A program made the position numbers and the translations under genes. 64,000 nt of DNA, taken from the NCBI GenBank assembly GCA_945882415.1, contig CAMCWC010000011.1:1-64000 (forward strand). Reading direction: 5' to 3'. The notes below the pieces were generated by a model. It did no database searches. It worked only from the letters and a program-made list of their open reading frames with translations, and was not told where the DNA came from. Each line of letters starts with the position of its first letter. The first letter of the stretch is position 1. This document shows, piece after piece, positions 1 to 64,000 of the stretch. This DNA comes from Chthonomonas calidirosea. GTDB lineage: Bacteria > Armatimonadota > Fimbriimonadia > Fimbriimonadales > Fimbriimonadaceae.

Positions 1-2
1 GA

Positions 3-41
3 GAAACCCGCGGACAGCTGGTTGAAGTCACCGCTTCCTAG
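3..41 (+). CDS. Possible 3' end of an upstream gene (partial)
   Basis: The first bases are open in the third frame and end with a TAG stop after about twelve codons (E-T-R-G-Q-L-V-E-V-T-A-S). A second frame is open to a TAG at 46-48, so the frame is not certain. The hairpin terminator that follows at 58-92 shows that a transcript arriving from the left ends here. Nothing can be said about the product. Confidence 0.3.
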   Translation, partial: ETRGQLVEVTAS

Positions 42-57
42 ATGTTAGCGAAACTTT

Positions 58-92
58 GCCCCGAGCAGCCAACGGCGGTTCGGGGCTTTTTT
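58..92 (+). terminator. Rho-independent terminator of the upstream gene
   Basis: A 7-bp GC-rich stem (GCCCCGA at 58-64 with TCGGGGC at 80-86) encloses a 15-nt loop and is followed at once by six T residues. This is a standard intrinsic terminator and separates the gene left of the window from dsbD. Confidence 0.8.
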
Positions 93-154
93 GTTCTTCA
101 GGACCCATAATGACTCTGGGAACCGTAGTACTCCTTGGTGCCTTGAATCAAGCA

Positions 155-1996
155 ATGAACAGAATCCTCACGCTTCTATCTGTCCTGGTTGCGCTCCTAA
201 CGCTCAGCGTCGCCCAGGCCCAGTTCCCGGGCAGCGGACCGGAGCGAATGAAATGGACCGCAGCGGCCGAGGGTGGAGAGCTGATTCTGAAGGGTGAAAT
301 CGAAAAGGGCTGGCATCTCTACTCCACCATTCCAGTAAAAGACGGCCCGTTTCCGACAACGATTGAAGCCAAGGGCATCACGCTCGGCAAGAAGATTGTT
401 GAACTGACACCCAAGAAAAAGTTCGATCCGAACTTTGCGTTGGACGTTCAGACCTTTGACGAGAAGGCCGAGCTTCGAATTCCAATCACGGCGAAGAGCG
501 GCAATTCAGCCACTGTCGATGTCACCTACCAACTTTGCAGCGACACCACGTGTCTGAACCCTAGAACAAAAACCCTGACCGTCGATGTTTCGAAGGTCAC
601 CCCTGGAGCGGCTCCGGCAGCGTTAGGAGCAAAGACGCCTGATGATTCTGCTTCCAGAAAAATCACCCCGGTTAAGAAGGACTACGGCGGACTTATCGCG
701 TTCTTCGGAACCGCAATCGCGGCCGGATTCTTTGCCCTTGTGACTCCGTGCGTGTTCCCAATGATTCCGATCACCGTTTCGATCTTCTCGAAGCAGGGCG
801 AAGGAAGCGCGGTCAAACCCGCGATTGCGTTCTGCCTGGGAATCATCAGTACTTTCACAATTTTAGGGGTCGGCGTTAGCCTTCTGTTTGGCGCGACCGG
901 ACTGCAGAACTTGGCCAATGATCCATGGCTGAACTTGGGCATGGGCATTCTTTTCGTCGTGCTCGCGTTTAGCTTGTTTGGCGCTTTCGAGATCGGGGTA
1001 CCGGCGAGTTGGGCGAACAAACTGAACTCCAAGAAGCGATCGGGCCTTGCCGGACCGATTGTCATGGGCCTGGTGTTCTCGCTTACGTCATTCACTTGCA
1101 CCATGCCGTTTGTCGGAACCCTGCTGGTAACGGCGGCCCAAGGGGATGTGCTCTATCCAATCGTTGGAATGCTCGGGTTTAGCTCGGCTTTCTCTCTTCC
1201 CTTCTTTGGCCTGGCGTTGTTCCCGCGCGCGGTTTCGAAGCTGCCTAAGTCGGGTGGATGGCTCTCCACGGTTAAGGCGTTCATGGGATTTGTTGAGCTG
1301 ATCGCTGCGATCAAGTTCTTCAGCACGGTCGATCTTGCTTGGCAACTTGGCTGGCTGACGAAAGAGGTTTATCTGACCCTTTGGTTCGGCATCATGCTTC
1401 TTGCCGGCCTATTCCTTCTCGGGTGGATTCGGATTCCGACCGTTCACGACGAATCGAAGCCAGGCATTCCCCGAATTGGTGCAGCGCTTGCTTCGATTGC
1501 GGCGAGCGTTTGGTTCCTTACCGCGCTGAATGGCAACAGTCTTCAGGACCTTGAAGCGTTCGTTCCGCCTGATCCATACCCTTACAAAACGGTAGCCGGA
1601 GCCGTCGCCAAGACGAGTGAAGAAGGCTGGATTGCCTCTTACGACCTTGCCGTTGAAGAAGCCAAAAAGACTGGCAAGCCGATCTTTATCGACTTCACCG
1701 GAATCTACTGCTCGAACTGCCGCTACATGGAAAAGAACGTGCTCAACAAGCCCGCAGTTGAGGAGGAGCTGAAGAACTTCGTGTTGGCCAAGCTTTATAC
1801 GGACCGCCGAGACAACCCGGAGGATCAGCGATACCAAAAACTAAAGATCGATCTCACTGGTAGCGCGTCAAACCCGGTTTATGCCGTGGTGAACGCCGAA
1901 GGTAAGTTGCTGGCTTCTTCCGAGTACGACCGAGACGTTCAGCGCTTCGCAAACTTCATGAAGTCAGGTCGCGAGAAACTAGTCAGTCTCCGCTAA
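155..1996 (+). CDS. dsbD: Thiol:disulfide interchange protein DsbD
   Basis: Inner-membrane protein that carries electrons from cytoplasmic thioredoxin to periplasmic thiol partners. The 613 residues show a signal peptide (1-23, ending AQA), a periplasmic DsbD-alpha/DsbC-like domain (about 25-160), a polytopic core with the two redox cysteines (C199 in TPCVFPM, C315 in FTCTMPF), and a C-terminal thioredoxin-like domain with a CSNC active site (C519, C522) instead of the common CVAC. The ATG at 155 gives the cleanest signal peptide; an in-frame ATG at 110 has a better Shine-Dalgarno (AGGA) and is an alternative. It converges on rsmE with an 18-bp overlap. Confidence 0.93.
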   Translation: MNRILTLLSVLVALLTLSVAQAQFPGSGPERMKWTAAAEGGELILKGEIEKGWHLYSTIPVKDGPFPTTIEAKGITLGKKIVELTPKKKFDPNFALDVQTFDEKAELRIPITAKSGNSATVDVTYQLCSDTTCLNPRTKTLTVDVSKVTPGAAPAALGAKTPDDSASRKITPVKKDYGGLIAFFGTAIAAGFFALVTPCVFPMIPITVSIFSKQGEGSAVKPAIAFCLGIISTFTILGVGVSLLFGATGLQNLANDPWLNLGMGILFVVLAFSLFGAFEIGVPASWANKLNSKKRSGLAGPIVMGLVFSLTSFTCTMPFVGTLLVTAAQGDVLYPIVGMLGFSSAFSLPFFGLALFPRAVSKLPKSGGWLSTVKAFMGFVELIAAIKFFSTVDLAWQLGWLTKEVYLTLWFGIMLLAGLFLLGWIRIPTVHDESKPGIPRIGAALASIAASVWFLTALNGNSLQDLEAFVPPDPYPYKTVAGAVAKTSEEGWIASYDLAVEEAKKTGKPIFIDFTGIYCSNCRYMEKNVLNKPAVEEELKNFVLAKLYTDRRDNPEDQRYQKLKIDLTGSASNPVYAVVNAEGKLLASSEYDRDVQRFANFMKSGREKLVSLR

Positions 1997-2680
1997 CAGT
2001 AAGCCTGCCGCGACCATTGCCGCGTGTTCGACCCTGAGAACACGCGGACCGATGGTCACGGCGAGATCGCCGATCATCTCAACTTCGCGCGGTGCCCAGC
2101 CGCCTTCCGGTCCGATCGCGATGACGCGCCTTCCAAGGCGGGTTCTGGTGAGTCGGCGTCCGACGCCCTCGACTTCCGAAAGCACATCCGCTTCGGGAAA
2201 CTTCGTGAGGAACTCCTTTAGATCGTTGACTAAAGTGAACTCCGGCAAACGGGTTCGGTAGCTCACTTCGGCCGCTTCGCGCGCAATCGTTTCGAGGCGG
2301 CGAATCCGGTCCATTTTCTTACCCGCATCCCACTTCACCACCGTTCGGTCGGTTGAGAAAAGCACGAAGTGCGAAACCCCGATCTCCGTTCCGGCCCGAA
2401 CAATCTCGTCGAGCTTTTCGCCTTTTGGTAAAGATTGGCCGAGCGTGACGTGCACGAGAGGCTCGGTCTTTGGAAACTCAACGGCGGTAGCTTCTGCGTC
2501 GTGGCCATCAAAGATGGCGCGGATCAACGATCCGTCATTCGGAAGAATCGCGATTTCTGCGCCGGCACCCAATCTAAGGACTTTGCGAAGCTTATCGATC
2601 TCCGCTTTGGGCAGTTCGATGGTGCCTTCGGTCGGCGCGCCAGGGATGAAGATCCGAGGAAGAGACCTAGATGGTCTCAT
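1979..2680 (-). CDS. rsmE: 16S rRNA m3U1498 methyltransferase RsmE
   Basis: SPOUT-class methyltransferase that methylates N3 of U1498 in 16S rRNA. The 233-residue length is normal. An N-terminal PUA-like part (R-I-F-I-P-G ... V-L-R-L) is followed by the SPOUT knot with the family motifs IGPEGGWAPRE and LRVEHAAMVAAG near the C-terminus (family usually has LRxETA; here E-H-A). The ATG overlaps the prmA stop as ATGA, so the two are probably translationally coupled; it is the last gene of rpoZ-dnaJ-prmA-rsmE. Confidence 0.92.
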   Translation of the reverse strand: MRPSRSLPRIFIPGAPTEGTIELPKAEIDKLRKVLRLGAGAEIAILPNDGSLIRAIFDGHDAEATAVEFPKTEPLVHVTLGQSLPKGEKLDEIVRAGTEIGVSHFVLFSTDRTVVKWDAGKKMDRIRRLETIAREAAEVSYRTRLPEFTLVNDLKEFLTKFPEADVLSEVEGVGRRLTRTRLGRRVIAIGPEGGWAPREVEMIGDLAVTIGPRVLRVEHAAMVAAGLLLAETD

Positions 2681-3606
2681 TTACGGAAGCAAGCTCCCAC
2701 CCAATCGTCTTCTTGGCGCATTTCCACCAGCGTGAATCCGACGGCCTCGGCGGCGATTTGCACATCGGGCCAGTTCTGTTCGATGATGCCGCTCACAATC
2801 CAGTATCCGCCGGGCTTAACCGCGGCGTGGGCCTCGGGAGACAGCCGAATCAGAATCATGGAAATGATGTTGCTGAGAACGACTTCGAACTGGCGTGCAG
2901 CGGCGGGAAGCTCGCTTGGCGTCGTGCCGCGGTCGGCATCGGTCAGGATCAGCTCGTCCTCGCCCCAATCGCCCGGTGCGCCGTCTTCTCCGTGGACAAC
3001 GGGATCAAAGCCGCCGCCCACAAAGAACTCGATGCTGACGTTATTGCGATCCGCGTTCTCGCGAGCAACCGACACGGCGGTCGCATCGATGTCGCTGGCG
3101 TAAACCTTGGCCGCACCGAGCAGCTTCGCGCCGACGGCAAGAATGCCGCTACCGCAACCCACATCCGCAATGTCACGGCCTTCCACCGGAACCAGGGAAA
3201 GCAGTTCAAGGCACAGGCGTGTCGTCGGGTGATCGCCCGTGCCGAAGGCTTGCCCAGGATCAAGCGTGATCACGAGGTCATCGGGCAAAGGCTCGTAAGG
3301 CTCCCAGCTTGGGGTCACGACGAATCGCTCTCCGATTCGGCGTGGCTTGAAGTACTGCTTCCAGACTTCGTCCCAGTTCTGCTCTTCGAATTCGAGAACT
3401 TGCGTCTCGACCGCGCCGGCTTCTTTCAACGCTGCGGCTAGGTCTGAGGCGGTATCCGAGGCACCCGGGACGAGCGGCAAACAGCCAGAAATCCAGGGTT
3501 TGGTCTCGATGGTGTTCTCAATGCCGGACTGCAGAAATAGCTCAATCACCGGGGAGGTGTCTTCTGGCCAAGGTTCCAGCTTGGCTTTGACTTCAATCCA
3601 GGTCAT
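2677..3606 (-). CDS. prmA: Ribosomal protein L11 methyltransferase PrmA
   Basis: SAM-dependent enzyme that trimethylates ribosomal protein L11. It begins with the PrmA N-terminal W-I-E-V segment, then has the signatures [14 protein letters not shown] and [14 protein letters not shown] (SAM motif I) and a SNIISMIL motif where the family usually reads NILA. A D/G/E-rich insertion of about 30 residues lies between the Rossmann strands near residues 200-235. The ATG at 3606 overlaps the dnaJ stop as ATGA and starts at the conserved MTWIEV; an ATG at 3615 would add three residues. The order dnaJ-prmA-rsmE is a familiar bacterial arrangement. Confidence 0.93.
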
Positions 3607-4730
3607 TTCTTCCATCCAAAGAGGTTATGGAAAAACCCGCCAGGCTCGGCGCCATGGGGCATGTTCTCGCCGCGAAGCTCAGCAAGTTCTCGAATGAGCT
3701 TCGCTTCGGGCTCGGTCAATTTAGTTGGAATCAAAACGTTCACTTGTACGGTCAAATCTCCACGCCGACCGCCATGTAACGGGGGCAAGCCAGCTCCTCG
3801 CGAGGTCAGCGGTGTCCCGGGCTGGGTTCCGGCTTTGATCTCGAGCTCGATATCGGCATCAACGCCTTCGATCTTGACTTTGTCTCCAAGCGCGGCCTGC
3901 GCAAAAGTGAGGTCGAGGACCGTGAACAGGTGCGTTCCACGGCGCTCAAAGCGAGGATCGTTTTCAACTTCGAGAGAGATAAACAGGTCTCCGGGTCGCC
4001 CGGTGCCGACACCTTCGCTGCCTGCTCCAGGAATCTGCATCGTCGCGCCGTTGTCAACTCCAGGTGGCACGTCGACCGACATGGTCTTGCGCTGCCTCTC
4101 AAGCTTTTGGCCCCGACACTTTTTGCATGGGTTCGAGGTCGTTGTGCCTTCGCCTCGGCAGGTTGGGCATACGGTCTGGGTTCGAACTTGGCCGATGAAG
4201 GTGCTGCGTACCGTTGTAACCGCGCCGGCGCCTTTACAGCCCGTGCAGGTTTCGGGTGCGCCGCCGCCTTCTACACCCGTTCCGCGGCAGCTGGAGCATC
4301 TGGCATAGGTATCGAAATTGACTTCCTTCTTGACGCCCGTAAGGACTTCTTGGAGGGTGATGGTCGCGCTGGTTTGAACATCTTCGCCATCTCGACCGGT
4401 TCTGCGTCGGCCAGTTTGAGCTCCGGCTGCACCTCCAAAGAACATGTCGAAGATGTCGCCAATGCCGCCACCGCCGTTGAAGAAATCACCGGCGCCAGCA
4501 CCAGGGCCGTCCTCGGTGGTTCCAAATTGATCAAAGCGCGCACGCTTCTCGGGGTCGCTCAGCACGGAATAGGCAGAGCCAATTTCTTTAAATTTTTCTT
4601 CCGCCGTCGGGTCATTGGGGTTGACGTCGGGGTGGTGCTGACGCGCAAGACGGCGGTAGGCGGACTTGATTTCGTCCGCCGACGCACTTCTTGCCACACC
4701 AAGAACCTCGTAGGGGTCCCTAACCGCCAT
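3603..4730 (-). CDS. dnaJ: Chaperone DnaJ (type I)
   Basis: Hsp40 co-chaperone that delivers substrates to DnaK and stimulates its ATPase. The 375 residues have the full type I layout: J-domain (1-70) with HPD at 33-35, a Gly/Phe-rich linker (75-110), and a zinc-finger region with four CxxC pairs (C145/C148, C162/C165, C188/C191, C202/C205). The two C-terminal beta-sandwich substrate-binding domains follow. The gene starts 10 bp after rpoZ and overlaps prmA. No dnaK or grpE lies in this window. Confidence 0.96.
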
Positions 4731-4740
4731 TTACTTCGTT

Positions 4741-5229
4741 TTACTCGCTTGCCGAATCGTCTTCGTCGGAGCTCTCTTGCTCCGCGAGATCGTTCAACGA
4801 CAGGGTGCCTTCACCGTCATCGCCAATTTCGGTCTCTTCCTCTTCTCCAACAAGGTCAGAGAGGGACATGATTTCTTCTGGGTCGACGAGCTCTTCGACA
4901 TCGTCATCCGCCAGAATCGTATCGTCGCTGATGAGGACGACTTCGGCTTCATCAAGGGCCGGCAGAAGCATTCCGCGCTCGGAAACGCTTTCGTCTACCA
5001 GCAAGTCGACTTCCATCGCAATATCGATGGCCTCGAGCTTGTCGGGCAAGATCGGCTTAATTTTGCCAGCCGCAATCTCGGCGAGGGCAATTGTTAAAGG
5101 GTGTTTGGAGTCAACATGGACGAGTGCCGGGGCACCTTCTCCAAGTTGCTTGGCGCGCTTTGCGGCGAGATTCGAGAGTACGAACTTTCCGTATGGATAG
5201 TCGTTGAGGATATCGGGTTTTGGAAGCAT
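4741..5229 (-). CDS. rpoZ: RNA polymerase omega subunit with long acidic C-terminal tail
   Basis: Residues 1-70 match omega: a YPYGKFVLSNLAAKRAKQL helix, then a segment ending in HPLTIALAEIAAGKIKP. Omega helps assemble and stabilise core RNA polymerase. The family is normally about 60-100 residues; here 162, because residues 75-162 form a strongly acidic, low-complexity tail in which a short motif recurs (SLSDLVGEEE, then SLNDLAEQE). First gene of the rpoZ-dnaJ-prmA-rsmE operon. The omega call rests on the N-terminal third; the tail has no recognised function. Confidence 0.82.
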   Translation of the reverse strand: MLPKPDILNDYPYGKFVLSNLAAKRAKQLGEGAPALVHVDSKHPLTIALAEIAAGKIKPILPDKLEAIDIAMEVDLLVDESVSERGMLLPALDEAEVVLISDDTILADDDVEELVDPEEIMSLSDLVGEEEETEIGDDGEGTLSLNDLAEQESSDEDDSASE

Positions 5230-5298
5230 AGCCCAGTGATGCGAACTTTCAATTTACCCGTTCGAGGTTAGTAATTGCCATCCGGTAACCTCATTTCC

Positions 5299-6093
5299 AT
5301 GAAGTTGATCCGGTTTGAGCTGAAAGCCGATCCCAGCAAAATCCGCTCTGGAATTGTGCAAGCAGGCAAGGTTTACGAAACGGAGGGGGGCCAAGGAGTC
5401 GGAGTTCACGAAGCCGCCTTGGTGCGACCTTTGATTCCGGTGGCGAAAACAACTTCGGTTCGCATCTTCCATCGTGAGTTCCAACCAGACGCGATTCAGC
5501 AGATGGAGATGGAGGATTTCCACTACTTCGTTGGCAACCCCGGTAGCCTCATTGGACCCAGCCAGATAGTTCCCTATCCTTACTGGACCGATCATTTGAC
5601 GGTTGTTCCCTACCTTGCGGCCGTTGTGCTTGGTGATGCGTGGAAGGTCGACATTCAGTACGCAGACGAGTTGATCCTGGGAGTAACGATCATGGCGGTT
5701 CTCGTCGCGCACGATACGTTCCAACAGGACCGGAAGCTAGGCCGAGGAATGGGCCGGTCGTATGACGTTGCGGCGGCCTTTGGGCCGGTTCTGACGACTC
5801 CGGAAGAGCTTGATGGCTCGGTCACAAACGACGAGATGGGCCGACGATACGAACTCGAATCGGTCGTCCGAATCAACGGCGTAGAAAAAACTCGGGGCAA
5901 CAGCGTCGATCTGCCCTTGACCCTCGCCCAAGCGATTCAGTCAGGCAGCCAAGGTGCACCACTTCGTGAAGGCGATATTGTCGCCATTGGGCCGCTTGTA
6001 GATGAACCCGAGTTGGTCCGCATCGACCCCGAAGATGAGATTCAAGTCGCGGTGGAAAGCCTCGGTGCGATCTCCATCAAAATGGACGCGTAA
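5299..6093 (+). CDS. FAH-fold protein lacking the usual metal ligands
   Basis: 264 residues resembling the fumarylacetoacetate hydrolase C-terminal family: GNPGSLIGP corresponds to the family KPPSSLIG, and GRSYDVAAAFGPVLTTPEEL to the family KGFDTFxPLGPWxVTxDEL. The segment where the family has the metal-binding E-A-E reads V-P-Y (in HLTVVPYLAAVVLG), and the N-D ligand position of NDVSARD reads A-V. It is therefore probably not a standard metal-dependent hydrolase. The ATG at 5299 starts MKLIRFEL; upstream TTG codons are less likely. It sits 8 bp before the M16 peptidase, so co-transcription is likely. Confidence 0.75.
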   Translation: MKLIRFELKADPSKIRSGIVQAGKVYETEGGQGVGVHEAALVRPLIPVAKTTSVRIFHREFQPDAIQQMEMEDFHYFVGNPGSLIGPSQIVPYPYWTDHLTVVPYLAAVVLGDAWKVDIQYADELILGVTIMAVLVAHDTFQQDRKLGRGMGRSYDVAAAFGPVLTTPEELDGSVTNDEMGRRYELESVVRINGVEKTRGNSVDLPLTLAQAIQSGSQGAPLREGDIVAIGPLVDEPELVRIDPEDEIQVAVESLGAISIKMDA

Positions 6094-6101
6094 ACGAACC
6101 T

Positions 6102-7346
6102 ATGTCAAACATCGTTAAGCACACATTGCCCAACGGCATGCGAGTTCTCGTGGAGCCGGTTGGCCATGTCCGTTCAGCGGCGGTTGGCCTATGGTGCAAA
6201 ACCGGTAGCCGTCACGAAAACGAGAATGAAGCCGGAATTACTCACTTGATCGAGCACATGCTCTTCAAGGGAACCAAGACTCGAACAGCAAAGCAAATTG
6301 CCGAATCCATCGAAGGTCGCGGCGGATCATTGAATGCATTTACCGACCGAGAAAGCACCTGCTACTACTGCCGCGTGCTGTCGGATGACGTTGAGAACGG
6401 AATCGACGTGCTATCGGACATGATGCTGAACTCGCTCATCGATCCGGAAGAGCTAAAGCGCGAAGAGCAAGTGGTTCTCGAAGAGATCCGCCGAAGCGAA
6501 GACGAGCCGGGAGACCACGTGCACGAACTTCACCTCGAAGGCCGCTGGGGCAGCCACCCGCTCGGAAAGCCGATCATCGGGACGAGAGAATCTGTTTCTT
6601 CGTTCGAACCGCAACACATTCGAAGCTATATGGATCGGCAGTATCGAGCCGAAAACGTGGTGCTTTCGATCGCCGGAAACGTTGATCCGGCTGTTGTCAT
6701 TCGGAAAGCCGAAGAGTGGTTTGGCGCTCTGCCAACGGGCGTAACCGACTCCCAGCCAACCCGGCCATCAGGCAGCGGCGGCGTGAACTACATCGAGAAG
6801 GACGTTGAGCAGGTTCATTTCTGCATCGGCACCGAAGGTTGTTCGCTCTATGACGACGAACTCTTTACTCTGGCCGTGCTCGATGGAGCGATGGGCGGCA
6901 GCATGTCTTCTCGGCTATTCCAAGAAATCCGTGAGAAACGAGGGCTTGCTTACTCGGTAGGTAGCTACACCCTGACCTATGGCGCGGGTGGAGCGTTCAC
7001 GGTTTACGGCGGAACGAGCGAGCAGAACTGGGAGCAAGTTCAGGAGTTGGTCCGAAAAGAGTTCGACAACCTGATGAAGTCCGGCTTAGAAGCAGAAGAG
7101 CTTGCGCGGACAAAGCGGCACCTTGCCGGATCGATTGTGCTCGGTCTCGAAGGCATGAGCAGCCGGATGATGCGAATGAGCAAAAACGAGCTTCACCACG
7201 GCCGAATCATTCCGCTGGAAGAAACCTTGGCCAAGCTGGAAGCGGTTACCAACGACGGAATTGTTGAGGTGGCGAACCGAATCTTGAAGCCTGAACTCGT
7301 GAGCACAACCGCCATCGGTCCCGGCGCCGAAGCTGAACCTGCATGA
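6102..7346 (+). CDS. M16 family zinc peptidase (processing-peptidase-like)
   Basis: 414-residue M16 (pitrilysin/MPP-type) metallopeptidase. The inverted zinc motif HLIEH is at 48-52, with the downstream ligand Glu expected in EEQVVLEEIRRSED (about 125-130). The C-terminal half contains the M16 inactive-domain signature (F-Q-E-I-R-E-K-R-G-L-A-Y-S-V). No signal peptide is visible, as in the cytoplasmic YmxG/PqqF-like group. Its last codon overlaps the kinase start as ATGA. Confidence 0.9.
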   Translation: MSNIVKHTLPNGMRVLVEPVGHVRSAAVGLWCKTGSRHENENEAGITHLIEHMLFKGTKTRTAKQIAESIEGRGGSLNAFTDRESTCYYCRVLSDDVENGIDVLSDMMLNSLIDPEELKREEQVVLEEIRRSEDEPGDHVHELHLEGRWGSHPLGKPIIGTRESVSSFEPQHIRSYMDRQYRAENVVLSIAGNVDPAVVIRKAEEWFGALPTGVTDSQPTRPSGSGGVNYIEKDVEQVHFCIGTEGCSLYDDELFTLAVLDGAMGGSMSSRLFQEIREKRGLAYSVGSYTLTYGAGGAFTVYGGTSEQNWEQVQELVRKEFDNLMKSGLEAEELARTKRHLAGSIVLGLEGMSSRMMRMSKNELHHGRIIPLEETLAKLEAVTNDGIVEVANRILKPELVSTTAIGPGAEAEPA

Positions 7347-8932
7347 ACAAACTCGTCGCCTTGCTGGAACGAGCGACCAAGGCGGACAGCGTTAGCGCGC
7401 TGACCGCCGAACTGGTGCAGGTCTTGGTCCAGTTAACCGGGGCAGAGTCCTGCGACATCCTGCTAAAGGAGGGTTCCGACACCCTCGTGCTTCGGGCAAG
7501 CACGATGTACCCGGAGCTTTTGGGACGGCTACGCCTTGGAAAACAGGTCGGGCTATGCGGCATTGCACTCGCCTCGAACACACCGGTTTTCATTGAAGCG
7601 AAGGTTCAAGATGACCCGCGGTACGCCCGGTATCCCGACACGCACGAGCACGCATTTGAGGCTGAGGCCGTGCTTCCTTTGGCAAGTGCGGACATTCCAA
7701 ATGGCGTTGTACTCCTGAGGTTTACGGAACCAACGGAGTTTCCAGCCGAAAAACGGCTCGAGCTTGAACAAGCGGCGGTCATGACGCAACTCATCATCGA
7801 CGTTTGGCGCAACGCCTACGGTCAAGGAACACGGCACACCCGGCTCGGAGCTTTGAGCGAAGTTTCCAAGACTATCGCGCAGTCGCCGTATCTCGAAGAA
7901 ATACTTCAGCTTCTTGTGAACTACACCGCGCAGCAGTTTAACTACCGGGTCTGCACAGTTCGACTCTTGGACGAGGCACGCGGCGAGCTCGTTCTCCGCG
8001 CCACGCAAGCACCGGCCAAGGCCTACCAAAAGAAGCGGGCGATCAAGCTCGGTGAGAGCTTTGCTGGTCAGGCAATCGCCGACAACCAGCCAGTGATTGT
8101 ACGGGACGTACAGATTGCGGACGAATACATCGGGCACGACTTGGCGGTTGAGCAAGGTTTGCGGTCCATGATTTGTATCCCCCTGACGATGCAGGGGCGG
8201 CCGATCGGCGTTCTGAGCTGTTATACGGCGGAGGTGCGCGACTTCGGGGCCGATGAGATCAAGGCACTCGAAACCCTGGCGAAGCAGGCAGCCGTCAGCA
8301 TCGAGCACGCAAAGATGCAGGTGCGAAACACCTTGATGCAGGAGATGCATCACCGGGTGAAGAACAACCTGCAGCAGGTTGCTTCCCTTCTCCGCCTTCA
8401 AATGCGACACAGCAGCTACAAGACGCTGGAAGACGCACTGGGCGACTGTCTGAACCGAATTCTCGCCATCAGCAGCGTCCACGACCTACTGAGCCGAGAT
8501 GACCTCGACCACGTTGGCCTTCGAAGCATCGCCGAAACGCTCGTGCATCACCAGCAGAGTTCATTCTTGCTTCCCGACCGTAAAGTGCGGTTCGAAGTTC
8601 GTGGTTCAGACGTGCGCCTAAACATGACCCAAGCGACCCAGGTTGCCTTGGTTCTCAACGAGCTCATTCAGAACGCGGTTGAGCACGGATTTGAGGATTC
8701 GCTCGAAGGCGAAATCCATGTTACGGTCGAAGATTCGGATGAGGAAGTTAGCGTTTGGGTGAGCAATAGCGGTGACCCACTGCCAGACGACTTCAACCCA
8801 ACCGTGAGCAGTCACCTTGGATTGAAAATTGTCGACAACCTAGCGCGCGGTCTCAACGGCAAGTTCAAGATGTCGAATGTGCTCGGCTGGACGGTGGCGG
8901 AAGTGACCTTCCATCGCTCGACAAGTGAGTGA
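7343..8932 (+). CDS. GAF-GAF sensor histidine kinase (HisKA_2 type)
   Basis: Soluble sensor kinase of 529 residues. Two GAF domains (about 20-155 and 170-325) would bind a small ligand or chromophore; they are followed by a HisKA_2 dimerisation domain with the phospho-acceptor in EMHHRVKNNLQQV (H337) and a C-terminal HATPase with the N-box LNELIQNAVEHGF and a G-box near HLGLKIVDNLARG. No membrane segment and no adjacent response regulator, so it is an orphan kinase. Coupled by a 4-nt overlap to the M16 peptidase. Confidence 0.9.
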   Translation: MNKLVALLERATKADSVSALTAELVQVLVQLTGAESCDILLKEGSDTLVLRASTMYPELLGRLRLGKQVGLCGIALASNTPVFIEAKVQDDPRYARYPDTHEHAFEAEAVLPLASADIPNGVVLLRFTEPTEFPAEKRLELEQAAVMTQLIIDVWRNAYGQGTRHTRLGALSEVSKTIAQSPYLEEILQLLVNYTAQQFNYRVCTVRLLDEARGELVLRATQAPAKAYQKKRAIKLGESFAGQAIADNQPVIVRDVQIADEYIGHDLAVEQGLRSMICIPLTMQGRPIGVLSCYTAEVRDFGADEIKALETLAKQAAVSIEHAKMQVRNTLMQEMHHRVKNNLQQVASLLRLQMRHSSYKTLEDALGDCLNRILAISSVHDLLSRDDLDHVGLRSIAETLVHHQQSSFLLPDRKVRFEVRGSDVRLNMTQATQVALVLNELIQNAVEHGFEDSLEGEIHVTVEDSDEEVSVWVSNSGDPLPDDFNPTVSSHLGLKIVDNLARGLNGKFKMSNVLGWTVAEVTFHRSTSE

Positions 8933-8955
8933 TGGCTTCTGGGTAAAACGCCGGA

Positions 8956-9915
8956 ATGCCATTGGTGGACCTGCCGCTTGACGAACTGAGAACCTACGCC
9001 GGACGAAACCCGAAACCCGCCGACCATGCCGAGTTCTGGGCGGCGGGGCTTGCCGAGCTTGACGCGCTTGATCCACAGGTCGAGATCGTTGATAGCTGGT
9101 TCCAGCCCGCGCATGTTCGGTGCGCCGACCTTTGGTTCACCGGCACCGGCAACTCGCGAATTCACGCTAAGTTACTCATTCCACGTGAGATCAAAGATCC
9201 GGCACCGGCGGTTTGTCATTTCCACGGCTACAGCATGCGGTCCGATGACTGGACGGGTTACCTGGGCTACGCCGGAGCGGGATTCGTGGTTGCGGCACTT
9301 GATTGCCGCGGACAGGCGGGCCAGTCTCAGGACGGAGTCTCGGTCAAAGGTCCGACGCTGGATGGACACATCATTCGCGGACTCGCCGACGAGCCAAGCA
9401 AGCTTTACTACCGAAACGTGTTTCTGGACACCGCGCTCTTGGCCCGAATTGTGATGGGGCTACCAGAAGTGGATGCCAGTCGAGTTGGTGCCTACGGCGG
9501 ATCGCAAGGCGGGGCACTGGCGCTGGCGTGTGCCTCTCTCGAACCTGGGATCGCACGGGTCGCACCGGTTCACCCATTCCTTTCCGACTATCAGCGCGTC
9601 TGGGAGATGGATCAGGACGTTGCGGCCTACGCCGAACTTCGCCGATTCTTCCGTCAGTTCGATCCACAACACCAGCGAGAGGCCGAGATCTTCGAGAAAC
9701 TCGGATACATCGACGTTCAGCACCTCACCGATCGGATCAAGGGCGAAGTGATGATGGGGATCGGATTGATGGACACGATTACGCCCCCTTCGACCTGCTA
9801 CGCCTCGTTCAACAAGATTCAGTCTCCGAAGCGCGATGTGGTTTATCCCGATTTCGGGCACGAAGGGCTACCTGAGTTTGGTGACTTCGCGTTCGAATTC
9901 TTAAGTCAAATGTAA
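8956..9915 (+). CDS. Acetyl xylan esterase / cephalosporin-C deacetylase-like (CE7)
   Basis: Alpha/beta hydrolase of 319 residues with the AXE1/CE7 pattern: N-terminal segment with PADHAEFWAAG, nucleophile elbow YGGSQGG (S183), Asp in GLMDTITPP (D273), and His in DFGHEGLPE (H302). Members deacetylate xylo-oligosaccharides and similar small esters, usually in the cytoplasm; no signal peptide is visible here. It lies 23 bp downstream of the kinase gene on the same strand. Confidence 0.88.
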   Translation: MPLVDLPLDELRTYAGRNPKPADHAEFWAAGLAELDALDPQVEIVDSWFQPAHVRCADLWFTGTGNSRIHAKLLIPREIKDPAPAVCHFHGYSMRSDDWTGYLGYAGAGFVVAALDCRGQAGQSQDGVSVKGPTLDGHIIRGLADEPSKLYYRNVFLDTALLARIVMGLPEVDASRVGAYGGSQGGALALACASLEPGIARVAPVHPFLSDYQRVWEMDQDVAAYAELRRFFRQFDPQHQREAEIFEKLGYIDVQHLTDRIKGEVMMGIGLMDTITPPSTCYASFNKIQSPKRDVVYPDFGHEGLPEFGDFAFEFLSQM

Positions 9916-9964
9916 TTTCAAGTCGATAGGCCGAGAGTCCCAACTCTCGGAATCTTCGCGGTAA

Positions 9965-10001
9965 ATTGAGTGTTAGAGACTCATACGGTTGAGTCTCTAA
10001 C
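9965..10001 (+). promoter_or_regulatory. HAIR-like HspR operator overlapping a perfect 12-bp inverted repeat
   Basis: Upstream of the cbpA-like gene, TTGAGT (9966-9971), seven bases, then ACTCA (9979-9983) follow the HAIR consensus CTTGAGT-N7-ACTCAAG. Overlapping it, GTTAGAGACTCA (9972-9983) is repeated perfectly inverted as TGAGTCTCTAAC (9990-10001) with a 6-nt spacer, ending 4 nt before the start codon. Because hspR is the second gene of the operon, this is most simply an autoregulatory heat-shock operator. The inverted repeat could also fold as an RNA hairpin next to the start site. Confidence 0.75.
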
Positions 10002-10005
10002 TGCT

Positions 10006-10932
10006 ATGGCAAAGAACTACTACGACGTGCTCGGCGTGGATAAAAAGGCGGACGAAAAGGAAATCAAGTCTGCCTACCGTCGGCTTGCGCGGAAGTATCA
10101 CCCGGACGTGAATCCGAATGATGCCACGGCGGAAGCCAAGTTCAAGGAAGTCTCGGCCGCAAACGAGGTGCTCAGCGATCCCGAGAAGCGGAAGCTTTAC
10201 GATCAGTACGGGAGCAACTGGGAGCACGCGCAGAATTTTGGTGGCGCAGCGAACGACTTTACGACCCAAGGCGCGGGCGGATTCAACTTTGGCGGTGGGG
10301 TCGGATCGATCTTCGATCACCTCTTTGGCGGAGGCACCCGCGTGCGCTCCGGAGTTCAGTTTGAGACCGACCTCTACGAACCTCAGGATGTCGAGAAGGT
10401 GGTTGAAGTTAGCCTTGAAGAGATCGATCGCGGAACGAAGCGGACGCTGACTTACCAGACGATGGATCAGCAGGCGCTGCGTGACCGAGTAACCACGATT
10501 CCGACGACAAAGAAGGTTGAAATCACTATTCCAGCCGGGATTGCAGATGGGAAAAAGCTCCGCGTTCCCGGGAAGGGACAAGCCTCCGCGACCGGACAGG
10601 CGGGCGACCTTTTCGTGACGGTCAAATATGCTGCGCACGAACGATTCGCTCCCGTTGGCGACCATTTGGAAGTTGAAGTTGCCGTTCCCTACACCGTTGC
10701 GGCGCTCGGCGGCGAGATCAAAGTTCCGACGCTCAGATCGACGATGTCGATGAGAATTCCGGAAGGAACTCAGAGTGGGCAAAAGTTCCGGCTTGCGGCG
10801 CAAGGCATCACGCAGTTTGGCGGGGGACGAAATGATCTGTTTGCGCGCATCAAGATCACCGTTCCGAAAGTCCTTACCGATCAGGAACGGGCATTGCTTA
10901 AACAACTTCAGGAGATGAACGGTAACGCGTGA
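10006..10932 (+). CDS. cbpA: J-domain co-chaperone, CbpA/DnaJ2-like (no zinc finger)
   Basis: 308-residue J-protein: J-domain (1-70) with HPD at 32-34, a Gly-rich linker, then two DnaJ C-terminal beta-sandwich domains. All four CxxCxGxG repeats of type I DnaJ are absent, so it is a type II/CbpA-like J-protein that works with DnaK under stress. [11 protein letters not shown] at 10006 is the standard family start. It overlaps hspR by 4 nt (GTGA), so the two form one translationally coupled operon. It is distinct from the complete dnaJ at 3603-4730. Confidence 0.9.
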
Positions 10933-11333
10933 GGACGGATAACCAGCCTGTCTACATGATCGGCGTGGCCGCGCAGCTTTGCGGCATCCACCCGCAAACC
11001 CTCCGCCAGTATGAGCGGCTTGGACTTGTGAGCCCCCAGCGGGCCGGTGCAAAGAACCGCTTGTACAGCGAGAACGACATTCGACGGGTGAAGCGAATTC
11101 AGCGCCTCACCCAGGAAATGGGGGTCAACCTTGCCGGTGTAGAGTTGATTCTCCGGCTGTTGGAAGACATGGAAGAAGCCCGTCGCGAGATGGACGAGCA
11201 GTTGGAGGCTTACCAGCGAGAAGTTGAGATTCGGATTCAGCAACTGTTGGAGCGACCCAACATTCCGGTTCGGAAGGATGAGTCGCTCTTGCCAGTCCCG
11301 AATTTCATCACGCGTCCGCCAATAGACCTGTAG
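10929..11333 (+). CDS. hspR: HspR-type MerR-family heat-shock repressor
   Basis: 134-residue MerR-type regulator whose HTH part ([20 protein letters not shown], then [11 protein letters not shown] and [11 protein letters not shown]) and [10 protein letters not shown] segment follow actinobacterial HspR closely. A coiled-coil-rich acidic C-terminal part (about 75-115) fits a dimer. HspR represses chaperone genes at HAIR sites, often together with DnaK; the HAIR-like site before the operon agrees with this. The start is GTG overlapping the cbpA stop. The 3' end overlaps the convergent DUF418 gene by 26 bp. Confidence 0.88.
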
Positions 11334-12510
11334 TTCGCCAAGGCAGCTTCTTCTTCGCTACGGCGCTTCTCCACAGCCACTCGACCGGTCCGATGTCGAA
11401 CTTTCGAAGCCAGAGATCGGAGAAGATGAAGTTGATCACCCAGACTCCGAGTACGACCATATATTCCTGCGGTCGGTTGAGCTTGCCAAAGTATCCAAAG
11501 CCCCACGAATAGAAGAACGTGGTGCAAAGGAGCGATTGGAGGATGTAGTTGCTGAGTGCAATCTTTCCGACTTTGCCGAACATCCGGCCAAGGAAGCCGG
11601 ACTTGCCAGCTTCAACTAGCGAGGCAATTCCGGTCACCAGCCCGACGGCCAACAGCGGACCGCAGAACAATTCCCAAGCGATCGATGCCGAGCTCAGCGC
11701 CTTGTGCGGCAGTAAGAAGGCGACGAGGTTTAGCGGAATTCCCAAACCGAGCCCCGCCCAAAGCAGTCCGTTGCGGAGCTTTGGATGGGCCGACGGTGCG
11801 ACCAGGAAGTTTCGCCGGGCCATGAGAATTCCGATGCTAAACAGTGCAAGCAGGCTTGGCAGGATCGTGAGAACGATGAACAGCGTCATGACCATCCAAA
11901 GGATTCCCCGGTACTTGAGCTGATCCAGATAAGTGCCCTTTGCAAATGCCGCGACCTCGTCGGACATTCGGAACGGATAAAATTCGACCCCTCTGCTTCC
12001 TGCACCTTCTGGGCTAAGTATTGCTGCGAGGCCAAATACGCCTGCAAAGAGCAAATTCAGCCCAAACACTCCGGCAATGATCCAACGGAGCCCTCGCTCA
12101 TCGCTCTTCACCATGAATGCGGCGATGAACGATACGACGGCATAGGAGAACAGGATGTCGCCGATCCAGATGAAGAAGCCATGGATGAATCCGAGGACGC
12201 CGAGCAACAGCGCCCGCCGGAAGTAGGTTTGTGGCCATGCTTTCCCACCCGCTTCAGCTTTTTGGAACTGCAAATACAGTCCGTAACCAAAGAGAATGGC
12301 CAGCGAAGATCGAAACTTTCCGGCCGCTAGAGCGATTTCACCTTGGTTGAACAAGTGAGTTATGGAATCGACTGAGGTAGCCGCGCCAAAGTTTCTCGAG
12401 AAATCCGGCCCAGCAAAAGTAGCGATGTTCGCGAGGAGGATTCCAAGAATGGCAAAGCCTCGAATGACATCGAGGCTTTGGATTCGCGCAGAAGCGACGG
12501 TTCCGGGCAT
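11308..12510 (-). CDS. DUF418 family membrane protein
   Basis: 400-residue polytopic membrane protein starting with the family signature RIQSLDVIRGFAILGILLANI, followed by about nine to ten hydrophobic segments, and ending in a segment with F-S-D-L-W-L-R-K-F-D-I-G-P-V-E-W-L-W-R that is typical of the DUF418 C-terminus. Function is unknown; the family (YeiB-like) is related to membrane acyltransferase-like folds and has been suggested to take part in transport or envelope modification. It lies 18 bp downstream of no other gene on its strand except msrA, which is separately transcribed. Confidence 0.88.
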   Translation of the reverse strand: MPGTVASARIQSLDVIRGFAILGILLANIATFAGPDFSRNFGAATSVDSITHLFNQGEIALAAGKFRSSLAILFGYGLYLQFQKAEAGGKAWPQTYFRRALLLGVLGFIHGFFIWIGDILFSYAVVSFIAAFMVKSDERGLRWIIAGVFGLNLLFAGVFGLAAILSPEGAGSRGVEFYPFRMSDEVAAFAKGTYLDQLKYRGILWMVMTLFIVLTILPSLLALFSIGILMARRNFLVAPSAHPKLRNGLLWAGLGLGIPLNLVAFLLPHKALSSASIAWELFCGPLLAVGLVTGIASLVEAGKSGFLGRMFGKVGKIALSNYILQSLLCTTFFYSWGFGYFGKLNRPQEYMVVLGVWVINFIFSDLWLRKFDIGPVEWLWRSAVAKKKLPWRTTGLLADA

Positions 12511-12528
12511 GCCGGAAACTATATCTGG

Positions 12529-13176
12529 CTAGCCCTTAATTGGGAGCCCAGTCCGTGGAGAACAGGACTTCTTGCCCGTCTTTTCGTCGTATTGTTGGTG
12601 ATATTCCTCGGCCATCCAGAACCTCGGGGCCGGAAGAATCGTGGTCACAATCGGCTTGTCCCAGTTCTTCTGCTCCTTCTGCTTGCTCGCCAATGCCAGC
12701 TTTCGCTGAGTTTCGGAGAAGGTCCAGATCGCGGTGCGGTACTGGTCGCCAATGTCTGGGCCTTGTCGGTCGATCAGCGTCGGGTCGTGCCAGTCCCAGA
12801 AGTTCTTCAAGAGCTTTTCGTAGCTGTTCTTCTTCGGATCAAATTCAACCAGAAGGGACTCCGCGTGGCCTGTGTTGCTGTAGCAAACTTGCTCGTACGT
12901 CGGGTTCTGGGTTCGGCCTCCGGCGTAGCCGACGGCGGTTTGGACGACGCCCGGTTGCATTCGGAACCAATCCTCGATTCCCCAGAAGCAGCCGCCGCTG
13001 AGCATGATGAGCTCATTACCGGGCTTCGGTTTGGGCGGCCACGCGGTCCTAACCTGACCAGGGTTTCCGCCAATCGGGCGCTTTACAACCTTTTGTGAGG
13101 TCGAAGTCCCTTGCCCCATCAAGGTGACAACGCCACCAAGACTAAGCGCAACTACAGCTAACGCGATCCATTTCAT
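12529..13176 (-). CDS. msrA: Peptide methionine sulfoxide reductase MsrA, exported
   Basis: Reduces methionine-S-sulfoxide in damaged proteins. The catalytic Cys is C63 in the GGCFWGIEDWF motif, with the family segments VGYAGG, TGHAESLLVEFDP, FWDWHDPT and DIGDQYRTAIW in order. Residues 1-23 form a hydrophobic signal-like segment (IALAVVALSLGGVVTLM), so this copy probably acts outside the cytoplasm. The C-terminus (K-S-C-S-P) retains a cysteine that could be the resolving one. No msrB neighbour is seen. Confidence 0.93.
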   Translation of the reverse strand: MKWIALAVVALSLGGVVTLMGQGTSTSQKVVKRPIGGNPGQVRTAWPPKPKPGNELIMLSGGCFWGIEDWFRMQPGVVQTAVGYAGGRTQNPTYEQVCYSNTGHAESLLVEFDPKKNSYEKLLKNFWDWHDPTLIDRQGPDIGDQYRTAIWTFSETQRKLALASKQKEQKNWDKPIVTTILPAPRFWMAEEYHQQYDEKTGKKSCSPRTGLPIKG

Positions 13177-13263
13177 CTTCTTTCCTTACTAACGCTGGGA
13201 GCTTGTCGGTTGTTTCTGGAATCAAGCTACATTCACTTAAGCCGGGAACACCGCGGATAGTTC

Positions 13264-13872
13264 CTAGGCTTCCGTCGTGGCGATGAGGTTTCTCATCCAA
13301 GACTGCAAGTCATCAAAGCTATCTGGGCTGACGGCATGGCCCATTGGATACTCCCGGAGAACGACGGCATCGCTGATGGTCCGAAGCTCATCTCGGATCC
13401 GCTGACCTTCCGATACCGGAATGACTTCGTCGTACCGCCCGTGCTGCACCAGAACCGGTGGGACACGCGATGGGAGTTTTTCAGGCTCGGGCCATCGGGA
13501 ACTGAGGATCATGGCGCCGGCATACTTTTCGGGACGAGCGAGCACTTCTTGAAGAGCCATCATTCCGCCCTGGCTGAATCCCATAAGGACCGTGTTTGCA
13601 ACGGGCGGCAAGCCATCAATCGATCGCTGGAGGAGCTCGGCGCTTTCGCGGACCTGAGCAGGATCAAAACGGATTCCAGCATCGGTCCACTCGATATCGA
13701 ACCAGGCGAAGCCTTGCAAGTACGGCCATGGAGCCTCGATGCTGACCCTTTCGATCTCGCCTTCGAGCTCGGTTAGAAGTCCGAAAAGATCGTATCGATC
13801 ACTCCCTAGACCGTGCAAGGCAATGACCCGCCAGTCGGCGGTTGTCTGATCGGATTGGACTCTTAAAGGCAT
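13264..13872 (-). CDS. Carboxylesterase/phospholipase-type alpha/beta hydrolase
   Basis: About 202-residue Abhydrolase_2 (YpfH/carboxylesterase) enzyme. ALHGLGSDRYD is the oxyanion-hole region, GFSQGGMMAL carries the nucleophile Ser, VQHGRYDEVIPV the Asp and YPMGHAVS the His. There is no signal peptide, so it is cytoplasmic. The ATG at 13872 is chosen; a GTG two codons upstream (13878) is also possible. Substrate unknown. Confidence 0.87.
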   Translation of the reverse strand: MPLRVQSDQTTADWRVIALHGLGSDRYDLFGLLTELEGEIERVSIEAPWPYLQGFAWFDIEWTDAGIRFDPAQVRESAELLQRSIDGLPPVANTVLMGFSQGGMMALQEVLARPEKYAGAMILSSRWPEPEKLPSRVPPVLVQHGRYDEVIPVSEGQRIRDELRTISDAVVLREYPMGHAVSPDSFDDLQSWMRNLIATTEA

Positions 13873-13912
13873 AGGCACTTTTTACTTGGAAAAGGGCAGG
13901 TAGCATCGAAAA

Positions 13913-14866
13913 ATGGCCGGGATTCCGATTGCCGTGCTCGCAATTCTTGCTTTTTCGCCGAATCGAATGAATTCCGACACCCTTGATCAGATTTGTAGCG
14001 ACGCAGGAAAGCGAGCAGTAGCCAAGTTTGCCGACGCCAAGGTTCTGCCGGAAGAGATTGGCATTTCGATTGCCGTGCTAAACCGCGATTCGCTGAGCTA
14101 CGAAACCGGCGGTTATCGTGACCGTGAGCCGATGTATCCGGCGAGCGTCGTGAAGTTCTTCTACCTCGTGCACCTCATGCATCAGGTCGAACAGGGTGAG
14201 GTGAAGATGACCGACGAACTAAAGCGCGGCACCACCGATATGATCAAGGACTCGAGCAATGACGCAACGGGCTACATTCTGGATGTGCTCACCAAAACTA
14301 CCGGTGGGCCCGAGCTTTCCGGTGAAGAGCTGAAGGCGTGGATGGACAAGCGAAACACGGTCAACCGTTGGTACGAATCTCTTGGATATAGCGGGATCAA
14401 TGTGAACCAGAAAACTTGGAACGAGGGTCCCTATGGCCGCGAGCGGCAGGGCTACGGGCCGAAATTTGAGCTTCGGAATTCATTGCATCCGGCGGCTTGC
14501 ACCCGACTTTTTGCCGAGGTTGCACTTGGAAAGATCGTGACGGAAGCACGCTGCCAGGAAATGTTGGGCTACCTTTCTCGCCCGATCATTGCGGATGATT
14601 CAAAAGCTGACTTCCAAAGCCGAGCCTTTATCGGGAAGGCACTTCCTTCTGGTTACAAGCTTTGGTCGAAGGCGGGATACGTGACCGCCGAGCGGCACGA
14701 CACCGCGTACGTCAAGAGTCCAGACGGTCGCGAACTCGTGATCTCCGTTTTCACCAAGAACCACACCCAAACGCCCGACCTGATTCCATTCATTGCGTCG
14801 GAAATCTTGAAAGAACTGAAGATGCCTGCCGTAGAAACCATTTCGGGAACCGAAATTGAAGGCTAA
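13913..14866 (+). CDS. Class A beta-lactamase-fold serine hydrolase
   Basis: 317 residues with a short hydrophobic export signal (about 1-16), then the penicillin-binding fold: SxxK in YPASVVKFF (S78, K81), an S-x-N element in [10 protein letters not shown], and a KTG-box equivalent written K-A-G ([16 protein letters not shown]). It could be a beta-lactamase, but the unusual S-S-N and K-A-G boxes make a peptidoglycan or esterase-type hydrolase equally possible. Its 3' end overlaps the pilin-like gene by 11 bp. Confidence 0.82.
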
Positions 14867-15530
14867 CTCCAAACGTTCTGCATTTACGCTTATCGAGCTA
14901 CTCGTGGTGATCGCTGTCATCGCGATCCTCGCGGCAATTCTGTTCCCAGTTTTCAGCCAGGCAAAGGAAGCAGCAAAGCGGACGCAATGCCTGAGCAGCC
15001 TGAAAGACATCGGCACGGTGATTGCGCTTTACGGCGCGGACTATGACGACAGATTGCCGGATCGCCGCGACCTGAAGGAGTTGGATTATCGCCCGTGGAC
15101 CTCTTGGCCGCCGTCTGACCCGCGTGCCGGCTGGATTGAGGGAATCATGAAGACTTACGGCTCGAAGGAAGGTCTGCTCTGCCCGAGCGTGCGTGGTTCG
15201 CGAATGGGCGAAATTGTCCAGGTCAGGCAGGGCAATTCAAACTATTGGATGTGGCGGTTTGACCGGATTGGTTCTGACGTCGCGCTCGATAATTGGTGGG
15301 GGAAGACGCCAGACCAGGCGGTTTCTGACTTGATCTCCGCGAACAATCCGACGGTTGGAGAAATCACGGGCACGGCAGAAGCGGAGCTCGCAGTGGACCC
15401 GTACTTCCCTCGCACAATTCCTTCGGTTAGCGCCGAACTCAGAGGGCTGTCCGTTCACTTTGGCGGCCGGAACCGGGTTTTCCTCGACGGCCACGCCAAA
15501 TGGCTGAAAGACCGTCGCCTGAATCCTTAG
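14856..15530 (+). CDS. Type IV pilin-like protein (prepilin N-terminal methylation motif)
   Basis: 224 residues beginning with a short basic leader (K-A-N-S-K-R-S) and the prepilin cleavage motif [17 protein letters not shown]; cleavage before F with Ala instead of Gly at -1. The next stretch [15 protein letters not shown] and the C-terminal [18 protein letters not shown] (an H-x-D-G type end, as in DUF1559-like pseudopilins) are the style seen in Armatimonadota and Planctomycetes. No ATG is available, so the TTG at 14856, inside the previous gene's end, is the likely start. It overlaps the convergent reverse gene by 4 bp. Confidence 0.85.
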
Positions 15531-16252
15531 ACTTTTCGTATTTCGAGGGTGTAGTCGGATCCGGGACCCGTTGATTTCATTGCGGCAGCTAGTAAGATGC
15601 CGCGGTCATTGAACATCGCCTGATAGCTAACCGGAATCTTCTCGGACCGGATGTTCTCCGGCGGTCGGCTCCATGCCCCATCCACGATGATCTCCTTGCG
15701 CTCGTTCCGGTACATGTTAGTGACCAACGTACCGACGACATTCGAACCATGTTCTGGCAATTCGGTCGACACTTGACTGAGTTGACTTGGCAGCGTGAAA
15801 CAGATGAGTCCGGCATAAGGGTCCTCAAACGCTCGCCAAGGAAGCCCCTGCGGGAATGGTCCGTTTTCCAAGAATTCCGCCTCTAGGCTGCCGAACTTTT
15901 GCGGACGACCCGCCCGATTTTTGCCCGATTCCATCATGAGATTCGAGAAGAAGACGCGGACTTGGCGCGGTTTTTCCTCCGCCGGTGGCAACACTTCCAT
16001 GCGCATCCTGTACCTAACGGTGACCTTGTCAAATCCGACCGACGTTTGGATCGTGATTGCATAGTTGAACTTCTCCTTCGGTTTCCAAGCGCGGGTTACA
16101 ACCGGGGGCGGAACCGGTTCTTGCTTTGAAACGTCGGTTACAGGCGGGATTTGCAAACTAAAAGTTTGCAGAATTCCTGCATACAGTGGGACCAAGGGCC
16201 ACTTTTTGGCGTACCGTAGCTGTATCCTGTCCCCGGTAAGGAATCTATTCAT
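15527..16252 (-). CDS. Uncharacterised protein, possibly exported
   Basis: I do not recognise the family. The protein has a proline-rich segment (P-V-P-P-P-V-V), then a beta-rich body with conserved-looking [10 protein letters not shown] and Y-R-M-R-M-E-V-L-P strands and a C-terminal Y-T-L-E-I-R-K-V. The start is uncertain: the ATG at 16252 lies exactly opposite the start codon of the divergent forward gene, and a TTG about 20 codons further in ([14 protein letters not shown]) would give a weak signal-like N-terminus and leave room for promoters. Confidence 0.6.
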
Positions 16253-16649
16253 GAACAATCGATTTGTACTCATCGCACTCGCACTTTTCGCAATTCTCGG
16301 ATCTGCCTTCGCACAGGGCGGTATGGGGACTATGACGCCTGAGCAGAAGGCGCAGCTCTCCAAAATGCGCGAAGAGCGATACAAGCAGGTTGGGAAGGAA
16401 CTTAAACTCACTCCTGATCAGCTCAAAAAGATGCGAGCAGCCGACGATAAGCTTCAGGCTAAGGCCATGAAGATTATGCAGGGCCCTGGAGACCAGCAGG
16501 CGAAAATGCCAAAGCTGATGGCGCTCCGCCCCGAGCTCCTTGCCGAGTACAAGAAGTTCCTCAAGCCAGACCAGCTGAAGAAGGTTGAGGAAATGATGAA
16601 CAAGCAAATGGGAATGGGCCGTGGCGGCGCTCCCAAAGGACAGGGCTAA
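16251..16649 (+). CDS. Small exported helical protein, Spy/CpxP-like
   Basis: 132 residues: signal peptide [21 protein letters not shown], then a charged, Met- and Lys-rich helical body containing the pattern L-T-P-D-Q-L-K-K-M-R, like the LTxxQ repeats of Spy/CpxP-type periplasmic chaperones, and a Gly-rich tail. An AAGGA Shine-Dalgarno lies 8 nt before the ATG, supporting this start. A role as an envelope stress or metal-binding protein is only a guess. It converges on the S9 peptidase with a 3-bp stop overlap. Confidence 0.75.
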   Translation: MNNRFVLIALALFAILGSAFAQGGMGTMTPEQKAQLSKMREERYKQVGKELKLTPDQLKKMRAADDKLQAKAMKIMQGPGDQQAKMPKLMALRPELLAEYKKFLKPDQLKKVEEMMNKQMGMGRGGAPKGQG

Positions 16650-19387
16650 CCTCCCGATCCAGGTCCCGTTCCCGGTCCGCCGGGAACCAACGGCGGCGTG
16701 TACGGCACGCCGTCAGTAATCCAACTCTCAGGCTTCGCCCCTTTTAGATAGACATCTAAGTAGTGGCGGAGCCTTTTTGCGTAGTCCAAACGATTGTTCG
16801 GCTTCGCTAGGTTGTGATTTTCTCCGGGATACACCAGAAGGACCGCGGGCTTTCCGAGCCGACGCAGAGTGTTGTAGAACTGCACACCCTGGCGAAAGTC
16901 CACTGCGCCGTCGGCATCGCCATGCGCCATGAGAAGCGGCACCGAGCGCTTTTGAGCCTGCCAAACCGGGCTATTGGCAATGTACTTTTCAGGAATCTCC
17001 CAGAATGGGCGACCCATTCTTCCCTGGCTTGTCTCAAAAATTTCTCCGTTTGGCGTGCCTGAATTCCAATACACGACGCTGTACATACTCACTAGTTCGG
17101 TGAGGGGTGCACCAGCAACGCCGACCGCGAAACTTTTCGTTACGGTCGTCGCGAAGGCGGTTTGGTAGGCGCCCCACGAGTGGCCGATGAGCCCAACTCG
17201 ATCCGGATCGATTCCAAGTTTCTTGGCGTAAACCGCCGCGAGCGCAGGTTGGAGGCAATCCACCGCGTCTTGCCCAGGCGTTCCTTCTCGATATGCGATG
17301 TCGGGCTTGAAGACGAAGTAGCCGTTCTGGCTGAGCCATTGCTCGTTGTAAGCGCTGGCCTCGAGGGGCCGAACGAAGCTGTGCAAGCTGTCGCTGAGTC
17401 GCTCGTAGATGTAAGTCACCATCGGGTAGCGGCGGCTTGGATCGTAGTTTGCGGGATAGATCAGCACACCGTTGAGTGCCTTGCCCCATCGGCTCTTGAA
17501 TGGTACAAGCTCAGATTTGCCCCAGGCGTAATCCTTGAGCCAGGGGTTTGATCGGCCAACCGGCTTTGCAGCCGAGAATGAAGTGTTGGTGATGTAGATC
17601 GCGGGAGAGTCGTCAAACCCGCCCATGACGAACATCATGCGATCCGTGCCCGGTGCTTGAGTGAGAGCCTGAGTTGCCTTATCTTGGAACAGGAGCGGCT
17701 TCAGCTCCCCGGTGGCGGTCCCGCGAGCAAAGCCGGATGCTTTGGTGGTGTCATCGAACACGGAGAAGAAGATCGGGTCGGAGAGCTTGGGTCCTTCGGG
17801 ATCATCCAAAACATCGATTGGGGAGTAGCGGACCTTTTCTTTTGCGCCCTCCGTCAACCGGGTAAGGGTCTTCGCGCTTGGACGATACAGGAGAGCGTCG
17901 AAATAGGTTGAAAAGATGACGGCTTCGTCTCCGGCGAACCAGTACGGATTCTCCGCTGGTCCCCGTTCGGGAAGGACAAGATCGATCTCCGGATCTTCAA
18001 ACTGAATGCCGGATTTCCCCGTCACGGATTCCGTGACGCCGGTGCGGACATCGGTCAGAAACCATTGCTTGTTTGCAAAGTGCGCGAAGTACTTGCCTTC
18101 GGGCGATGGGAGCGCGCCGAAGTTGGCCTTCGTGACGACTTTCTTCGATTCCCTCGTGGCGACATCTACGATGTACACGTCTTGCGCAGTTCTGCCATTC
18201 GTGACCGGCGACTCGTAGGGGCCGGAATCGAGGAGCACTGCCTTCTGGAAGTCATCCATCAGAATTGCGACTTGGTCTTTTCCGTTGCTCAGTCGGGTTG
18301 CCGAATTTGCGCTTCGGTCCCAGACCATGAGATCCGTTCGGCCCTGGAGGGCTCGGTACCGGACCTTCTGCTGCGGCACGATATCGATGTCTTTTGTATT
18401 CCAGACTTCGACGTCGCTTACCTCGCCAGGCTTGGCGGGTTTGGGTTTGTCCGCCCAACCTTGAATTCCGAAGGCGACTTTGGTCCCGGCATCGTTCACG
18501 CGGAGGGGTCTGGTCTCGCTGATCCGGAATCCGGCGGGAAGCTTTTCATCCTTACCAATTTCGTAAACGGCGCGGTCCTTGGGCTCAAAGCCTTCTAGGG
18601 TAAGAGCGTGGATTCGGTAGTTGATGCCAACTTTGTTCGGCAATTCTGATCCGGCGAGCCAAGCAAGGACGTTTGCCTTTTCTGACCAGGCGATTCCGGC
18701 AATGCGGTCTCTTCCCCACATGAGGGTCTTCACGCGACCGGTGCTTGGCTCTAAAATCTGGACGCCGCCTTCCTCGTTGTCCGATGCGATTTGCATCGCA
18801 ATGAGGTTTTCGGCTCTGTTGACGGAAGCTGACACGACGTTGCCGATGGTCAGGGTTTGCCCGGTCGCACTTTCGATGAGCGTGAGATCGCTCCGAGGTT
18901 CCTTCGAGTCGAGCGCTCTTGAGCGGCGGGTGAGGATGTACTTGCCATCTTCCAGGAGTTCGAACTGCTCGACATTTTCGACATATCGCTCTTCGCCGCT
19001 AGGGAGCAATCGGAGGCCCAAGCGTGGATTGGCGGGCTTCTTTTCGGCTCGAAGCTTCTCGGCAATGGCACGTGGTGGAGAAATCAAGAAGGCGACGTAC
19101 TGGTTGTTCTTGGCAAAACGTGCTCCGCGTCCACCAGGAATAGCCCAAGCAATGGGCTCATCCGCGCTCTTGACGGTGAGGCTTGGATCCCCTTCGACTG
19201 GGGAAAGCACGTAGCTGATCCACTTACCGTTTGGCGAAATTAGCGCGGAAGACAGGGCTTCGACGCGCTTCCAATCACCATCTAGAATCGACTTCTTCGC
19301 TTGTTGCCCCGCGCCACTCGAGACAAGCGCGAAAGTAAGGAAGGACAAAAGCCCTAGTCGGGCAGGTAGCAATCGTGCGGAGAGCAT
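16646..19387 (-). CDS. S9 family prolyl oligopeptidase-like peptidase, exported
   Basis: 913 residues: signal peptide (about 1-27), a long beta-propeller-like region (30-640), and a C-terminal alpha/beta hydrolase with the triad S737 (GLIGHSWGAY), D826 (HGDADGAVDF) and H858 (YPGENHNLAK). The S9 family cleaves short peptides, often after proline, or acts as acylaminoacyl/dipeptidyl peptidase. A Gly/Pro-rich C-terminal tail (PGGPGTGPGSGG) is unusual. Probably periplasmic; single gene transcribed away from the large metalloprotease. Confidence 0.9.
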   Translation of the reverse strand: MLSARLLPARLGLLSFLTFALVSSGAGQQAKKSILDGDWKRVEALSSALISPNGKWISYVLSPVEGDPSLTVKSADEPIAWAIPGGRGARFAKNNQYVAFLISPPRAIAEKLRAEKKPANPRLGLRLLPSGEERYVENVEQFELLEDGKYILTRRSRALDSKEPRSDLTLIESATGQTLTIGNVVSASVNRAENLIAMQIASDNEEGGVQILEPSTGRVKTLMWGRDRIAGIAWSEKANVLAWLAGSELPNKVGINYRIHALTLEGFEPKDRAVYEIGKDEKLPAGFRISETRPLRVNDAGTKVAFGIQGWADKPKPAKPGEVSDVEVWNTKDIDIVPQQKVRYRALQGRTDLMVWDRSANSATRLSNGKDQVAILMDDFQKAVLLDSGPYESPVTNGRTAQDVYIVDVATRESKKVVTKANFGALPSPEGKYFAHFANKQWFLTDVRTGVTESVTGKSGIQFEDPEIDLVLPERGPAENPYWFAGDEAVIFSTYFDALLYRPSAKTLTRLTEGAKEKVRYSPIDVLDDPEGPKLSDPIFFSVFDDTTKASGFARGTATGELKPLLFQDKATQALTQAPGTDRMMFVMGGFDDSPAIYITNTSFSAAKPVGRSNPWLKDYAWGKSELVPFKSRWGKALNGVLIYPANYDPSRRYPMVTYIYERLSDSLHSFVRPLEASAYNEQWLSQNGYFVFKPDIAYREGTPGQDAVDCLQPALAAVYAKKLGIDPDRVGLIGHSWGAYQTAFATTVTKSFAVGVAGAPLTELVSMYSVVYWNSGTPNGEIFETSQGRMGRPFWEIPEKYIANSPVWQAQKRSVPLLMAHGDADGAVDFRQGVQFYNTLRRLGKPAVLLVYPGENHNLAKPNNRLDYAKRLRHYLDVYLKGAKPESWITDGVPYTPPLVPGGPGTGPGSGG

Positions 19388-19514
19388 CGCAATAGCAACC
19401 TACCAGAAGAATTCTGCCTAGAGTTCCAACGATCCACCGCCGGGTGCGTTTCGGATTCGCTCTGCGTAGGTTATGATGCTGTTTGCGGAATCTTGTCGAA
19501 TCCGGTGCTAGAGC

Positions 19515-22121
19515 ATGAGAACCCCATTTAAGTACGTAGCCTTTTTGGCGTTAATCCCTTTCAATCAACTTGCGCTTGCGCAGACGCCTCCGCCTGCGGA
19601 AGAAAAGCCAGCCGCCGCAGCTGAGCAAAAGCCAGAAACTCCGGCACCGAAGCCCGGCGAGCCCAAGCCGTATAAGGACGTTGTTACAAAAGAAGCAGTT
19701 ACTCAGACCGGAATGTTCAAGGTTCACCGTATCGACGACAAGATCCTTTGGGAAATTCCGGTTGACAAGCTGAACAAGGAACTGCTTTGGCAAACCGAAG
19801 TCGCCGAGCTTCCGCCGCTTGGACCGTTTAGCTACCCTGGAACGGCCACCGGAGCGCGCGTGGTGCGATTCACCCGTCGCGGAAACAAGATCTATCTTCG
19901 CAACGTTGAGAAGGGCCTGCGCGCCTTCAACGATGCTGGCCTAGAAAAGGGCGTCGCTTGGAACACTCTAGAACCCATCATCTTTGACTTTGCGGTTGAA
20001 GCTGAAGGGGGCGAGAAAGACGCCAAGACGGCCGTTATCGACGTCACCCAGTTGTTCACTTCGGATCCGGCAGACTTCAGCGTTCGCAGTGCGGTTTCGG
20101 CCGGTGGCGCGAACCCAAATCGTTCCTTCGTTGACACCGTTAAGGCTTTCCCGAAGAACATCGAGACCCGATCTGTCCTCACCTTTATGGGTGGCGGCGG
20201 TGGTGGCTTCTTCTTCGGCGGCGGCCCACGATCTGATGCCAGCACCGTTACGGCAAAGGTCCACTACAGCCTCGTCGAGCTTCCTGAGAAGCCAATGCAG
20301 CCACGCTACAAGGACAGCCGAATCGGCTTCTTCACCGTCGGCTTTACCGAGTTCGGACGACCAGATGGCATTTCGAAAGCTACCGAGTACATCTCCCGAT
20401 TCCGACTCGAAAAGAAGGACCCGAACGCGGCCCTGAGCGAGCCAAAGGAGCCGATCGTTTACTACCTGTCGCGCGAGGTTCCGGACCGATGGCGCAAGTG
20501 GCTGAAGAAGGGTGTTGAGGACTGGCAGGTTGCCTTTGAGCAGGCCGGCTTCAAGAACGCGATCATCTGCAAAGATGCTCCAACCGAAGCCGAAGATCCG
20601 AACTGGCATCCTGAGGACGTTCGCTACAGCGTGATTCGCTGGGCACCGAGCCAGATTGCCAATGCGATGGGCCCAAGCATCCAGGACCCACGATCCGGCG
20701 AAACGATCTCCGCTCACATCATCTTCTGGAACGACATCGTGAAGCTGCTCGAAGAGTGGTACTTCGCGCAGTGCGCGGCCACCGATCCAAAGGCGGCCAA
20801 GCTTCCCTTCCCAGAGGAGCTGATGGGCGAATTGGTTCGCTACGTGTCCGCTCACGAAGTCGGTCACACGCTTGGCCTGGAGCACAACTTTAAGGGCAGC
20901 GCGTGGTACACGCCAGCTCAGCTTCGAGATCCTAAGTTCACGAATGAGAAGGGCCTCTCGGCCTCGATCATGGACTACTCGCGGTTCAACTACGTTGCCC
21001 AGCCTGGCGACAACGTGACCCAAACCATCGGCAAGATTGGCGACTACGACAAGTTTGCGATCGAGTACGGCTACAAGCCAATTCCTGGAGCAAACAGCGC
21101 CGAGGCAGAGAAGCCATTCTTGGATCGACACCTTGCCCTTCAGGTGAACAACCCTTCCCTACGATTCGGAAACTACAAGTACTTCCAGGATCCAACGGTT
21201 CAGACGGAGGACATTAGCTCCGACGCGGTCGAGGCGACTCGATTGGGCTTGCTCAACCTCGATAATATCGCAACGACCAAGTTGCTGACCGCGACGACAA
21301 AGTTCGGCGAGGACTACACCAAGCTCTCCGAGATGGTGAGCAACTTGCTCGGGCAGCGATTCACCGAGCTGTATCACGTCGTCGAGAACATCGGCGGCGT
21401 CATCGAATCGGATAACCACGCCGGTCGCGGTGGCGTGGTGTTCCGACAGAACCCGGTTGAGAAGCAGCGACGAGCGGTGAAGTTCCTTGCGACGACCGGA
21501 ATGCAGACTCCTAAGGGCCTGTTCACGCCGGAAATTCGAGATCGAATCGCTCCGGACGGATTGGTCAGCGACGTTGTCGGTCAGCAGCGGTTCCTGTTCA
21601 GCGCCCTCTTCAACGAGGACCGAGTGAGCCGAATGTTCGACCTCGAAACGGCGAACCCTAAGAACCACCTCAGCGTCGAAGAGATGCTTAAGACGGTTCA
21701 GAGCGGTGTGTTTACCGAGCTTTCCGCTCCTGCGCCGAAGATTGACATCTTCCGACGCAACCTTCAGCGCTCGTACCTAACGGCGCTGGACGGTCGAATC
21801 AACGGATACGCGGCGACTCGAACCGACTTGAAGCTTCTCGTTAAGGCCGAACTGAAGGCCCTTGCAAAGCAGATTGATGCGGCAATGCCGAAGACGAAGG
21901 ACAAGCTCACTTCCCTGCACCTCGCGCAGACCCGAGAAGACATTGGCAAGATCCTTGCTGACAAGTTCTCCAAGGACTCCGGCGGTGGCGGATTCGAAAT
22001 GCTTTCGATGTTCGGAATCGAGAAGGCGACTTGGTCGAAGCTGAGCTGCTTCAGCCCTTGGGCTAAGCTGCCTCGATCGGTGCAGAAGCACATCGAAGCA
22101 CAGCTCGCTGAGAAGCACTAA
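19515..22121 (+). CDS. Large zinc-dependent metalloprotease (DUF5117/DUF4953 type), exported
   Basis: 868 residues with a signal peptide (1-22, ending in ALA), a Pro/Glu/Ala-rich linker, a DUF5117-like beta domain, and a metzincin-type zinc site HEVGHTLGLEH (H447, E448, H451, H457) followed by NFKGS and a Met-turn-like SIMDYSRFNY. This architecture is typical of large secreted zinc proteases common in Bacteroidota and Armatimonadota. The C-terminal part is helical and ends FSPWAKLPRSVQKHIE. It is followed by its own terminator at 22134. Confidence 0.9.
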   Translation: MRTPFKYVAFLALIPFNQLALAQTPPPAEEKPAAAAEQKPETPAPKPGEPKPYKDVVTKEAVTQTGMFKVHRIDDKILWEIPVDKLNKELLWQTEVAELPPLGPFSYPGTATGARVVRFTRRGNKIYLRNVEKGLRAFNDAGLEKGVAWNTLEPIIFDFAVEAEGGEKDAKTAVIDVTQLFTSDPADFSVRSAVSAGGANPNRSFVDTVKAFPKNIETRSVLTFMGGGGGGFFFGGGPRSDASTVTAKVHYSLVELPEKPMQPRYKDSRIGFFTVGFTEFGRPDGISKATEYISRFRLEKKDPNAALSEPKEPIVYYLSREVPDRWRKWLKKGVEDWQVAFEQAGFKNAIICKDAPTEAEDPNWHPEDVRYSVIRWAPSQIANAMGPSIQDPRSGETISAHIIFWNDIVKLLEEWYFAQCAATDPKAAKLPFPEELMGELVRYVSAHEVGHTLGLEHNFKGSAWYTPAQLRDPKFTNEKGLSASIMDYSRFNYVAQPGDNVTQTIGKIGDYDKFAIEYGYKPIPGANSAEAEKPFLDRHLALQVNNPSLRFGNYKYFQDPTVQTEDISSDAVEATRLGLLNLDNIATTKLLTATTKFGEDYTKLSEMVSNLLGQRFTELYHVVENIGGVIESDNHAGRGGVVFRQNPVEKQRRAVKFLATTGMQTPKGLFTPEIRDRIAPDGLVSDVVGQQRFLFSALFNEDRVSRMFDLETANPKNHLSVEEMLKTVQSGVFTELSAPAPKIDIFRRNLQRSYLTALDGRINGYAATRTDLKLLVKAELKALAKQIDAAMPKTKDKLTSLHLAQTREDIGKILADKFSKDSGGGGFEMLSMFGIEKATWSKLSCFSPWAKLPRSVQKHIEAQLAEKH

Positions 22122-22133
22122 GACAACGCAACG

Positions 22134-22167
22134 ATGGCCCCGAGACGATGTCTCGGGGCCATTTTTT
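22134..22167 (+). terminator. Intrinsic terminator after the metalloprotease
   Basis: A perfect 13-bp stem (ATGGCCCCGAGAC at 22134-22146, GTCTCGGGGCCAT at 22150-22162) with a GAT loop runs into six T residues. It lies between the convergent metalloprotease and nadE genes and ends transcription on the plus strand. Confidence 0.93.
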
Positions 22168-22169
22168 GT

Positions 22170-23033
22170 TTAGTAATCGACGGGGCGCAGATAGTACTCG
22201 CCGATCGCGGTGCTGCTGAGCATGGCGACGGTCGGTAGTCGCCGCTTCCAGTGGGTGCCGTCGACACGCTTAAACACGAGCGCAACCTCTTCGGGCGCAA
22301 ACCCCATCTCGATGAGCTTTTCCTGGTTGTAGCCCTGCGTCATGAAGTGCAGGAGTCGGTCGGCTTTTCGGTAGGTGATGCCGAAATCGATCTCGTCGGT
22401 TTGTCCTTTGATCAAGTCGGCCGTGGCGGGTTTGTGGATGATCTCTGGCGGCACGCCGAGCTCTTCGGCGAGTTGCCAAACTTGGGTTTTAAAGAGGTCA
22501 CCGAGGGGGTTGATGGGTGGACTGTCGTCCGCATGCCACGTGAAGTAGCCGAAGAGCCGCTCGCTCTTGTTCCCGGTGCCGATTGGGAGTCCGCCGACCT
22601 TTGCGCTCTGATCGAAGATGGTGATCATTCGGCAGCGCGCGCAGACGTTGCCCAAACGACTCGCGCTGATTTCGGGCTCGAAGTTGGAAATGTAGCCATC
22701 GACCATCGCGGTGATTTCGATGGTGCGGACGTTGATGCCAAGATCGTCCACCACGAGGTTTGCATGATCGATGCTTTCTTGGGACGAGATTTTGTACGGC
22801 ATTCGGAACGCGTAAACGTGCTCGGGTCCGAACGCTCTCGCGCAAAGGTAAGCCACGACCGCCGAATCCACTCCGCCAGAGAGTCCGAGGACGACGTTCT
22901 TGATTCCCCGCCGCTCTAGGACCTCTTCGCGAAGAAACCGAACGAGCCAGTCGGCCAAGATGGGCGCATTGATCTGCAAATAGTCATCCTGCTCCGAGTC
23001 GAATCGGGCGGTTTTTTGCACAGGAAGCGTCAT
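22170..23033 (-). CDS. nadE: NH3-dependent NAD+ synthetase
   Basis: Amidates deamido-NAD+ with ammonia, the last step of NAD synthesis. The 287 residues show the ATP pyrophosphatase P-loop LGLSGGVDSAVVAYL (SGGVDS 52-57) and NAD-synthetase motifs RLGNVCARCRM, PIGTGNKSERLFGYFTWH, PLGDLFKTQVWQLAEELGVP and LIKGQTDE-D-F-G. There is no N-terminal glutaminase domain, so ammonia is the direct donor. Length is normal for the ammonia-dependent form. Confidence 0.94.
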   Translation of the reverse strand: MTLPVQKTARFDSEQDDYLQINAPILADWLVRFLREEVLERRGIKNVVLGLSGGVDSAVVAYLCARAFGPEHVYAFRMPYKISSQESIDHANLVVDDLGINVRTIEITAMVDGYISNFEPEISASRLGNVCARCRMITIFDQSAKVGGLPIGTGNKSERLFGYFTWHADDSPPINPLGDLFKTQVWQLAEELGVPPEIIHKPATADLIKGQTDEIDFGITYRKADRLLHFMTQGYNQEKLIEMGFAPEEVALVFKRVDGTHWKRRLPTVAMLSSTAIGEYYLRPVDY

Positions 23034-23158
23034 ATCAACACTCTACACCGGATTTATGCCCTGGGTTGCCGGTGCTAAACGTCCCATGCCCCGTCCCGTT
23101 TCGGAGAATCTGGTGTAGATTACGTTAGGTTAACGATGGCGTTGACCTTCCCTCCGAA

Positions 23159-23380
23159 ATGGCAAGGAACATGGAAAAGAAGTCAAATAGCTGGAGATTG
23201 TTGGGTTGGATTTTGGCCGCGGTTTTGATCGTGTGGCTCACCACGAACATTCTCTTCCCGCTCATCATCGGTGCCCTGAAGGTGGCCGTTGTGGTTGCCG
23301 TCATTGGCGTGATCGCGTACGGCGCGTACAGCCTGATGGGAAAAAAAGCAATCGGCGGCGGTAGACGGACCCTTCCGTAA
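23159..23380 (+). CDS. Small membrane protein of unknown function
   Basis: 73 residues: a basic N-terminus, one long hydrophobic hairpin with two membrane helices (L-L-G-W-I-L-A-A-V-L-I-V-W-L and V-A-V-V-V-A-V-I-G-V-I-A-Y-G-A-Y), and a basic Gly-rich tail. No family recognised. The ATG at 23159 or one four codons downstream (23171) could be the start. The gene lies directly before tRNA-Glu on the same strand. Confidence 0.6.
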   Translation: MARNMEKKSNSWRLLGWILAAVLIVWLTTNILFPLIIGALKVAVVVAVIGVIAYGAYSLMGKKAIGGGRRTLP

Positions 23381-23411
23381 GCCCCGCCGGGTATCCTTCT
23401 GGGTCCTGATT

Positions 23412-23487
23412 GCTCCGGTCGTCTAGTGGTTAGGACATCGCCCTCTCACGGCGAAGGTCGCGGGTTCGAATCCCGTCCGGAGTACCA
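23412..23487 (+). tRNA. tRNA-Glu (anticodon CTC)
   Basis: A 76-nt cloverleaf including an encoded CCA end. The acceptor arms are GCTCCGG and CCGGAGT (first pair G-T), the anticodon stem TCGCC/GGCGA encloses the loop CTCTCAC with anticodon CTC at 23445-23447, and the T-arm reads GCGGG-TTCGAAT-CCCGT. The last 18 bases plus one more are repeated at 24224-24242 (see that entry). Confidence 0.96.
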
Positions 23488-23488
23488 A
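23470..23488 (+). repeat. Left copy of a 19-bp direct repeat (tRNA-Glu 3' end)
   Basis: The sequence ATCCCGTCCGGAGTACCAA spans the 3' half of the T-stem, the acceptor stem and CCA of tRNA-Glu. An identical copy lies at 24224-24242, 754 bp away. Duplicated tRNA 3' ends are what tyrosine integrases leave when an element inserts at a tRNA gene. Confidence 0.85.
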
Positions 23489-23574
23489 CCTTTGAATCAA
23501 GATTCTTATATCTTCGGAAATCTCGGAAAATCTGGATCGGTGTTTTCCGCAGGTTAGTGACGAAGGAGAATCTG

Positions 23575-24213
23575 ATGATGGTGCTTGCGATGTGGGCTGG
23601 AATAACTGTCTTTGGCGGTGATGAGGCCAAAGAAATCTTCGTCAGGTTCGAGCGGAATCTGTCCAGACATCGAACTGTAAGCGGTGACCTTGTTGGCAAA
23701 GGGCCAGGCGGCGTGACCTACGAGTCAAAGTTCCTGCTTCAGAAACCGAGTTCTTTCCGTTTTATAGACGGCCAGATCAATATTTATTGCGATGGCAGAG
23801 TCCAATTCAACCACCTAGTTTCCGAAAGGGAATATATCAAGAGTAAGATCTCAACGGGATTGGGTACAGGCTTTCCCGCCGGTTTGGACGCATTCTTTGG
23901 CTTTCCGACCGGTGTAAGTGCACCCTACTTCGCAAAGAAAACGGAGTTCCGAATGCAGAAAGTTGACGGGGACATGTGTGCGGCCAAGGCCATTCACTTT
24001 GAGGGCTTTGGTCGCAACGACCGGATGGTCTTCTATGTCGATCGTACAACAAAACAAATACTGGGATGGGATCAGGTTTTCGGCAATACGAAGATGCCTT
24101 TCAGGTTCAAGAATCTGCGCGTTGACGTCGACGTTCCTGGAAATGCGTTCGATTGGAGACCATCTACTGGGCTAAAGGAACGGACTTTAAGTCACGGCCC
24201 AGGCAAATACTAG
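23575..24213 (+). CDS. Uncharacterised protein inside the tRNA-bounded segment, weakly LolA-like
   Basis: 212 residues with a hydrophobic N-terminus (M-V-L-A-M-W-A-G-I-T-V-F-G) that may be a signal peptide. The body alternates beta strands (SGDLVGKGPGGV, Y-E-S-K-F-L-L-Q-K-P-S-S-F-R-F) in the way of LolA/LolB or DUF2092-like folds, but no family can be claimed. The ATG at 23575 is chosen because GGAG lies 6-7 nt upstream; a GTG at 23557 is possible. The gene fills the interval between the two tRNA-end repeats; its stop is 11 bp before the right copy. Codon use looks more AT-rich than in flanking genes. Confidence 0.65.
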   Translation: MMVLAMWAGITVFGGDEAKEIFVRFERNLSRHRTVSGDLVGKGPGGVTYESKFLLQKPSSFRFIDGQINIYCDGRVQFNHLVSEREYIKSKISTGLGTGFPAGLDAFFGFPTGVSAPYFAKKTEFRMQKVDGDMCAAKAIHFEGFGRNDRMVFYVDRTTKQILGWDQVFGNTKMPFRFKNLRVDVDVPGNAFDWRPSTGLKERTLSHGPGKY

Positions 24214-24223
24214 TTCCAAACCT

Positions 24224-24242
24224 ATCCCGTCCGGAGTACCAA
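24224..24242 (+). repeat. Right copy of the tRNA-Glu 3'-end direct repeat (att-like)
   Basis: An exact 19-bp copy of the tRNA-Glu 3' end (positions 23470-23488), here without the rest of a tRNA. It looks like the distal attachment site of a small integrated segment. No integrase gene lies between the repeats or nearby. Confidence 0.85.
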
Positions 24243-24285
24243 ATTTCCTGATTACGCACATTCGAATTTTCACTGAGCACTGCGT

Positions 24286-25011
24286 ATGATAACGGTGGCC
24301 AGGGAAAATCAATCGGTTGTGGCGGTCATGTCAAAAGACGGCGACCGAGTGTCTGGAACTGCATTCTTTATCCAGTCAGATCGCCTCTTGACTTGTCACC
24401 ATTTGCTGGATCCCGAACACCTTAAAGGTAGAAAGGTCACCTTGAGAGGGCGAGACGGTATACGCTTCGAGGCTCAGTTTATTCCGTGGGAATCTGTGCC
24501 ATCCAGCGACTTAGCGGTGCTCGCCGTTGAATGGAAGAAGTGTAGAAGGTTTAGAGGCAGGGGGCTTCCGCTTGCCAAAGCAATTGATCAGACAGACGCC
24601 ATTCGTTATGTTGGCTACACTGCCGACGATTCTCCGGAGCAGGATTGCGGCGTTGAAAATGAAGCTAACTTCCCAGCACAGATAGTTACTGCCGGACGAC
24701 TCGGAGAGCACACGTCGATCATTCTCTCGCTCCCCAATCGTGAGTATTGGATGCAGGGATTCACGTTGCAGGACATCGCGATCACCCCTCGTCAAAGTGG
24801 GGGACCAATAATGGACGCGGAAACGGGTGCGGTAGTGGGCTTTGCATCGGCAAAGAGCAATCCGAGCGCATGTGGAAGCGGGACATCCATTCCAAATGGC
24901 ACGCTATCGGTGGTAGGGGTTGCCATTGGCCCCCTTGCGACTCAAGAGGGATTTCGCGTTCTTTTCGATGAGAATCAGGCGAGTCGAGCGTTCTACTTGC
25001 GGCACCTCTGA
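24286..25011 (+). CDS. Trypsin-like serine protease without a signal peptide
   Basis: 241 residues with the chymotrypsin-fold triad in the right order: H39 (L-L-T-C-H-H), D75 (PSSDLAVLAVE) and S171 (PRQSGGPIMD, with GDSGGP relaxed to RQSGGP). No export signal and no PDZ domain, so it is unlike DegP/HtrA and is probably cytosolic. Such stand-alone cytosolic trypsin-like domains are often found in bacterial conflict or signalling systems, but nothing here links it to one. It lies just outside the tRNA-end repeat and could belong to the same accessory segment. Confidence 0.78.
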   Translation: MITVARENQSVVAVMSKDGDRVSGTAFFIQSDRLLTCHHLLDPEHLKGRKVTLRGRDGIRFEAQFIPWESVPSSDLAVLAVEWKKCRRFRGRGLPLAKAIDQTDAIRYVGYTADDSPEQDCGVENEANFPAQIVTAGRLGEHTSIILSLPNREYWMQGFTLQDIAITPRQSGGPIMDAETGAVVGFASAKSNPSACGSGTSIPNGTLSVVGVAIGPLATQEGFRVLFDENQASRAFYLRHL

Positions 25012-25312
25012 CGAAGCCTGCGGGTACCCAATACTCTTCGAGTTGCTTCTGCGGCGATGACAGGGTGTCATATTCTGCTCAAGAATCGGAGACCAGGCGC
25101 ACCATGTCCACGGTTCTTTGGACTAGTCAACGGCCACAAGGAGCAACTGATTAGGGGACTTTCGATAAGTATCCGAGGTCAGTTCTGTTCTTGCAATAAC
25201 GACTTTGATCTGCAACGAGTTTTTGTGATCGCTGGCGTCTTCTTAAACCACATAGTTCGTCGAATCTGCCTCGGCACATAGTAGCGCTGCACGAATCAGA
25301 GTGCAACGGTTC
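25012..25312. other. Gap of about 300 bp, no supported gene
   Basis: Between the trypsin-like protease and the nitroreductase. A 74-codon open frame (25057-25281) has no recognisable motif and no clear Shine-Dalgarno, so I do not call it. No repeat or RNA structure stood out. Confidence 0.5.
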
Positions 25313-25972
25313 CTAGATGAAGTCGCAGATCTCTTCAAGTCCTTTGCGAGCAAGGTCCGGGACCGTGCAGTCGTCTGCGGGATAACCCACGGGGAGCAGC
25401 ACGAACGGCTTTTCGTTCGAGGGCCGGCCGCAAAGCTCGCGTAAGAACGTCATGGGCGCGGGGGTATGGGTTAAGGTCGCGAGTCCGGCCCGGTGGAGGG
25501 CCTGGATGAGGAATCCGACCGCGATGCCGACTGACTCGGTCATGTAGTAGTTCTTCCTCTTGGTTCCATCCTCCAAGATGTCGTAATCCCGGCGGAAGAC
25601 CACGATCAGCCATGGGGCGTCCGTCAAGTGGGACTTGACGAAGTCGGTTCCCAAGGGCAACAATGCCTCGCGCCATTCGGGCGTAATTCGACGCTCGTAA
25701 AACTCCTTCTCTTCTGCCTCGGCGGTTTCCCGAATCTTCCTTTTGGTCTCCGAGTCCGAGATTGCAACGAAGTGCCAAGGCTGCAGATGGGCTCCGCTGG
25801 GTGCCGTTCCCGCCGCCAAGATGGCCCATTCGATCGTCTTTCGCGAGACTTCCCTAGAAGAGAACATGCGAACGGTACGACGCTCGTTAGCCTCTTCGTA
25901 AATCGCTTGCATGCGTGCCTCGGATTCCTCGGGGCTAACGGGCTTGGGACGGTAAGGGACCGTTTTGTACAC
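25313..25972 (-). CDS. Nitroreductase-family flavoprotein, iodotyrosine-deiodinase-like
   Basis: 219 residues that match the IYD/BluB branch of the FMN nitroreductases: RRTVRMFSSREV (FMN contact), AGTAPSGAHLQPWHFV, an internal lid, and the C-terminal LLPVGYPADDCTVPDLARK, which is close to the end of vertebrate iodotyrosine deiodinase. The substrate-holding triad of IYD, E-x3-Y-x20-K, is present at the exact spacing (E88, Y92, K113). IYD removes iodide from halotyrosines; the bacterial substrate is not known. No membrane anchor. Confidence 0.87.
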   Translation of the reverse strand: MYKTVPYRPKPVSPEESEARMQAIYEEANERRTVRMFSSREVSRKTIEWAILAAGTAPSGAHLQPWHFVAISDSETKRKIRETAEAEEKEFYERRITPEWREALLPLGTDFVKSHLTDAPWLIVVFRRDYDILEDGTKRKNYYMTESVGIAVGFLIQALHRAGLATLTHTPAPMTFLRELCGRPSNEKPFVLLPVGYPADDCTVPDLARKGLEEICDFI

Positions 25973-26136
25973 GGATCGACGTTACCGCCAACTCGCTTGC
26001 CCTGTCCGCAGTAACTATTTCTCGGTGATTCGAGCACGCGATAGGATCTTTCTAACCCGTCGCCCGAGGAGGCCGAGATCGACGCCCAATGCTTAAGTCG
26101 CATGGGCGCCGAAGTTGCCTCAGCAAAACGAGCTCC

Positions 26137-28017
26137 TTACGGTGTGGAGGTCAGGCGGACGTTGCGGACATTTACGGCACGCCACGTGGCGGGGTTTGAC
26201 GGGCGAAGTGTCAGTTTCACTGCGCCGACCGGGAGGTCAAAGTCTCCACCCGTCGCTTGGCGATAGTCGTCCCAACCGCTGGTTTCACCGATCTCTAGTG
26301 GCAGGGTCTTGTCGCCGCACGTGACCGAGAGGGTGGTTCGAGAGAACGTCGCCGCCTCCAAAGTAAGGCGGTAACGACCTGCGGCTTTTACATTGAGAGT
26401 CCAAGTGACGCTGTCGGATGGGTCGTCCCACATTCCGAAGTTTCGGCCGCTCTGGCGCGATTCCACCTGAACCTTGCCCTTCAGTTCAGCGAGGTCAAGG
26501 GCTAGTTCGCTCGAAGTTGAAGCGACTTCAACGGTTGGGGCCGGCGGTGATGGAACGAGGTCCGGTCGAAAGTCATTGACGTCCGAGCACTCGATCTTGA
26601 ACGTGTGGGCGATTTCGCCTGATGCTTTGGGCAAACGAATGTCCAAGCCATCGGCGGTATGACTGAACGCGATCTTCTCCCGGCTACCCAAGAGACGAAC
26701 GCTACGAATCGTGCCGGTCACACCCGGGAATCGACCAAGGCTCTGGAGCCGAACCGTAGAGTCGGTTGGCCAACCAAGAAGGGTGGCGTAGAGAGTGGTC
26801 TTACCCTTGGTGGTGTACCGAACATCGCGGGCACCGAACGAATAATCCTCCTTAAAGTGACCGCCGGCGACTTTGGTCGGCCCCTCGCCGAAGGTCTTCC
26901 ATGGGCGGCTGCCGTAGATCGCCTCACCATTCACCTTAAGCCAGTTACCGATCACTTCGAGAAGGGTGTACGCCTCAGGGTCGAGGGAACCATCTGGCCG
27001 CTGAAGCACATTCAGCAAGAGGTTGCCGTTCTTGCTCACCACATCGACGAGCGTGTGGATAACCCACTCGGGGCGGCGGTAACCCCACTTCGAGTTGTAG
27101 AACCAGTCGCCGATAGAGGTGTCGGTCTGCCAGGGGAGATCTTGAATATCCGACATACCACCCCGCTCTCGGTCGAGTACGCACGAGCCTAATACGAACT
27201 CGCCGGAGCCCATGTCTTTTGCGGCGTAAACCGTGGGGTTCGGCTGATTGTAAAGTTGTGCAATCATCTTTCGCCCTGTCTCTCCAAATGGCAGACCACC
27301 GTCGCTATAGAGCAGGTCGGGCTTGTATTGCGTCAGCAGGTCCCCGATGCGCTTCTCCCAGTCGCGATGCCATTCCGGGTCGTTGGTATACCAAGCGTCG
27401 TCACCCGGCTTGGGAGAGGCGTGGTAAAGACTGGTAAGGGCGGGATTATTGCCATCGTAGGGCACTCCAGCGAATGGTCCGGTTTTGTCAGCACCTTTGT
27501 TTCCGCGCCACCAGGTGTAGCTGGCGGCCAGGTGCTCAGAGACTCCGAACGGGAGACCATTGCGCTTTGCGGCCCGCTGCCACTCTCCGACAATGTCCCG
27601 CTTGGGTCCACGCTTGGTCGCGTTCCAGGTGTGGTGGGTTGAATTCCACAAGTCAAAGTTGTCGTGATGAACGCCCATGCTCACGAAGTAGCGTGCTCCG
27701 GCCTTCTTGTAGAGCTTCATCAGGGCCTCGGGATCCCACTTTTCGGCAGTCCAGCGATCAATGAGCTCGACATATCCGTGCTGCGACGGGTGCCCGTAGT
27801 TGGCGAGGTGATGTTTGTACTGGTCCGTCCCCTCAAGGTACATGTTGCGGGCGTACCAGTCTCCCGCCATCGGGACAGACTGCGGCCCCCAGTGGGCCCA
27901 AATGCCGAATTTTGCATCGCGGAACCATGCCGGTGCTTTGTACTGCTTGAGCGAGTTCCAGGTGGGATCGAATTGAGGAGTTTGCATCATGAGGGCGAGG
28001 GATAGCGCAGCAATCAC
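26137..28017 (-). CDS. GH29 alpha-L-fucosidase, exported
   Basis: 626 residues: short signal peptide, GH29 (beta/alpha) barrel (about 15-350) with WFRDAKFGIWAHWGPQSVP, YFVSMGVHHDNFDLW and the nucleophile Asp in DLLYSDGG (D239), then C-terminal beta-sandwich carbohydrate-binding-like domains (about 390-626). The family releases L-fucose from glycans. It stands alone on its strand upstream of the frameshifted GNAT and near the SASA esterase, GH5 and GH78 genes, consistent with plant or algal polysaccharide use. Confidence 0.92.
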   Translation of the reverse strand: MIAALSLALMMQTPQFDPTWNSLKQYKAPAWFRDAKFGIWAHWGPQSVPMAGDWYARNMYLEGTDQYKHHLANYGHPSQHGYVELIDRWTAEKWDPEALMKLYKKAGARYFVSMGVHHDNFDLWNSTHHTWNATKRGPKRDIVGEWQRAAKRNGLPFGVSEHLAASYTWWRGNKGADKTGPFAGVPYDGNNPALTSLYHASPKPGDDAWYTNDPEWHRDWEKRIGDLLTQYKPDLLYSDGGLPFGETGRKMIAQLYNQPNPTVYAAKDMGSGEFVLGSCVLDRERGGMSDIQDLPWQTDTSIGDWFYNSKWGYRRPEWVIHTLVDVVSKNGNLLLNVLQRPDGSLDPEAYTLLEVIGNWLKVNGEAIYGSRPWKTFGEGPTKVAGGHFKEDYSFGARDVRYTTKGKTTLYATLLGWPTDSTVRLQSLGRFPGVTGTIRSVRLLGSREKIAFSHTADGLDIRLPKASGEIAHTFKIECSDVNDFRPDLVPSPPAPTVEVASTSSELALDLAELKGKVQVESRQSGRNFGMWDDPSDSVTWTLNVKAAGRYRLTLEAATFSRTTLSVTCGDKTLPLEIGETSGWDDYRQATGGDFDLPVGAVKLTLRPSNPATWRAVNVRNVRLTSTP

Positions 28018-28081
28018 AACGCTACCAGCTTACAGCAGGTACTCGGAAAGTGCCCAACGCGCATAGAAGGTCAAGGTTCGA

Positions 28082-28637
28082 TCAAATGATCTTCCTGACC
28101 ACCCACTGGCTTTTTCCGATCTGACGGACTTGCTCGAAACCCTCGTCCAAGAACATTCGCACGGTTCCGCCATGGAGAAAGGAACTTGAGGTCTTCACCG
28201 CCTCGACGTCATACGGGTACGCCTCGACCGATCCTCCACCTAAACGCCGGATTTCCTCGATCGCCGCGCGGAGTGCAATCTTGGCTATTCCTTTTCTCCG
28301 ATGCCCCTTGCCAACGAAGAAGCACGGCAGACGCCAATCGGGGAGTTGATCGAGGCCAGCCTCGTAGTTCTTGCGGTTTTTGACATTTGGGAGCTCGGCG
28401 GTTCGGCCAACCAAGGGCCTCCTCTCCTTCGAACATAAGGGCTGCCTGGGCGCGCCCCTCGCGAACCAGCCTCTCTTTCGTTTCGCGGTAAGGCTTGCAC
28501 TGCCCCTTTGGTCCTGCTGGATCAAGGTGGAAAGCGATGCACCAACAACCACCAAAGATCCCGCCGTTGGCCTGAACGAGCTTGGCGAATGCTGGCCATG
28601 TGCTCTCGTCAAGCATTTTCGTGCTGAACACGTACAC
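28082..28637 (-). pseudogene. Frameshifted GNAT acetyltransferase
   Basis: The N-terminal half (STKMLDESTWPAFAKLVQAN ... MFEGEEALGW) and C-terminal half (VGRTAELPNVKNRKNYEAG ... FVGKGHRRKGIAKIALRAAI) of one GNAT protein lie in different frames. Aligned to the intact paralogue at 47174-47734, the break is at about 28402-28413, right after G-W, where three to four codons also appear to be missing (G-W-C-N-Y-G-R in the paralogue). The acetyl-CoA loop R-R-K-G-I-A is intact. A TGG repeat at the junction would fit a small slippage deletion; a sequencing error cannot be excluded. Confidence 0.75.
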
Positions 28638-28681
28638 AAGGTTACTATAGTCGGGGTTGAAGCGCTAAAATCTTGGGGCAT

Positions 28682-28979
28682 GAGCCCGCGGTTGGGAAAT
28701 CTAAGGACACGTGAGCGTTTCCAAGATTCCTTTTCGCAATTGCGGCGAAAAGTTAAGCGACTAAGCCAAACGCATAGTCAACTTATCGGCAAAATTGGCG
28801 TCGCTTTTATCGAGTTCACAGGCATCACTTCTTGGCTGCGCTTGGGCCTTAAATATATTGCAGTCATCGCCGCATCGCCAGCCGACGTGCGACCAAACCC
28901 GAGCCGAGGGTGATTGAGATGCATCCGGATGGTAGGTGTACGCCCAAACGTGCCAGCCCAGCGCGGGTAAGTTCCGAAT
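28682..28979. other. Gap of about 300 bp, no supported gene
   Basis: Intergenic between the frameshifted GNAT (reverse) and the SASA esterase (forward), so it should carry both promoters. Open frames here are antisense or overlapping and show no family features. Confidence 0.5.
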
Positions 28980-29891
28980 ATGTCGGCGTGTCTTCTGATT
29001 TCTCTCCTGGCGTTTCCCGGCCATCAAGAAACTCGCCCCGTCAAAGTCTTCATCCTCTCGGGCCAATCGAATATGGTCGGGCACGGATTCTTTGAGTCGA
29101 ACCCAGAAAGAAATGGCGGCAAGGGCAGCTTGCGCGAAGCGATCTCGAAAGGACGATTCAAGCACCTGACAGACAAGAACGGCAAGTGGCGAGAGCGCGC
29201 CGACGTCTGGATCCAGTACTTCGAACAGAAGGGCAAGCTGACGACCGGGTACGCGGCTGGTCCAGATTGCATAGGCCCGGAACTTGGCTTTGGTCATGTG
29301 GTCGGTGACGCAATGCGGGAACCCGTTCTATTGATCAAGATTGCGTGGGGCGGCCGGAGCCTGGCGGTTGACTTCCGTCCTCCCAGCTCAAAGGGCACCG
29401 TGGGACCAACTTACACCGAGTTGATTCGCCTGAGCCGCGAATCCATCGCAAAGGTCGGGACCCATTTTCCGGCATGGCGCGGGAGATCGGTCGAGCTCGT
29501 CGGATTTGGTTGGCACCAAGGCTGGAACGACCGCGTTGATGAGAAGTTCGTGGCCGAGTACGAGCGGAACATGGCCAACTTCATTCGAGATATCCGCAAG
29601 GACTTGAACGCACCAAATCTGCCGTTCGTCATCGCGGAAACCGGAATGGGTGGTGATCAGGAAAAGGACGAAACCGCGCTTGCGCTGATGCGGGCACAAT
29701 CTGCAGTAGCAACCTACGCCGAGTTCAAAGACAACGTCGCGTTCGTTGGCACGAGAGCGTTTTGGCGACCAGTAGAAGAGTCGCCGAGTGATCAGATCTA
29801 TCACTGGAACAACAACGGCGAGACTTACTACTTGATCGGAGATGGAATGGGCAAAGCAATGATCAACCTACTAAAGAGGAGAAAACGATGA
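28980..29891 (+). CDS. SASA-domain carbohydrate esterase (sialate O-acetylesterase-like)
   Basis: 303 residues with a short hydrophobic N-terminus and the SGNH-type SASA/DUF303 fold: block I FILSGQSNMVGHG (nucleophile Ser), LLIKIAWGGRSL, VGFGWHQGWNDR, and the C-terminal catalytic His in Y-H-W-N-N-N-G-E-T-Y-Y. Enzymes of this fold remove acetyl groups from sugars, as in CE6 xylan esterases and sialate O-acetylesterases. The stop overlaps the next gene's start (ATGATG), so the two are coupled. Confidence 0.87.
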   Translation: MSACLLISLLAFPGHQETRPVKVFILSGQSNMVGHGFFESNPERNGGKGSLREAISKGRFKHLTDKNGKWRERADVWIQYFEQKGKLTTGYAAGPDCIGPELGFGHVVGDAMREPVLLIKIAWGGRSLAVDFRPPSSKGTVGPTYTELIRLSRESIAKVGTHFPAWRGRSVELVGFGWHQGWNDRVDEKFVAEYERNMANFIRDIRKDLNAPNLPFVIAETGMGGDQEKDETALALMRAQSAVATYAEFKDNVAFVGTRAFWRPVEESPSDQIYHWNNNGETYYLIGDGMGKAMINLLKRRKR

Positions 29892-31501
29892 TCAGCCTGT
29901 TGACCTTGGCCATCGGGCTTTCGACGGTTCCACAGGACCCGCCAAAGCTGACAGAGATGGCGGGGTATCTGATCGTGCCCCACGAACAGGTGGATCGGTC
30001 ATTTAATGCCGGGTTCTCAATGTACGTTTCGGCGTGGCCCCTTCTCGAAACCTATCCGGGCTCTGATTTCCAGAGCGGGCTGTTTGGGACTTGGATGTTT
30101 CCGCAGTTTGATGGTGAGAGCCCGAAGGACCACTACACCGACATCGAAGGCGGCCTCGGGTGGTGGCGAGATACGCGATTCGCGACCAAAACGCCAAAGT
30201 TCATCATGGGTGGCGTCACCCTTAATTTTGCGGAATGGGCAAACGGCCCTGGTGCGGGCAAAGGACGCGACTGGAAAAATCCAACCGGGCTCTACGGCGT
30301 TGCGCAACTTAGCCCTTGGGTGATCTGGCCGCCAGATGGGCTCAATCTGAAACAAGGCACACGCGGAGAATTGTTCGGTTACGGCTACCTTCCCTTGCCT
30401 CTCACCGAACCTAAAGCGAGCACCGCTGGCAAAGCAGTGCCAACGAGCAACAACTGCTGGACGCTGTTCCTCAACACCGCGAATTTTAAGGGACCAGTTG
30501 CCTTCTTCACCCCATACTTCTGGTCGAAAGCTTCCGCTGAGAATGAAAAACTTGCGGGTCTGTTTCTCGATAGCCGGCCCTCGGAGCCGAACAAAGCGGT
30601 CCAAATGGAGACCCAACATATTCCGGCGATGGTGGCAAAGGACCGCAATGGAGTCACTTACGCCCGGGTCGCCCCGACTCATTTTCCGAACGCTGCTAAC
30701 GAGAACGCTCCGTTAATCCATCAGATCACCGCATACTCAAAATCCGCGCTGTGGAGCCAAGTGGATCGCTGGTTTGGCGGCGACAAGGTTGTCCCGGGCG
30801 CCATTCCGGCTTCGGCGTCCAGTACCCACACTTTCAAAGGTGGTGGATATTCAACTTGGCAGATCTACCTACCCGGCGGAGATCGACAGAGCGCACCCGA
30901 AGTTGATTGGGCATCCTACGCCACGCCGATCGCGATCGACCGGCATACCTATGGAATTCAATGGAAACGTGAACTCCTGAGTAAGTCCGCTGACCCAGCC
31001 GTGCTCACCCTGCCGGAGTACTACCGCTTGACCAAGATTGGGGACGCTAAGCAGCGCTGGGTTGCGATAAAGCCAAGCGATGTGCCCTCTGAAACTGGGC
31101 TGATTGAAGCCAAGTTCCCTGCCCCTAAACGGACAAAAGAGCCGTATGTAACGCCACTTGAATTGAGCTCGTCGTGGAAAAAACCTGGCCCCGTCGCGGG
31201 ACCGTTCAAGCGTAACCTCGGCGATGGCAGCGAGATCACCTACTACTGGTACCGCTTTGCCGATCAACCGGCATTACTTAATGCTGACCTCTCGGCGAAA
31301 GAACGCGAGGATTTGCAGAAACGAGTTGAAAAGATCCACCGGAATTGGAAAAAAGACCGCAACTACCTTCCGCCGAATACGACCGGAAAGCTTGCAAGCA
31401 TCGATCCAGCGCTGATTGTGAAACCGCCAAAAGCCTTCGAGTACGGCTATGTGCCAATCGTCACTCGACAAGCTTGGCAGACATCGCCGAGTAGAAAATG
31501 A
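29888..31501 (+). CDS. Secreted protein of unknown family, partner of the SASA esterase
   Basis: 537 residues with a signal peptide (MISLLTLAIGLSTVPQ) and a Trp/Tyr- and Pro-rich body (PYFWSKAS, Y-S-T-W-Q-I-Y-L-P-G-G, S-P-W-V-I-W-P-P-D-G) that looks like a beta-rich carbohydrate-active or carbohydrate-binding protein. I do not recognise the family. The 4-nt overlap with the SASA esterase and the shared terminator make a two-gene operon; an accessory glycan-binding or glycan-cleaving role is a guess from this context. Confidence 0.75.
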   Translation: MISLLTLAIGLSTVPQDPPKLTEMAGYLIVPHEQVDRSFNAGFSMYVSAWPLLETYPGSDFQSGLFGTWMFPQFDGESPKDHYTDIEGGLGWWRDTRFATKTPKFIMGGVTLNFAEWANGPGAGKGRDWKNPTGLYGVAQLSPWVIWPPDGLNLKQGTRGELFGYGYLPLPLTEPKASTAGKAVPTSNNCWTLFLNTANFKGPVAFFTPYFWSKASAENEKLAGLFLDSRPSEPNKAVQMETQHIPAMVAKDRNGVTYARVAPTHFPNAANENAPLIHQITAYSKSALWSQVDRWFGGDKVVPGAIPASASSTHTFKGGGYSTWQIYLPGGDRQSAPEVDWASYATPIAIDRHTYGIQWKRELLSKSADPAVLTLPEYYRLTKIGDAKQRWVAIKPSDVPSETGLIEAKFPAPKRTKEPYVTPLELSSSWKKPGPVAGPFKRNLGDGSEITYYWYRFADQPALLNADLSAKEREDLQKRVEKIHRNWKKDRNYLPPNTTGKLASIDPALIVKPPKAFEYGYVPIVTRQAWQTSPSRK

Positions 31502-31863
31502 GGACCAACTCCGGCGACTTTAATCAGCAAGTGATCCGATGGGATCACTTGCTGATTTTGTGGTCCTGAACTTCAAAGCGATGTTCGAACTTGTATCGGC
31601 TACCCGGAGACTCGCCTTGCTCCTTGCCAGTTCCCGACAAAATAGATATCCTGACAGGGGGCGAGTCCTGGCAACTAAAGCCATACTCGCCCCAGCGTCG
31701 ATTTCCTTCAGCACCTAAATGATCTGTTCTTCTGTGTAGCGTTTCCCTTTGCTCAAGCGCTTCTCTTAAAACGGAGACGGAAAAACGAACACTCCACGAC
31801 GGTCATTTTACGGGGATCCAGCCATCCAAGCCGATACCGAAATACCGAACTTCGCCAGAAAAA
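31502..31863. other. Intergenic region with terminator and a second hairpin
   Basis: 362 bp between convergent genes. Apart from the terminator at 31522-31559, a perfect 9-bp inverted repeat GGGGCGAGT (31658-31666) and ACTCGCCCC (31685-31693) encloses 18 nt. A 64-codon open frame on the minus strand has no support. No other content is seen. Confidence 0.5.
31522..31559 (+). terminator. Terminator after the SASA esterase operon
   Basis: A perfect 16-bp stem (AATCAGCAAGTGATCC at 31522-31537, its complement at 31542-31557) with a 4-nt loop is followed by a short T-run. The leading A residues would supply a T-run on the other strand, so it may act in both directions. Confidence 0.85.
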
Positions 31864-32574
31864 CTAGAGTTCAGTTCCGGCGTAGTCTTGCGCTCGGAAC
31901 AGCTTTCCGGCCGTTCCGTCGTTAATGAGGGCAGGTACTAGCGCGCCGGGAATAACCGATTCCACCGAATTAGGCGCATTGGGACCGCCCAAATCGGTTC
32001 GCAACCAGCCTGGATCGAGAAGGTTCATGAGGACGCCCGTGCCTTCTAGCTTGCCAACGGTGTCATAGACAAACTTGTCAACGGCTGCCTTGGAAACCGC
32101 ATAGGCGATGAGTTCTGGCTGGTCGGCGATTCCCGACGTGACATTGATGATTCGGCCCCAGCCTCGACTAACCATGCCTGGGATCAGCGTGTGGCAAATC
32201 TGGATCAGCGCCGTCACGTTGACTTCGAAGCTCAATCTTAAATCGTCTGCCGGAACGCTGAGCCAATCGCTGTAGTAGCTCGTCATGATCGCCGCGTTGT
32301 TGTAAAGAATATCAATGGGGGGACCATTGAGCAGTAACTCCTTCAGCATCGCAGACACGTCATCTGTGCTGGCCAATTCGGCTTCAACCTGTCGCACTTC
32401 AACGCCCTTGCTGGCCACTTCCGCCGCTAAAGCCGCAGTATTTGATAGGTCCCGACTATGCAAGACCACATTGCAGCCCTGATCAGCGAGCGCTAGGCTC
32501 ACCTGCCGACCAATGCCCCGGCTTGCGCCTGTGACCAATGCCCACTTTCCTCGAATGTCCGCTCTTGTTGTCAT
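31864..32574 (-). CDS. Short-chain dehydrogenase/reductase (SDR)
   Basis: 236 residues of classical SDR: cofactor loop TGASRGIG (15-22), NNAA (92-95), and catalytic S147, Y158, K162 in the order S...Y-x3-K. Arg at position 19 and the R41 after strand beta-2 suggest NADP(H). Substrate not predictable. Separately transcribed from the upstream GH5 gene (49-bp gap), though the same orientation allows co-transcription. Confidence 0.88.
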   Translation of the reverse strand: MTTRADIRGKWALVTGASRGIGRQVSLALADQGCNVVLHSRDLSNTAALAAEVASKGVEVRQVEAELASTDDVSAMLKELLLNGPPIDILYNNAAIMTSYYSDWLSVPADDLRLSFEVNVTALIQICHTLIPGMVSRGWGRIINVTSGIADQPELIAYAVSKAAVDKFVYDTVGKLEGTGVLMNLLDPGWLRTDLGGPNAPNSVESVIPGALVPALINDGTAGKLFRAQDYAGTEL

Positions 32575-32622
32575 TTGAATTTCTCTTTTTTCTGATGCAG
32601 ATAAAACCTAAAGGTCCTCGGC

Positions 32623-35415
32623 TTATTTGCCGTCAATCCTGATTTCAATCTCGTCGTTAAACAGGGTCGCGCGAGTCATAAGCCGATTTGTGTACAGCCC
32701 CATGTGCGCTCCAGCGAGGCCAGGTTTGCCCATGTAGGGACCAGCCGAAGCAAGCTTGCCATCCAGATAGATGCGGACTTCGTTTTTGTTTACGTCCGTT
32801 TCTACTCGGACTTGCGTCCATTTGCCAAGCTCGAACTCGGGGCCGTCCACTGGCTCGGGATAGAAGGTGCTACGCGAATAGCCTTGGACCTTGTACTTTC
32901 CGGGTGATCCAACCAAGTTCACCATGACGGATGGGCGCCAACTCGCACCTCCAGACGGAACGGTTTCGTCGAACAGGGTGACCAGGTTCAGCCAAGGCTT
33001 GCTACGATAAGGGCCGAGCTCCACAGGATCCAGATCGCTCACCTTGACGTCGAATGTGACCGTAGAACTGCCGGGTCGGAATCGGTCAAAGGTGATCTCG
33101 GGATGGAGGTGAATACTCTCCGGATCTCCCACCTTCAGATCCGGCGTGAGGCGACCAGCAAACACGAGTCCCCGTTTTGGCGCCGCAGGGTCGGGCTCAT
33201 AACCGTAATGCCTAGAGATCAAACGTTGATTCGAGTTTATGAAGCTCGATTCGCTTGCACAGTCGCTCCGCCAGACGAAACCTTCCTCAGCCTTTGCTTC
33301 GGATAGAGCCTTCTTCACATACGCTCCCCAATACGAAGTAGGCGAGTAATCCCAGCCGGTGATGAGGCAAGGATTAGCGGATGGGTGGAAACTCCAAGCG
33401 GTCCAATTTAGCTGGTGCTTCTCGATATACGCCATAACCGCGGGAGCCCATTCTTCTGTATAAACGTTCTCATGGGGCGGGTCGCCTTGTTTCCATGGCT
33501 TCGTCCCCACCTCACCTACCAGTACCGGATGCTTCGCGATTACGGGTGTAACATTTGCATCCCAGTCTTTTTTCCAAGGGTAAATGTGCGTGGCGTAGGC
33601 AATGCCGTTACCAACTTTGTCGTTAAGACCGTGTCCATCCAGAACGCCTCGAAGGTCGTAAGCCCAGTCTAGTCCGCCAACAACAACCACATTCTTTGCA
33701 CCGGTTGATCTGACGGTGTCGACTAACGCTTGCATTCCAGGCGAACGATACGAAACGCCTTTGCTCGCATCTTCAACTTGCCCACCGTTCTGCCAGACGT
33801 CCCATGAAACGCTATGTGGTTCGTTGTAGAGATCGAACAGTACGGCAGGGTTGTTTGCATACCGCTTGGCGAAGTCTTTCCAGAACACGATGCTGTTCAT
33901 GTCCGGCATCTTGTGCTGCCCTACGTTTTGCCCCCACTTGCCGCCGTCAGACCAGTGCAGGTCAAGAAGGACGTAGCAGTTCTTTGCCGAAACTTTCTTT
34001 ACGATGCTGTCGACAATCTTTCGATACGATTCGCCTTGATCTGCCGCGCGCTTTCCCTTCTCGTATCCAAACCAGAGATCTTGCGTTAGCGGGATGCGGA
34101 TGATATTCGCTTTCCAATCATCAATCGCTACGTCGATCGACTGCATGACGTTTTCACCGGTTGGACTCCAGTCCAAGCTCGGCACATTTACGCCTTGCAA
34201 GCGCACAACATTGCCGCTTGAATCTCTCAACTGGTTGCCTACGACACGAAGCCCTTGTGCTGTACTTCCGCGATTTTCAAAGGCGATGTCGTCGATCAGG
34301 AAGCTCCCGCTGACTTTGCCACTGGGATTGATCCCGAGGTCAAGCTGGCTGACGATCTTGGGATCAAAACCTTCCGGCTGGACGAGGTCTGCGAGCGGAA
34401 TGGCGACTTCGTGCCACTGCCCATCCCGGTAGTTCGGAGAGTACAAAGCCACTCGAGCCTTTGACGTGTGGTGTTCGGGTGTATCGAGCACGTCTCCGTT
34501 GCAAAGCAATTGTGCATCGAGATCACCCGTGCTTCCCTGCGCTTTGATCCAAAACGTCAAGTGGGTCATTGAGCGAATGTCAGTGCCAACGTTCGCCCCG
34601 GTCTTCCATCCAAACCAGTGGAAGCCGCAGCCGATCCACACGTTCTCATCATTAAATTTGAATTCGAGCGCCGTATCGCCGCTGTGGGCTTCGCCACTTT
34701 TGGCTGCATAAGTCGACGTGGGTGGATTTGCCCAGCCGCCGAAACTCTTCGCCGATTCGCCGTCCCACACCACGACTCTGGAAACTTGCACGGGCACGTT
34801 TACCGCTGGCTTCGGAGCGGCGACCGTTTTGAATGGTGCGGCCGTCAGCGAAACCTTGGAAAACCAATATTTCGCACCCGGAGCGGTGGCCAAGTTTGTG
34901 AACGTGATTCGAGCGTTCTTGTCGTCCCAGGGTCCGGTGAATGCGAATGTTCGTTTCTCCCACTTCGTGGAGAGGTTTACTTCTGTCGCCGCACCGTGGT
35001 GCTCCCACGGCTCATGATTCTGCATGCAGTTGACGGTGATGACCGTGGGCCGTGCTGCCTTTGCCCAATAGGTCAGGGTGTACTTCCGCCCCTTGTCGAT
35101 CTTAAGCCCGCCTTGGTGGAGCTGAACTTGCCAGGACTGCTCACCTTTGCTTTGGATGTTGACTTTGAGGGCAGGCGCACCTCCTGGTCCCTCCTTGGCC
35201 ACGGACATGGTTCCCTTGGCGCTGCCGGCTTGCTCCAGAACCCAAGACTGCGTTCCTTTGCTGTAGTCACCATTAACCAGCAACTCGGAGGTGTTCCGGG
35301 GTGCGGTGTTGGGCTTGGCGGATTTGATCTGGGGTACTGCCGAACACGTTACGGCAATCGCGATACCCAGGAAAAGGAGCGAGCGGAGGCGGGTGATTGA
35401 CATGGCTTGACTCAC
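32623..35415 (-). CDS. Multidomain GH5 glycoside hydrolase, exported
   Basis: About 930 residues: signal peptide, a CBM4/9-like module (about 40-210, starting ELLVNGDYSKGTQSWV), a second galactose-binding-like module (about 215-400), a GH5 barrel (about 410-740) with acid/base E532 in DLYNEPH and nucleophile E635 in LVGEVGTKPW, and a C-terminal concanavalin/LamG-like beta domain (about 770-925). GH5 enzymes cleave beta-glucans, mannans and similar polymers. The GTG at 35415 overlaps the lacI stop (GTGA); an ATG at 35403 is an alternative start. Regulated most simply by the LacI protein encoded immediately upstream. Confidence 0.9.
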   Translation of the reverse strand: MSQAMSITRLRSLLFLGIAIAVTCSAVPQIKSAKPNTAPRNTSELLVNGDYSKGTQSWVLEQAGSAKGTMSVAKEGPGGAPALKVNIQSKGEQSWQVQLHQGGLKIDKGRKYTLTYWAKAARPTVITVNCMQNHEPWEHHGAATEVNLSTKWEKRTFAFTGPWDDKNARITFTNLATAPGAKYWFSKVSLTAAPFKTVAAPKPAVNVPVQVSRVVVWDGESAKSFGGWANPPTSTYAAKSGEAHSGDTALEFKFNDENVWIGCGFHWFGWKTGANVGTDIRSMTHLTFWIKAQGSTGDLDAQLLCNGDVLDTPEHHTSKARVALYSPNYRDGQWHEVAIPLADLVQPEGFDPKIVSQLDLGINPSGKVSGSFLIDDIAFENRGSTAQGLRVVGNQLRDSSGNVVRLQGVNVPSLDWSPTGENVMQSIDVAIDDWKANIIRIPLTQDLWFGYEKGKRAADQGESYRKIVDSIVKKVSAKNCYVLLDLHWSDGGKWGQNVGQHKMPDMNSIVFWKDFAKRYANNPAVLFDLYNEPHSVSWDVWQNGGQVEDASKGVSYRSPGMQALVDTVRSTGAKNVVVVGGLDWAYDLRGVLDGHGLNDKVGNGIAYATHIYPWKKDWDANVTPVIAKHPVLVGEVGTKPWKQGDPPHENVYTEEWAPAVMAYIEKHQLNWTAWSFHPSANPCLITGWDYSPTSYWGAYVKKALSEAKAEEGFVWRSDCASESSFINSNQRLISRHYGYEPDPAAPKRGLVFAGRLTPDLKVGDPESIHLHPEITFDRFRPGSSTVTFDVKVSDLDPVELGPYRSKPWLNLVTLFDETVPSGGASWRPSVMVNLVGSPGKYKVQGYSRSTFYPEPVDGPEFELGKWTQVRVETDVNKNEVRIYLDGKLASAGPYMGKPGLAGAHMGLYTNRLMTRATLFNDEIEIRIDGK

Positions 35416-36485
35416 GAGAGGCTGCCGAATGCGACGCCTCTGGATCTTGGTGGAGCGCTCGAGGCGCGGACGATAAGCTTGGGGGTGACGATGATGGACT
35501 CCGGAGCAGGTTCGGGATGCGTTCCCTGAATTCGCGACACCAGAAGGCCTACAAAGGCCGAAGCCAGCGGGGAAATATGCGCGCCTACGGTTGTCAACCG
35601 CGGTGAAAGGTACGTCGCGAGATCGAGATCATCGAATCCGACCACGGTCATTTCGTTCGGAATCGATACGCCCGCTTCCTCCAACTGCCGGTACACAACC
35701 GCAGCGAGGGAATCTTGGTACGCAAAGATCGCGGTTGGAGGATCGGGCAGAGCTAGGAGTCGCGTCACTCCAAGCCTCACATCCTCTTCATTCTTAACTT
35801 CGATGGACATCTCCGGCAGGAGCGGAATGCCTCTTTCGCGGAGAACGTCTCCGAACCCGACCAATCGATCAAAGGCGCCTCGATGAGGAGCCTTTCCGAG
35901 AACGGCAATCCTTGTATGTCCAAGATCTGCAAGATGCTTGGCCAACTCGCGGCCGCCTGCCGAATCGTCTCCGGCAACTAATTCGAGGTGGTCAGAATCC
36001 TCCACCCAGCCCATGATCACAACGGGCGTTCCCGATGCCGCCAAGGCGTTGACCTGACTTCTGGCAACTAAGCCACGCTCGCCGGTCACCAGGAGAACGC
36101 CATCTGCTCGGTTCGCCGAAAGCGAAGCGATGCAATCACTCTCCGACTCTTGGTCCGCCGCACTCAAGTGGAGTTGCAAGCTGTATCCGGCGAGCTTCGC
36201 GTGGTCCGCCACTCGTTGAATCAGTTCAGGATAGAAGGGGTTCGAAACCTCTGGAACAACCAGACCAATCGTCTTCGTGGAGCGGGTCTTGAGGTTCCGA
36301 GCCACCTGATTCACCTGGTAACCAGCTTCCCTCGCCAGGTTTTGGATTCGCTCTTTGGTCGAAGGATTTACAAGGGGGCTGTCTGCGAGCGCCCGAGAGA
36401 CCGTCGAATGGGAAACGCCAGCCTTTAGCGCAATGTCTTCAAGAGTAACCAACCCTCCTTCCCCCTTCTTGGATCTGCGTTGCAC
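35412..36485 (-). CDS. LacI family transcriptional regulator
   Basis: 357 residues: N-terminal HTH with TLEDIALKAGVSHSTVSRAL and the hinge-helix region Q-V-A-R-N-L-K-T-R-S, then a periplasmic-binding-like effector domain (65-345). The start is either the GTG at 36485 or a TTG at 36452; GTG is chosen because no good alternative Shine-Dalgarno exists, but it falls within an operator arm. It is coupled to the GH5 gene, and two operator-like sites lie at its promoter, so it probably represses itself and GH5 until a sugar ligand binds. Confidence 0.9.
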   Translation of the reverse strand: MQRRSKKGEGGLVTLEDIALKAGVSHSTVSRALADSPLVNPSTKERIQNLAREAGYQVNQVARNLKTRSTKTIGLVVPEVSNPFYPELIQRVADHAKLAGYSLQLHLSAADQESESDCIASLSANRADGVLLVTGERGLVARSQVNALAASGTPVVIMGWVEDSDHLELVAGDDSAGGRELAKHLADLGHTRIAVLGKAPHRGAFDRLVGFGDVLRERGIPLLPEMSIEVKNEEDVRLGVTRLLALPDPPTAIFAYQDSLAAVVYRQLEEAGVSIPNEMTVVGFDDLDLATYLSPRLTTVGAHISPLASAFVGLLVSRIQGTHPEPAPESIIVTPKLIVRASSAPPRSRGVAFGSLS

Positions 36486-36528
36486 ACGATTGCAGAGATA
36501 CTACCACGAGTCTTTGCAATCGTGTGCA
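36481..36528 (-). promoter_or_regulatory. Pair of LacI-type operators in the lacI-GH5 promoter
   Basis: TGCACACGATTGCA (36481-36494) and its exact inverse TGCAATCGTGTGCA (36515-36528). Each 14-mer is itself a half-symmetric LacI-family site with TGCA ends and a central CG, which is the usual pattern for this family. Their centres are 34 bp apart, about three helical turns, suiting side-by-side binding of two dimers. No further copy was found upstream of the other sugar genes in the window. Confidence 0.75.
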
Positions 36529-36575
36529 GTCTCAGTTTCTCTCCAAAACGTCGCTCGGCTCTGTTCGTTTGTTGC

Positions 36576-37223
36576 TTACTCTCTGGGCGATTCAGCGATG
36601 ACTTCGTAGGTCGAGCCCGCGAGCCCGAGATGGCTTTCGAACAAGGCCACGCGTGTTAGCTGGATCGCGAGTGGACTCATTGGCAGGATTGGGATCGACT
36701 CCGAGGCTTTCTCCTTGTACCGCGCAAAAGTCACGTGGAACGGCATCGGTCCGTGACGTTGATCACGATAGAGACGCACCAGCTCCGGCTCTCCTTGCGC
36801 GAGCATAAGCTGGCCCAGAGGTTCGCCCCGAAGGCGGTCGTACAATGCGCTTTCATAGTTGTCAAAAGTGGTGGCGCGCAAGAGGCGGCGGTTGAGGTGC
36901 AGCTCGACGTTTTCAGACAACTCAAAGCCCAACGCGAGCGCTCCCCTGCCTAACTTGTATGTCTCACCCGTCAGGGCGTCAAGGCGGTCCCATTGGATAC
37001 TTCGGACCATTTCTGCCATCCATTGCCGCTTCTCGCCAGTAACAGATGGGAAGAAAGCTAAGGTCACATGCATTTGACCTTCTTCAACCAAACGCACCGG
37101 CTGCCCAGCGTAAGCGCTTTCGGCCCACTGTCTAATCGACGCTGTCGACTTCGAATCAATGCAAAGGCCGACGAACAAACGATGTCCTGAAGTTGAACTT
37201 GTCGTTCCGTCGGAAGCTTTCAT
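36576..37223 (-). CDS. thpR: 2'-5' RNA ligase / cyclic phosphodiesterase family protein (ThpR-like)
   Basis: About 215 residues with the two HxTx motifs of the 2H phosphoesterase superfamily (MHVTLAFF and FHVTFARY), spaced as in ThpR/LigT. These enzymes act on 2',5' or 2',3' cyclic phosphodiester bonds of RNA. The start ATG at 37223 follows TTG-GTT; the longer TTG reading is less likely. Function in vivo is unknown even in E. coli. Confidence 0.85.
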   Translation of the reverse strand: MKASDGTTSSTSGHRLFVGLCIDSKSTASIRQWAESAYAGQPVRLVEEGQMHVTLAFFPSVTGEKRQWMAEMVRSIQWDRLDALTGETYKLGRGALALGFELSENVELHLNRRLLRATTFDNYESALYDRLRGEPLGQLMLAQGEPELVRLYRDQRHGPMPFHVTFARYKEKASESIPILPMSPLAIQLTRVALFESHLGLAGSTYEVIAESPRE

Positions 37224-37322
37224 AACCAATGGTAACCGACGCTATCCATCTAGAAAAAGGTGTTCTTGATTGTCACCCAAGCGTGAGCCTATGAATTGCT
37301 GGCGGTAGGATGCCAACTAGAA

Positions 37323-38255
37323 ATGATTCAGCACTTTGATCAGGTGACTTCTGACTGGCTGACAGAAGTCACAGGTGATCGGGTTGTTGCATTCTCCATG
37401 CAATTCGACGAGAGCAATTGGGCTCGCCATGCGAGGATCAGCGTCACTTTCCAAGACGACACGAGCCGCAAGCTCTGGTTGAAGATTTGTCTTCACCCGC
37501 AAAGCGGTAGATCGGAAGTGGATTACTACCTGCGAGACTACGTCAACTTGCCAGGGGCACCGCTAGTGAAGTGCCACGACGCCGGATATGAACCGGGCGT
37601 GGGCTATCACATCCTGCTCGACGACCTTTCAGACCATTTTCACGACCATAAAGAGGTTCCGCCCACCCTTGAGCATGGCCTCGCCGTAGCCGAGGGGCTA
37701 GCCCAATTGCATGCCCACCATTGGGAAACTGGCCCAGCTAAGGAACCGGGCAACTGGGAACTTGAGTTCGCAAATCTTCGACCCGGAATCACGAACCTGG
37801 AACGCGCCACGGGCAAAGCTTTCGCGAATCGATTCACGATGCTTCAAAAGGAGCTTGCCGTGCGCTGGAGTGATCCCCGTGGCATGACGTTGCTTCACGG
37901 CGACGCCAATCCGACCAATGTCTTGACTCCAAAGATTGCGGACACTCCGGTTTACTTCTTGGACAGGCAGCCGTTGGATGGAATCACTCCATATGGGCTG
38001 GCGGTGTATGACCTGGCTTACGCGATCGCACCTTGGTGGAACCGAGAATTGCGACTGGAGCACGAACAGGCCGTTCTCCGACGTTGGTTTGAAGCTCTTT
38101 CGCGCCCTGGTTACTCCTGGGAACGAGCACAAGCCGACTGGACCTTGTCCGTAGAGCATTGCCTCTTTGTCCCCGCTAACTGGTGCATTGATCCGACCGA
38201 GTACGATTCGATGAGCTGGCTCTGGGGATGGCAACTAGAAAACTTAGACGGGTAG
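37323..38255 (+). CDS. Aminoglycoside phosphotransferase-fold kinase
   Basis: 310 residues with the APH/choline-kinase signature: LLHGDANPTNVL (the HxDxxxxN catalytic loop with His-Gly-Asp) and the metal-binding D in FLDRQPLDGITPYGLAVYDLAYAI, preceded by an N-lobe with conserved Lys in L-W-L-K-I-C. Many homologues phosphorylate small molecules or act as unassigned kinases (DUF1679/EcKinase-like). A TTG nine codons upstream could be the start, but ATG at 37323 is preferred. Confidence 0.83.
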   Translation: MIQHFDQVTSDWLTEVTGDRVVAFSMQFDESNWARHARISVTFQDDTSRKLWLKICLHPQSGRSEVDYYLRDYVNLPGAPLVKCHDAGYEPGVGYHILLDDLSDHFHDHKEVPPTLEHGLAVAEGLAQLHAHHWETGPAKEPGNWELEFANLRPGITNLERATGKAFANRFTMLQKELAVRWSDPRGMTLLHGDANPTNVLTPKIADTPVYFLDRQPLDGITPYGLAVYDLAYAIAPWWNRELRLEHEQAVLRRWFEALSRPGYSWERAQADWTLSVEHCLFVPANWCIDPTEYDSMSWLWGWQLENLDG

Positions 38256-38343
38256 ACGTTCTCAGACCAACTGCCCGGTTGCGTCTTTCTTTTTGCTTCT
38301 GTGTAGAAAATGACCAGTACGAAGACGAGATCGGTAGCGCCAC

Positions 38344-38973
38344 TTATAAGGGTGCAATCGCGGTCCAAACAAGACCCGGCAATTCTCCAGCCGCAGCCGG
38401 TACTGCTTCTTCCCTTTCTAGTACAAACCCGGCCAACCGCAACTGCTCGCGCCATTCGCTTTCGGTTCTCAAGATGAACCCGGTCTTTGTGAAGGGCATC
38501 GCTACTAAAGTTTCATAGGGCCGAATCCCGATCACGAATCGACCACCTGGCTTGAGCAGTCGGCGAATTTCTGCCAGGTTCTCTTCTGGATTTGGCCAGA
38601 AGTAGATCACGTTAACTGCCAGGACGGTGTCAACAGAACCGTCCGGTAGTTCAGCGTGGTCCAAAAGCAGTTTGACCCTACCGCTTGCAATGTCTGCGTG
38701 ATGCGTTTTACTTGCGACTCGGTGCATTTCTGGTGAGACTTCGACCCCCAGCAGCCGCAGAGTTGGCTCCAAGCGCAAAATCATCGGAAAATGCGAGCCA
38801 TTTCCGAAACCGATTTCTAGCACGGTCGCCTGCGGCGCGGGATGGAGACTCTCGATGACGCTGGCGTAGAGAGATCGATTGCTCCGGTTCATGATTCGCC
38901 CAACTAAGTTGGCGAGCGCGCCATGCGGCTGCCGTAATTGAGACCCAGCGACCTTTCCAAGCCAAGATTTCAT
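38344..38973 (-). CDS. Class I SAM-dependent methyltransferase
   Basis: 209 residues with the Rossmann methyltransferase signature VLEIGFGNGSHFPMI (motif I), GVEVSPEMHRVA (motif II), SVDTVLAVNVIYFWPNP (motif post-II) and a final RRLLKPGGRFVIGIR. This is the small-molecule/ubiquinone-type fold (Methyltransf_11). The ATG at 38973 (MKSWLGKV) is preferred; an upstream GTG/ATG-like start at 39054 would add an unlikely basic Cys-rich stretch. Substrate unknown. Confidence 0.82.
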   Translation of the reverse strand: MKSWLGKVAGSQLRQPHGALANLVGRIMNRSNRSLYASVIESLHPAPQATVLEIGFGNGSHFPMILRLEPTLRLLGVEVSPEMHRVASKTHHADIASGRVKLLLDHAELPDGSVDTVLAVNVIYFWPNPEENLAEIRRLLKPGGRFVIGIRPYETLVAMPFTKTGFILRTESEWREQLRLAGFVLEREEAVPAAAGELPGLVWTAIAPL

Positions 38974-39302
38974 CGGCTTCCCCACCGGACAAATCGTAGA
39001 GCCCGAGGGCAGGCGAGCCCGGGAACGCCTAGTCGCGCAGCACTTTTGACCCATTGATTGAGTTCAAAGATTGACGACGACGGCCAAGGCGTTCCTTGGC
39101 TGAACTCATGGATCGTGCGATTCATTAGAGTAAATACTCTACTTCATATTTTAGAGTAAATGCTCAGTTTCTGACACTGGTCCCAGGTCATTCATTCGGC
39201 CGCATCAACGAAAGGGTTGCTCAGAAGCCTTGTTTAGATGTCGCAAAGGTAAGATCGCGGACCTTAATCCCGACTTGTTCAGACGCCGGAAAATCCAAGG
39301 CA
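38974..39302. other. Divergent promoter region between methyltransferase and GH78
   Basis: About 329 bp without a convincing gene. It contains the two TTAGAGTAAAT-type direct repeats described below, and the start of the GH78 gene is 136 bp past the second copy. Confidence 0.55.
39125..39167 (+). promoter_or_regulatory. Two operator-like AGAGTA repeats upstream of the rhamnosidase
   Basis: TTAGAGTAAATACTCTA (39125-39141) is an inverted repeat (AGAGTA-AA-TACTCT). A second copy, TTAGAGTAAATGCTCAG (39151-39167), follows 26 bp later, with one arm changed. Paired palindromes of this size in a promoter are typical of dimeric repressor sites. Neither neighbour encodes a regulator, so the binding protein is unknown. 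Confidence 0.55.
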
Positions 39303-41648
39303 ATGCTCACCATCATTCTTTCAACGGTTCTCATGAGTCAATCAACTTCTCACCTCGGCCCGATTCCACCACTGAAAGGAAAAGTTTCGGTAGCCGCGGG
39401 CCGGGTGGAAGGAATCGCTCTAACTCCGCCTCTCAGCTCTGTCACTGGAAAAGGGCGGTGGATTTGGACAGATGGTGATCCGGTCGCCGCACATTTCCGA
39501 AAGTCACTTGAGTTGCCCGCGGCACCCAAAAAGTCGATTCTTCGGATCACCTCGGAGTGTAGCTATCGCCTTTACGTCAACAACCAACTCGTTGCGCGCG
39601 GGCCGGCGGATGTTGGCCGAGACTACGATATCGGACCCACCGGACCATGGCTTTACGATGTCGTCGATGTAAGCAAGTGGATCAAGTCCGGAAAGAACCT
39701 CCTTTCCGTGGAGGTCATCTCCCGACCGCTGGTTCAAAGCGAAGGCAAATTGGGCAAACCTGGCCTGTGGGTAGAAGCCGACTTTGACGAGACTAAACTC
39801 GGCTCCGATGAGTCGTGGTTAGTGGCGCCAAGTTCCGGATTGACATTTGAAAAAGCCTCGATTGGCGAACCGCTACACGGCAAAGGTGATTTCCTCACCC
39901 TTCGATCTCAGTCCGCACCATCCAAGTGGGCCGAGTCCGGCGAAAATGCCTGGAAGCCGGCACGGCTCGTACCATCTGCCGAGCGACCGATCATCCAAAG
40001 TGAAATTCCGGCGCCAATGGAGGCCATCTATCCGGCCAAAGGTTTCGCGCGGGTTACAGGAGGAGTCGAGACTGAGGGCGATCTAAAAATCACTTCTGAC
40101 GGGGGGTTCTCGGTCGGATTTGATCGTGTGCTCAGCGCCCATATCGTGGTTCGGGTGGTTGGCGGTGAGGGCGCAATCTTGACCCTGATGCCGAACGAGC
40201 GAGACGAGAACGGATACCACCGCGCGGTACGACTCAAGCTTGGCTCGGGGTCGCAGACGTTCGAAGTCCCATTCTTCGATAGCTTTTCCACGATCAATAT
40301 ACAGGCCACCGGAGTGACGTCTCCGATAAAATTCGAAGAGGTCCGGGCCGTCTTTCGTTCCTACCCGGTTCGCTATCTCGGTGAGTTTTCGTGCAGCGAT
40401 CCCAATCTCAACGAGACTTGGAAAGTAGGAAGATGGTCAACGCAGATCTGCATGCAGACCCACCATTTAGATTCGCCCCACCACCAAGAGCCGATCAGTG
40501 ACCCGGGCGACTACTTGATCGAATCTCTGATTAGCTACCAGACGTTTGGGGAGGCAGGACTTGCGCGGCAAGACTTACGCAAGTACGCCCAGATCATTCG
40601 AGACCGAAAGAGTAGGGTTTTCCACACAAGCTACGCCCTGCTCTGGCTTCAGATGCTGATCGAATACTGGCAGTACACCGGCGACGAAGCCTTGCTGCGA
40701 GAGCTTGCTCCGACTGCCTTTCAACTTCTTGATACTTGGGAAACTTGGAGAGGTAGAAATGGACTCGTTTCCAACCCGCCCAACTTCATGTTTATCGATT
40801 GGGTCGAGTTGGAGGGATTTAACCTTCACCATCCACCGGCGGTTATCGGGCAAGGCGTCCTAACTGCCTTTTACTACCGAGCGCTTGAAGACGGAACACG
40901 AATTGCGGAGTTCGTTGGTGACCAAAATCGATCAAAAAAATTTGGCGATCTGCGCCGTCAAGTTGGCACCGCTTTCCAGACCGAACTTTGGAACAAGGAG
41001 AAGGGGCTGTTTCGGGACGGAAAGCCGGACGAATCAAACTCGGTGGTTGGAACCTGGCTTCCGGCCGACAAACCGATTGAAACGTTCTCCAGCCAAGTCA
41101 ATATCCTCGCGTGCGCGTATGGCCTTGCGACGGGCGACAATGCCAGAAACATTCTAAACAAGGTGATGGAGACCGGGCCCGCCAATTGCCAACCGTACTT
41201 CATGCACTTCGCCTTCGATGCGCTGGACCGAACAGACCTGTTCGACCAATGGGCTACTCGGCAAATGCGGCGTTGGAAGGTAAATCCAGTTACCCAGACT
41301 TTCCCGGAAATGTGGGATCGCGGTGATCTGAGTCACGCCTGGCAATGCACTCCCACATATCAACTCAGTGCCCGTGTTCTGGGGGTCTCTCCCGCAGCGC
41401 CCGGGTTCTCACGAATTCGTATCCAGCCAACCGTTTGTGACCTCAGTTGGGCCGAGGGTAGCGTACCGACCTCGAAGGGTCTGGTGAAGGTTCGCTGGGA
41501 TCGAACCGGGGAACGGTTTGCTTTGAGCGTGACGGTGCCAAAGGGCACAAGGGCGGTGCTCGTTCTGCCAGATGGGAGTTCCAAGGAGGTCGGCCCCGGA
41601 CGGCATCGGGCAAGTTGTCGGATAGGTAGCCCCGGAGCAGAAGAGTAA
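39303..41648 (+). CDS. GH78-type alpha-L-rhamnosidase, exported
   Basis: 781 residues: a signal-like N-terminus, a beta-sandwich domain (about 60-200) with FRKSLELP and RLYVNNQLVARGP typical of rhamnosidase N-domains, an alpha/alpha toroid (about 380-690) and a C-terminal beta domain. Likely general acid E396 (SPHHQEPISDPGDY) and base E669 (TFPEMWDRG). Removes rhamnose from plant or algal glycans or glycosides. The convergent hairpin at 41665-41703 follows. Confidence 0.9.
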   Translation: MLTIILSTVLMSQSTSHLGPIPPLKGKVSVAAGRVEGIALTPPLSSVTGKGRWIWTDGDPVAAHFRKSLELPAAPKKSILRITSECSYRLYVNNQLVARGPADVGRDYDIGPTGPWLYDVVDVSKWIKSGKNLLSVEVISRPLVQSEGKLGKPGLWVEADFDETKLGSDESWLVAPSSGLTFEKASIGEPLHGKGDFLTLRSQSAPSKWAESGENAWKPARLVPSAERPIIQSEIPAPMEAIYPAKGFARVTGGVETEGDLKITSDGGFSVGFDRVLSAHIVVRVVGGEGAILTLMPNERDENGYHRAVRLKLGSGSQTFEVPFFDSFSTINIQATGVTSPIKFEEVRAVFRSYPVRYLGEFSCSDPNLNETWKVGRWSTQICMQTHHLDSPHHQEPISDPGDYLIESLISYQTFGEAGLARQDLRKYAQIIRDRKSRVFHTSYALLWLQMLIEYWQYTGDEALLRELAPTAFQLLDTWETWRGRNGLVSNPPNFMFIDWVELEGFNLHHPPAVIGQGVLTAFYYRALEDGTRIAEFVGDQNRSKKFGDLRRQVGTAFQTELWNKEKGLFRDGKPDESNSVVGTWLPADKPIETFSSQVNILACAYGLATGDNARNILNKVMETGPANCQPYFMHFAFDALDRTDLFDQWATRQMRRWKVNPVTQTFPEMWDRGDLSHAWQCTPTYQLSARVLGVSPAAPGFSRIRIQPTVCDLSWAEGSVPTSKGLVKVRWDRTGERFALSVTVPKGTRAVLVLPDGSSKEVGPGRHRASCRIGSPGAEE

Positions 41649-41664
41649 TCCCGATCCAGGCTCG

Positions 41665-41703
41665 GAATCTGGAGGGCTAATTAACAGATCAGCCTCCAGA
41701 TTC
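41665..41703. terminator. Stem-loop between GH78 and aqpZ
   Basis: GAATCTGGAGG (41665-41675) pairs exactly with CCTCCAGATTC (41693-41703) around a 17-nt loop, between two convergent genes. No T-run follows on either strand, so it is a weak terminator at best. Confidence 0.45.
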
Positions 41704-41751
41704 GAACCAAAGCAGGTGCCAGAACGAGCCTGCAAGAGCTACCGTTTCATG

Positions 41752-42444
41752 CTATGCGCTTTCTTCGCTACCAATGAACTTGTAGACCAGCGCGCCAAGC
41801 ACCGCGCCGACGATTGGCGCAACCCAGAAGACCCATAACTGGGCAATGGCCCAATCCCCGACAAACACCGCGACGCCTGTGCTTCTTGCCGGATTAACGG
41901 ACGTGTTCGTGACCGGAATGCTGATGAGGTGAATCAGGGTGAGACACAGACCAATCCCGATCGGGGCGAATCCTTGAGGAGCGCGCTTATCGGTCGAACC
42001 CAAAATGACCAAGAGAAACATCATGGTCATCACGACTTCCGTCACCAGTGCCGCAACCAAGCCGTACTTGCCCGGTGAGTGTTCGCCAAAGCCATTCGAA
42101 GCGAAGCCGGCGGAGAGTTCGAAACCGGCCTTTCCGCTGGCAATGAGATAAAGGACTCCTGCTCCAGCGATTCCGCCCAACACTTGAGAGATGATGTAGG
42201 GCACCAGATCTTTCGCTTGGAATCGCCCCGCCGCCCAGAGCCCAATGGATACGGCCGGATTAAGGTGGCAACCTGAGACGTGCCCGATGGCAAACGCCAT
42301 CGTAAGAACGGTCAAGCCAAAGGCAAGGGAAACGCCGAGCAAGCCGATTCCCACGTCGGGAAAACCAGCGGCCAAGACGGCGCTTCCGCAGCCCCCGAGA
42401 ACCAGCCAGAACGTCCCGAAAAACTCTGCAAAGTACTTTTTCAT
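41752..42444 (-). CDS. aqpZ: Aquaporin Z-type water channel
   Basis: 230-residue MIP-family channel with six membrane helices. Both NPA boxes are intact: HLNPAVSIG (62-64) and SVNPARSTG (184-186). H172, together with R187 after the second NPA, fits the narrow, water-selective aromatic/Arg filter of AqpZ rather than a glycerol facilitator. Inner membrane. Preceded by its own promoter region; the Snoal-like gene lies in the same direction upstream. Confidence 0.94.
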
Positions 42445-42556
42445 GCAGTCACCAACTTACGTTGGGCGATGTTACCCACAGGAAAATCTCCGCACACTAT
42501 TTCATTTTTCCTGCCTCAAAGTTATGTCGTCTCGACGTCAATTCATCTTGAGCCAC

Positions 42557-42958
42557 CTATCCGCGAAGGGCCGTCGCATGGTTCGAAACGACCAACCAGT
42601 CCGTTCCTTTCATCTGTAAAACGGTCGTGACTCGGAAACTGATTTTCCGACCTCCGATCTCGAGAGTCTCGCGGAAGATCGCGACTGAGGCTGACTTGCC
42701 GATCGGCCGAATGATCCAGTCTGTGAGTTCAACTTTGCTTGGCCCGGGGCCGCGTTTGTCAGCTGGAACTCTATAAAAGGAAAGGAACTTCTCCCGTTCA
42801 TCTACCTGCCCGAGTGGCGAGACTTCCACATATTGAGGATCAGTGATGCGCTCTAGGGTCGCCACGTCGTAGCGAATCACGGCGTTGACAAAGGTGTCAA
42901 TCGTGGATTTGATGTCAGGGGCTTGAAAGAGAATGAATGCAGAGAGCAATGGCACCAT
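42557..42958 (-). CDS. NTF2-like (SnoaL/DUF4440-type) small protein, exported
   Basis: About 133 residues starting at MVPLLSAFILFQAPD, a short signal-like segment, followed by an NTF2-like cone fold (STIDTFVNAVIRYDVATLERI ... V-E-V-S-P-L-G ... W-L-V-V-S-N-H). Such domains bind or turn over small ligands, but no catalytic residues can be identified. The ATG at 42958 avoids the overlap with the araC-type gene that a longer reading would create. Function unknown. Confidence 0.68.
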   Translation of the reverse strand: MVPLLSAFILFQAPDIKSTIDTFVNAVIRYDVATLERITDPQYVEVSPLGQVDEREKFLSFYRVPADKRGPGPSKVELTDWIIRPIGKSASVAIFRETLEIGGRKISFRVTTVLQMKGTDWLVVSNHATALRG

Positions 42959-43002
42959 ACGATCAGTATCGCCGTCGCTCCAAGAAGGAGTCTTGTAAGA
43001 AA

Positions 43003-43710
43003 TTACGAACTTAAGCGACGGATCTGCGATGGAGTCAAACCTAAATCCGTCTTGCATGCACGCCAAAAATGACTCACATCATAAAACCCTGCCTCAAGCC
43101 AGGCGTCGGGCGTCGAATCCAAGCGTCGGAGGGAATCCTCGAGCCGAAGCCGTCGAATCAGCTTAGAAATCGGCAACCCATGAGCAGCATGAAATGACGC
43201 TGAGAGATGATTAGGACTGATCCCCACTCGCGAGGCAATTCCGTCGAGCGTAAGAGGATCGCGATACTCGGTTTGAACAATCTCGAACGCATGCTTCAGC
43301 CAATCGGCGGACCTTTCGGCCGGACGCGGTTGGCCCGCAAAAGAACCAACTTGTTCTTCCAGATACAAACTATCGAGCCGATTGTTTAGAGCAAGGTGCG
43401 CGATCTGCCAACTCGTTCGCAGCTGGCTCGGCGACAGCACCGGATCTCCGTCGATCTTAAACAGCTCTATGCCGATGGCCGTGGAGGCCGCGTCCACCAC
43501 GCGGCGGTTTGGTTGCCGCGGCGCGTATCGGCGTGCCTCATAACGCTGAACCCGGCCCCGGTTTCCGTCTCCTGCCTCCTGCCATTCACCCGAGAGCAGG
43601 AGCCAAATCTGGGTGCTTGGGCAGGTTTCCCGAATACTCTCTTCACCCCGCTCCGCCCGATGCAAAACGACGCGGGCACTGGCGACTTGCCAAGACTGAA
43701 GGATCGCCAT
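43003..43710 (-). CDS. AraC family transcriptional regulator
   Basis: 235 residues: an N-terminal sensor part (cupin-like, with T-Q-I-W-L-L-L-S-G-E-W) and a C-terminal double HTH with YRDPLTLDGIASRVGISPNH, FHAAHGLPISKLIRRLRLE and G-F-Y-D-V-S-H-F-W-R-A-C-K. It lies just upstream of the SnoaL-like gene in the same direction, and could regulate that gene and aqpZ; this is not shown by the sequence. Confidence 0.88.
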   Translation of the reverse strand: MAILQSWQVASARVVLHRAERGEESIRETCPSTQIWLLLSGEWQEAGDGNRGRVQRYEARRYAPRQPNRRVVDAASTAIGIELFKIDGDPVLSPSQLRTSWQIAHLALNNRLDSLYLEEQVGSFAGQPRPAERSADWLKHAFEIVQTEYRDPLTLDGIASRVGISPNHLSASFHAAHGLPISKLIRRLRLEDSLRRLDSTPDAWLEAGFYDVSHFWRACKTDLGLTPSQIRRLSS

Positions 43711-43786
43711 AGGTTGCTCGCCTCAATGTATCCGAGGATCACACCGAAGCGAGTAAAGCGTGGACTAACGACCTAAGCTGGCGAGT

Positions 43787-45631
43787 CTATTTCTTGATCT
43801 TCAGGCCGTCGAATTGACGACCTTCGATGTCAAAGGCGCTCATTTCGAACGTGTTGCCATTGATGCTGACCACACAATAGTGGTGTCCGTGCCGAATTCG
43901 GTTGCTGAACTCCGGCCGCGTCGGTCCGTGAGTTTCGAGCCCACCGCCGCCGCCGCCACAGACGATGTAAACCGGCCCTTTCTCGGAGGCGCGGTTCTTT
44001 AGAATCGGCCAAGTGCGCTCGTACGAGTGAATGTGCCCGGTCCAGACGACGTCAACTTTGTACTTCTCGTACAGCTTCACCATGTCTTGGAGCCGCTGGT
44101 CGCCACGGGTCGACTGCCCTTCCCAAAGGTTGCCAAAGTCGTCTTCATCGCTACTGTACGGCGGGTGGTGGTGCGCAACGAACTTCCACTTCGATTTGCT
44201 CTTTGCGAGGGCAGCTTCGAGCCATTTGTACTGTTCGCTTCCCTCTTTTACATCTCGGTTCGAGTCAACGACAAAGAACTCTGCAGGACCGTATTTGAAC
44301 TGGTACCAGTACTCCGGCACCGGAACGTGCATGTAGTCGTAGTACAAGCGCGCGTCACCCTCGTGGTTGCCGAGGACAGGAATGAGCGGAACCCGGTCAA
44401 ACAACGGGCGCATCGAACCGAAGAAGTGATCGGTCCAGTGCATCTTGTTTGCGCCGGTCCCGACTAGGTCCCCGACGATCATGAAGAAGTCCGGCCGCTC
44501 GTTCCACATGTGTTCAGCGATCCGGTTGTTAACCCTCGGCTGATCTTGCGTGTCGCCAAGGATGGTGAACCGGATCGCGCGATCCGCTTCTGGAGCGGTC
44601 TTGAAGGTCAAAAGCCCAGACTCCAGCTTCTTCCCGGCGGCGTCCGTGCTCTCGACCTTGTAAACGTAGTGGCTATCTGGCTTCAGCCCGGTGAGATGCA
44701 CCTTGTGGATCAAGGTTTGCGGATTCGTTTCGATACCGCCCGAAACAGGCTTCAAGCTGTTCTTGTTTTGCCCAACGTGGACTACTGATGTCCCCGGCCG
44801 GGAGGTTTCCCACAGAATGGAAATCCCCGTTTGCAGCGGGAGCTGTTGGTACGGCTTCACCACCCAGTCGAACTCGGCGGCTTGCGGAACCTCTGGCGCA
44901 GCATCGGCAAGTTCCTTCTTGTGCGAGAACAGATGCTTAACCCCTTCTTCGGTAGCAACCAGGTCGTACATCGCAACCTGTACCATTCGCCCAGCAAGGG
45001 AAAAGTTCTCGTCGTCGTCTTTGTACACTCCAAGCGTCCAAGGTGCCTTTTCCGGATACAGGACTTCGCCAGACTGCTCGGCCGACTCCGCATCCAAAGC
45101 GCCGTTCACGTAAAGCCGCATCTTCGCACCATCAAAAGTGCCGACGATGTGATAGAGCTTTCCGATCGTAAACTCGGTCTTGCCCTTCAGGTAGGTCATC
45201 TTGCCGTCGCCATCGTCGGCGCCGGTTGTGCTGAGGGCGAAGGTGAAGCTCTTGTCGTTGTGACCGAGCACCCAGCCCTTCTCGAAGTTGCCGTTGTCCT
45301 GGAGCACGCTCATAAAGGAGCCGTACGACTGCCCCATGCTCACGCTGGCCCAAGCCTCAACCGTGAACTTCTGCCTCGGCATCAACGCGGCGTGATCGCG
45401 GAAGTTGTCGGCAATGACAAATCCGTCCTGCTTGCCGTCCAACTTCAGGCACTGTCCGAGGGGCGTTTTTGCCTCGGTCGGCTTCCCGGAGACTCTTGCG
45501 TCGGGTCCGAGCCGCGCCTTCAGGACGCCGTTTTGGAGGTAGCGAGGCTGAAGGTCAAACGCAACTCGCGGGTCCGGACCGTCGTGGAACGGGGCCGAGG
45601 TGGCGATGGCAAGCAAGGCAACGGCGAACAT
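43787..45631 (-). CDS. LamG plus Fn3-like plus metallophosphoesterase protein, exported
   Basis: 614 residues: signal peptide, a LamG/concanavalin-like domain (about 60-230, with FTVEAWASVSMGQSYGSFMS), an Fn3/purple acid phosphatase N-domain (about 255-345), and a calcineurin-like phosphoesterase (about 350-570) with all motifs: GDTQ, GDLVG, GNHE, HHHPPYSS and GHIHSYERTW. It should hydrolyse phosphomono- or diesters in the periplasm or outside the cell. A LamG domain fused to such an enzyme may target it to glycans or surfaces. Confidence 0.88.
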   Translation of the reverse strand: MFAVALLAIATSAPFHDGPDPRVAFDLQPRYLQNGVLKARLGPDARVSGKPTEAKTPLGQCLKLDGKQDGFVIADNFRDHAALMPRQKFTVEAWASVSMGQSYGSFMSVLQDNGNFEKGWVLGHNDKSFTFALSTTGADDGDGKMTYLKGKTEFTIGKLYHIVGTFDGAKMRLYVNGALDAESAEQSGEVLYPEKAPWTLGVYKDDDENFSLAGRMVQVAMYDLVATEEGVKHLFSHKKELADAAPEVPQAAEFDWVVKPYQQLPLQTGISILWETSRPGTSVVHVGQNKNSLKPVSGGIETNPQTLIHKVHLTGLKPDSHYVYKVESTDAAGKKLESGLLTFKTAPEADRAIRFTILGDTQDQPRVNNRIAEHMWNERPDFFMIVGDLVGTGANKMHWTDHFFGSMRPLFDRVPLIPVLGNHEGDARLYYDYMHVPVPEYWYQFKYGPAEFFVVDSNRDVKEGSEQYKWLEAALAKSKSKWKFVAHHHPPYSSDEDDFGNLWEGQSTRGDQRLQDMVKLYEKYKVDVVWTGHIHSYERTWPILKNRASEKGPVYIVCGGGGGGLETHGPTRPEFSNRIRHGHHYCVVSINGNTFEMSAFDIEGRQFDGLKIKK

Positions 45632-45793
45632 TGCCGGGCATCGTACCTATGTCGAGTTAGGAGGACGTTAAGACGACACACATGCAGCGTCTGCCGAACA
45701 TATCACACGGTCAACGTTCTATCCGATCGCAGGCGGTACGCTTCAATCGCGCTTCTGAACTGTGCGCAATCCCTGAAACCGGAAATCACGATC

Positions 45794-46270
45794 ATGAAAT
45801 CGAAAAACGTCATTTGTCTCTGGTTCGAAAAGGACGCGAAAGAAGCGGCCGAATTCTATGCCGCAACCTTTCCGGATAGCCACGTCATCTCGGTAAACGA
45901 GGCCCCCGGGGACTACCCGAGCGGCAAGAAGGGCGATGTGCTGACCGTCGAGTTCACCGTGCTCGGGATTCCGTGTCTCGGGCTAAATGGCGGACCAGCT
46001 TTTAAGCATTCCGAGGCGTTCTCGTTCCAGGTTTCAACCGAGGACCAAGAAGAAACCGACCGATATTGGGATGCGATTGTTGGCAATGGCGGCGAAGAGA
46101 GCCAGTGCGGCTGGTGCAAGGATAAATGGGGACTTTCTTGGCAAATCACTCCGAGCGCACTAAGCGACGCCATGGCGGCCGGTGGTGAAGAAGCCGCTCG
46201 AGCCTTCCAGGCAATGATGTCGATGAGCAAGATCGATATCGCCGCGATCGAAGCCGCTAGAAAAGGCTAA
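45794..46270 (+). CDS. VOC-family protein (PhnB-like)
   Basis: 158 residues of the 3-demethylubiquinone methyltransferase/PhnB-like VOC type: KNVICLWFEKDAKEAAEFY at the start, SQCGWCKDKWGLSWQITP near the end. The fold binds a metal and small molecule, but function is usually unknown. The ATG at 45794 is the typical family start; upstream open reading is antisense to the phosphoesterase gene and is not used. Confidence 0.84.
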   Translation: MKSKNVICLWFEKDAKEAAEFYAATFPDSHVISVNEAPGDYPSGKKGDVLTVEFTVLGIPCLGLNGGPAFKHSEAFSFQVSTEDQEETDRYWDAIVGNGGEESQCGWCKDKWGLSWQITPSALSDAMAAGGEEAARAFQAMMSMSKIDIAAIEAARKG

Positions 46271-46279
46271 CGATCTCAA

Positions 46280-47128
46280 CTATTTCGACTTGTTCGCGAG
46301 GAGAAACTGCACAAGCCCAGTGCCGAATGCTGGCTTTGCCAACGTGGTCACATGGTCCGCGCCATCTAAAACCTTTAGCGTGGACCACGGCATTTCCTGA
46401 ATTAGGATTGCAACGCGCGACTTGGTGGACTCTGCTTCCTTCTCGCCATGGATGAAGAGGGTCGGAACATTACACTTTTTCAGGTCGCGGACTTTCACTT
46501 CCAACCCCTTAAAGCTCTTGCCCGCAACCGCCCAGGCTTTTACGTCTTTCCCGTCGTACGCGATCTTGGCGAATGCTTCAGCCGTCTTCTCGTTCAGTTC
46601 GGGCCGAACGTACATGAGGTACGGCGCCAGCCCTTTTCCGTCTTCGACCGCTTTCGCGAAAACATCAATCTCCTTTGCCCCCGCTTCGCCGGCGAGGAGC
46701 GGGGCTTGGCCGCCATAAACGAGGCTGAGTACGCGCTTCGGTTGGGTCGCGGCGACCTTACCAGCAATGAAAGCCCCCATCGAATAACCGACCAAGTGGG
46801 CCTTTTTGATCTTGAGATGATCCAACAGGCGCACAACGTCGGCGGCCATCTCGGCGCCGTACTTGGGCGGATCGTGTGGCTTATCGCTCTTGCCATGACC
46901 GCGGACGTCTAGTGCGATGAGCTTAAACCCTGCCAGGGGCGAGAGCTTCGGCCCCCACATCGTCACATCGCTCATCCAGCCATGGATCAAAACGACTGCT
47001 TCCCCTTCGCCCTCGGTGACGTAACGAATCTTTACTCCGCCCGAGTCGAAAAACTGATCTTCCGCGTATGCGAAGCTCGGGACCGCACTCAGGACAAGAA
47101 GAGTTGCGAAGAGGAACTTGAAGTTCAC
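46280..47128 (-). CDS. Alpha/beta hydrolase, exported
   Basis: 282 residues with signal peptide (MNFKFLFATLLVLSAVPSFA), then the classic fold: VLIHGWMSDVTMW, LDVRGHGKSDKP, nucleophile elbow LVGYSMGAF (S116), an Asp near FIHGEKEAES and the His in LDGADHVTTLAKP. Related to esterases and haloalkane dehalogenase-type hydrolases. It overlaps nothing and lies between the VOC gene and the GNAT gene. Confidence 0.85.
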   Translation of the reverse strand: MNFKFLFATLLVLSAVPSFAYAEDQFFDSGGVKIRYVTEGEGEAVVLIHGWMSDVTMWGPKLSPLAGFKLIALDVRGHGKSDKPHDPPKYGAEMAADVVRLLDHLKIKKAHLVGYSMGAFIAGKVAATQPKRVLSLVYGGQAPLLAGEAGAKEIDVFAKAVEDGKGLAPYLMYVRPELNEKTAEAFAKIAYDGKDVKAWAVAGKSFKGLEVKVRDLKKCNVPTLFIHGEKEAESTKSRVAILIQEMPWSTLKVLDGADHVTTLAKPAFGTGLVQFLLANKSK

Positions 47129-47173
47129 GAACGGTATGTACCCGTCAAGGCGTTTTGGGATCTCGAAATGGAC

Positions 47174-47734
47174 CTACGCCTGGGCATTCACCTGCTTGGT
47201 GACAAGCCAATGGTGCATCCCAATTTTCTCGATCCGGTCGAATCCGGCTCGATCAAATATTGAAAGCGTAGCGTTGTACAGAAAGGCACCCGAAGTCTTC
47301 CTACCGCTTGCATCTTCGGGAAAGCTTTCAACCAGCCCTCCGCCTTCTAGCGCGATCAGTTCCAAAGCACCATTCAGGGCAATCTGCGCTATACCGCGTC
47401 CGCGATAATCGCGGTCGATGAAGAAGCAGGTGATCCGCCAATCTGCTTCTTCTTGAACTACGGTGGCGTAGTGCTTCTTGTGTTTGATTCTCGGTAAGAG
47501 TTCACGGCGACCGTAGTTGCACCAACCAATAGCATTCTCGCCATCGAAGACGACCGCGGCTTTAGACTTGCCTTCACACACAAGTTGATGCTTCACGTCT
47601 CGGTTCTGCTCAAACGATCCAGTGCCTTTTTGATGAAACCCAAGGCACCAACAGCCACCCCAAACGCCATTGTGCTTTTCGATTAGCCGCGCATATGCGG
47701 GCCAAGTTTCCGGGTCAAGGGCCTTTACGGTCAT
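47174..47734 (-). CDS. GNAT family acetyltransferase (intact paralogue of the frameshifted gene)
   Basis: 186 residues with the GNAT acetyl-CoA loop FFIDRDYRGRGIAQIALNGA and an N-terminal NGVWGGCWCLGFHQ segment. The frameshifted copy at 28082-28637 shares this whole layout, including WPAYARLIEKH versus WPAFAKLVQAN and the GGCWC motif. Substrate unknown. Confidence 0.83.
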   Translation of the reverse strand: MTVKALDPETWPAYARLIEKHNGVWGGCWCLGFHQKGTGSFEQNRDVKHQLVCEGKSKAAVVFDGENAIGWCNYGRRELLPRIKHKKHYATVVQEEADWRITCFFIDRDYRGRGIAQIALNGALELIALEGGGLVESFPEDASGRKTSGAFLYNATLSIFDRAGFDRIEKIGMHHWLVTKQVNAQA

Positions 47735-48012
47735 GTTGTCCGGCCTATTGTGGGGCAGAAGTTGAGAATCTTGAGGTCAGCGTGAAGGCCATTCTTTGGG
47801 TGAAACCATCCTCTTGTCTCGGGGTGCGCACAGGACATTTTTCGGCGGCCCCTGAATCTCGCCTCCTCCCGAAGAATCCCCAAATCGTCGGCTTGCTGAG
47901 TTTTCTTTATTTACCGTAATATAATCCGACGAACGAAGGACGAGCGTGCATGCTTGCCCGATTGGCGCGACGGTCGAACGTCGCTGCCAAACGTCTCCCA
48001 CAGGAAAACCCA
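47735..48012. other. Promoter region of the next hydrolase
   Basis: About 280 bp without a convincing gene. Near the right end, TATAAT (within TAATATAATCC at about 47916-47926) is a good -10 box for the forward hydrolase gene; no well-spaced -35 is obvious. Confidence 0.45.
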
Positions 48013-48957
48013 ATGACGATTTTTCACATCGAGAAGCAGCGAAATACATTTCGCAACGCTATCGCATCGACCACGACTGCTCTCATCTGTTGCTTACTGA
48101 CGCTTCCGATGTCTGCTTTCGCGCAGAACGACAAAATGACCCCGATTGCGATTCCTAAGCAGCCAACCGCAATCGTCCTTGGGACCGGTGCCTTGCCGGG
48201 CGCCACCGTTGAGGAATCTTGGCACTCGCAATACGGCAGCGTCTTTGCTCGAAATGTCACCGTAGCCACCCTCACGCCATTCCTTCCTCCGAAGGGCAAA
48301 GCCACCGGAGCGGCCGTGATTGTTGCCCCTGGCGGCGGATTCCGAACCCTGTCGATGCAGAACGAAGGTTGGGATGTCGCAAAGGCGCTCAACAAGAAGG
48401 GCGTTGCCGCGTTTGTTCTGAAGTACCGACTCAACCAAACCGCCGCGAGCTTGGAAGAATTTGCCAACCCAACGCAGCCAAGGCCGCCGCGACGCCCCGG
48501 AACGGACGAAGCCGCCGTTGCCTACGCGCCGCAAATCGCCGACGCATCCGCCGCATTCGCCCTTGTCCGATCTCGCGCCAAGGAGTGGAACATCGACCCA
48601 ACCAAGGTCGGAATGATCGGCTTCTCCGCCGGCGCAATGCTCACCATGTCCACCACCCTGTACGGGAAAGACGCTAACCCAGCGTTCATTGGCGACATCT
48701 ATGGACCGCTCAATGCGATGAAGGTGCCCGAGAACGCGCCGCCGCTCTTCATTGCCCTCGCGGTAGACGATCCACTCTTTGCCAACGCAGGTTTTGGCCT
48801 CATCGAAAGCTGGAAAGCCGCCAAGAAGCCGGTCGAATTCCACTACTACGAGCAAGGCGGCCACGGCTTCGGAATGTATCCGAAGGAAACCACCAGCACC
48901 GGCTGGTTCGAGAACTTCGCTTCCTGGCTCCGCATGCGCGGATACATCAAGAAGTAA
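48013..48957 (+). CDS. Alpha/beta hydrolase, xylanase-accessory or acetyl-esterase-like, exported
   Basis: 314 residues with a basic N-terminus and signal peptide (TTALICCLLTLPMSAFAQ). VIVAPGGGFRTLS is the oxyanion-hole region, IGFSAGAMLTM the nucleophile elbow, A-V-D-D-P-L-F the Asp region and Q-G-G-H-G-F-G-M-Y-P the His. It resembles BD-FAE/acetyl xylan esterase-like enzymes of polysaccharide clusters. AGGA lies 5-9 nt before the ATG at 48013. Confidence 0.85.
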   Translation: MTIFHIEKQRNTFRNAIASTTTALICCLLTLPMSAFAQNDKMTPIAIPKQPTAIVLGTGALPGATVEESWHSQYGSVFARNVTVATLTPFLPPKGKATGAAVIVAPGGGFRTLSMQNEGWDVAKALNKKGVAAFVLKYRLNQTAASLEEFANPTQPRPPRRPGTDEAAVAYAPQIADASAAFALVRSRAKEWNIDPTKVGMIGFSAGAMLTMSTTLYGKDANPAFIGDIYGPLNAMKVPENAPPLFIALAVDDPLFANAGFGLIESWKAAKKPVEFHYYEQGGHGFGMYPKETTSTGWFENFASWLRMRGYIKK

Positions 48958-49007
48958 ATCCTTTCGGTCTGCGAAATGCCACGCGTTTCGCAGACCACAA
49001 CCGCGAT

Positions 49008-49757
49008 TCAGCGAGCGCCTAAGTGCTGATCCAGTTCCTCTGCGGCCATTTTGCCGGTCTCGAGTTCCGCCCTGGCGCCCCGCAGGTTTGCTAAAGGATC
49101 GGCGATTGCTACTCGATCGGCTGCGATCGCGTGCTCTACTAGGGATTGATCCAAAAGCCGGAGTTCTTCGAGCATCGGCTGCGCCCACGTCACGGCCCGA
49201 TTGTGGACGGCGTGCTCCTTTTGCACCGCGGCTTCCATGAGCTTGGTCATGGCTTCTTCAATCGCTTTCATCGCCTTGCTGGAAGGCTCCGATTGGTCGT
49301 CGGCCTTAGCCGAGCAGTGTCGCATGTAGATTCCAGCCGCCTCGTCTAGGAGTGTGGCGAACGGCTCGGAAAGGGCCATATCCCCGGAAACGACGTTCCC
49401 AAAACTCGTATACCCCTGCCCAAATTTCAGAATCAGGTCGCGTAGGTGTCGTTGGGCAGGCGGAATGGCGCGATAAAGCCGAAAAAAGATGAACCAAGCT
49501 GCGGCAGCAAGTACGGCCGTTGCCACGCTACCGATAAGCAGGGGCAGTCCCCTATTACCCGTTACCCAAGCCGCAAAAACGCTCAGGCCGCCGAAGGTCG
49601 CAATTCCGGCCGGAATCGCGCAGGAGAGAATGAACAGGTTCCGGGCCGGCTCTCGATTTTCTTCCGCATCGATCAACGCCTCAAGATTTGCCAGCTCTCG
49701 CTGACGCACCGCTCCGGTCAGCCGCCGAGACAGCCGCACCCAATACATCGCACCCAT
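49008..49757 (-). CDS. Uncharacterised membrane protein
   Basis: 249 residues with two adjacent membrane helices (about 45-70 and 73-95: L-F-I-L-S-C-A-I-P-A-G-I-A-T-F-G-G and G-S-V-A-T-A-V-L-A-A-A-A-W-F-I-F-F) and a long charged, helical cytoplasmic or periplasmic C-terminal part. No family recognised. Start could be at 49757 or 49748. Confidence 0.65.
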   Translation of the reverse strand: MGAMYWVRLSRRLTGAVRQRELANLEALIDAEENREPARNLFILSCAIPAGIATFGGLSVFAAWVTGNRGLPLLIGSVATAVLAAAAWFIFFRLYRAIPPAQRHLRDLILKFGQGYTSFGNVVSGDMALSEPFATLLDEAAGIYMRHCSAKADDQSEPSSKAMKAIEEAMTKLMEAAVQKEHAVHNRAVTWAQPMLEELRLLDQSLVEHAIAADRVAIADPLANLRGARAELETGKMAAEELDQHLGAR

Positions 49758-50000
49758 CGCGTAGTCATACCAGTTCGGCCCGGACCGGGTTGCATGACCT
49801 GGACCTTAGTGCTATGTTGCCATCAGCTGATGGCCGATCGGATGTCGTTAAGAATCGACCCGTGTGATGGTGAAGTTCATGATGACGATACCGCCGTACC
49901 GCCCACTCGGTCAGAAGAGTCTGAATCCCGATTGAACGCCGGACGAACAAAATTACCGTAAGATTGACCCTAGTTAACGTAAAAGTGGAAAACGCCAAAC
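49758..50000. other. Divergent intergenic region with a 16-bp palindrome
   Basis: About 240 bp between two unknown membrane-protein genes. GCCATCAGCTGATGGC (49819-49834) is a perfect palindrome and could be a regulator site. Nothing else stands out. Confidence 0.45.
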
Positions 50001-50627
50001 ATGAACACTGAAACGGATCTTCCAGAGGTTGAGCGCCTTCAACAACTGGAGCGTATCATACGGCTAGTACTCGTCGGGCTATTTCTGGACTATTGCGGAT
50101 ACTGTGGTTCGAACACACTCATGTGGTTGGGCGGTCCACTGGGCCTTGCTACGATCATGTGGTTCACCGTGATTATTGCCGTCGTTGTTTGGTTTTTTCC
50201 CTACAAAGAGCCTTGGAACCTAAGGCGAGGAATCTCAACCGCGATTTGGATTTGGCCATTTGCGACAGCGGTACTCTTTCTTGTAGCCGACGAGGTTCAA
50301 AACTCGATTTGGATGGCGGATGCCGAACGGGTCGCGTTAGAGTACGGAAAGGGAGCGCTGCCTCCAAGCTGCAAAGTTAGCAAAACCTACCGCGCAAACT
50401 TACACACCCCAATCGAGTGCACTGATCCGATCCGAAAAGTGGTCAGTTGGTATCGAAAACGCCTCGATTCCGACTGGACCGAGAGCCGCGAGAGGGGATC
50501 AACGGTCTTTACTCGCTATCCAGGTACTGAACCGCCGCACATAATTTCGATCTCCAGCTACGGAGTCACAAACATCGTTGTATCTCCGACCCAAACAAAC
50601 AAGCACATTGATAAATTGGCTCCATAA
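50001..50627 (+). CDS. Uncharacterised membrane protein
   Basis: 208 residues with three hydrophobic segments in the first half (L-V-L-V-G-L-F-L-D-Y-C, T-I-M-W-F-T-V-I-I-A-V-V-V-W-F-F, A-T-A-V-L-F-L-V-A) and a soluble C-terminal domain that ends S-I-S-S-Y-G-V-T-N-I-V-V-S. No family recognised. A hairpin CGGCTGTG ... CACAGCCG at 50635-50663 follows but has no T-run. Confidence 0.62.
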   Translation: MNTETDLPEVERLQQLERIIRLVLVGLFLDYCGYCGSNTLMWLGGPLGLATIMWFTVIIAVVVWFFPYKEPWNLRRGISTAIWIWPFATAVLFLVADEVQNSIWMADAERVALEYGKGALPPSCKVSKTYRANLHTPIECTDPIRKVVSWYRKRLDSDWTESRERGSTVFTRYPGTEPPHIISISSYGVTNIVVSPTQTNKHIDKLAP

Positions 50628-50870
50628 GTCGGTCCGGCTGTGCCATCTGCGAGCACACAGCCGAACGTACAATTCTTGGTTCTGGAATTGCCACGGGGTC
50701 TAAACTACGGCTCGTGCCAACCGTTCTAAGTACACCATCAAGGCTCAGGAATGTGCCCTGCCTCGATTAAATCACCTCAACTACTTTCTGCATCAACTGA
50801 GCTGTTTGTCCACAATTTTCGCTGATCTGGTCCTAGGCCCAGACGGCGATTGCAAACGTTAGAAGGCAGA

Positions 50871-51671
50871 ATGAACGCCATGCTTTGTGCCATCGCCCTG
50901 GTCCCCTTCGCTCAAGTTATGGTTCTCGGAACCTACCATTTTGCAAATCCGGGTCGCGATGCGGTTAAAACTCGTCTGCGTGACACGATGTCAGCAACCC
51001 GACAAAAGGAGATCGCTGAGCTTGTAAAGCGATTAATCGACTTTCGCCCTACCAAAATTGCCGTTGAATCGAAACCGGAGCACGCCGCCAAACTCAACAG
51101 CAATCTAGCCGCATACCGTGGCGGGACCTATGATCTAGGCGCGAATGAAATCGAGCAAATTGGCTTTCGTCTCGCGATGCAGGGCCGGCTTGATACACTC
51201 TTGCCAATAGATAGTCAATTGGACCTGGACTTTGGGCGACTAATGGGTTTCATGCAGGCGAAGGAGCCGGCACGAGGACAAAAGTTTGGCGCCCAGATCC
51301 AGCAGATTGGGGCCAAGTTTGAAGAATGGGACTCAAAGTACTCGGTCGGTGCGATTCTGGCGATCCACAACAATCCTGGCTTCATCAAGCAGTCCCACCA
51401 ATTCTATGTCTCCCTTTGCGATGTCACTGACAGCATCGAACACCCTGGTGCCGACGTTCTCGGGGACTGGTACAAACGCAACGCTCGAATTTATGGCAAC
51501 CTACGCAAAGGAATTGCCAAGGGAGACCGTGTGCTCATCATCTATGGCTCTGGCCACGCAAAGATTCTGCGTGAGTTCATCCAGGACTCTGGCGATCTAC
51601 AGCTAGTCGAAGCTAGCAAGTACCTCCCAGCATGTCCAGTGAAAACCGATGAGCTCAGTTTGACCCAATGA
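50871..51671 (+). CDS. DUF5694-like protein, exported
   Basis: 266 residues with a signal-like N-terminus (MNAMLCAIALVPFAQVM) and the DUF5694 hallmark VLGTYHFANPGRD near the start, followed by K-I-A-V-E-S-K-P and IYGSGHAKILREF near the end, as in TraB/GumN-related folds. No catalytic function is established for the family. AGAAGG precedes the ATG at 50871; an upstream TTG at 50850 is less likely. Its stop abuts the convergent ankyrin gene with no gap. Confidence 0.75.
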   Translation: MNAMLCAIALVPFAQVMVLGTYHFANPGRDAVKTRLRDTMSATRQKEIAELVKRLIDFRPTKIAVESKPEHAAKLNSNLAAYRGGTYDLGANEIEQIGFRLAMQGRLDTLLPIDSQLDLDFGRLMGFMQAKEPARGQKFGAQIQQIGAKFEEWDSKYSVGAILAIHNNPGFIKQSHQFYVSLCDVTDSIEHPGADVLGDWYKRNARIYGNLRKGIAKGDRVLIIYGSGHAKILREFIQDSGDLQLVEASKYLPACPVKTDELSLTQ

Positions 51672-52118
51672 CTAATCTGTAGAATCCGGAGGAGACGGGA
51701 ATTCTGGAAGCGAGATCTGCGGAACCGCTTCTGCATCCGAGGTGAATCTAGTCAGCAGTTTTTCAACGTTAGGATATGGCCCACCGCAGTACTGAATGTA
51801 AGTGGAGAGCGGCAGACCATGCGGTCGTACGTTGGGGTTCGCACCACGCTCAAGCAAAAGGCTAACGCATTTCCTTTTGCCTTGGCTAGCCGCCATTGCG
51901 AGGGCGGTTAGCCCTTCCGTTCGGCCTTCCGAATCAATAGAAGCTCCTTGATCGAGCAAAAGCGTAAGGATCGGCGTGTTCCCAAAGTGTGCTGCCACCA
52001 TCAGAATTGTCCAGCCATTACGCAAGTTCGGATCGCCGCCATTTGCCAGGAACTCTTGAACTTTATCGATCCGGCCACGCCTGATATGTTTGTACAGGTT
52101 TTCAAATTCAGTTGCCAT
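51672..52118 (-). CDS. Small ankyrin repeat protein
   Basis: About 148 residues with three to four ankyrin repeats: RRGRIDKVQEFLANGGDPN, GWTILMVAAHFGNTPILTL and GLTALAMAASQGKRKCVSL with typical TPLH-type turns. Ankyrin repeats mediate protein contacts; partner unknown. The start ATG at 52118 lies 13 bp after the stop of the preceding gene, so the two are probably co-transcribed. Confidence 0.82.
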   Translation of the reverse strand: MATEFENLYKHIRRGRIDKVQEFLANGGDPNLRNGWTILMVAAHFGNTPILTLLLDQGASIDSEGRTEGLTALAMAASQGKRKCVSLLLERGANPNVRPHGLPLSTYIQYCGGPYPNVEKLLTRFTSDAEAVPQISLPEFPSPPDSTD

Positions 52119-52131
52119 CTTTAATTTAGGA

Positions 52132-52875
52132 TCAGTTCCCTTCACCCTTCTTTCTCGCACGGTTCTCCTTTCGGCGGGACTTCTTCACGCTCGGAGCGTT
52201 GGTCCGAAAACTCTCGGGGCCAAAACCTTTCTGAGCCGCAATGACTTCGTCACTCCCGACCGTGCGTACGCTTTCATCCGTTTTCGCGAGGGCGGACCCA
52301 AAGAACATCGAGACCTCTTGAAAGGCAGTGAAGGCATCGAAATGCTTCTGGAACTCGAAGTTCGCCAATCTGACATTGGTATAGATTCGAATCATTTTCG
52401 CCTCATTCCACTCGTACTCCCCCATCATCGCCAGCCAAATCGGAGCTTCTATAAGCTGGAAGCTTTCCTGTCGAATTTCGAGCCCTTGTTTATCCAGCAC
52501 GTCCCAGGTCTTCTTGCCGTAACTGCGCTCATACCAGGCGCGATCTGAGCCGTACAACTCTTTGTGGTAGGCACTCAGTTCCGTTCGACTCATAGCCAAG
52601 CTCTTCGGGTGCTTTATAGAGAGCAACTCTGGGCTAGGGATAAAGTTCGGGAAAAGATAAACGGGATACACACGACCACAAAATCCGATGATCGCCAACT
52701 TTGACTCGAATCGGTAATGCCGACACGCTTCTGAAAATAGCGTGGAAATCTTCGGATCCAAGTCCAAAGCCCGGACATTTCTCACCGCAACCTCACGACG
52801 ATAGATCAGCGACGGGTCGTAGCCGAGCCCGAGCGCTGTGTCGTAATAATCATGAAACGGCGAAATGATTCTCAA
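52132..52875 (-). CDS. Conserved hypothetical protein of the phage-distributed HDYYD type
   Basis: 247 residues starting MRIISPFHDYYDTALGLGYD, a pattern I associate with hypothetical proteins found in many bacteria and phages (I-I-S-x-F-x-D-Y-Y-D). A central L-A-I-I-G-F-C-G-R-V-Y-P and C-terminal V-I-A-A-Q-K-G-F-G-P-E-S-F-R are the other recognisable stretches; the C-terminus is Lys/Arg-rich. No function known. It leads the ankyrin gene. Confidence 0.68.
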   Translation of the reverse strand: MRIISPFHDYYDTALGLGYDPSLIYRREVAVRNVRALDLDPKISTLFSEACRHYRFESKLAIIGFCGRVYPVYLFPNFIPSPELLSIKHPKSLAMSRTELSAYHKELYGSDRAWYERSYGKKTWDVLDKQGLEIRQESFQLIEAPIWLAMMGEYEWNEAKMIRIYTNVRLANFEFQKHFDAFTAFQEVSMFFGSALAKTDESVRTVGSDEVIAAQKGFGPESFRTNAPSVKKSRRKENRARKKGEGN

Positions 52876-52976
52876 GGATTAATATTATTGCGCATCATCA
52901 AACCCAATCTACGCTCGGGAAGTAGTTCAAAAAAGCAAGTCACGGGGTTCTCGTATCCCACTATAATTGATCACTC

Positions 52977-53870
52977 ATGCTCCCCGTTCCTGTGCTGCTA
53001 TCAAATGAGCCACCAAAGCTTGCCGTTGTGGCACGGTTTTACCATCCGTATCCGGACAAGCGGACGAGCTACTTCAGGCTCTATGCACTCGATTGGCAAG
53101 GCAAGCAGCGAAAACTATTGAGCCTCCCGGGACAGCGTTGCACAAAAGTCATGTGGGCTGGAAGAAACCGTCTTGTATACGAAGTCTATCTAGGCTCAGC
53201 CGAGACCAGTGCATCAGTCTGGACGGTGACTCTAAATGGCCAAAAACCAAAACTGCTCACGAATTCCGCATACATAGATAAGGAAAAAGCATTTGCCGTT
53301 TGCGCCGATGGCGTGCCGGCAATTCACCACTTCAGAAGGCGACGCAACTACGAGGTAACCCCTCAGGGCAAGTTAATTCCACTAAAACAGAACTCAAACG
53401 GATGGTTTGATCCATTCCTTCGGAAGGATGGAAAGTTCAAGCCGAACCGAGTGGCCTCGACGGACGAAAGATATCCAGGCATTGTGTCGGTCGGGAATGA
53501 CTACAACGCGTCCATCGAAACCACAGGGTCACGCTCTGATGCTGATGGAATGTTCTTGTCTGGCGTCCATCATCCGAAAACGAACCGCTTGTGGCTGTAT
53601 GACTATCCAGGCATGCATTCGGAACGCTTGTGGCGAGTGAGATGGGAAAAAGCCAAGATCGAAGAACTCTTTTGGACCGGGCGCTTGATTGACTGGCGCC
53701 CGGATCGCGCTCACGTCGCCTATGCTACGCAACGAGACTTGAGCAAGTATGGTCCGAAGAAGGTCGTCTGGACCCATGAACTATGGGTTGGTGAACTCGA
53801 ATCGGGTGCCAAGCGCAGGATCGACGTACCGATCGCATTAATTAACGATGTGGCCGTGAGTCCGCATTAG
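52977..53870 (+). CDS. TolB-like beta-propeller protein
   Basis: 297 residues with repeated strand patterns of a TolB/WD40-type propeller (K-L-A-V-V-A-R-F-Y, L-W-L-Y-D-Y, W-R-P-D-R-A-H-V-A-Y). No signal peptide is visible and no enzyme motif. The gene starts at an ATG in an AT-rich patch (about 52.87-53.0 kb). It converges on the TPR gene with a 29-bp overlap. Confidence 0.6.
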   Translation: MLPVPVLLSNEPPKLAVVARFYHPYPDKRTSYFRLYALDWQGKQRKLLSLPGQRCTKVMWAGRNRLVYEVYLGSAETSASVWTVTLNGQKPKLLTNSAYIDKEKAFAVCADGVPAIHHFRRRRNYEVTPQGKLIPLKQNSNGWFDPFLRKDGKFKPNRVASTDERYPGIVSVGNDYNASIETTGSRSDADGMFLSGVHHPKTNRLWLYDYPGMHSERLWRVRWEKAKIEELFWTGRLIDWRPDRAHVAYATQRDLSKYGPKKVVWTHELWVGELESGAKRRIDVPIALINDVAVSPH

Positions 53871-54570
53871 AAAGTTCGCTCAAGACCTGCAGAGCCCGCG
53901 ACGCGGAACGGTCAAGCCTTACGGCAGCCTTGGCCAGCACCTGCGCACGATCTCGATTCCCCAAACCAAGTTCAACCTGCGCACGAAGCGAAATGCAACG
54001 CGCTCGATCCGCGAATGACACGCGTACAGCCTGAAGCGATTCTAGTTCTGCGAGTACAGCGCCTGCTTCTTCGAACCGGCCGGAATCCACGAGAATGCAG
54101 GCACGTACATCGAGCACCCTGTACCGGGGTGGATCGTCGTCAACGCAATCCAAAAATTCGAGGGCACGCTTATAGTCACCTGCTCGGTGATGCACGATCG
54201 CAATGTTCATGTCCGCGAATCCATTTGATCCGGCGAGACCTTCGCGAGTTCTGTCGAACGCTCGAATTGCTTCATCGTAACGTTTTTCACTCGACAAGAA
54301 CTCACCTAAGTACGACCACAGAAGCGCAACTTGCGGGTACGAGATAACGCCGCGATCTAGGGTCTGAATGGCCCCATTCCGATCACCTTCCAGCCACTGT
54401 GCGCGGGCCTTAATCTCATAGGCACCGGAGTTTCGGAGATCAGCCAATTCATTGGCGATTTGGTGTGCCTTCTTGGTATTCCCTTTCTGCAGGACCGCCC
54501 GGCCCTTCCAATAAAGGTCATCGATCCGCTCGTCTTCACTCTTTGGCTTCCAAGGAAAACTCCAGCGCAA
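53842..54570 (-). CDS. TPR repeat protein
   Basis: 242 residues with about four to five tetratricopeptide-like helical pairs (WKGRAVLQKGNTKKAHQIAN, LWSYLGEFLSSEKRYDEAIR, MNIAIVHHRAGDYKRALEFL). Likely a protein-binding scaffold; no enzymatic part. Close behind the DUF4826 gene (16 bp), so the two are probably one transcript. Confidence 0.82.
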   Translation of the reverse strand: MRWSFPWKPKSEDERIDDLYWKGRAVLQKGNTKKAHQIANELADLRNSGAYEIKARAQWLEGDRNGAIQTLDRGVISYPQVALLWSYLGEFLSSEKRYDEAIRAFDRTREGLAGSNGFADMNIAIVHHRAGDYKRALEFLDCVDDDPPRYRVLDVRACILVDSGRFEEAGAVLAELESLQAVRVSFADRARCISLRAQVELGLGNRDRAQVLAKAAVRLDRSASRALQVLSELSNADSRPHR

Positions 54571-54586
54571 TAAATTTGACCCTGCC

Positions 54587-55030
54587 TCACTCTTCCCAGA
54601 GCTCGTCGTCGTCCGCTAACTCGAGCAGGAATTTCGCGCGCGTCGTAAGAAGCGGACCCAGAACCTCTCGGTCCCCTATGGACCCCAATCGAACGTTGGC
54701 TGGCTCTGTGCCCTCGTCCCAAGCGCGCACGATCTCACGCCAGTTTTTGGAGAAAACGCGAAGCGCCTTTCGTGGATGTTGAGGAAGCTCAATATCTCCG
54801 GCGGAAATATGGTCGAGAGGAACGTCGCCACAAAGTGCCCACCACCCAATACTGCCAAGGACCTCTCTGCTTTCAACTGCCCAAAGCGAAAGATAAGGAG
54901 CCAGGTGAAACGCTGGCCATTCGCCGATTTCGTTGTACGGAACCTTCTCATTTTGCAGATACGCGGCGACGGCTTCGCGCTGCTCGTTGCACCACTGCTC
55001 TTCTATCTCAGGATCGTCGTAATCAGGCAT
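54587..55030 (-). CDS. DUF4826 family protein
   Basis: 147 residues matching DUF4826: EEQWCNEQREAVAAYLQN, EIGEWPAFHLAPYLSLWAVES, VLGSIGWWALCGDVPLDHIS and QHPRKALRVFSKNW. Function unknown; the family is acidic and soluble. First gene of the pair with the TPR protein. Confidence 0.82.
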   Translation of the reverse strand: MPDYDDPEIEEQWCNEQREAVAAYLQNEKVPYNEIGEWPAFHLAPYLSLWAVESREVLGSIGWWALCGDVPLDHISAGDIELPQHPRKALRVFSKNWREIVRAWDEGTEPANVRLGSIGDREVLGPLLTTRAKFLLELADDDELWEE

Positions 55031-55094
55031 GCCCTAAAATCCTATCACCAGAATTTAACCCGTCGCTACGCATAGCTACTTACACCGAGCGAAA

Positions 55095-55748
55095 TCAATC
55101 CTGACCGTTAGGCTTGCCAGCCCAATCCAAAAACCCTTGCCCTGCCAGAATCTTTGGCGTGCACTTCTCGACTCGGCTTTCCCTTGTTTTGCTCTGCTTC
55201 GCTCCAGAAATGTGAATCGCGTGGCTGCGCTGTCGACCTGGCGTTAGTGCAAAGAACGCGCTCGCCAAAGCAGGGTCCGCTTCCATCGCCACGATGAGTT
55301 CTTCGGGCAATTCAATATCCGCGGAATCACGCTTTGGGACCACCGCTCCAGATCGCTCAAGCTCCACCGCCTGACGCAGAATCTCTCGTATGGCGGCAGC
55401 ATTCTGAGCGACCTGCTCCACGCTCCGAAATCGCCCGACCATGCTCTCGTGCGAGTTCGGCCCGGCGGATTCCAAAATTCCCGCCGGGTCGCTAATCAAG
55501 ACTCCCTTAAACATATTGAGTCCGCAGTAGTCCTTGAACGCAGCAATGATCAACACGTTCTTCCCGTTCAGCGTGTAGCAAGGAACCTTCCACTTCACTT
55601 CCTCGGTGAGGCCACTCTCGAGAACAAGAGCACGAAGCGCCTGAAACACGTCGTACCAACTGTGTACTTTGCATCTCGGAGTATTTCCAAGCGGACATCG
55701 CATGCAGCCGATCGCAAGATACTTATCAACCTCCGGGTTCATGGTCAT
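55095..55748 (-). CDS. DUF1801/YdeI-like protein
   Basis: About 217 residues: a DUF1801 fold (VKWKVPCYTLNGKNVLII, KDYCGLNMFKGVLI) followed by a YdeI/OmpD-associated C-terminal part with VPKRDSADIELPEEL and FFALTPGRQRSHAIHISGAK. These proteins are small stress- or antimicrobial-response factors in other bacteria; no precise function. A TTG/ATG/ATG cluster leaves the start (55748 or 55742) uncertain. Confidence 0.85.
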   Translation of the reverse strand: MTMNPEVDKYLAIGCMRCPLGNTPRCKVHSWYDVFQALRALVLESGLTEEVKWKVPCYTLNGKNVLIIAAFKDYCGLNMFKGVLISDPAGILESAGPNSHESMVGRFRSVEQVAQNAAAIREILRQAVELERSGAVVPKRDSADIELPEELIVAMEADPALASAFFALTPGRQRSHAIHISGAKQSKTRESRVEKCTPKILAGQGFLDWAGKPNGQD

Positions 55749-55833
55749 CAATCTCCGTCGCTATTCTCCCATGATTGTCCATCCCAGCCTAGTTCTGAGC
55801 AAAGATTTCGAGCGAGAATCCATTTTCATTTCT

Positions 55834-55849
55834 ACATTTCTAGAAATGT
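55834..55849. promoter_or_regulatory. ArsR operator (perfect 16-bp palindrome)
   Basis: ACATTTCTAGAAATGT is exactly self-complementary and lies 16 bp before the GTG start of arsR, at the promoter of the arsR-arsM-arsC operon. ArsR-family repressors bind short AT-rich inverted repeats of this kind and leave when As(III) binds. Confidence 0.75.
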
Positions 55850-55865
55850 GTGCTACCATTGTCGT

Positions 55866-56234
55866 GTGGACAAGCATGTGACCGCAGAAATGTTCAAAGC
55901 GCTCGGAGACCCGACGCGTCTGCGAATTTTTGAATACCTTCGCTGCTCCTGCGGCCCTCTAGCGGTTGCAGACGCCGGAGAGATTCGACAAGTTTCTGGC
56001 CCAACCGTTGGCGAAGTGTGTTGTTGCATCACCGGTGCTGACAAGATCACGTCAACCATCAGCTTCCATCTAAAGGAGTTGCGAAACGCCGGCCTCATCG
56101 TGATGGAGCGCCGCGGCAAACACATGGTTTGCAGCGTGAACGAGCAGGCCATTGCCGCGATTGCGGACTACTTTAAGTCCACCCAGATCCAAGACTGTTG
56201 CGAGGACACATCAAATGTCAAACGAAACCCTTAA
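55866..56234 (+). CDS. arsR: ArsR family metalloregulator
   Basis: 122 residues with the ArsR winged-helix core (FKALGDPTRLRIFEYL, SFHLKELRNAGLI). Cysteines cluster at C27/C29 (R-C-S-C-G), C52-C54 (V-C-C-C) and C111/C112 near the end, a candidate As(III) site different from the classical CVC on helix 3. Start is GTG at 55866. Overlaps arsM by 20 bp. Autorepresses the arsenic operon at the palindrome. Confidence 0.87.
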   Translation: MDKHVTAEMFKALGDPTRLRIFEYLRCSCGPLAVADAGEIRQVSGPTVGEVCCCITGADKITSTISFHLKELRNAGLIVMERRGKHMVCSVNEQAIAAIADYFKSTQIQDCCEDTSNVKRNP

Positions 56235-57108
56235 TCAGCGAGAAGACGTGCGCGAAATCGTTCGCCAAAGATACGGAGAAGCAGCGCTTCGGGTGCTCAG
56301 TGGCCAAGCCACCGCCTGTTGCGGAGCCGAAGATGACTGTTGCTCATCGGACATCCCCGCCGGTGCTAGCCAATGTTGCGAAAGCAAAGGCGAGCCTGAT
56401 TGCTGTTCCACTGGCAAAGCAAACGATCCCATCAGCGGTGATCTCTATGCCGATACCGAAGCGGCATTGATCCCCGAAGCCGCGATCCTTGCTTCGCTGG
56501 GATGCGGCAACCCTACCGCCCTTGCCGAACTACGCGAAGGGGAAATCGTGCTGGATCTTGGGAGTGGCGGCGGAATCGATGTCCTGCTCTCGGCAAAGCG
56601 GGTCGGCACCACCGGCTTTGCTTACGGTCTAGATATGACGGACGAAATGCTGGAGCTCGCCGAAAGAAACCGAATCGAGGCCCAAGCCGACAACGTGCAG
56701 TTTCTGAAAGGCCACATCGAATCCATCCCGCTCGAGGATAACTCGGTTGATGTTGTCATCAGCAACTGCGTCATCAATCTCAGCGCGGACAAAGACCAAG
56801 TCCTCCGAGAAGCTTTCCGGGTTCTAAAACCGGGCGGCCGGTTCGCGGTTTCGGATGTCGTCGTAGAAGGTGAACTACCTTCGGATGTTCGTAAGGATAT
56901 GGAGCTTTACGTCGGCTGCGTTGCCGGAGCGCTTGAGATTCGTGAGTACATCCAGAAGCTAGAATCCGCTGGATTCCAGTCGGCCAGCGTAACCCCGACC
57001 CGCTATTACAACTTCAGCACGATCAAAGGAAGCCAAGAAGTCGGTGCGCATCCAGAGCTTGACAACAAAGTCATGGGCGCATTCATCCGGGCGGTGAAGC
57101 CGGAATGA
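56215..57108 (+). CDS. arsM: Arsenite S-adenosylmethionine methyltransferase ArsM
   Basis: Methylates As(III) to volatile or less toxic forms. 297 residues: N-terminal segment with C-C clusters ([19 protein letters not shown]) that may bind metalloid, the SAM fold with [16 protein letters not shown], the conserved C in [10 protein letters not shown], and VGCVAGAL near the C-terminus. The four Cys positions typical of ArsM are represented. Coupled by a 4-nt overlap (ATGA) to arsC. Confidence 0.92.
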
Positions 57109-57506
57109 CCGTCCTTTTCGTCTGCGTCCACAACGCCGGCCGATCGCAAATGGCGGAAGCATTCGTGAACCACTTCGCGCGGGAACGCGGCGCAAAGGTC
57201 TTCGCCGAATCCGCCGGTACAGTTGGCGGAAAAGCGCTGAACCCAATGGCGATCGAGGCCATGGCAGAACTCGGCATTTCGATGGATGGTCATGCGCCAA
57301 AACTGCTCACCCAAGAGATGGCAGATCGAGCCAATAAGGTCATCTCCATGGGTTGCGGTGTCGACGTTGACGCTTGCCCTGCCAAGTTTCTTCTTGCCGA
57401 AGATTGGGAACTTGATGACCCTGCCGGCCAAGGCCTCGAGTCCGTCCGCGTGATCCGCGATCAAATCAGAGCGCGAGTCCAGAAACTCCTTGCGGACAAT
57501 CCGTGA
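57105..57506 (+). CDS. arsC: Thioredoxin-coupled arsenate reductase ArsC
   Basis: Reduces As(V) to As(III) through a cysteine triad C7, C84 and C91, in LFVCVHNAGRSQ (P-loop of the low-molecular-weight phosphatase fold) and SMGCGVDVDACPAKF, as in the thioredoxin-dependent family. The product feeds ArsM rather than an efflux pump here, because no arsB or acr3 gene is present in the window. Confidence 0.93.
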   Translation: MTVLFVCVHNAGRSQMAEAFVNHFARERGAKVFAESAGTVGGKALNPMAIEAMAELGISMDGHAPKLLTQEMADRANKVISMGCGVDVDACPAKFLLAEDWELDDPAGQGLESVRVIRDQIRARVQKLLADNP

Positions 57507-57516
57507 GTCGAACATA

Positions 57517-57542
57517 TTGGAGGCTCAATCCCGAGCCTCCAA
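57517..57542 (+). terminator. Stem-loop after arsC
   Basis: A perfect 10-bp stem TTGGAGGCTC/GAGCCTCCAA with a 6-nt loop lies 10 bp after the arsC stop. No clear T-run follows, so this is a weak or rho-assisted terminator. Confidence 0.55.
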
Positions 57543-57617
57543 ATTCAGCTCCCCAAGCGCAGTAGTTACTCAAAGATCGGTTCGTAGACAACTCGGGTCA
57601 GCATCGCGATCTGGCTC

Positions 57618-58034
57618 TCACTCTGCTGCCGGCGTCGCAACGGCAAATTTCTTGTCCCCTTCGATCTCGCCCAGATAGCCACCCCAGCCGTCCGGGTTCA
57701 CTTGGGCCGGAAAAGTGAGTACGAGCAGCTTTGTTCGAACTCCTTCTGGAATCGCATAAGTGTGCGGAAGACCTTGTGGCAGGAAGACAAACCCTCCCTT
57801 CTCGGCGAAAAAGTTCTTGCCGGCACAAGTAAAGGTGACTTCGCCTTCGAGGACATAAAACACTTCGTCCTCAGTTCGATGGGTGTGCATCGGCGGCTCC
57901 TCGCCGTGCACCGTGTCAAGAACGAAAGCGGCCAGCCCGCGCCCGAGTCCACGCTCGCCTGCCTTGATGAGGTGCGGAATTCCTTGCATCATCAATGCTC
58001 CTTCGTCGGAAGCAAGAACATACGGTTGCGCCAT
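57618..58034 (-). CDS. Single-domain cupin protein
   Basis: 138 residues of the cupin_2 type: PPMHTHRTEDEVFYVLEGEVTF (metal-binding HxH...E) and GFVFLPQGLPHTYA (second His). Short cupins bind metals and small ligands; substrate unknown. The ATG at 58034 follows a GTG. In the same direction as the DinB gene upstream, 40 bp away. Confidence 0.87.
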   Translation of the reverse strand: MAQPYVLASDEGALMMQGIPHLIKAGERGLGRGLAAFVLDTVHGEEPPMHTHRTEDEVFYVLEGEVTFTCAGKNFFAEKGGFVFLPQGLPHTYAIPEGVRTKLLVLTFPAQVNPDGWGGYLGEIEGDKKFAVATPAAE

Positions 58035-58074
58035 CACCAGAGTCTGCCAGACGGCGGGGCTTCTCGCAAGCCGC

Positions 58075-58581
58075 CTAGTTATCCGGCGTAGTGTCCCCGA
58101 GAAGATGCCGAACGGAATACATCTGTCCGGTGTGATAGGAAACGTGGAAGATCAGATACTGCAGCAGCGACAAGTAATCGCCTCCCCACTGCGGTGCCTT
58201 CGTGGAAAGATCAGGGTTCAGCTCTCGCAGGCACGCCATCGATTCGGCGTGAATCCGGAGCAGTTCTTTTTCCACCTGGGCCGCCGTCATGGTGAGAAGC
58301 CTTTCCCCTGGTGCTGCTTCAATGTTCGTCGTGTAGTACCGGAACATCGGGTCGAGCAAATCGCTGTTGATCTTGCAATTCGAAAGGTCGCGGTCGGCCG
58401 AGCCGTCGGGTAGCTCACCCGCGAACCGAATCGCCTCCCAATAAGCAACGTGACCGGCGAGTTCGCCAATAGAAAGCAGCCCAGGGGCGGGCCGCACCCA
58501 AACGTGCTCGTCACGCAGATCACGAAATGCCTCGGTCACTTCAAAAAATCCAAGGTCAAGGCAGGCAATAAGCGTATCCAT
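58075..58581 (-). CDS. DinB superfamily protein
   Basis: 168 residues with the DinB four-helix core: GELAGHVAYWE and LIFHVSYHTGQM carry three of the metal-binding histidines. Related to metal-dependent thiol transferases (bacillithiol, mycothiol or other) and to DinB; no specific substrate can be given. Start ATG at 58581, after a GTG. Confidence 0.86.
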   Translation of the reverse strand: MDTLIACLDLGFFEVTEAFRDLRDEHVWVRPAPGLLSIGELAGHVAYWEAIRFAGELPDGSADRDLSNCKINSDLLDPMFRYYTTNIEAAPGERLLTMTAAQVEKELLRIHAESMACLRELNPDLSTKAPQWGGDYLSLLQYLIFHVSYHTGQMYSVRHLLGDTTPDN

Positions 58582-58584
58582 CAC

Positions 58585-58763
58585 ATTTGTCTCTCCGCAC
58601 TTTATATCACGCCTGCCGATCGGCGTGATGTTTTGCAGTTGAAGTGTCTAAAATCGGGTTGTCAACGACCGCGTGCGAGCATGAAACCGGAATAAAGGCG
58701 AAAACTTGAGAATTTTTAAATTAAAGGAACTTTTATACGTGAATTATCGTTCGTATATCTGAT
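58585..58763. other. Promoter region upstream of the riboswitch
   Basis: About 180 bp between the divergent DinB gene and the riboswitch. An AT-rich stretch (about 58700-58740, with TTGAGA and TTTTATAC) could hold the promoter of the terC transcript, but the spacing of the boxes (about 21 bp) is not ideal. No gene is seen. Confidence 0.45.
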
Positions 58764-58855
58764 TCCGAAGGGGAGTAGCACCTGCCTTGGCAGGCACAAT
58801 GTTCGTCATCACGCTCAAACGAGCCGGGCACTGTGGCAATTGCAAGACCTTCATC
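58764..58855 (+). promoter_or_regulatory. yybP-ykoY manganese riboswitch
   Basis: The leader contains the family's fixed elements in order: GAAGGGGAGTAGC (58767-58779), then CGTCATCACGCTC, a short loop, GAGCCGGGC, CTGTGGCAA and TTGCAAGACCTTC (about 58840-58852). GAAGG at the 5' end pairs with CCTTC at the 3' end (P1). This class binds Mn2+ and controls MntP, TerC/Alx and related genes, which fits the terC gene downstream. It sits directly before the terminator that it competes with. Confidence 0.92.
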
Positions 58856-58876
58856 GCTCCGCGATGAAGGTCGTTT
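58846..58876 (+). terminator. Riboswitch expression-platform terminator
   Basis: GACCTTCATCGC (58846-58857) pairs perfectly with GCGATGAAGGTC (58861-58872) around a 3-nt loop, followed by GTTTT. The 5' arm shares CCTTC with the P1 stem of the aptamer, so ligand-stabilised P1 would block this hairpin and turn the genes on. The T-run is short, so it may be partial. Confidence 0.8.
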
Positions 58877-58909
58877 TCATGTCGGAGCGAAGGGATTACG
58901 AGAAAAATC

Positions 58910-59170
58910 ATGAGATGCCCATCCTGCAACGAACCCCTCGTCATTTCCGAAAAGCACCGTGTCGAAATTGACTATTGCCCACGATGTCGCGGAGTTTGGC
59001 TGGACCGAGGTGAGCTGGACAAAATCATTGAACGGTGCAAGCACGTGAGCCTCGACCACGATGACGACGACTTCGAGTACGCCCGTCCGCGAGAGACCAC
59101 ATCCTACGCCGAGCGCTCCCAGCATAAGAAGAAACGAGGCGGATTCCTCGAGGACCTCTTCGACTTCTGA
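58910..59170 (+). CDS. Small zf-TFIIB zinc-ribbon protein
   Basis: 86 residues with MRCPSCNEPLVI and IDYCPRCRGVWLDRGELDKI, the two CxxC knuckles of the zf-TFIIB family, followed by a D/K-rich tail with D-D-D-D. These small zinc-ribbon proteins have no known function. The stop overlaps the terC start by one base (TGATG), so translation is coupled, and both genes are under the Mn2+ riboswitch. Confidence 0.85.
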   Translation: MRCPSCNEPLVISEKHRVEIDYCPRCRGVWLDRGELDKIIERCKHVSLDHDDDDFEYARPRETTSYAERSQHKKKRGGFLEDLFDF

Positions 59171-60168
59171 TGACCGAAATCGCGAACATTTCTGTCGGAA
59201 TCTGGGGAGCGTTTCTGGCTTTTGTTGCCCTCATGCTGGCCCTTGACCTAGGCGTTTTCCACCGGACCCCGCACAGAGTAGAGCCCAAAGAAGCGCTCAT
59301 CTGGAGCGGGATCTGGATTGCACTCGCCCTGGTCTTCAATGCCGGCCTCTTCGCCTTTTGGGACCAAATTCAGCCGAATAGCGCCTATACAAATAGCGAA
59401 GCAGGCATTGCCTTCCTGAGTGGTTACCTCATCGAAAAGGCCCTGAGCGTGGACAACATCTTTGTCTTCCTCATGGTGTTCTCCTACTTTAAGGTTCGCG
59501 AGGAGTACCAACACCGAGTGCTCTTTTGGGGCATCATTGGCGCGCTCCTTTTTAGGGCAATATTCATTGCTCTCGGCGCGGTTGTGCTAGAGAAATTCTT
59601 CTGGACGATGATCCTCTTTGGAGTTTTTCTCATCGCCACCGGCATCAAAATGGCTCTGCCAAAGTCGAAGGAGATGGACCTAGATCGCAACATTGTTGTT
59701 CGACTAGTCCGAAAGCTAATGCCGGTTACGCCTGACTTTCATGGCGAAAAGTTCTTTGTAAAGATTGATGGAAAGCGCTGGGCAACGCCGCTGTTTGTCG
59801 TGCTGCTCGTGATTGAGTTCACCGACGTAATCTTCGCGGTAGATTCTATCCCCGCCATCTTTGCGATTACGGAGAATCCCTTTATCGTCTTCACCTCAAA
59901 CGTGTTCGCGATCCTTGGCCTGCGCTCGCTGTTCTTTGCCCTCGCCGGGCTCACGCAAATGTTCAAGTATCTCAGCGTGGGGCTCGCCGCAATCCTGGTG
60001 TTCGTCGGCGGAAAAATGCTCTACGGTTACGTCGAAAAGGCGGTCATCGTCGATTGGCCAAAGTTCCCTCCGATGCTCTCGCTTGCGATCATCGCCGGAA
60101 TCCTCGTCATTTCGGTTCTTGCCTCGGTCCGCGATTCAAAGTCGAACGCGGAAAAAGCTCAGCCCTAA
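59170..60168 (+). CDS. terC: TerC family membrane transporter (Alx/MeeY-like)
   Basis: 332-residue polytopic inner-membrane protein of the TerC family, with acidic metal-coordinating motifs in helices: IEKALSVDNIFVFLMVFSYF and IEFTDVIFAVDSIPAIFAIT. TerC/Alx proteins export Mn2+ or supply it to exported proteins. The upstream Mn2+ riboswitch supports a manganese role over tellurite resistance. Converges with the beta-CA-like gene by 4 bp. Confidence 0.93.
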   Translation: MTEIANISVGIWGAFLAFVALMLALDLGVFHRTPHRVEPKEALIWSGIWIALALVFNAGLFAFWDQIQPNSAYTNSEAGIAFLSGYLIEKALSVDNIFVFLMVFSYFKVREEYQHRVLFWGIIGALLFRAIFIALGAVVLEKFFWTMILFGVFLIATGIKMALPKSKEMDLDRNIVVRLVRKLMPVTPDFHGEKFFVKIDGKRWATPLFVVLLVIEFTDVIFAVDSIPAIFAITENPFIVFTSNVFAILGLRSLFFALAGLTQMFKYLSVGLAAILVFVGGKMLYGYVEKAVIVDWPKFPPMLSLAIIAGILVISVLASVRDSKSNAEKAQP

Positions 60169-60611
60169 ACGGTTACCGGCTCAAAAGTTACTAAGCCCGC
60201 TTCCACGCGGGCAAAGTACGCGTCAATCGCTTCAATTCCGGTAACTTGATTCACGAACGCCGCAGCTCGAACGAGGTCCGCGCGCTGGACAAGTTCCAGC
60301 CGCGGCTCCGCCAGTTCCAATCGCGCGGCATAAAAGGCGCAGCCTTGGTGGGCAATCAGCACCACCCTGCGGAGTTCGTGCGCTTCCACTAGGAAGTGAA
60401 GCTCATCGACAACACCTCGCTCTTCCAAATGAGCCTGTGGGTGACCGGCCAAACACGCCGGGCCGCCCGGAAGGCAGAGCCGATCATAGCGCGGCAAGTT
60501 CAATCCGTTCACCAAAAGCTCATCGAACTGCGCCCCAATTCGGCCGTCCGAACAGTAGATCGCGGCCGCATGAATTCGAGAAGCATCGTAAAGGCTGGCG
60601 CTGGTGAACAT
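60165..60611 (-). CDS. Short beta-carbonic-anhydrase-like protein
   Basis: 148 residues that keep the beta-CA active-site pattern: C20-S-D22-G-R24 (AIYCSDGRIG), LPGGPACLA, and H88-Q-G-C91 (VVLIAHQGCAFY). Beta carbonic anhydrases interconvert CO2 and bicarbonate with Zn bound by Cys-Cys-His; usual length is about 200. It lacks the N-terminal arm of typical enzymes, so it may be a related carbonic anhydrase-like or inactive protein. The start ATG at 60611 follows a TTG at 60623. Confidence 0.75.
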   Translation of the reverse strand: MFTSASLYDASRIHAAAIYCSDGRIGAQFDELLVNGLNLPRYDRLCLPGGPACLAGHPQAHLEERGVVDELHFLVEAHELRRVVLIAHQGCAFYAARLELAEPRLELVQRADLVRAAAFVNQVTGIEAIDAYFARVEAGLVTFEPVTV

Positions 60612-60791
60612 GAATTCGCTCAAGACTTTCAGGTTACCCAGGCATGCAATCTTGCTCTTAAGAGCACCAAAAGAGTCGCAATGGAATGTTTTTCGGCAAG
60701 ATTAGACCTACTTTTCCGTTCGCCTTGACTTTTGTGATGCACGATTCAAAAGGTGTCATCACAATTTGATTTGCTTTGTCGACCTCCAGAA

Positions 60792-61487
60792 ATGGAGAGC
60801 ATTCCCTTCCATCTAGACGAATACCCCTCCCTTCCGCCCCTGGCCCGTCGCTACCTAGGTCATTCCATCGCCGATGGGACTCCGCTAGCTACTTCGGTTC
60901 AATTACAAATGGTAGGAGTCATCAAGCTAGGCAAGTGGCGTCCGTTCACCGCTCGACAAGTCATTCGAATTGGGCACGGATTTGTCTGGGAAGCGAAGGT
61001 GCCCATTGGATTTACGTTTATCAGTGGCTTTGACCAACTCGTTGATGGCCACGGTGAAATGAACTGGAAACTTCACGGTCTACTCAAAGTAATGGGACTG
61101 ACCGGTGCCGATGTCTCGCGTGCTGCCGAGGGCCGACTGGCTTGCGAAGGGACGCTGTTACCCTCCGCATTCTGCAACCCAAACTTCATTTGGACAGAAG
61201 CCGAAGAACAAGTCAGCGTCCGGATGCGCGGTTACAGCGTTGAGTCCAAACTGGCGATGGACCTCAGTCCGTCGGGAACGATTGAGCAGGTTTGCCTAGA
61301 CCGCTGGGGAAATCCCGATGGCGGAGCTTTCAAGATGCTTCCGTTCGGCGGAACCATGGAAGCCGAGAAGACATTCGGTGGCTACACGATTCCAACCCGC
61401 ATTCGGGTCGGCTGGAACTTTGGCAACGATAAGTTCGAGAAAGGCGAGTTCTTCCGCGCCGATATCACTCACGCTGAGTTTCGCTAG
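60792..61487 (+). CDS. DUF6544-like protein
   Basis: About 231 residues of the DUF6544 (DUF6920) type: RYLGHSIADGTPLATSVQLQ, GKWRPFTARQV and GFVWEAKVP. The family is widespread in bacteria; function unknown. The ATG at 60792 gives a compact N-terminus; a GTG at 60753 would add thirteen residues. Converges with the lipoprotein gene by 23 bp. Confidence 0.75.
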   Translation: MESIPFHLDEYPSLPPLARRYLGHSIADGTPLATSVQLQMVGVIKLGKWRPFTARQVIRIGHGFVWEAKVPIGFTFISGFDQLVDGHGEMNWKLHGLLKVMGLTGADVSRAAEGRLACEGTLLPSAFCNPNFIWTEAEEQVSVRMRGYSVESKLAMDLSPSGTIEQVCLDRWGNPDGGAFKMLPFGGTMEAEKTFGGYTIPTRIRVGWNFGNDKFEKGEFFRADITHAEFR

Positions 61488-61893
61488 CCTTCTGCAAGTG
61501 ATCCGAACCTTCTACTTCCACGATTGGTGGATCGAAGAGATCGTTTTCGTCCCAAGATCCCGATACCAAAGACGAACCGCTAAATCTGATGTACTCGAAA
61601 TATTGTTTACCTTCTATCACAAATTGACGTTCACATACTGTATCTAGACTTTTTGGGCTGGTGAAGCACTCAAATGCCATCCTACGGGATGTTTTCAACT
61701 TAGGGCAGTCTTGAGTTTGTACGCGATAAGATTCGGTCGCGTCCTTGCATTCAGCCGATATTTGGTCCGACGGAAGCCCGGCTTGTTTTTCTATGCAGCT
61801 AGCAAGAAAACGAGCTTTGGGCCCATTGTGATTTGCGCAACTGACTAGAGATATGACATACAAGATTGGTATCCACAACACTACACAGATCAT
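61465..61893 (-). CDS. Small lipoprotein of unknown function
   Basis: About 142 residues starting MICVVLWIPILYVISLVSC, a short lipoprotein signal with a lipobox (LVSC). The mature part is rich in Cys and charged residues with a beta-like C-terminal half. No family recognised. A longer start at 61977 would add a charged N-terminus and spoil the lipoprotein signal. Confidence 0.55.
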   Translation of the reverse strand: MICVVLWIPILYVISLVSCANHNGPKARFLASCIEKQAGLPSDQISAECKDATESYRVQTQDCPKLKTSRRMAFECFTSPKSLDTVCERQFVIEGKQYFEYIRFSGSSLVSGSWDENDLFDPPIVEVEGSDHLQKASETQRE

Positions 61894-62040
61894 GAGTAGG
61901 CACTTCTTGTAGTCCTCTGATCGCTCAAACTTCACAAAGAGGCATAAACGCTCTCGCGATGAAAAAGTTCGCCCCACAAAGTCAGCGCTTGTAGTTATCG
62001 CCCCGCCCTGCTACACTCATATTGCGAGCAGGTCGCGCCC

Positions 62041-62167
62041 GGTCCGCGGGAAGAACTGAGTTCACCTGATCCTTTCCCGTCCTCGGGAAAACCCATACGC
62101 GCCGAGTCTAACGATTCTCCTTTGCCCAGTTGCTTGCGGACCACGGGCGAAAGCTACGGAGTCCGTT
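62041..62167 (+). other. Foldable 5' leader of the ankyrin gene
   Basis: The 127 nt before the ATG hold several exact pairings: GGTCCGC (62041-62047) with GCGGACC (62136-62142), TTTCCCG/CGGGAAA hairpin (62073-62090), and CGGAC (62137-62141) with GTCCG (62161-62165), next to the GGAG Shine-Dalgarno (62158-62161). The last two pairings exclude the first one, a switch-like layout. No known riboswitch consensus fits. It may also be only a promoter region. Confidence 0.45.
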
Positions 62168-63406
62168 ATGACAACTCAACCTGAACCGATCTCGCCAACG
62201 CGTTCCCTGCCGGTCCGTCCCGACCTCGACCAACTGCGACGCCAAGCCAAAGAACTTCTCGCGCAATTCAAGATCGGCGACCTAACTGCCCGGGAAGAAT
62301 TTGCCCAGTTCCATCCACGACCACGAGAGGGAGCGCCAAAGCTCTCAGACGCCCAAGTTGTGCTTGCCCGAAGTTACGGCGTCCCGAGTTGGAGCCGCCT
62401 TGTTCAAGCCTGCCAATTGATCGATGCCATCTGGAACGACGACTTGCCAGCCCTTTTGGACCTTATAACAAAGCACCCAACTTTGCTTCAACAGCCTGCC
62501 TTGGTGACCGAACGAAACTGGGGGCGACCTATGGCCTATGCGGCGAACCTTGGCCGAAACGAGATCATCGCAAAACTGCACTCTCTCGGCGCGGTCGACT
62601 TACAACACGCGTTTGAGCGAGCTTGCCTCCGCGGACAACTTGAAACCGCTCGCCTACTGCACCAGCTGGGTGCGCGGCCAGCCGAAGACTCCATCCTTGG
62701 ACCGTGCGAAACCCTCAATGCCGACGGACTCGCGCTACTCCTCGAGCTCGGCGCGCCCGTGTCAGATCCGAAAGCCGCCATCGCGCTGGTCCTACAAACC
62801 TACAGCCGAAACGCTGATGGCAAGCATCGTTGCCTCGCCTTGCTTGAATCTATAAGCGAGCCGCTTCCGGACACGCCAACCATGGCGCTTCATCGTGGCC
62901 GCCTTGATCTTTTGCAGGCTCACCTCGCCAAAACTCCAGCTCTGTTCAAGCAGCAGTTTTCCTACGAAGAGATCTACCCACCATCACTCGGTTGCGACAC
63001 GGACCACAACCTTGCGCTCCACGGCTCACCGCTCGCGAATGGAACTCTTCTTCACCTTTGCGTGGACTACGACGAATTCGAAATCGCGAAGTGGATTCTG
63101 GAAAATGGTGGCGACCCGAACGCGACATCTGGCTATGACGAGGACGGCTTTGGGGGGCAGACCGCCCTCTTCGGCGCCGTCATTTCTCAGCCATTCCGAG
63201 TTGGCGTCCAAGGTCATGAACGGTTTGCCGAGCTGCTCTTGAAACACGGCGCAGACACTTCGATCCGGGCTTCCTTGCGAAAGAGCCTCCGATTCGTCGC
63301 CGACGAATCGACCCACGAGTACAGAAATGTAACGGCCCTCGAGTTCGGGCAGCAGTTTCACGATCAAGACTGGGTGAATCCAAAGGTGATGCGCCTTCTC
63401 GCCTAA
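62168..63406 (+). CDS. Ankyrin repeat protein
   Basis: 412 residues: an N-terminal helical part (RPDLDQLRRQAKELLAQFK) and several ankyrin repeats (GRPMAYAANLGRNEIIAKL, GTLLHLCVDYDEFEIAKWIL, GGQTALFGAVISQ ... LLLKHGADTSIR). GGAG lies 6 nt before the ATG. The N-terminal DLDQLRRQAKELL motif occurs on many bacterial ankyrin proteins of unknown role. Confidence 0.84.
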   Translation: MTTQPEPISPTRSLPVRPDLDQLRRQAKELLAQFKIGDLTAREEFAQFHPRPREGAPKLSDAQVVLARSYGVPSWSRLVQACQLIDAIWNDDLPALLDLITKHPTLLQQPALVTERNWGRPMAYAANLGRNEIIAKLHSLGAVDLQHAFERACLRGQLETARLLHQLGARPAEDSILGPCETLNADGLALLLELGAPVSDPKAAIALVLQTYSRNADGKHRCLALLESISEPLPDTPTMALHRGRLDLLQAHLAKTPALFKQQFSYEEIYPPSLGCDTDHNLALHGSPLANGTLLHLCVDYDEFEIAKWILENGGDPNATSGYDEDGFGGQTALFGAVISQPFRVGVQGHERFAELLLKHGADTSIRASLRKSLRFVADESTHEYRNVTALEFGQQFHDQDWVNPKVMRLLA

Positions 63407-63432
63407 AGCCGATGAGCTAGAACAACATCGAC

Positions 63433-63876
63433 GTGCGTCCGAAAACCCCGCACGTCGCTTCGTCCGCAATCGCTTACAATGCTCCAACCTTGACCGACGC
63501 AATCCTTGCCGCCGACCAAATCGCTCGCCCGAAGATCGTCGAGATCGTCTCGTCGTTTCCAGACGGCGCTTGCCTTCCAGCAAACGAGCATCTCAGCTTG
63601 CAAGTCGCCGACAAGCGGTTCGGTTGGTACATGCAAAGTCACCACGGTGACGGCCGGATTGACGTCAACTGCAAAGCCCCGCGCGGGGTTGCCGAAATCC
63701 TCGTCGCTTCTAATCCGCTGCTGTACCACGTGCCTCAATACTTCGGACACCTTGGTTGGATCGGAATCTATCTCGATATCGAAGAAATCCCGTGGGACGA
63801 GGTTCGGGACGTTCTGTTTGAAGCCTACAAACTCTCTGCCCCAAAGAAGCTGTTAAAGGCGCACAACTTCGTCTAA
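63433..63876 (+). CDS. MmcQ/YjbR family protein
   Basis: About 129-147 residues of the YjbR (MmcQ) family: GRIDVNCKAPRGVAEILV, YFGHLGWIGIYLDIEEIPWDEVRDVLFEAYKLSAPKKL. The family has a CyaY-like fold and is of unknown function. The start is uncertain: GTG at 63433 gives 147 residues, while a TTG at 63490 lies just after a TACAAT box and might be leaderless. Confidence 0.8.
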   Translation: MRPKTPHVASSAIAYNAPTLTDAILAADQIARPKIVEIVSSFPDGACLPANEHLSLQVADKRFGWYMQSHHGDGRIDVNCKAPRGVAEILVASNPLLYHVPQYFGHLGWIGIYLDIEEIPWDEVRDVLFEAYKLSAPKKLLKAHNFV

Positions 63877-63889
63877 ACTGAGCCAAATC

Positions 63890-64000
63890 ATGACCATCGA
63901 TCAGTTTTGGCAAATCATCGAAGATGCCCGCGGCAACGCGGCAAAAGTGACCGCTGCACTGCTGCCCTTACCGGCCGAAGAAATCGAGTCCTTCGCGAAT
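63890..64000 (+). CDS. DUF4240 family protein (partial, cut by window end)
   Basis: The 37 codons visible begin MTIDQFWQIIEDARGN and continue L-L-P-L-P-A-E-E-I-E-S-F, the usual N-terminus of DUF4240 proteins. The function is unknown. The 3' end lies outside the window. Confidence 0.72.
   Translation, partial: MTIDQFWQIIEDARGNAAKVTAALLPLPAEEIESFAN

Follow-up and report, generated by a model that had tools for sequence, protein, structure and literature searches.

The window, by which we mean the whole stretch of 64,000 nucleotides that was analysed, carries a structured leader followed by two genes on the forward strand, encoding a small zinc-ribbon protein of the zf-TFIIB family and a metal-homeostasis membrane protein of the TerC/Alx family (Table 1). 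The first-pass annotation had described these as a two-gene unit coupled by one base, and the reading frames and their Pfam and NCBIfam matches bear this out. It had also recognized the fixed elements of the yybP-ykoY aptamer in the leader, and every sequence element that it named is present, with the order and spacing of GGGGAGTAGC, CGTCATCACGCTC and GCAAGACCTTC being those of the yybP-ykoY aptamer. In the predicted structure, helix P1.1 is followed by an L1 of GGGGAGUAG, a P2 hairpin (CCUGC/GCAGG), and helices P3.1 and P3.2 with an L3 of CGUCAUCACG, the L3 segment of the manganese site being given as CGUCANNACG; P4 is absent. A promoter scan matched no sigma-70-like promoter; a possible -10 element lies just upstream of P1, and TATAAT occurs at a similar site in several relatives' leaders.

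Table 1. Features of the leader, the two genes that follow it and the neighbouring gene cluster in the window.
Feature	Position	Strand	Details
Probable arsenic cluster	55449-57506		ArsR-type regulator and the two ORFs below
ArsM-type methyltransferase	56152-57108		Overlapping
LMW-phosphatase/arsenate-reductase-like ORF	57105-57506
Possible -10 element TATATC	58754-58759	+	Just 5' of P1; weak, position only
Predicted compact Mn2+ (yybP-ykoY-type) riboswitch aptamer	58764-58853	+	Sequence; covariance model R1, 88.1 bits, E 3e-19; 61 relatives with covariation
P1.1, GAAGG with CCTTC	58767-58771 with 58848-58852
GGGGAGTAGC	58770-58779		Read from the window sequence
CGTCATCACGCTC	58804-58816		Read from the window sequence
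TTGCAAGACCTTC	3' end at 58852		Read from the window sequence
Intrinsic terminator with GUUUUC tail	58846-58878 (hairpin 58846-58872)	+	GACCTTCATCGC-TCC-GCGATGAAGGTC, then GTTTTC; 5' arm holds the whole P1 3' strand, 3' arm repeats GAAGG
zf-TFIIB (PF13453) zinc-ribbon protein, 86 aa	58910-59170	+	Pfam 69.5 bits, cut-off 22; acidic/basic linker, C-terminal FLEDLFDF motif
Stop/start overlap, TGATG	59168-59172		One base shared, the A of TGA/ATG at 59170
TerC/Alx family metal-homeostasis membrane protein	59170-60168	+	TIGR03718 (R_switched_Alx) 404.1 bits, cut-off 246.4; PF03741

Homologues of the zinc-ribbon protein within the class yielded 20 elements, from which covariance model R1 was built. 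R1 detected 62 elements in 51 of the 113 genomes of Fimbriimonadia (Armatimonadota), and matches were present in 82 of the 291 genomes of this little-studied phylum. Element loci were found in Fimbriimonadaceae bacterium ACE_ARM8 (G088, CP075366) and Armatimonadetes bacterium SZAS-4 (G051, JAFDWT010000066), both of which belong to the window's own family, placing the window in Fimbriimonadaceae, phylum Armatimonadota. One match of 36 bits with a broken L1 (L124) is probably false, and another (L086) ends at a contig edge. For analysis of covariation, elements were realigned to an RNA model containing P3.1 and P3.2, which superseded an RNAalifold fold of a plain MAFFT alignment that had misplaced the L3 pairing and P2. 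Across the 61 realigned elements 93.2% of cells were paired, a value biased in that direction by an alignment fitted to the structure. Changes on both sides were seen in 16 of 22 pairs, and the same structure-fitted alignment held 211 double-change cells, compared to 53.8 in shuffles and far fewer in slid controls. Covariation supported helices P1, P2 and P3 with the internal loops L1 and L3. The core letters of these loops were invariant or nearly so, and the A of CGUCA and the L1 A were kept in 61 of 61 elements. Manganese-contacting and docking adenosines have been described (PMC6754395), and the manganese-coordinating adenosine core is conserved in the window as GGGGAGTAGC together with CGTCA. 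Because dozens of genomes repeat the arrangement, with helices that covary, the observation in the window is confirmed to lie far beyond chance.

The Rfam model for this class, RF00080, matched nothing in the window, there even at E<=10, and nothing in the whole genome. A covariance score below threshold had been proposed as grounds for discarding the riboswitch, and the score does literally fall below it (gathering cut-off, 45 bits). However, this outcome was rejected as a refutation after a control with known riboswitches, since the model also fails on E. coli mntP, which scored 41.6 bits in the same search library, and on E. coli alx, for which the control search reported no match. Matches above the cut-off occurred in 2 of 14 control genomes and in none of the 113 genomes of the class; two sub-threshold matches in the class (40.1 and 30.7 bits) both coincide with elements that R1 found independently. 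When R1 was applied to the mntP and alx loci of E. coli, its best matches fell exactly on the leaders, at weak scores of 12.8 and 12.4 bits (E 0.6-0.8). The RF00080 model of Rfam 15 has 177 positions and a consensus structure line without P1 around L1, and its gathering score is a curatorial threshold that we do not treat as a defining biological feature. The model is a poor detector, with mntP (L031:962-1058) below its cut-off and alx (L032) unlisted, and annotation pipelines will overlook many manganese riboswitches, a large set of which escapes the standard model for RNA annotation. The Rfam miss is also what would favor a plain attenuator or constitutive terminator hairpin with riboswitch-like motifs arising by chance, an explanation that we regard as barely credible in view of the covariation, the invariant core, the conserved gene context and the sub-threshold RF00080 matches that bridge the two models.

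Solved manganese riboswitch structures are four-way junctions (PMC6754395), and the window element does not have this form. P3 and P1.2 are joined by a linker of 8 nt in 52 elements and of 6-11 nt in 61 of 61, leaving no room for P4, so that the Fimbriimonadia elements are, as judged from their sequences, a P4-less, three-way junction version. In a few elements from other classes of Armatimonadota, the length would seem to allow for P4. Without this helix the three-dimensional docking may differ from that in the solved structures. The elements are thus a shortened variant of a known riboswitch class, P4-less relative to the structures of PMC6754395 and invisible to Rfam, and do not constitute a new RNA class.

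The first-pass annotation had further proposed that GAAGG pairs with a CCTTC that the downstream terminator reuses, allowing an on-switch logic to be read from the leader, and both the competition between P1 and the terminator hairpin (Table 1) and the ON logic are supported computationally. A hairpin with a U-rich tail overlapping the P1 3' strand was present in 50 of the 61 elements, whereas shuffling of the downstream DNA gave an expectation of 0.2; the U tract of the window copy is only GUUUUC, and those of the relatives are richer. In elements whose P1 carries GGAGG in place of GAAGG, the 3' arm of the terminator shows the matching change, with a single exception, and this covariation of three strands is as expected of mutually exclusive pairings. 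In folding without ligand, the minimum free energy structure in the window was the terminator fold, at -49.6 kcal/mol compared to -35.8 kcal/mol with P1 forced, and P1 formed in the fold of the 90-nt aptamer alone. In Lactococcus lactis, P1.1 is held by Mn2+ and the terminator is kept from forming, which turns expression on (PMC11087558). Since the folds and the terminator overlap match this published mechanism, the expected logic of the window switch would be OFF by default and ON with Mn2+, which we infer to be its ligand. In the absence of Mn2+, the downstream hairpin would take up the CCUUC of the P1 3' strand, and transcription would stop short of the genes. Mn2+ bound between L1 (GGGGAGUAG) and L3 (CGUCANNACG) would hold P1.1 and block the terminator, permitting a translationally coupled zf-TFIIB-terC mRNA. 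Taken from its sequence, the element is very likely a compact manganese (yybP-ykoY) riboswitch without P4 that acts as a transcriptional ON switch.

The genes found behind the 62 Fimbriimonadia elements agree with a role in manganese homeostasis, as does the location of the window element. Genes at the relatives' loci were identified by tblastn, longest-ORF calling having given spurious ORFs in high-GC DNA, and HtpX (PF01435), a protease for the quality control of membrane proteins, ATPases and exporters were assigned by Pfam. The most frequent arrangement was zf-TFIIB-terC (20 elements), followed by htpX without the zinc-ribbon gene (11, three of them then continuing with a P-type ATPase), terC without it (10) and htpX-zf-TFIIB-terC (9). 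The remaining elements precede a zinc-ribbon gene without detected terC (3, one then with a P-type ATPase), an OMF-ABC-HlyD exporter (3), a P-type ATPase alone (2), a universal stress protein (1), a carbonic anhydrase (1), or genes that were unidentified or cut off (2). TerC is thus encoded downstream of 39 of the 62 elements, and P-type cation ATPases occur at six loci. Other Armatimonadota classes contributed 34 more elements, 12 before TerC and 12 before HtpX, with one locus (L132) counted in both. The element, its homology and covariation, the overlapping terminator and the conserved gene sets were all established computationally.

An aptamer specific for a different divalent ion (Cd2+, Ni2+, Co2+ or Fe2+) would sit well with the ars-like cluster of ArsR-type, ArsM-type and arsenate-reductase-like ORFs that lies about 1.2-3.3 kb upstream, and the loss of P4 could change docking. 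We consider this very improbable, however, because the core bases of L1 and L3 are invariant and the regulated genes encode TerC, cation P-type ATPases and HtpX, none of them an arsenic function.

Several further observations concern the gene sets. Across the phylum, htpX is the first gene after about a third of the elements, and the unit htpX-zf-TFIIB-terC under the manganese riboswitch occurs in two Armatimonadota classes (L069, L070, L092, L101, L103, L104, L106, L107, L112 and L132). At several loci (L068, L078, L079, L091, L096, L097 and L081), terC is followed by a gene for a protein of about 290 aa that resembles universal stress proteins, and at L081 such a gene directly follows the riboswitch. 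An SbtA-like membrane protein, which we take to be bicarbonate transporter-like, follows zf-TFIIB-terC in the set of loci L082, L105, L119 and L117, and at L117 the gene immediately behind the element encodes a carbonic anhydrase, which hints at a link between manganese and bicarbonate.

The genome of the window contains a second manganese-riboswitch-like element, outside the window (G000:C1:305357-305447, minus strand; L118:4501-4591; 52.6 bits), which precedes genes for an outer-membrane efflux protein, an ABC transporter and a HlyD-type protein. No overlapping terminator was found at this element. Its P1 3' strand, GACCTTCCAA, is able to base-pair with TTGGAGGTC, a segment that contains a likely Shine-Dalgarno sequence, making translational control plausible. 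The same arrangement is found in another genome (G023, L120), and similar genes occur in a third (G045, L122).

The zinc-ribbon protein had been put forward as a candidate partner in manganese handling, and this suggestion was strengthened by comparison of the loci. Of the 50 TerC genes in the class, 39 lie downstream of the element and 34 next to zf-TFIIB; 29 show both features and six neither, and the one-base overlap recurs in at least 10 loci of the class (distance 3). The PF13453 match spans residues 2-42, and alignment A3 shows invariant C3, C6, C23 and C26, a WLDRGEL core, an acidic and basic linker, and a C-terminal FLGELFDF. This family is widespread, and its motif is therefore not specific to manganese loci. 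A solved structure of a relative is available (8yoz); our literature search found no paper on it, and no function for the relatives. At 78 zf-TFIIB loci from other phyla, terC lay within about 4 kb in six, well above chance, since an 8-kb stretch is an estimated 0.2% or so of a typical genome. The two genes stand directly side by side on the same strand in Bacteroidota (L168, L198), Pseudomonadota (L177) and KSB1 (L236), and no riboswitch was seen beside these pairs. Three loci of zf-TFIIB genes without TerC shared no common neighbor theme.

These data bear on whether the zinc-ribbon gene is a mere operon passenger with no role in manganese handling or export. The 72 of 78 loci outside Armatimonadota that lack TerC within about 4 kb, the ten elements that drive terC without zf-TFIIB, and a literature search that found no paper joining zf-TFIIB with TerC would all fit a passenger. 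Against this stand the adjacency to 34 of the 50 class TerC genes, with the identical overlap in at least 10, the retention of the gene as the middle member of htpX-zf-TFIIB-terC units in two classes, and the pairing with terC in three other phyla without a switch. We regard the passenger explanation as a substantial minority possibility, and a partnership of the zinc-ribbon protein with TerC in manganese handling as the somewhat favored reading.

HtpX, FtsH and translocon components co-purify with the TerC protein MeeF in Bacillus subtilis, where FtsH becomes essential when both TerC proteins are missing (PMC10550928). The co-purification was the only earlier hint of the HtpX link that we found; our searches retrieved no paper placing HtpX under a manganese riboswitch, and none joining Armatimonadetes with riboswitch and manganese. 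By analogy, the htpX-zf-terC operon would be the genetic counterpart of the B. subtilis MeeF-HtpX link. The conserved operons, together with this co-purification, support a manganese-induced membrane module for metalation and quality control, in which an excess of Mn2+ would open transcription of TerC and the zinc-ribbon protein, along with HtpX in many relatives, and TerC would then export Mn2+ and/or metalate exported proteins. We infer that the zinc-ribbon protein is an accessory or adaptor of this assembly, probably a cytosolic one that serves TerC, the translocon and HtpX in quality control. The fullest version of this proposal is speculative and on balance unlikely to hold in every part: that the P4-less, Rfam-unseen riboswitch of Armatimonadota induces HtpX, a zinc-ribbon adaptor and TerC as an envelope module for manganese stress, with the zinc-ribbon protein as a physical bridge between the TerC-dependent metalation step at the translocon and the proteolysis by HtpX of membrane proteins that are jammed or carry the wrong metal. 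The genetic link between TerC, the zinc-ribbon family and HtpX makes TerC metalation of exported proteins, and its partners, directly testable.

Comparison with known systems places the window element and its relatives beside the L. lactis yybP riboswitch (RF00080, transcriptional ON), with which they share the L1 GGGGAGUAG, an L3 of CGUCA...CG, P1.1/P1.2, P2, P3 and a GC(A/G)AGACC 3' strand, as well as a P1.1 3' strand common to the terminator and targets that include TerC/Alx proteins and P-type ATPases. Unlike that riboswitch, the Fimbriimonadia elements lack P4 and score far below the Rfam cut-off, and the genes behind them include htpX, zf-TFIIB and an OMF-ABC-HlyD exporter. The E. coli alx and mntP leaders are homologous to the element through R1, and Alx shares TIGR03718 with the window TerC, but these leaders are longer, with extra sequence, and have no zinc-ribbon or htpX partner. 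The small PF13453 (Zn_ribbon_TFIIB) proteins, as in 8yoz, resemble the window protein in two cysteine pairs, the WLDRGEL core and a C-terminal FLxELFDF; the window protein differs in being encoded under a predicted manganese switch and coupled to terC. MeeF and MeeY (YceF and YkoY) of B. subtilis also belong to the TerC family, and whereas the MeeF link to HtpX is proteomic, that in Armatimonadota is an operon with a zinc-ribbon gene between htpX and terC.
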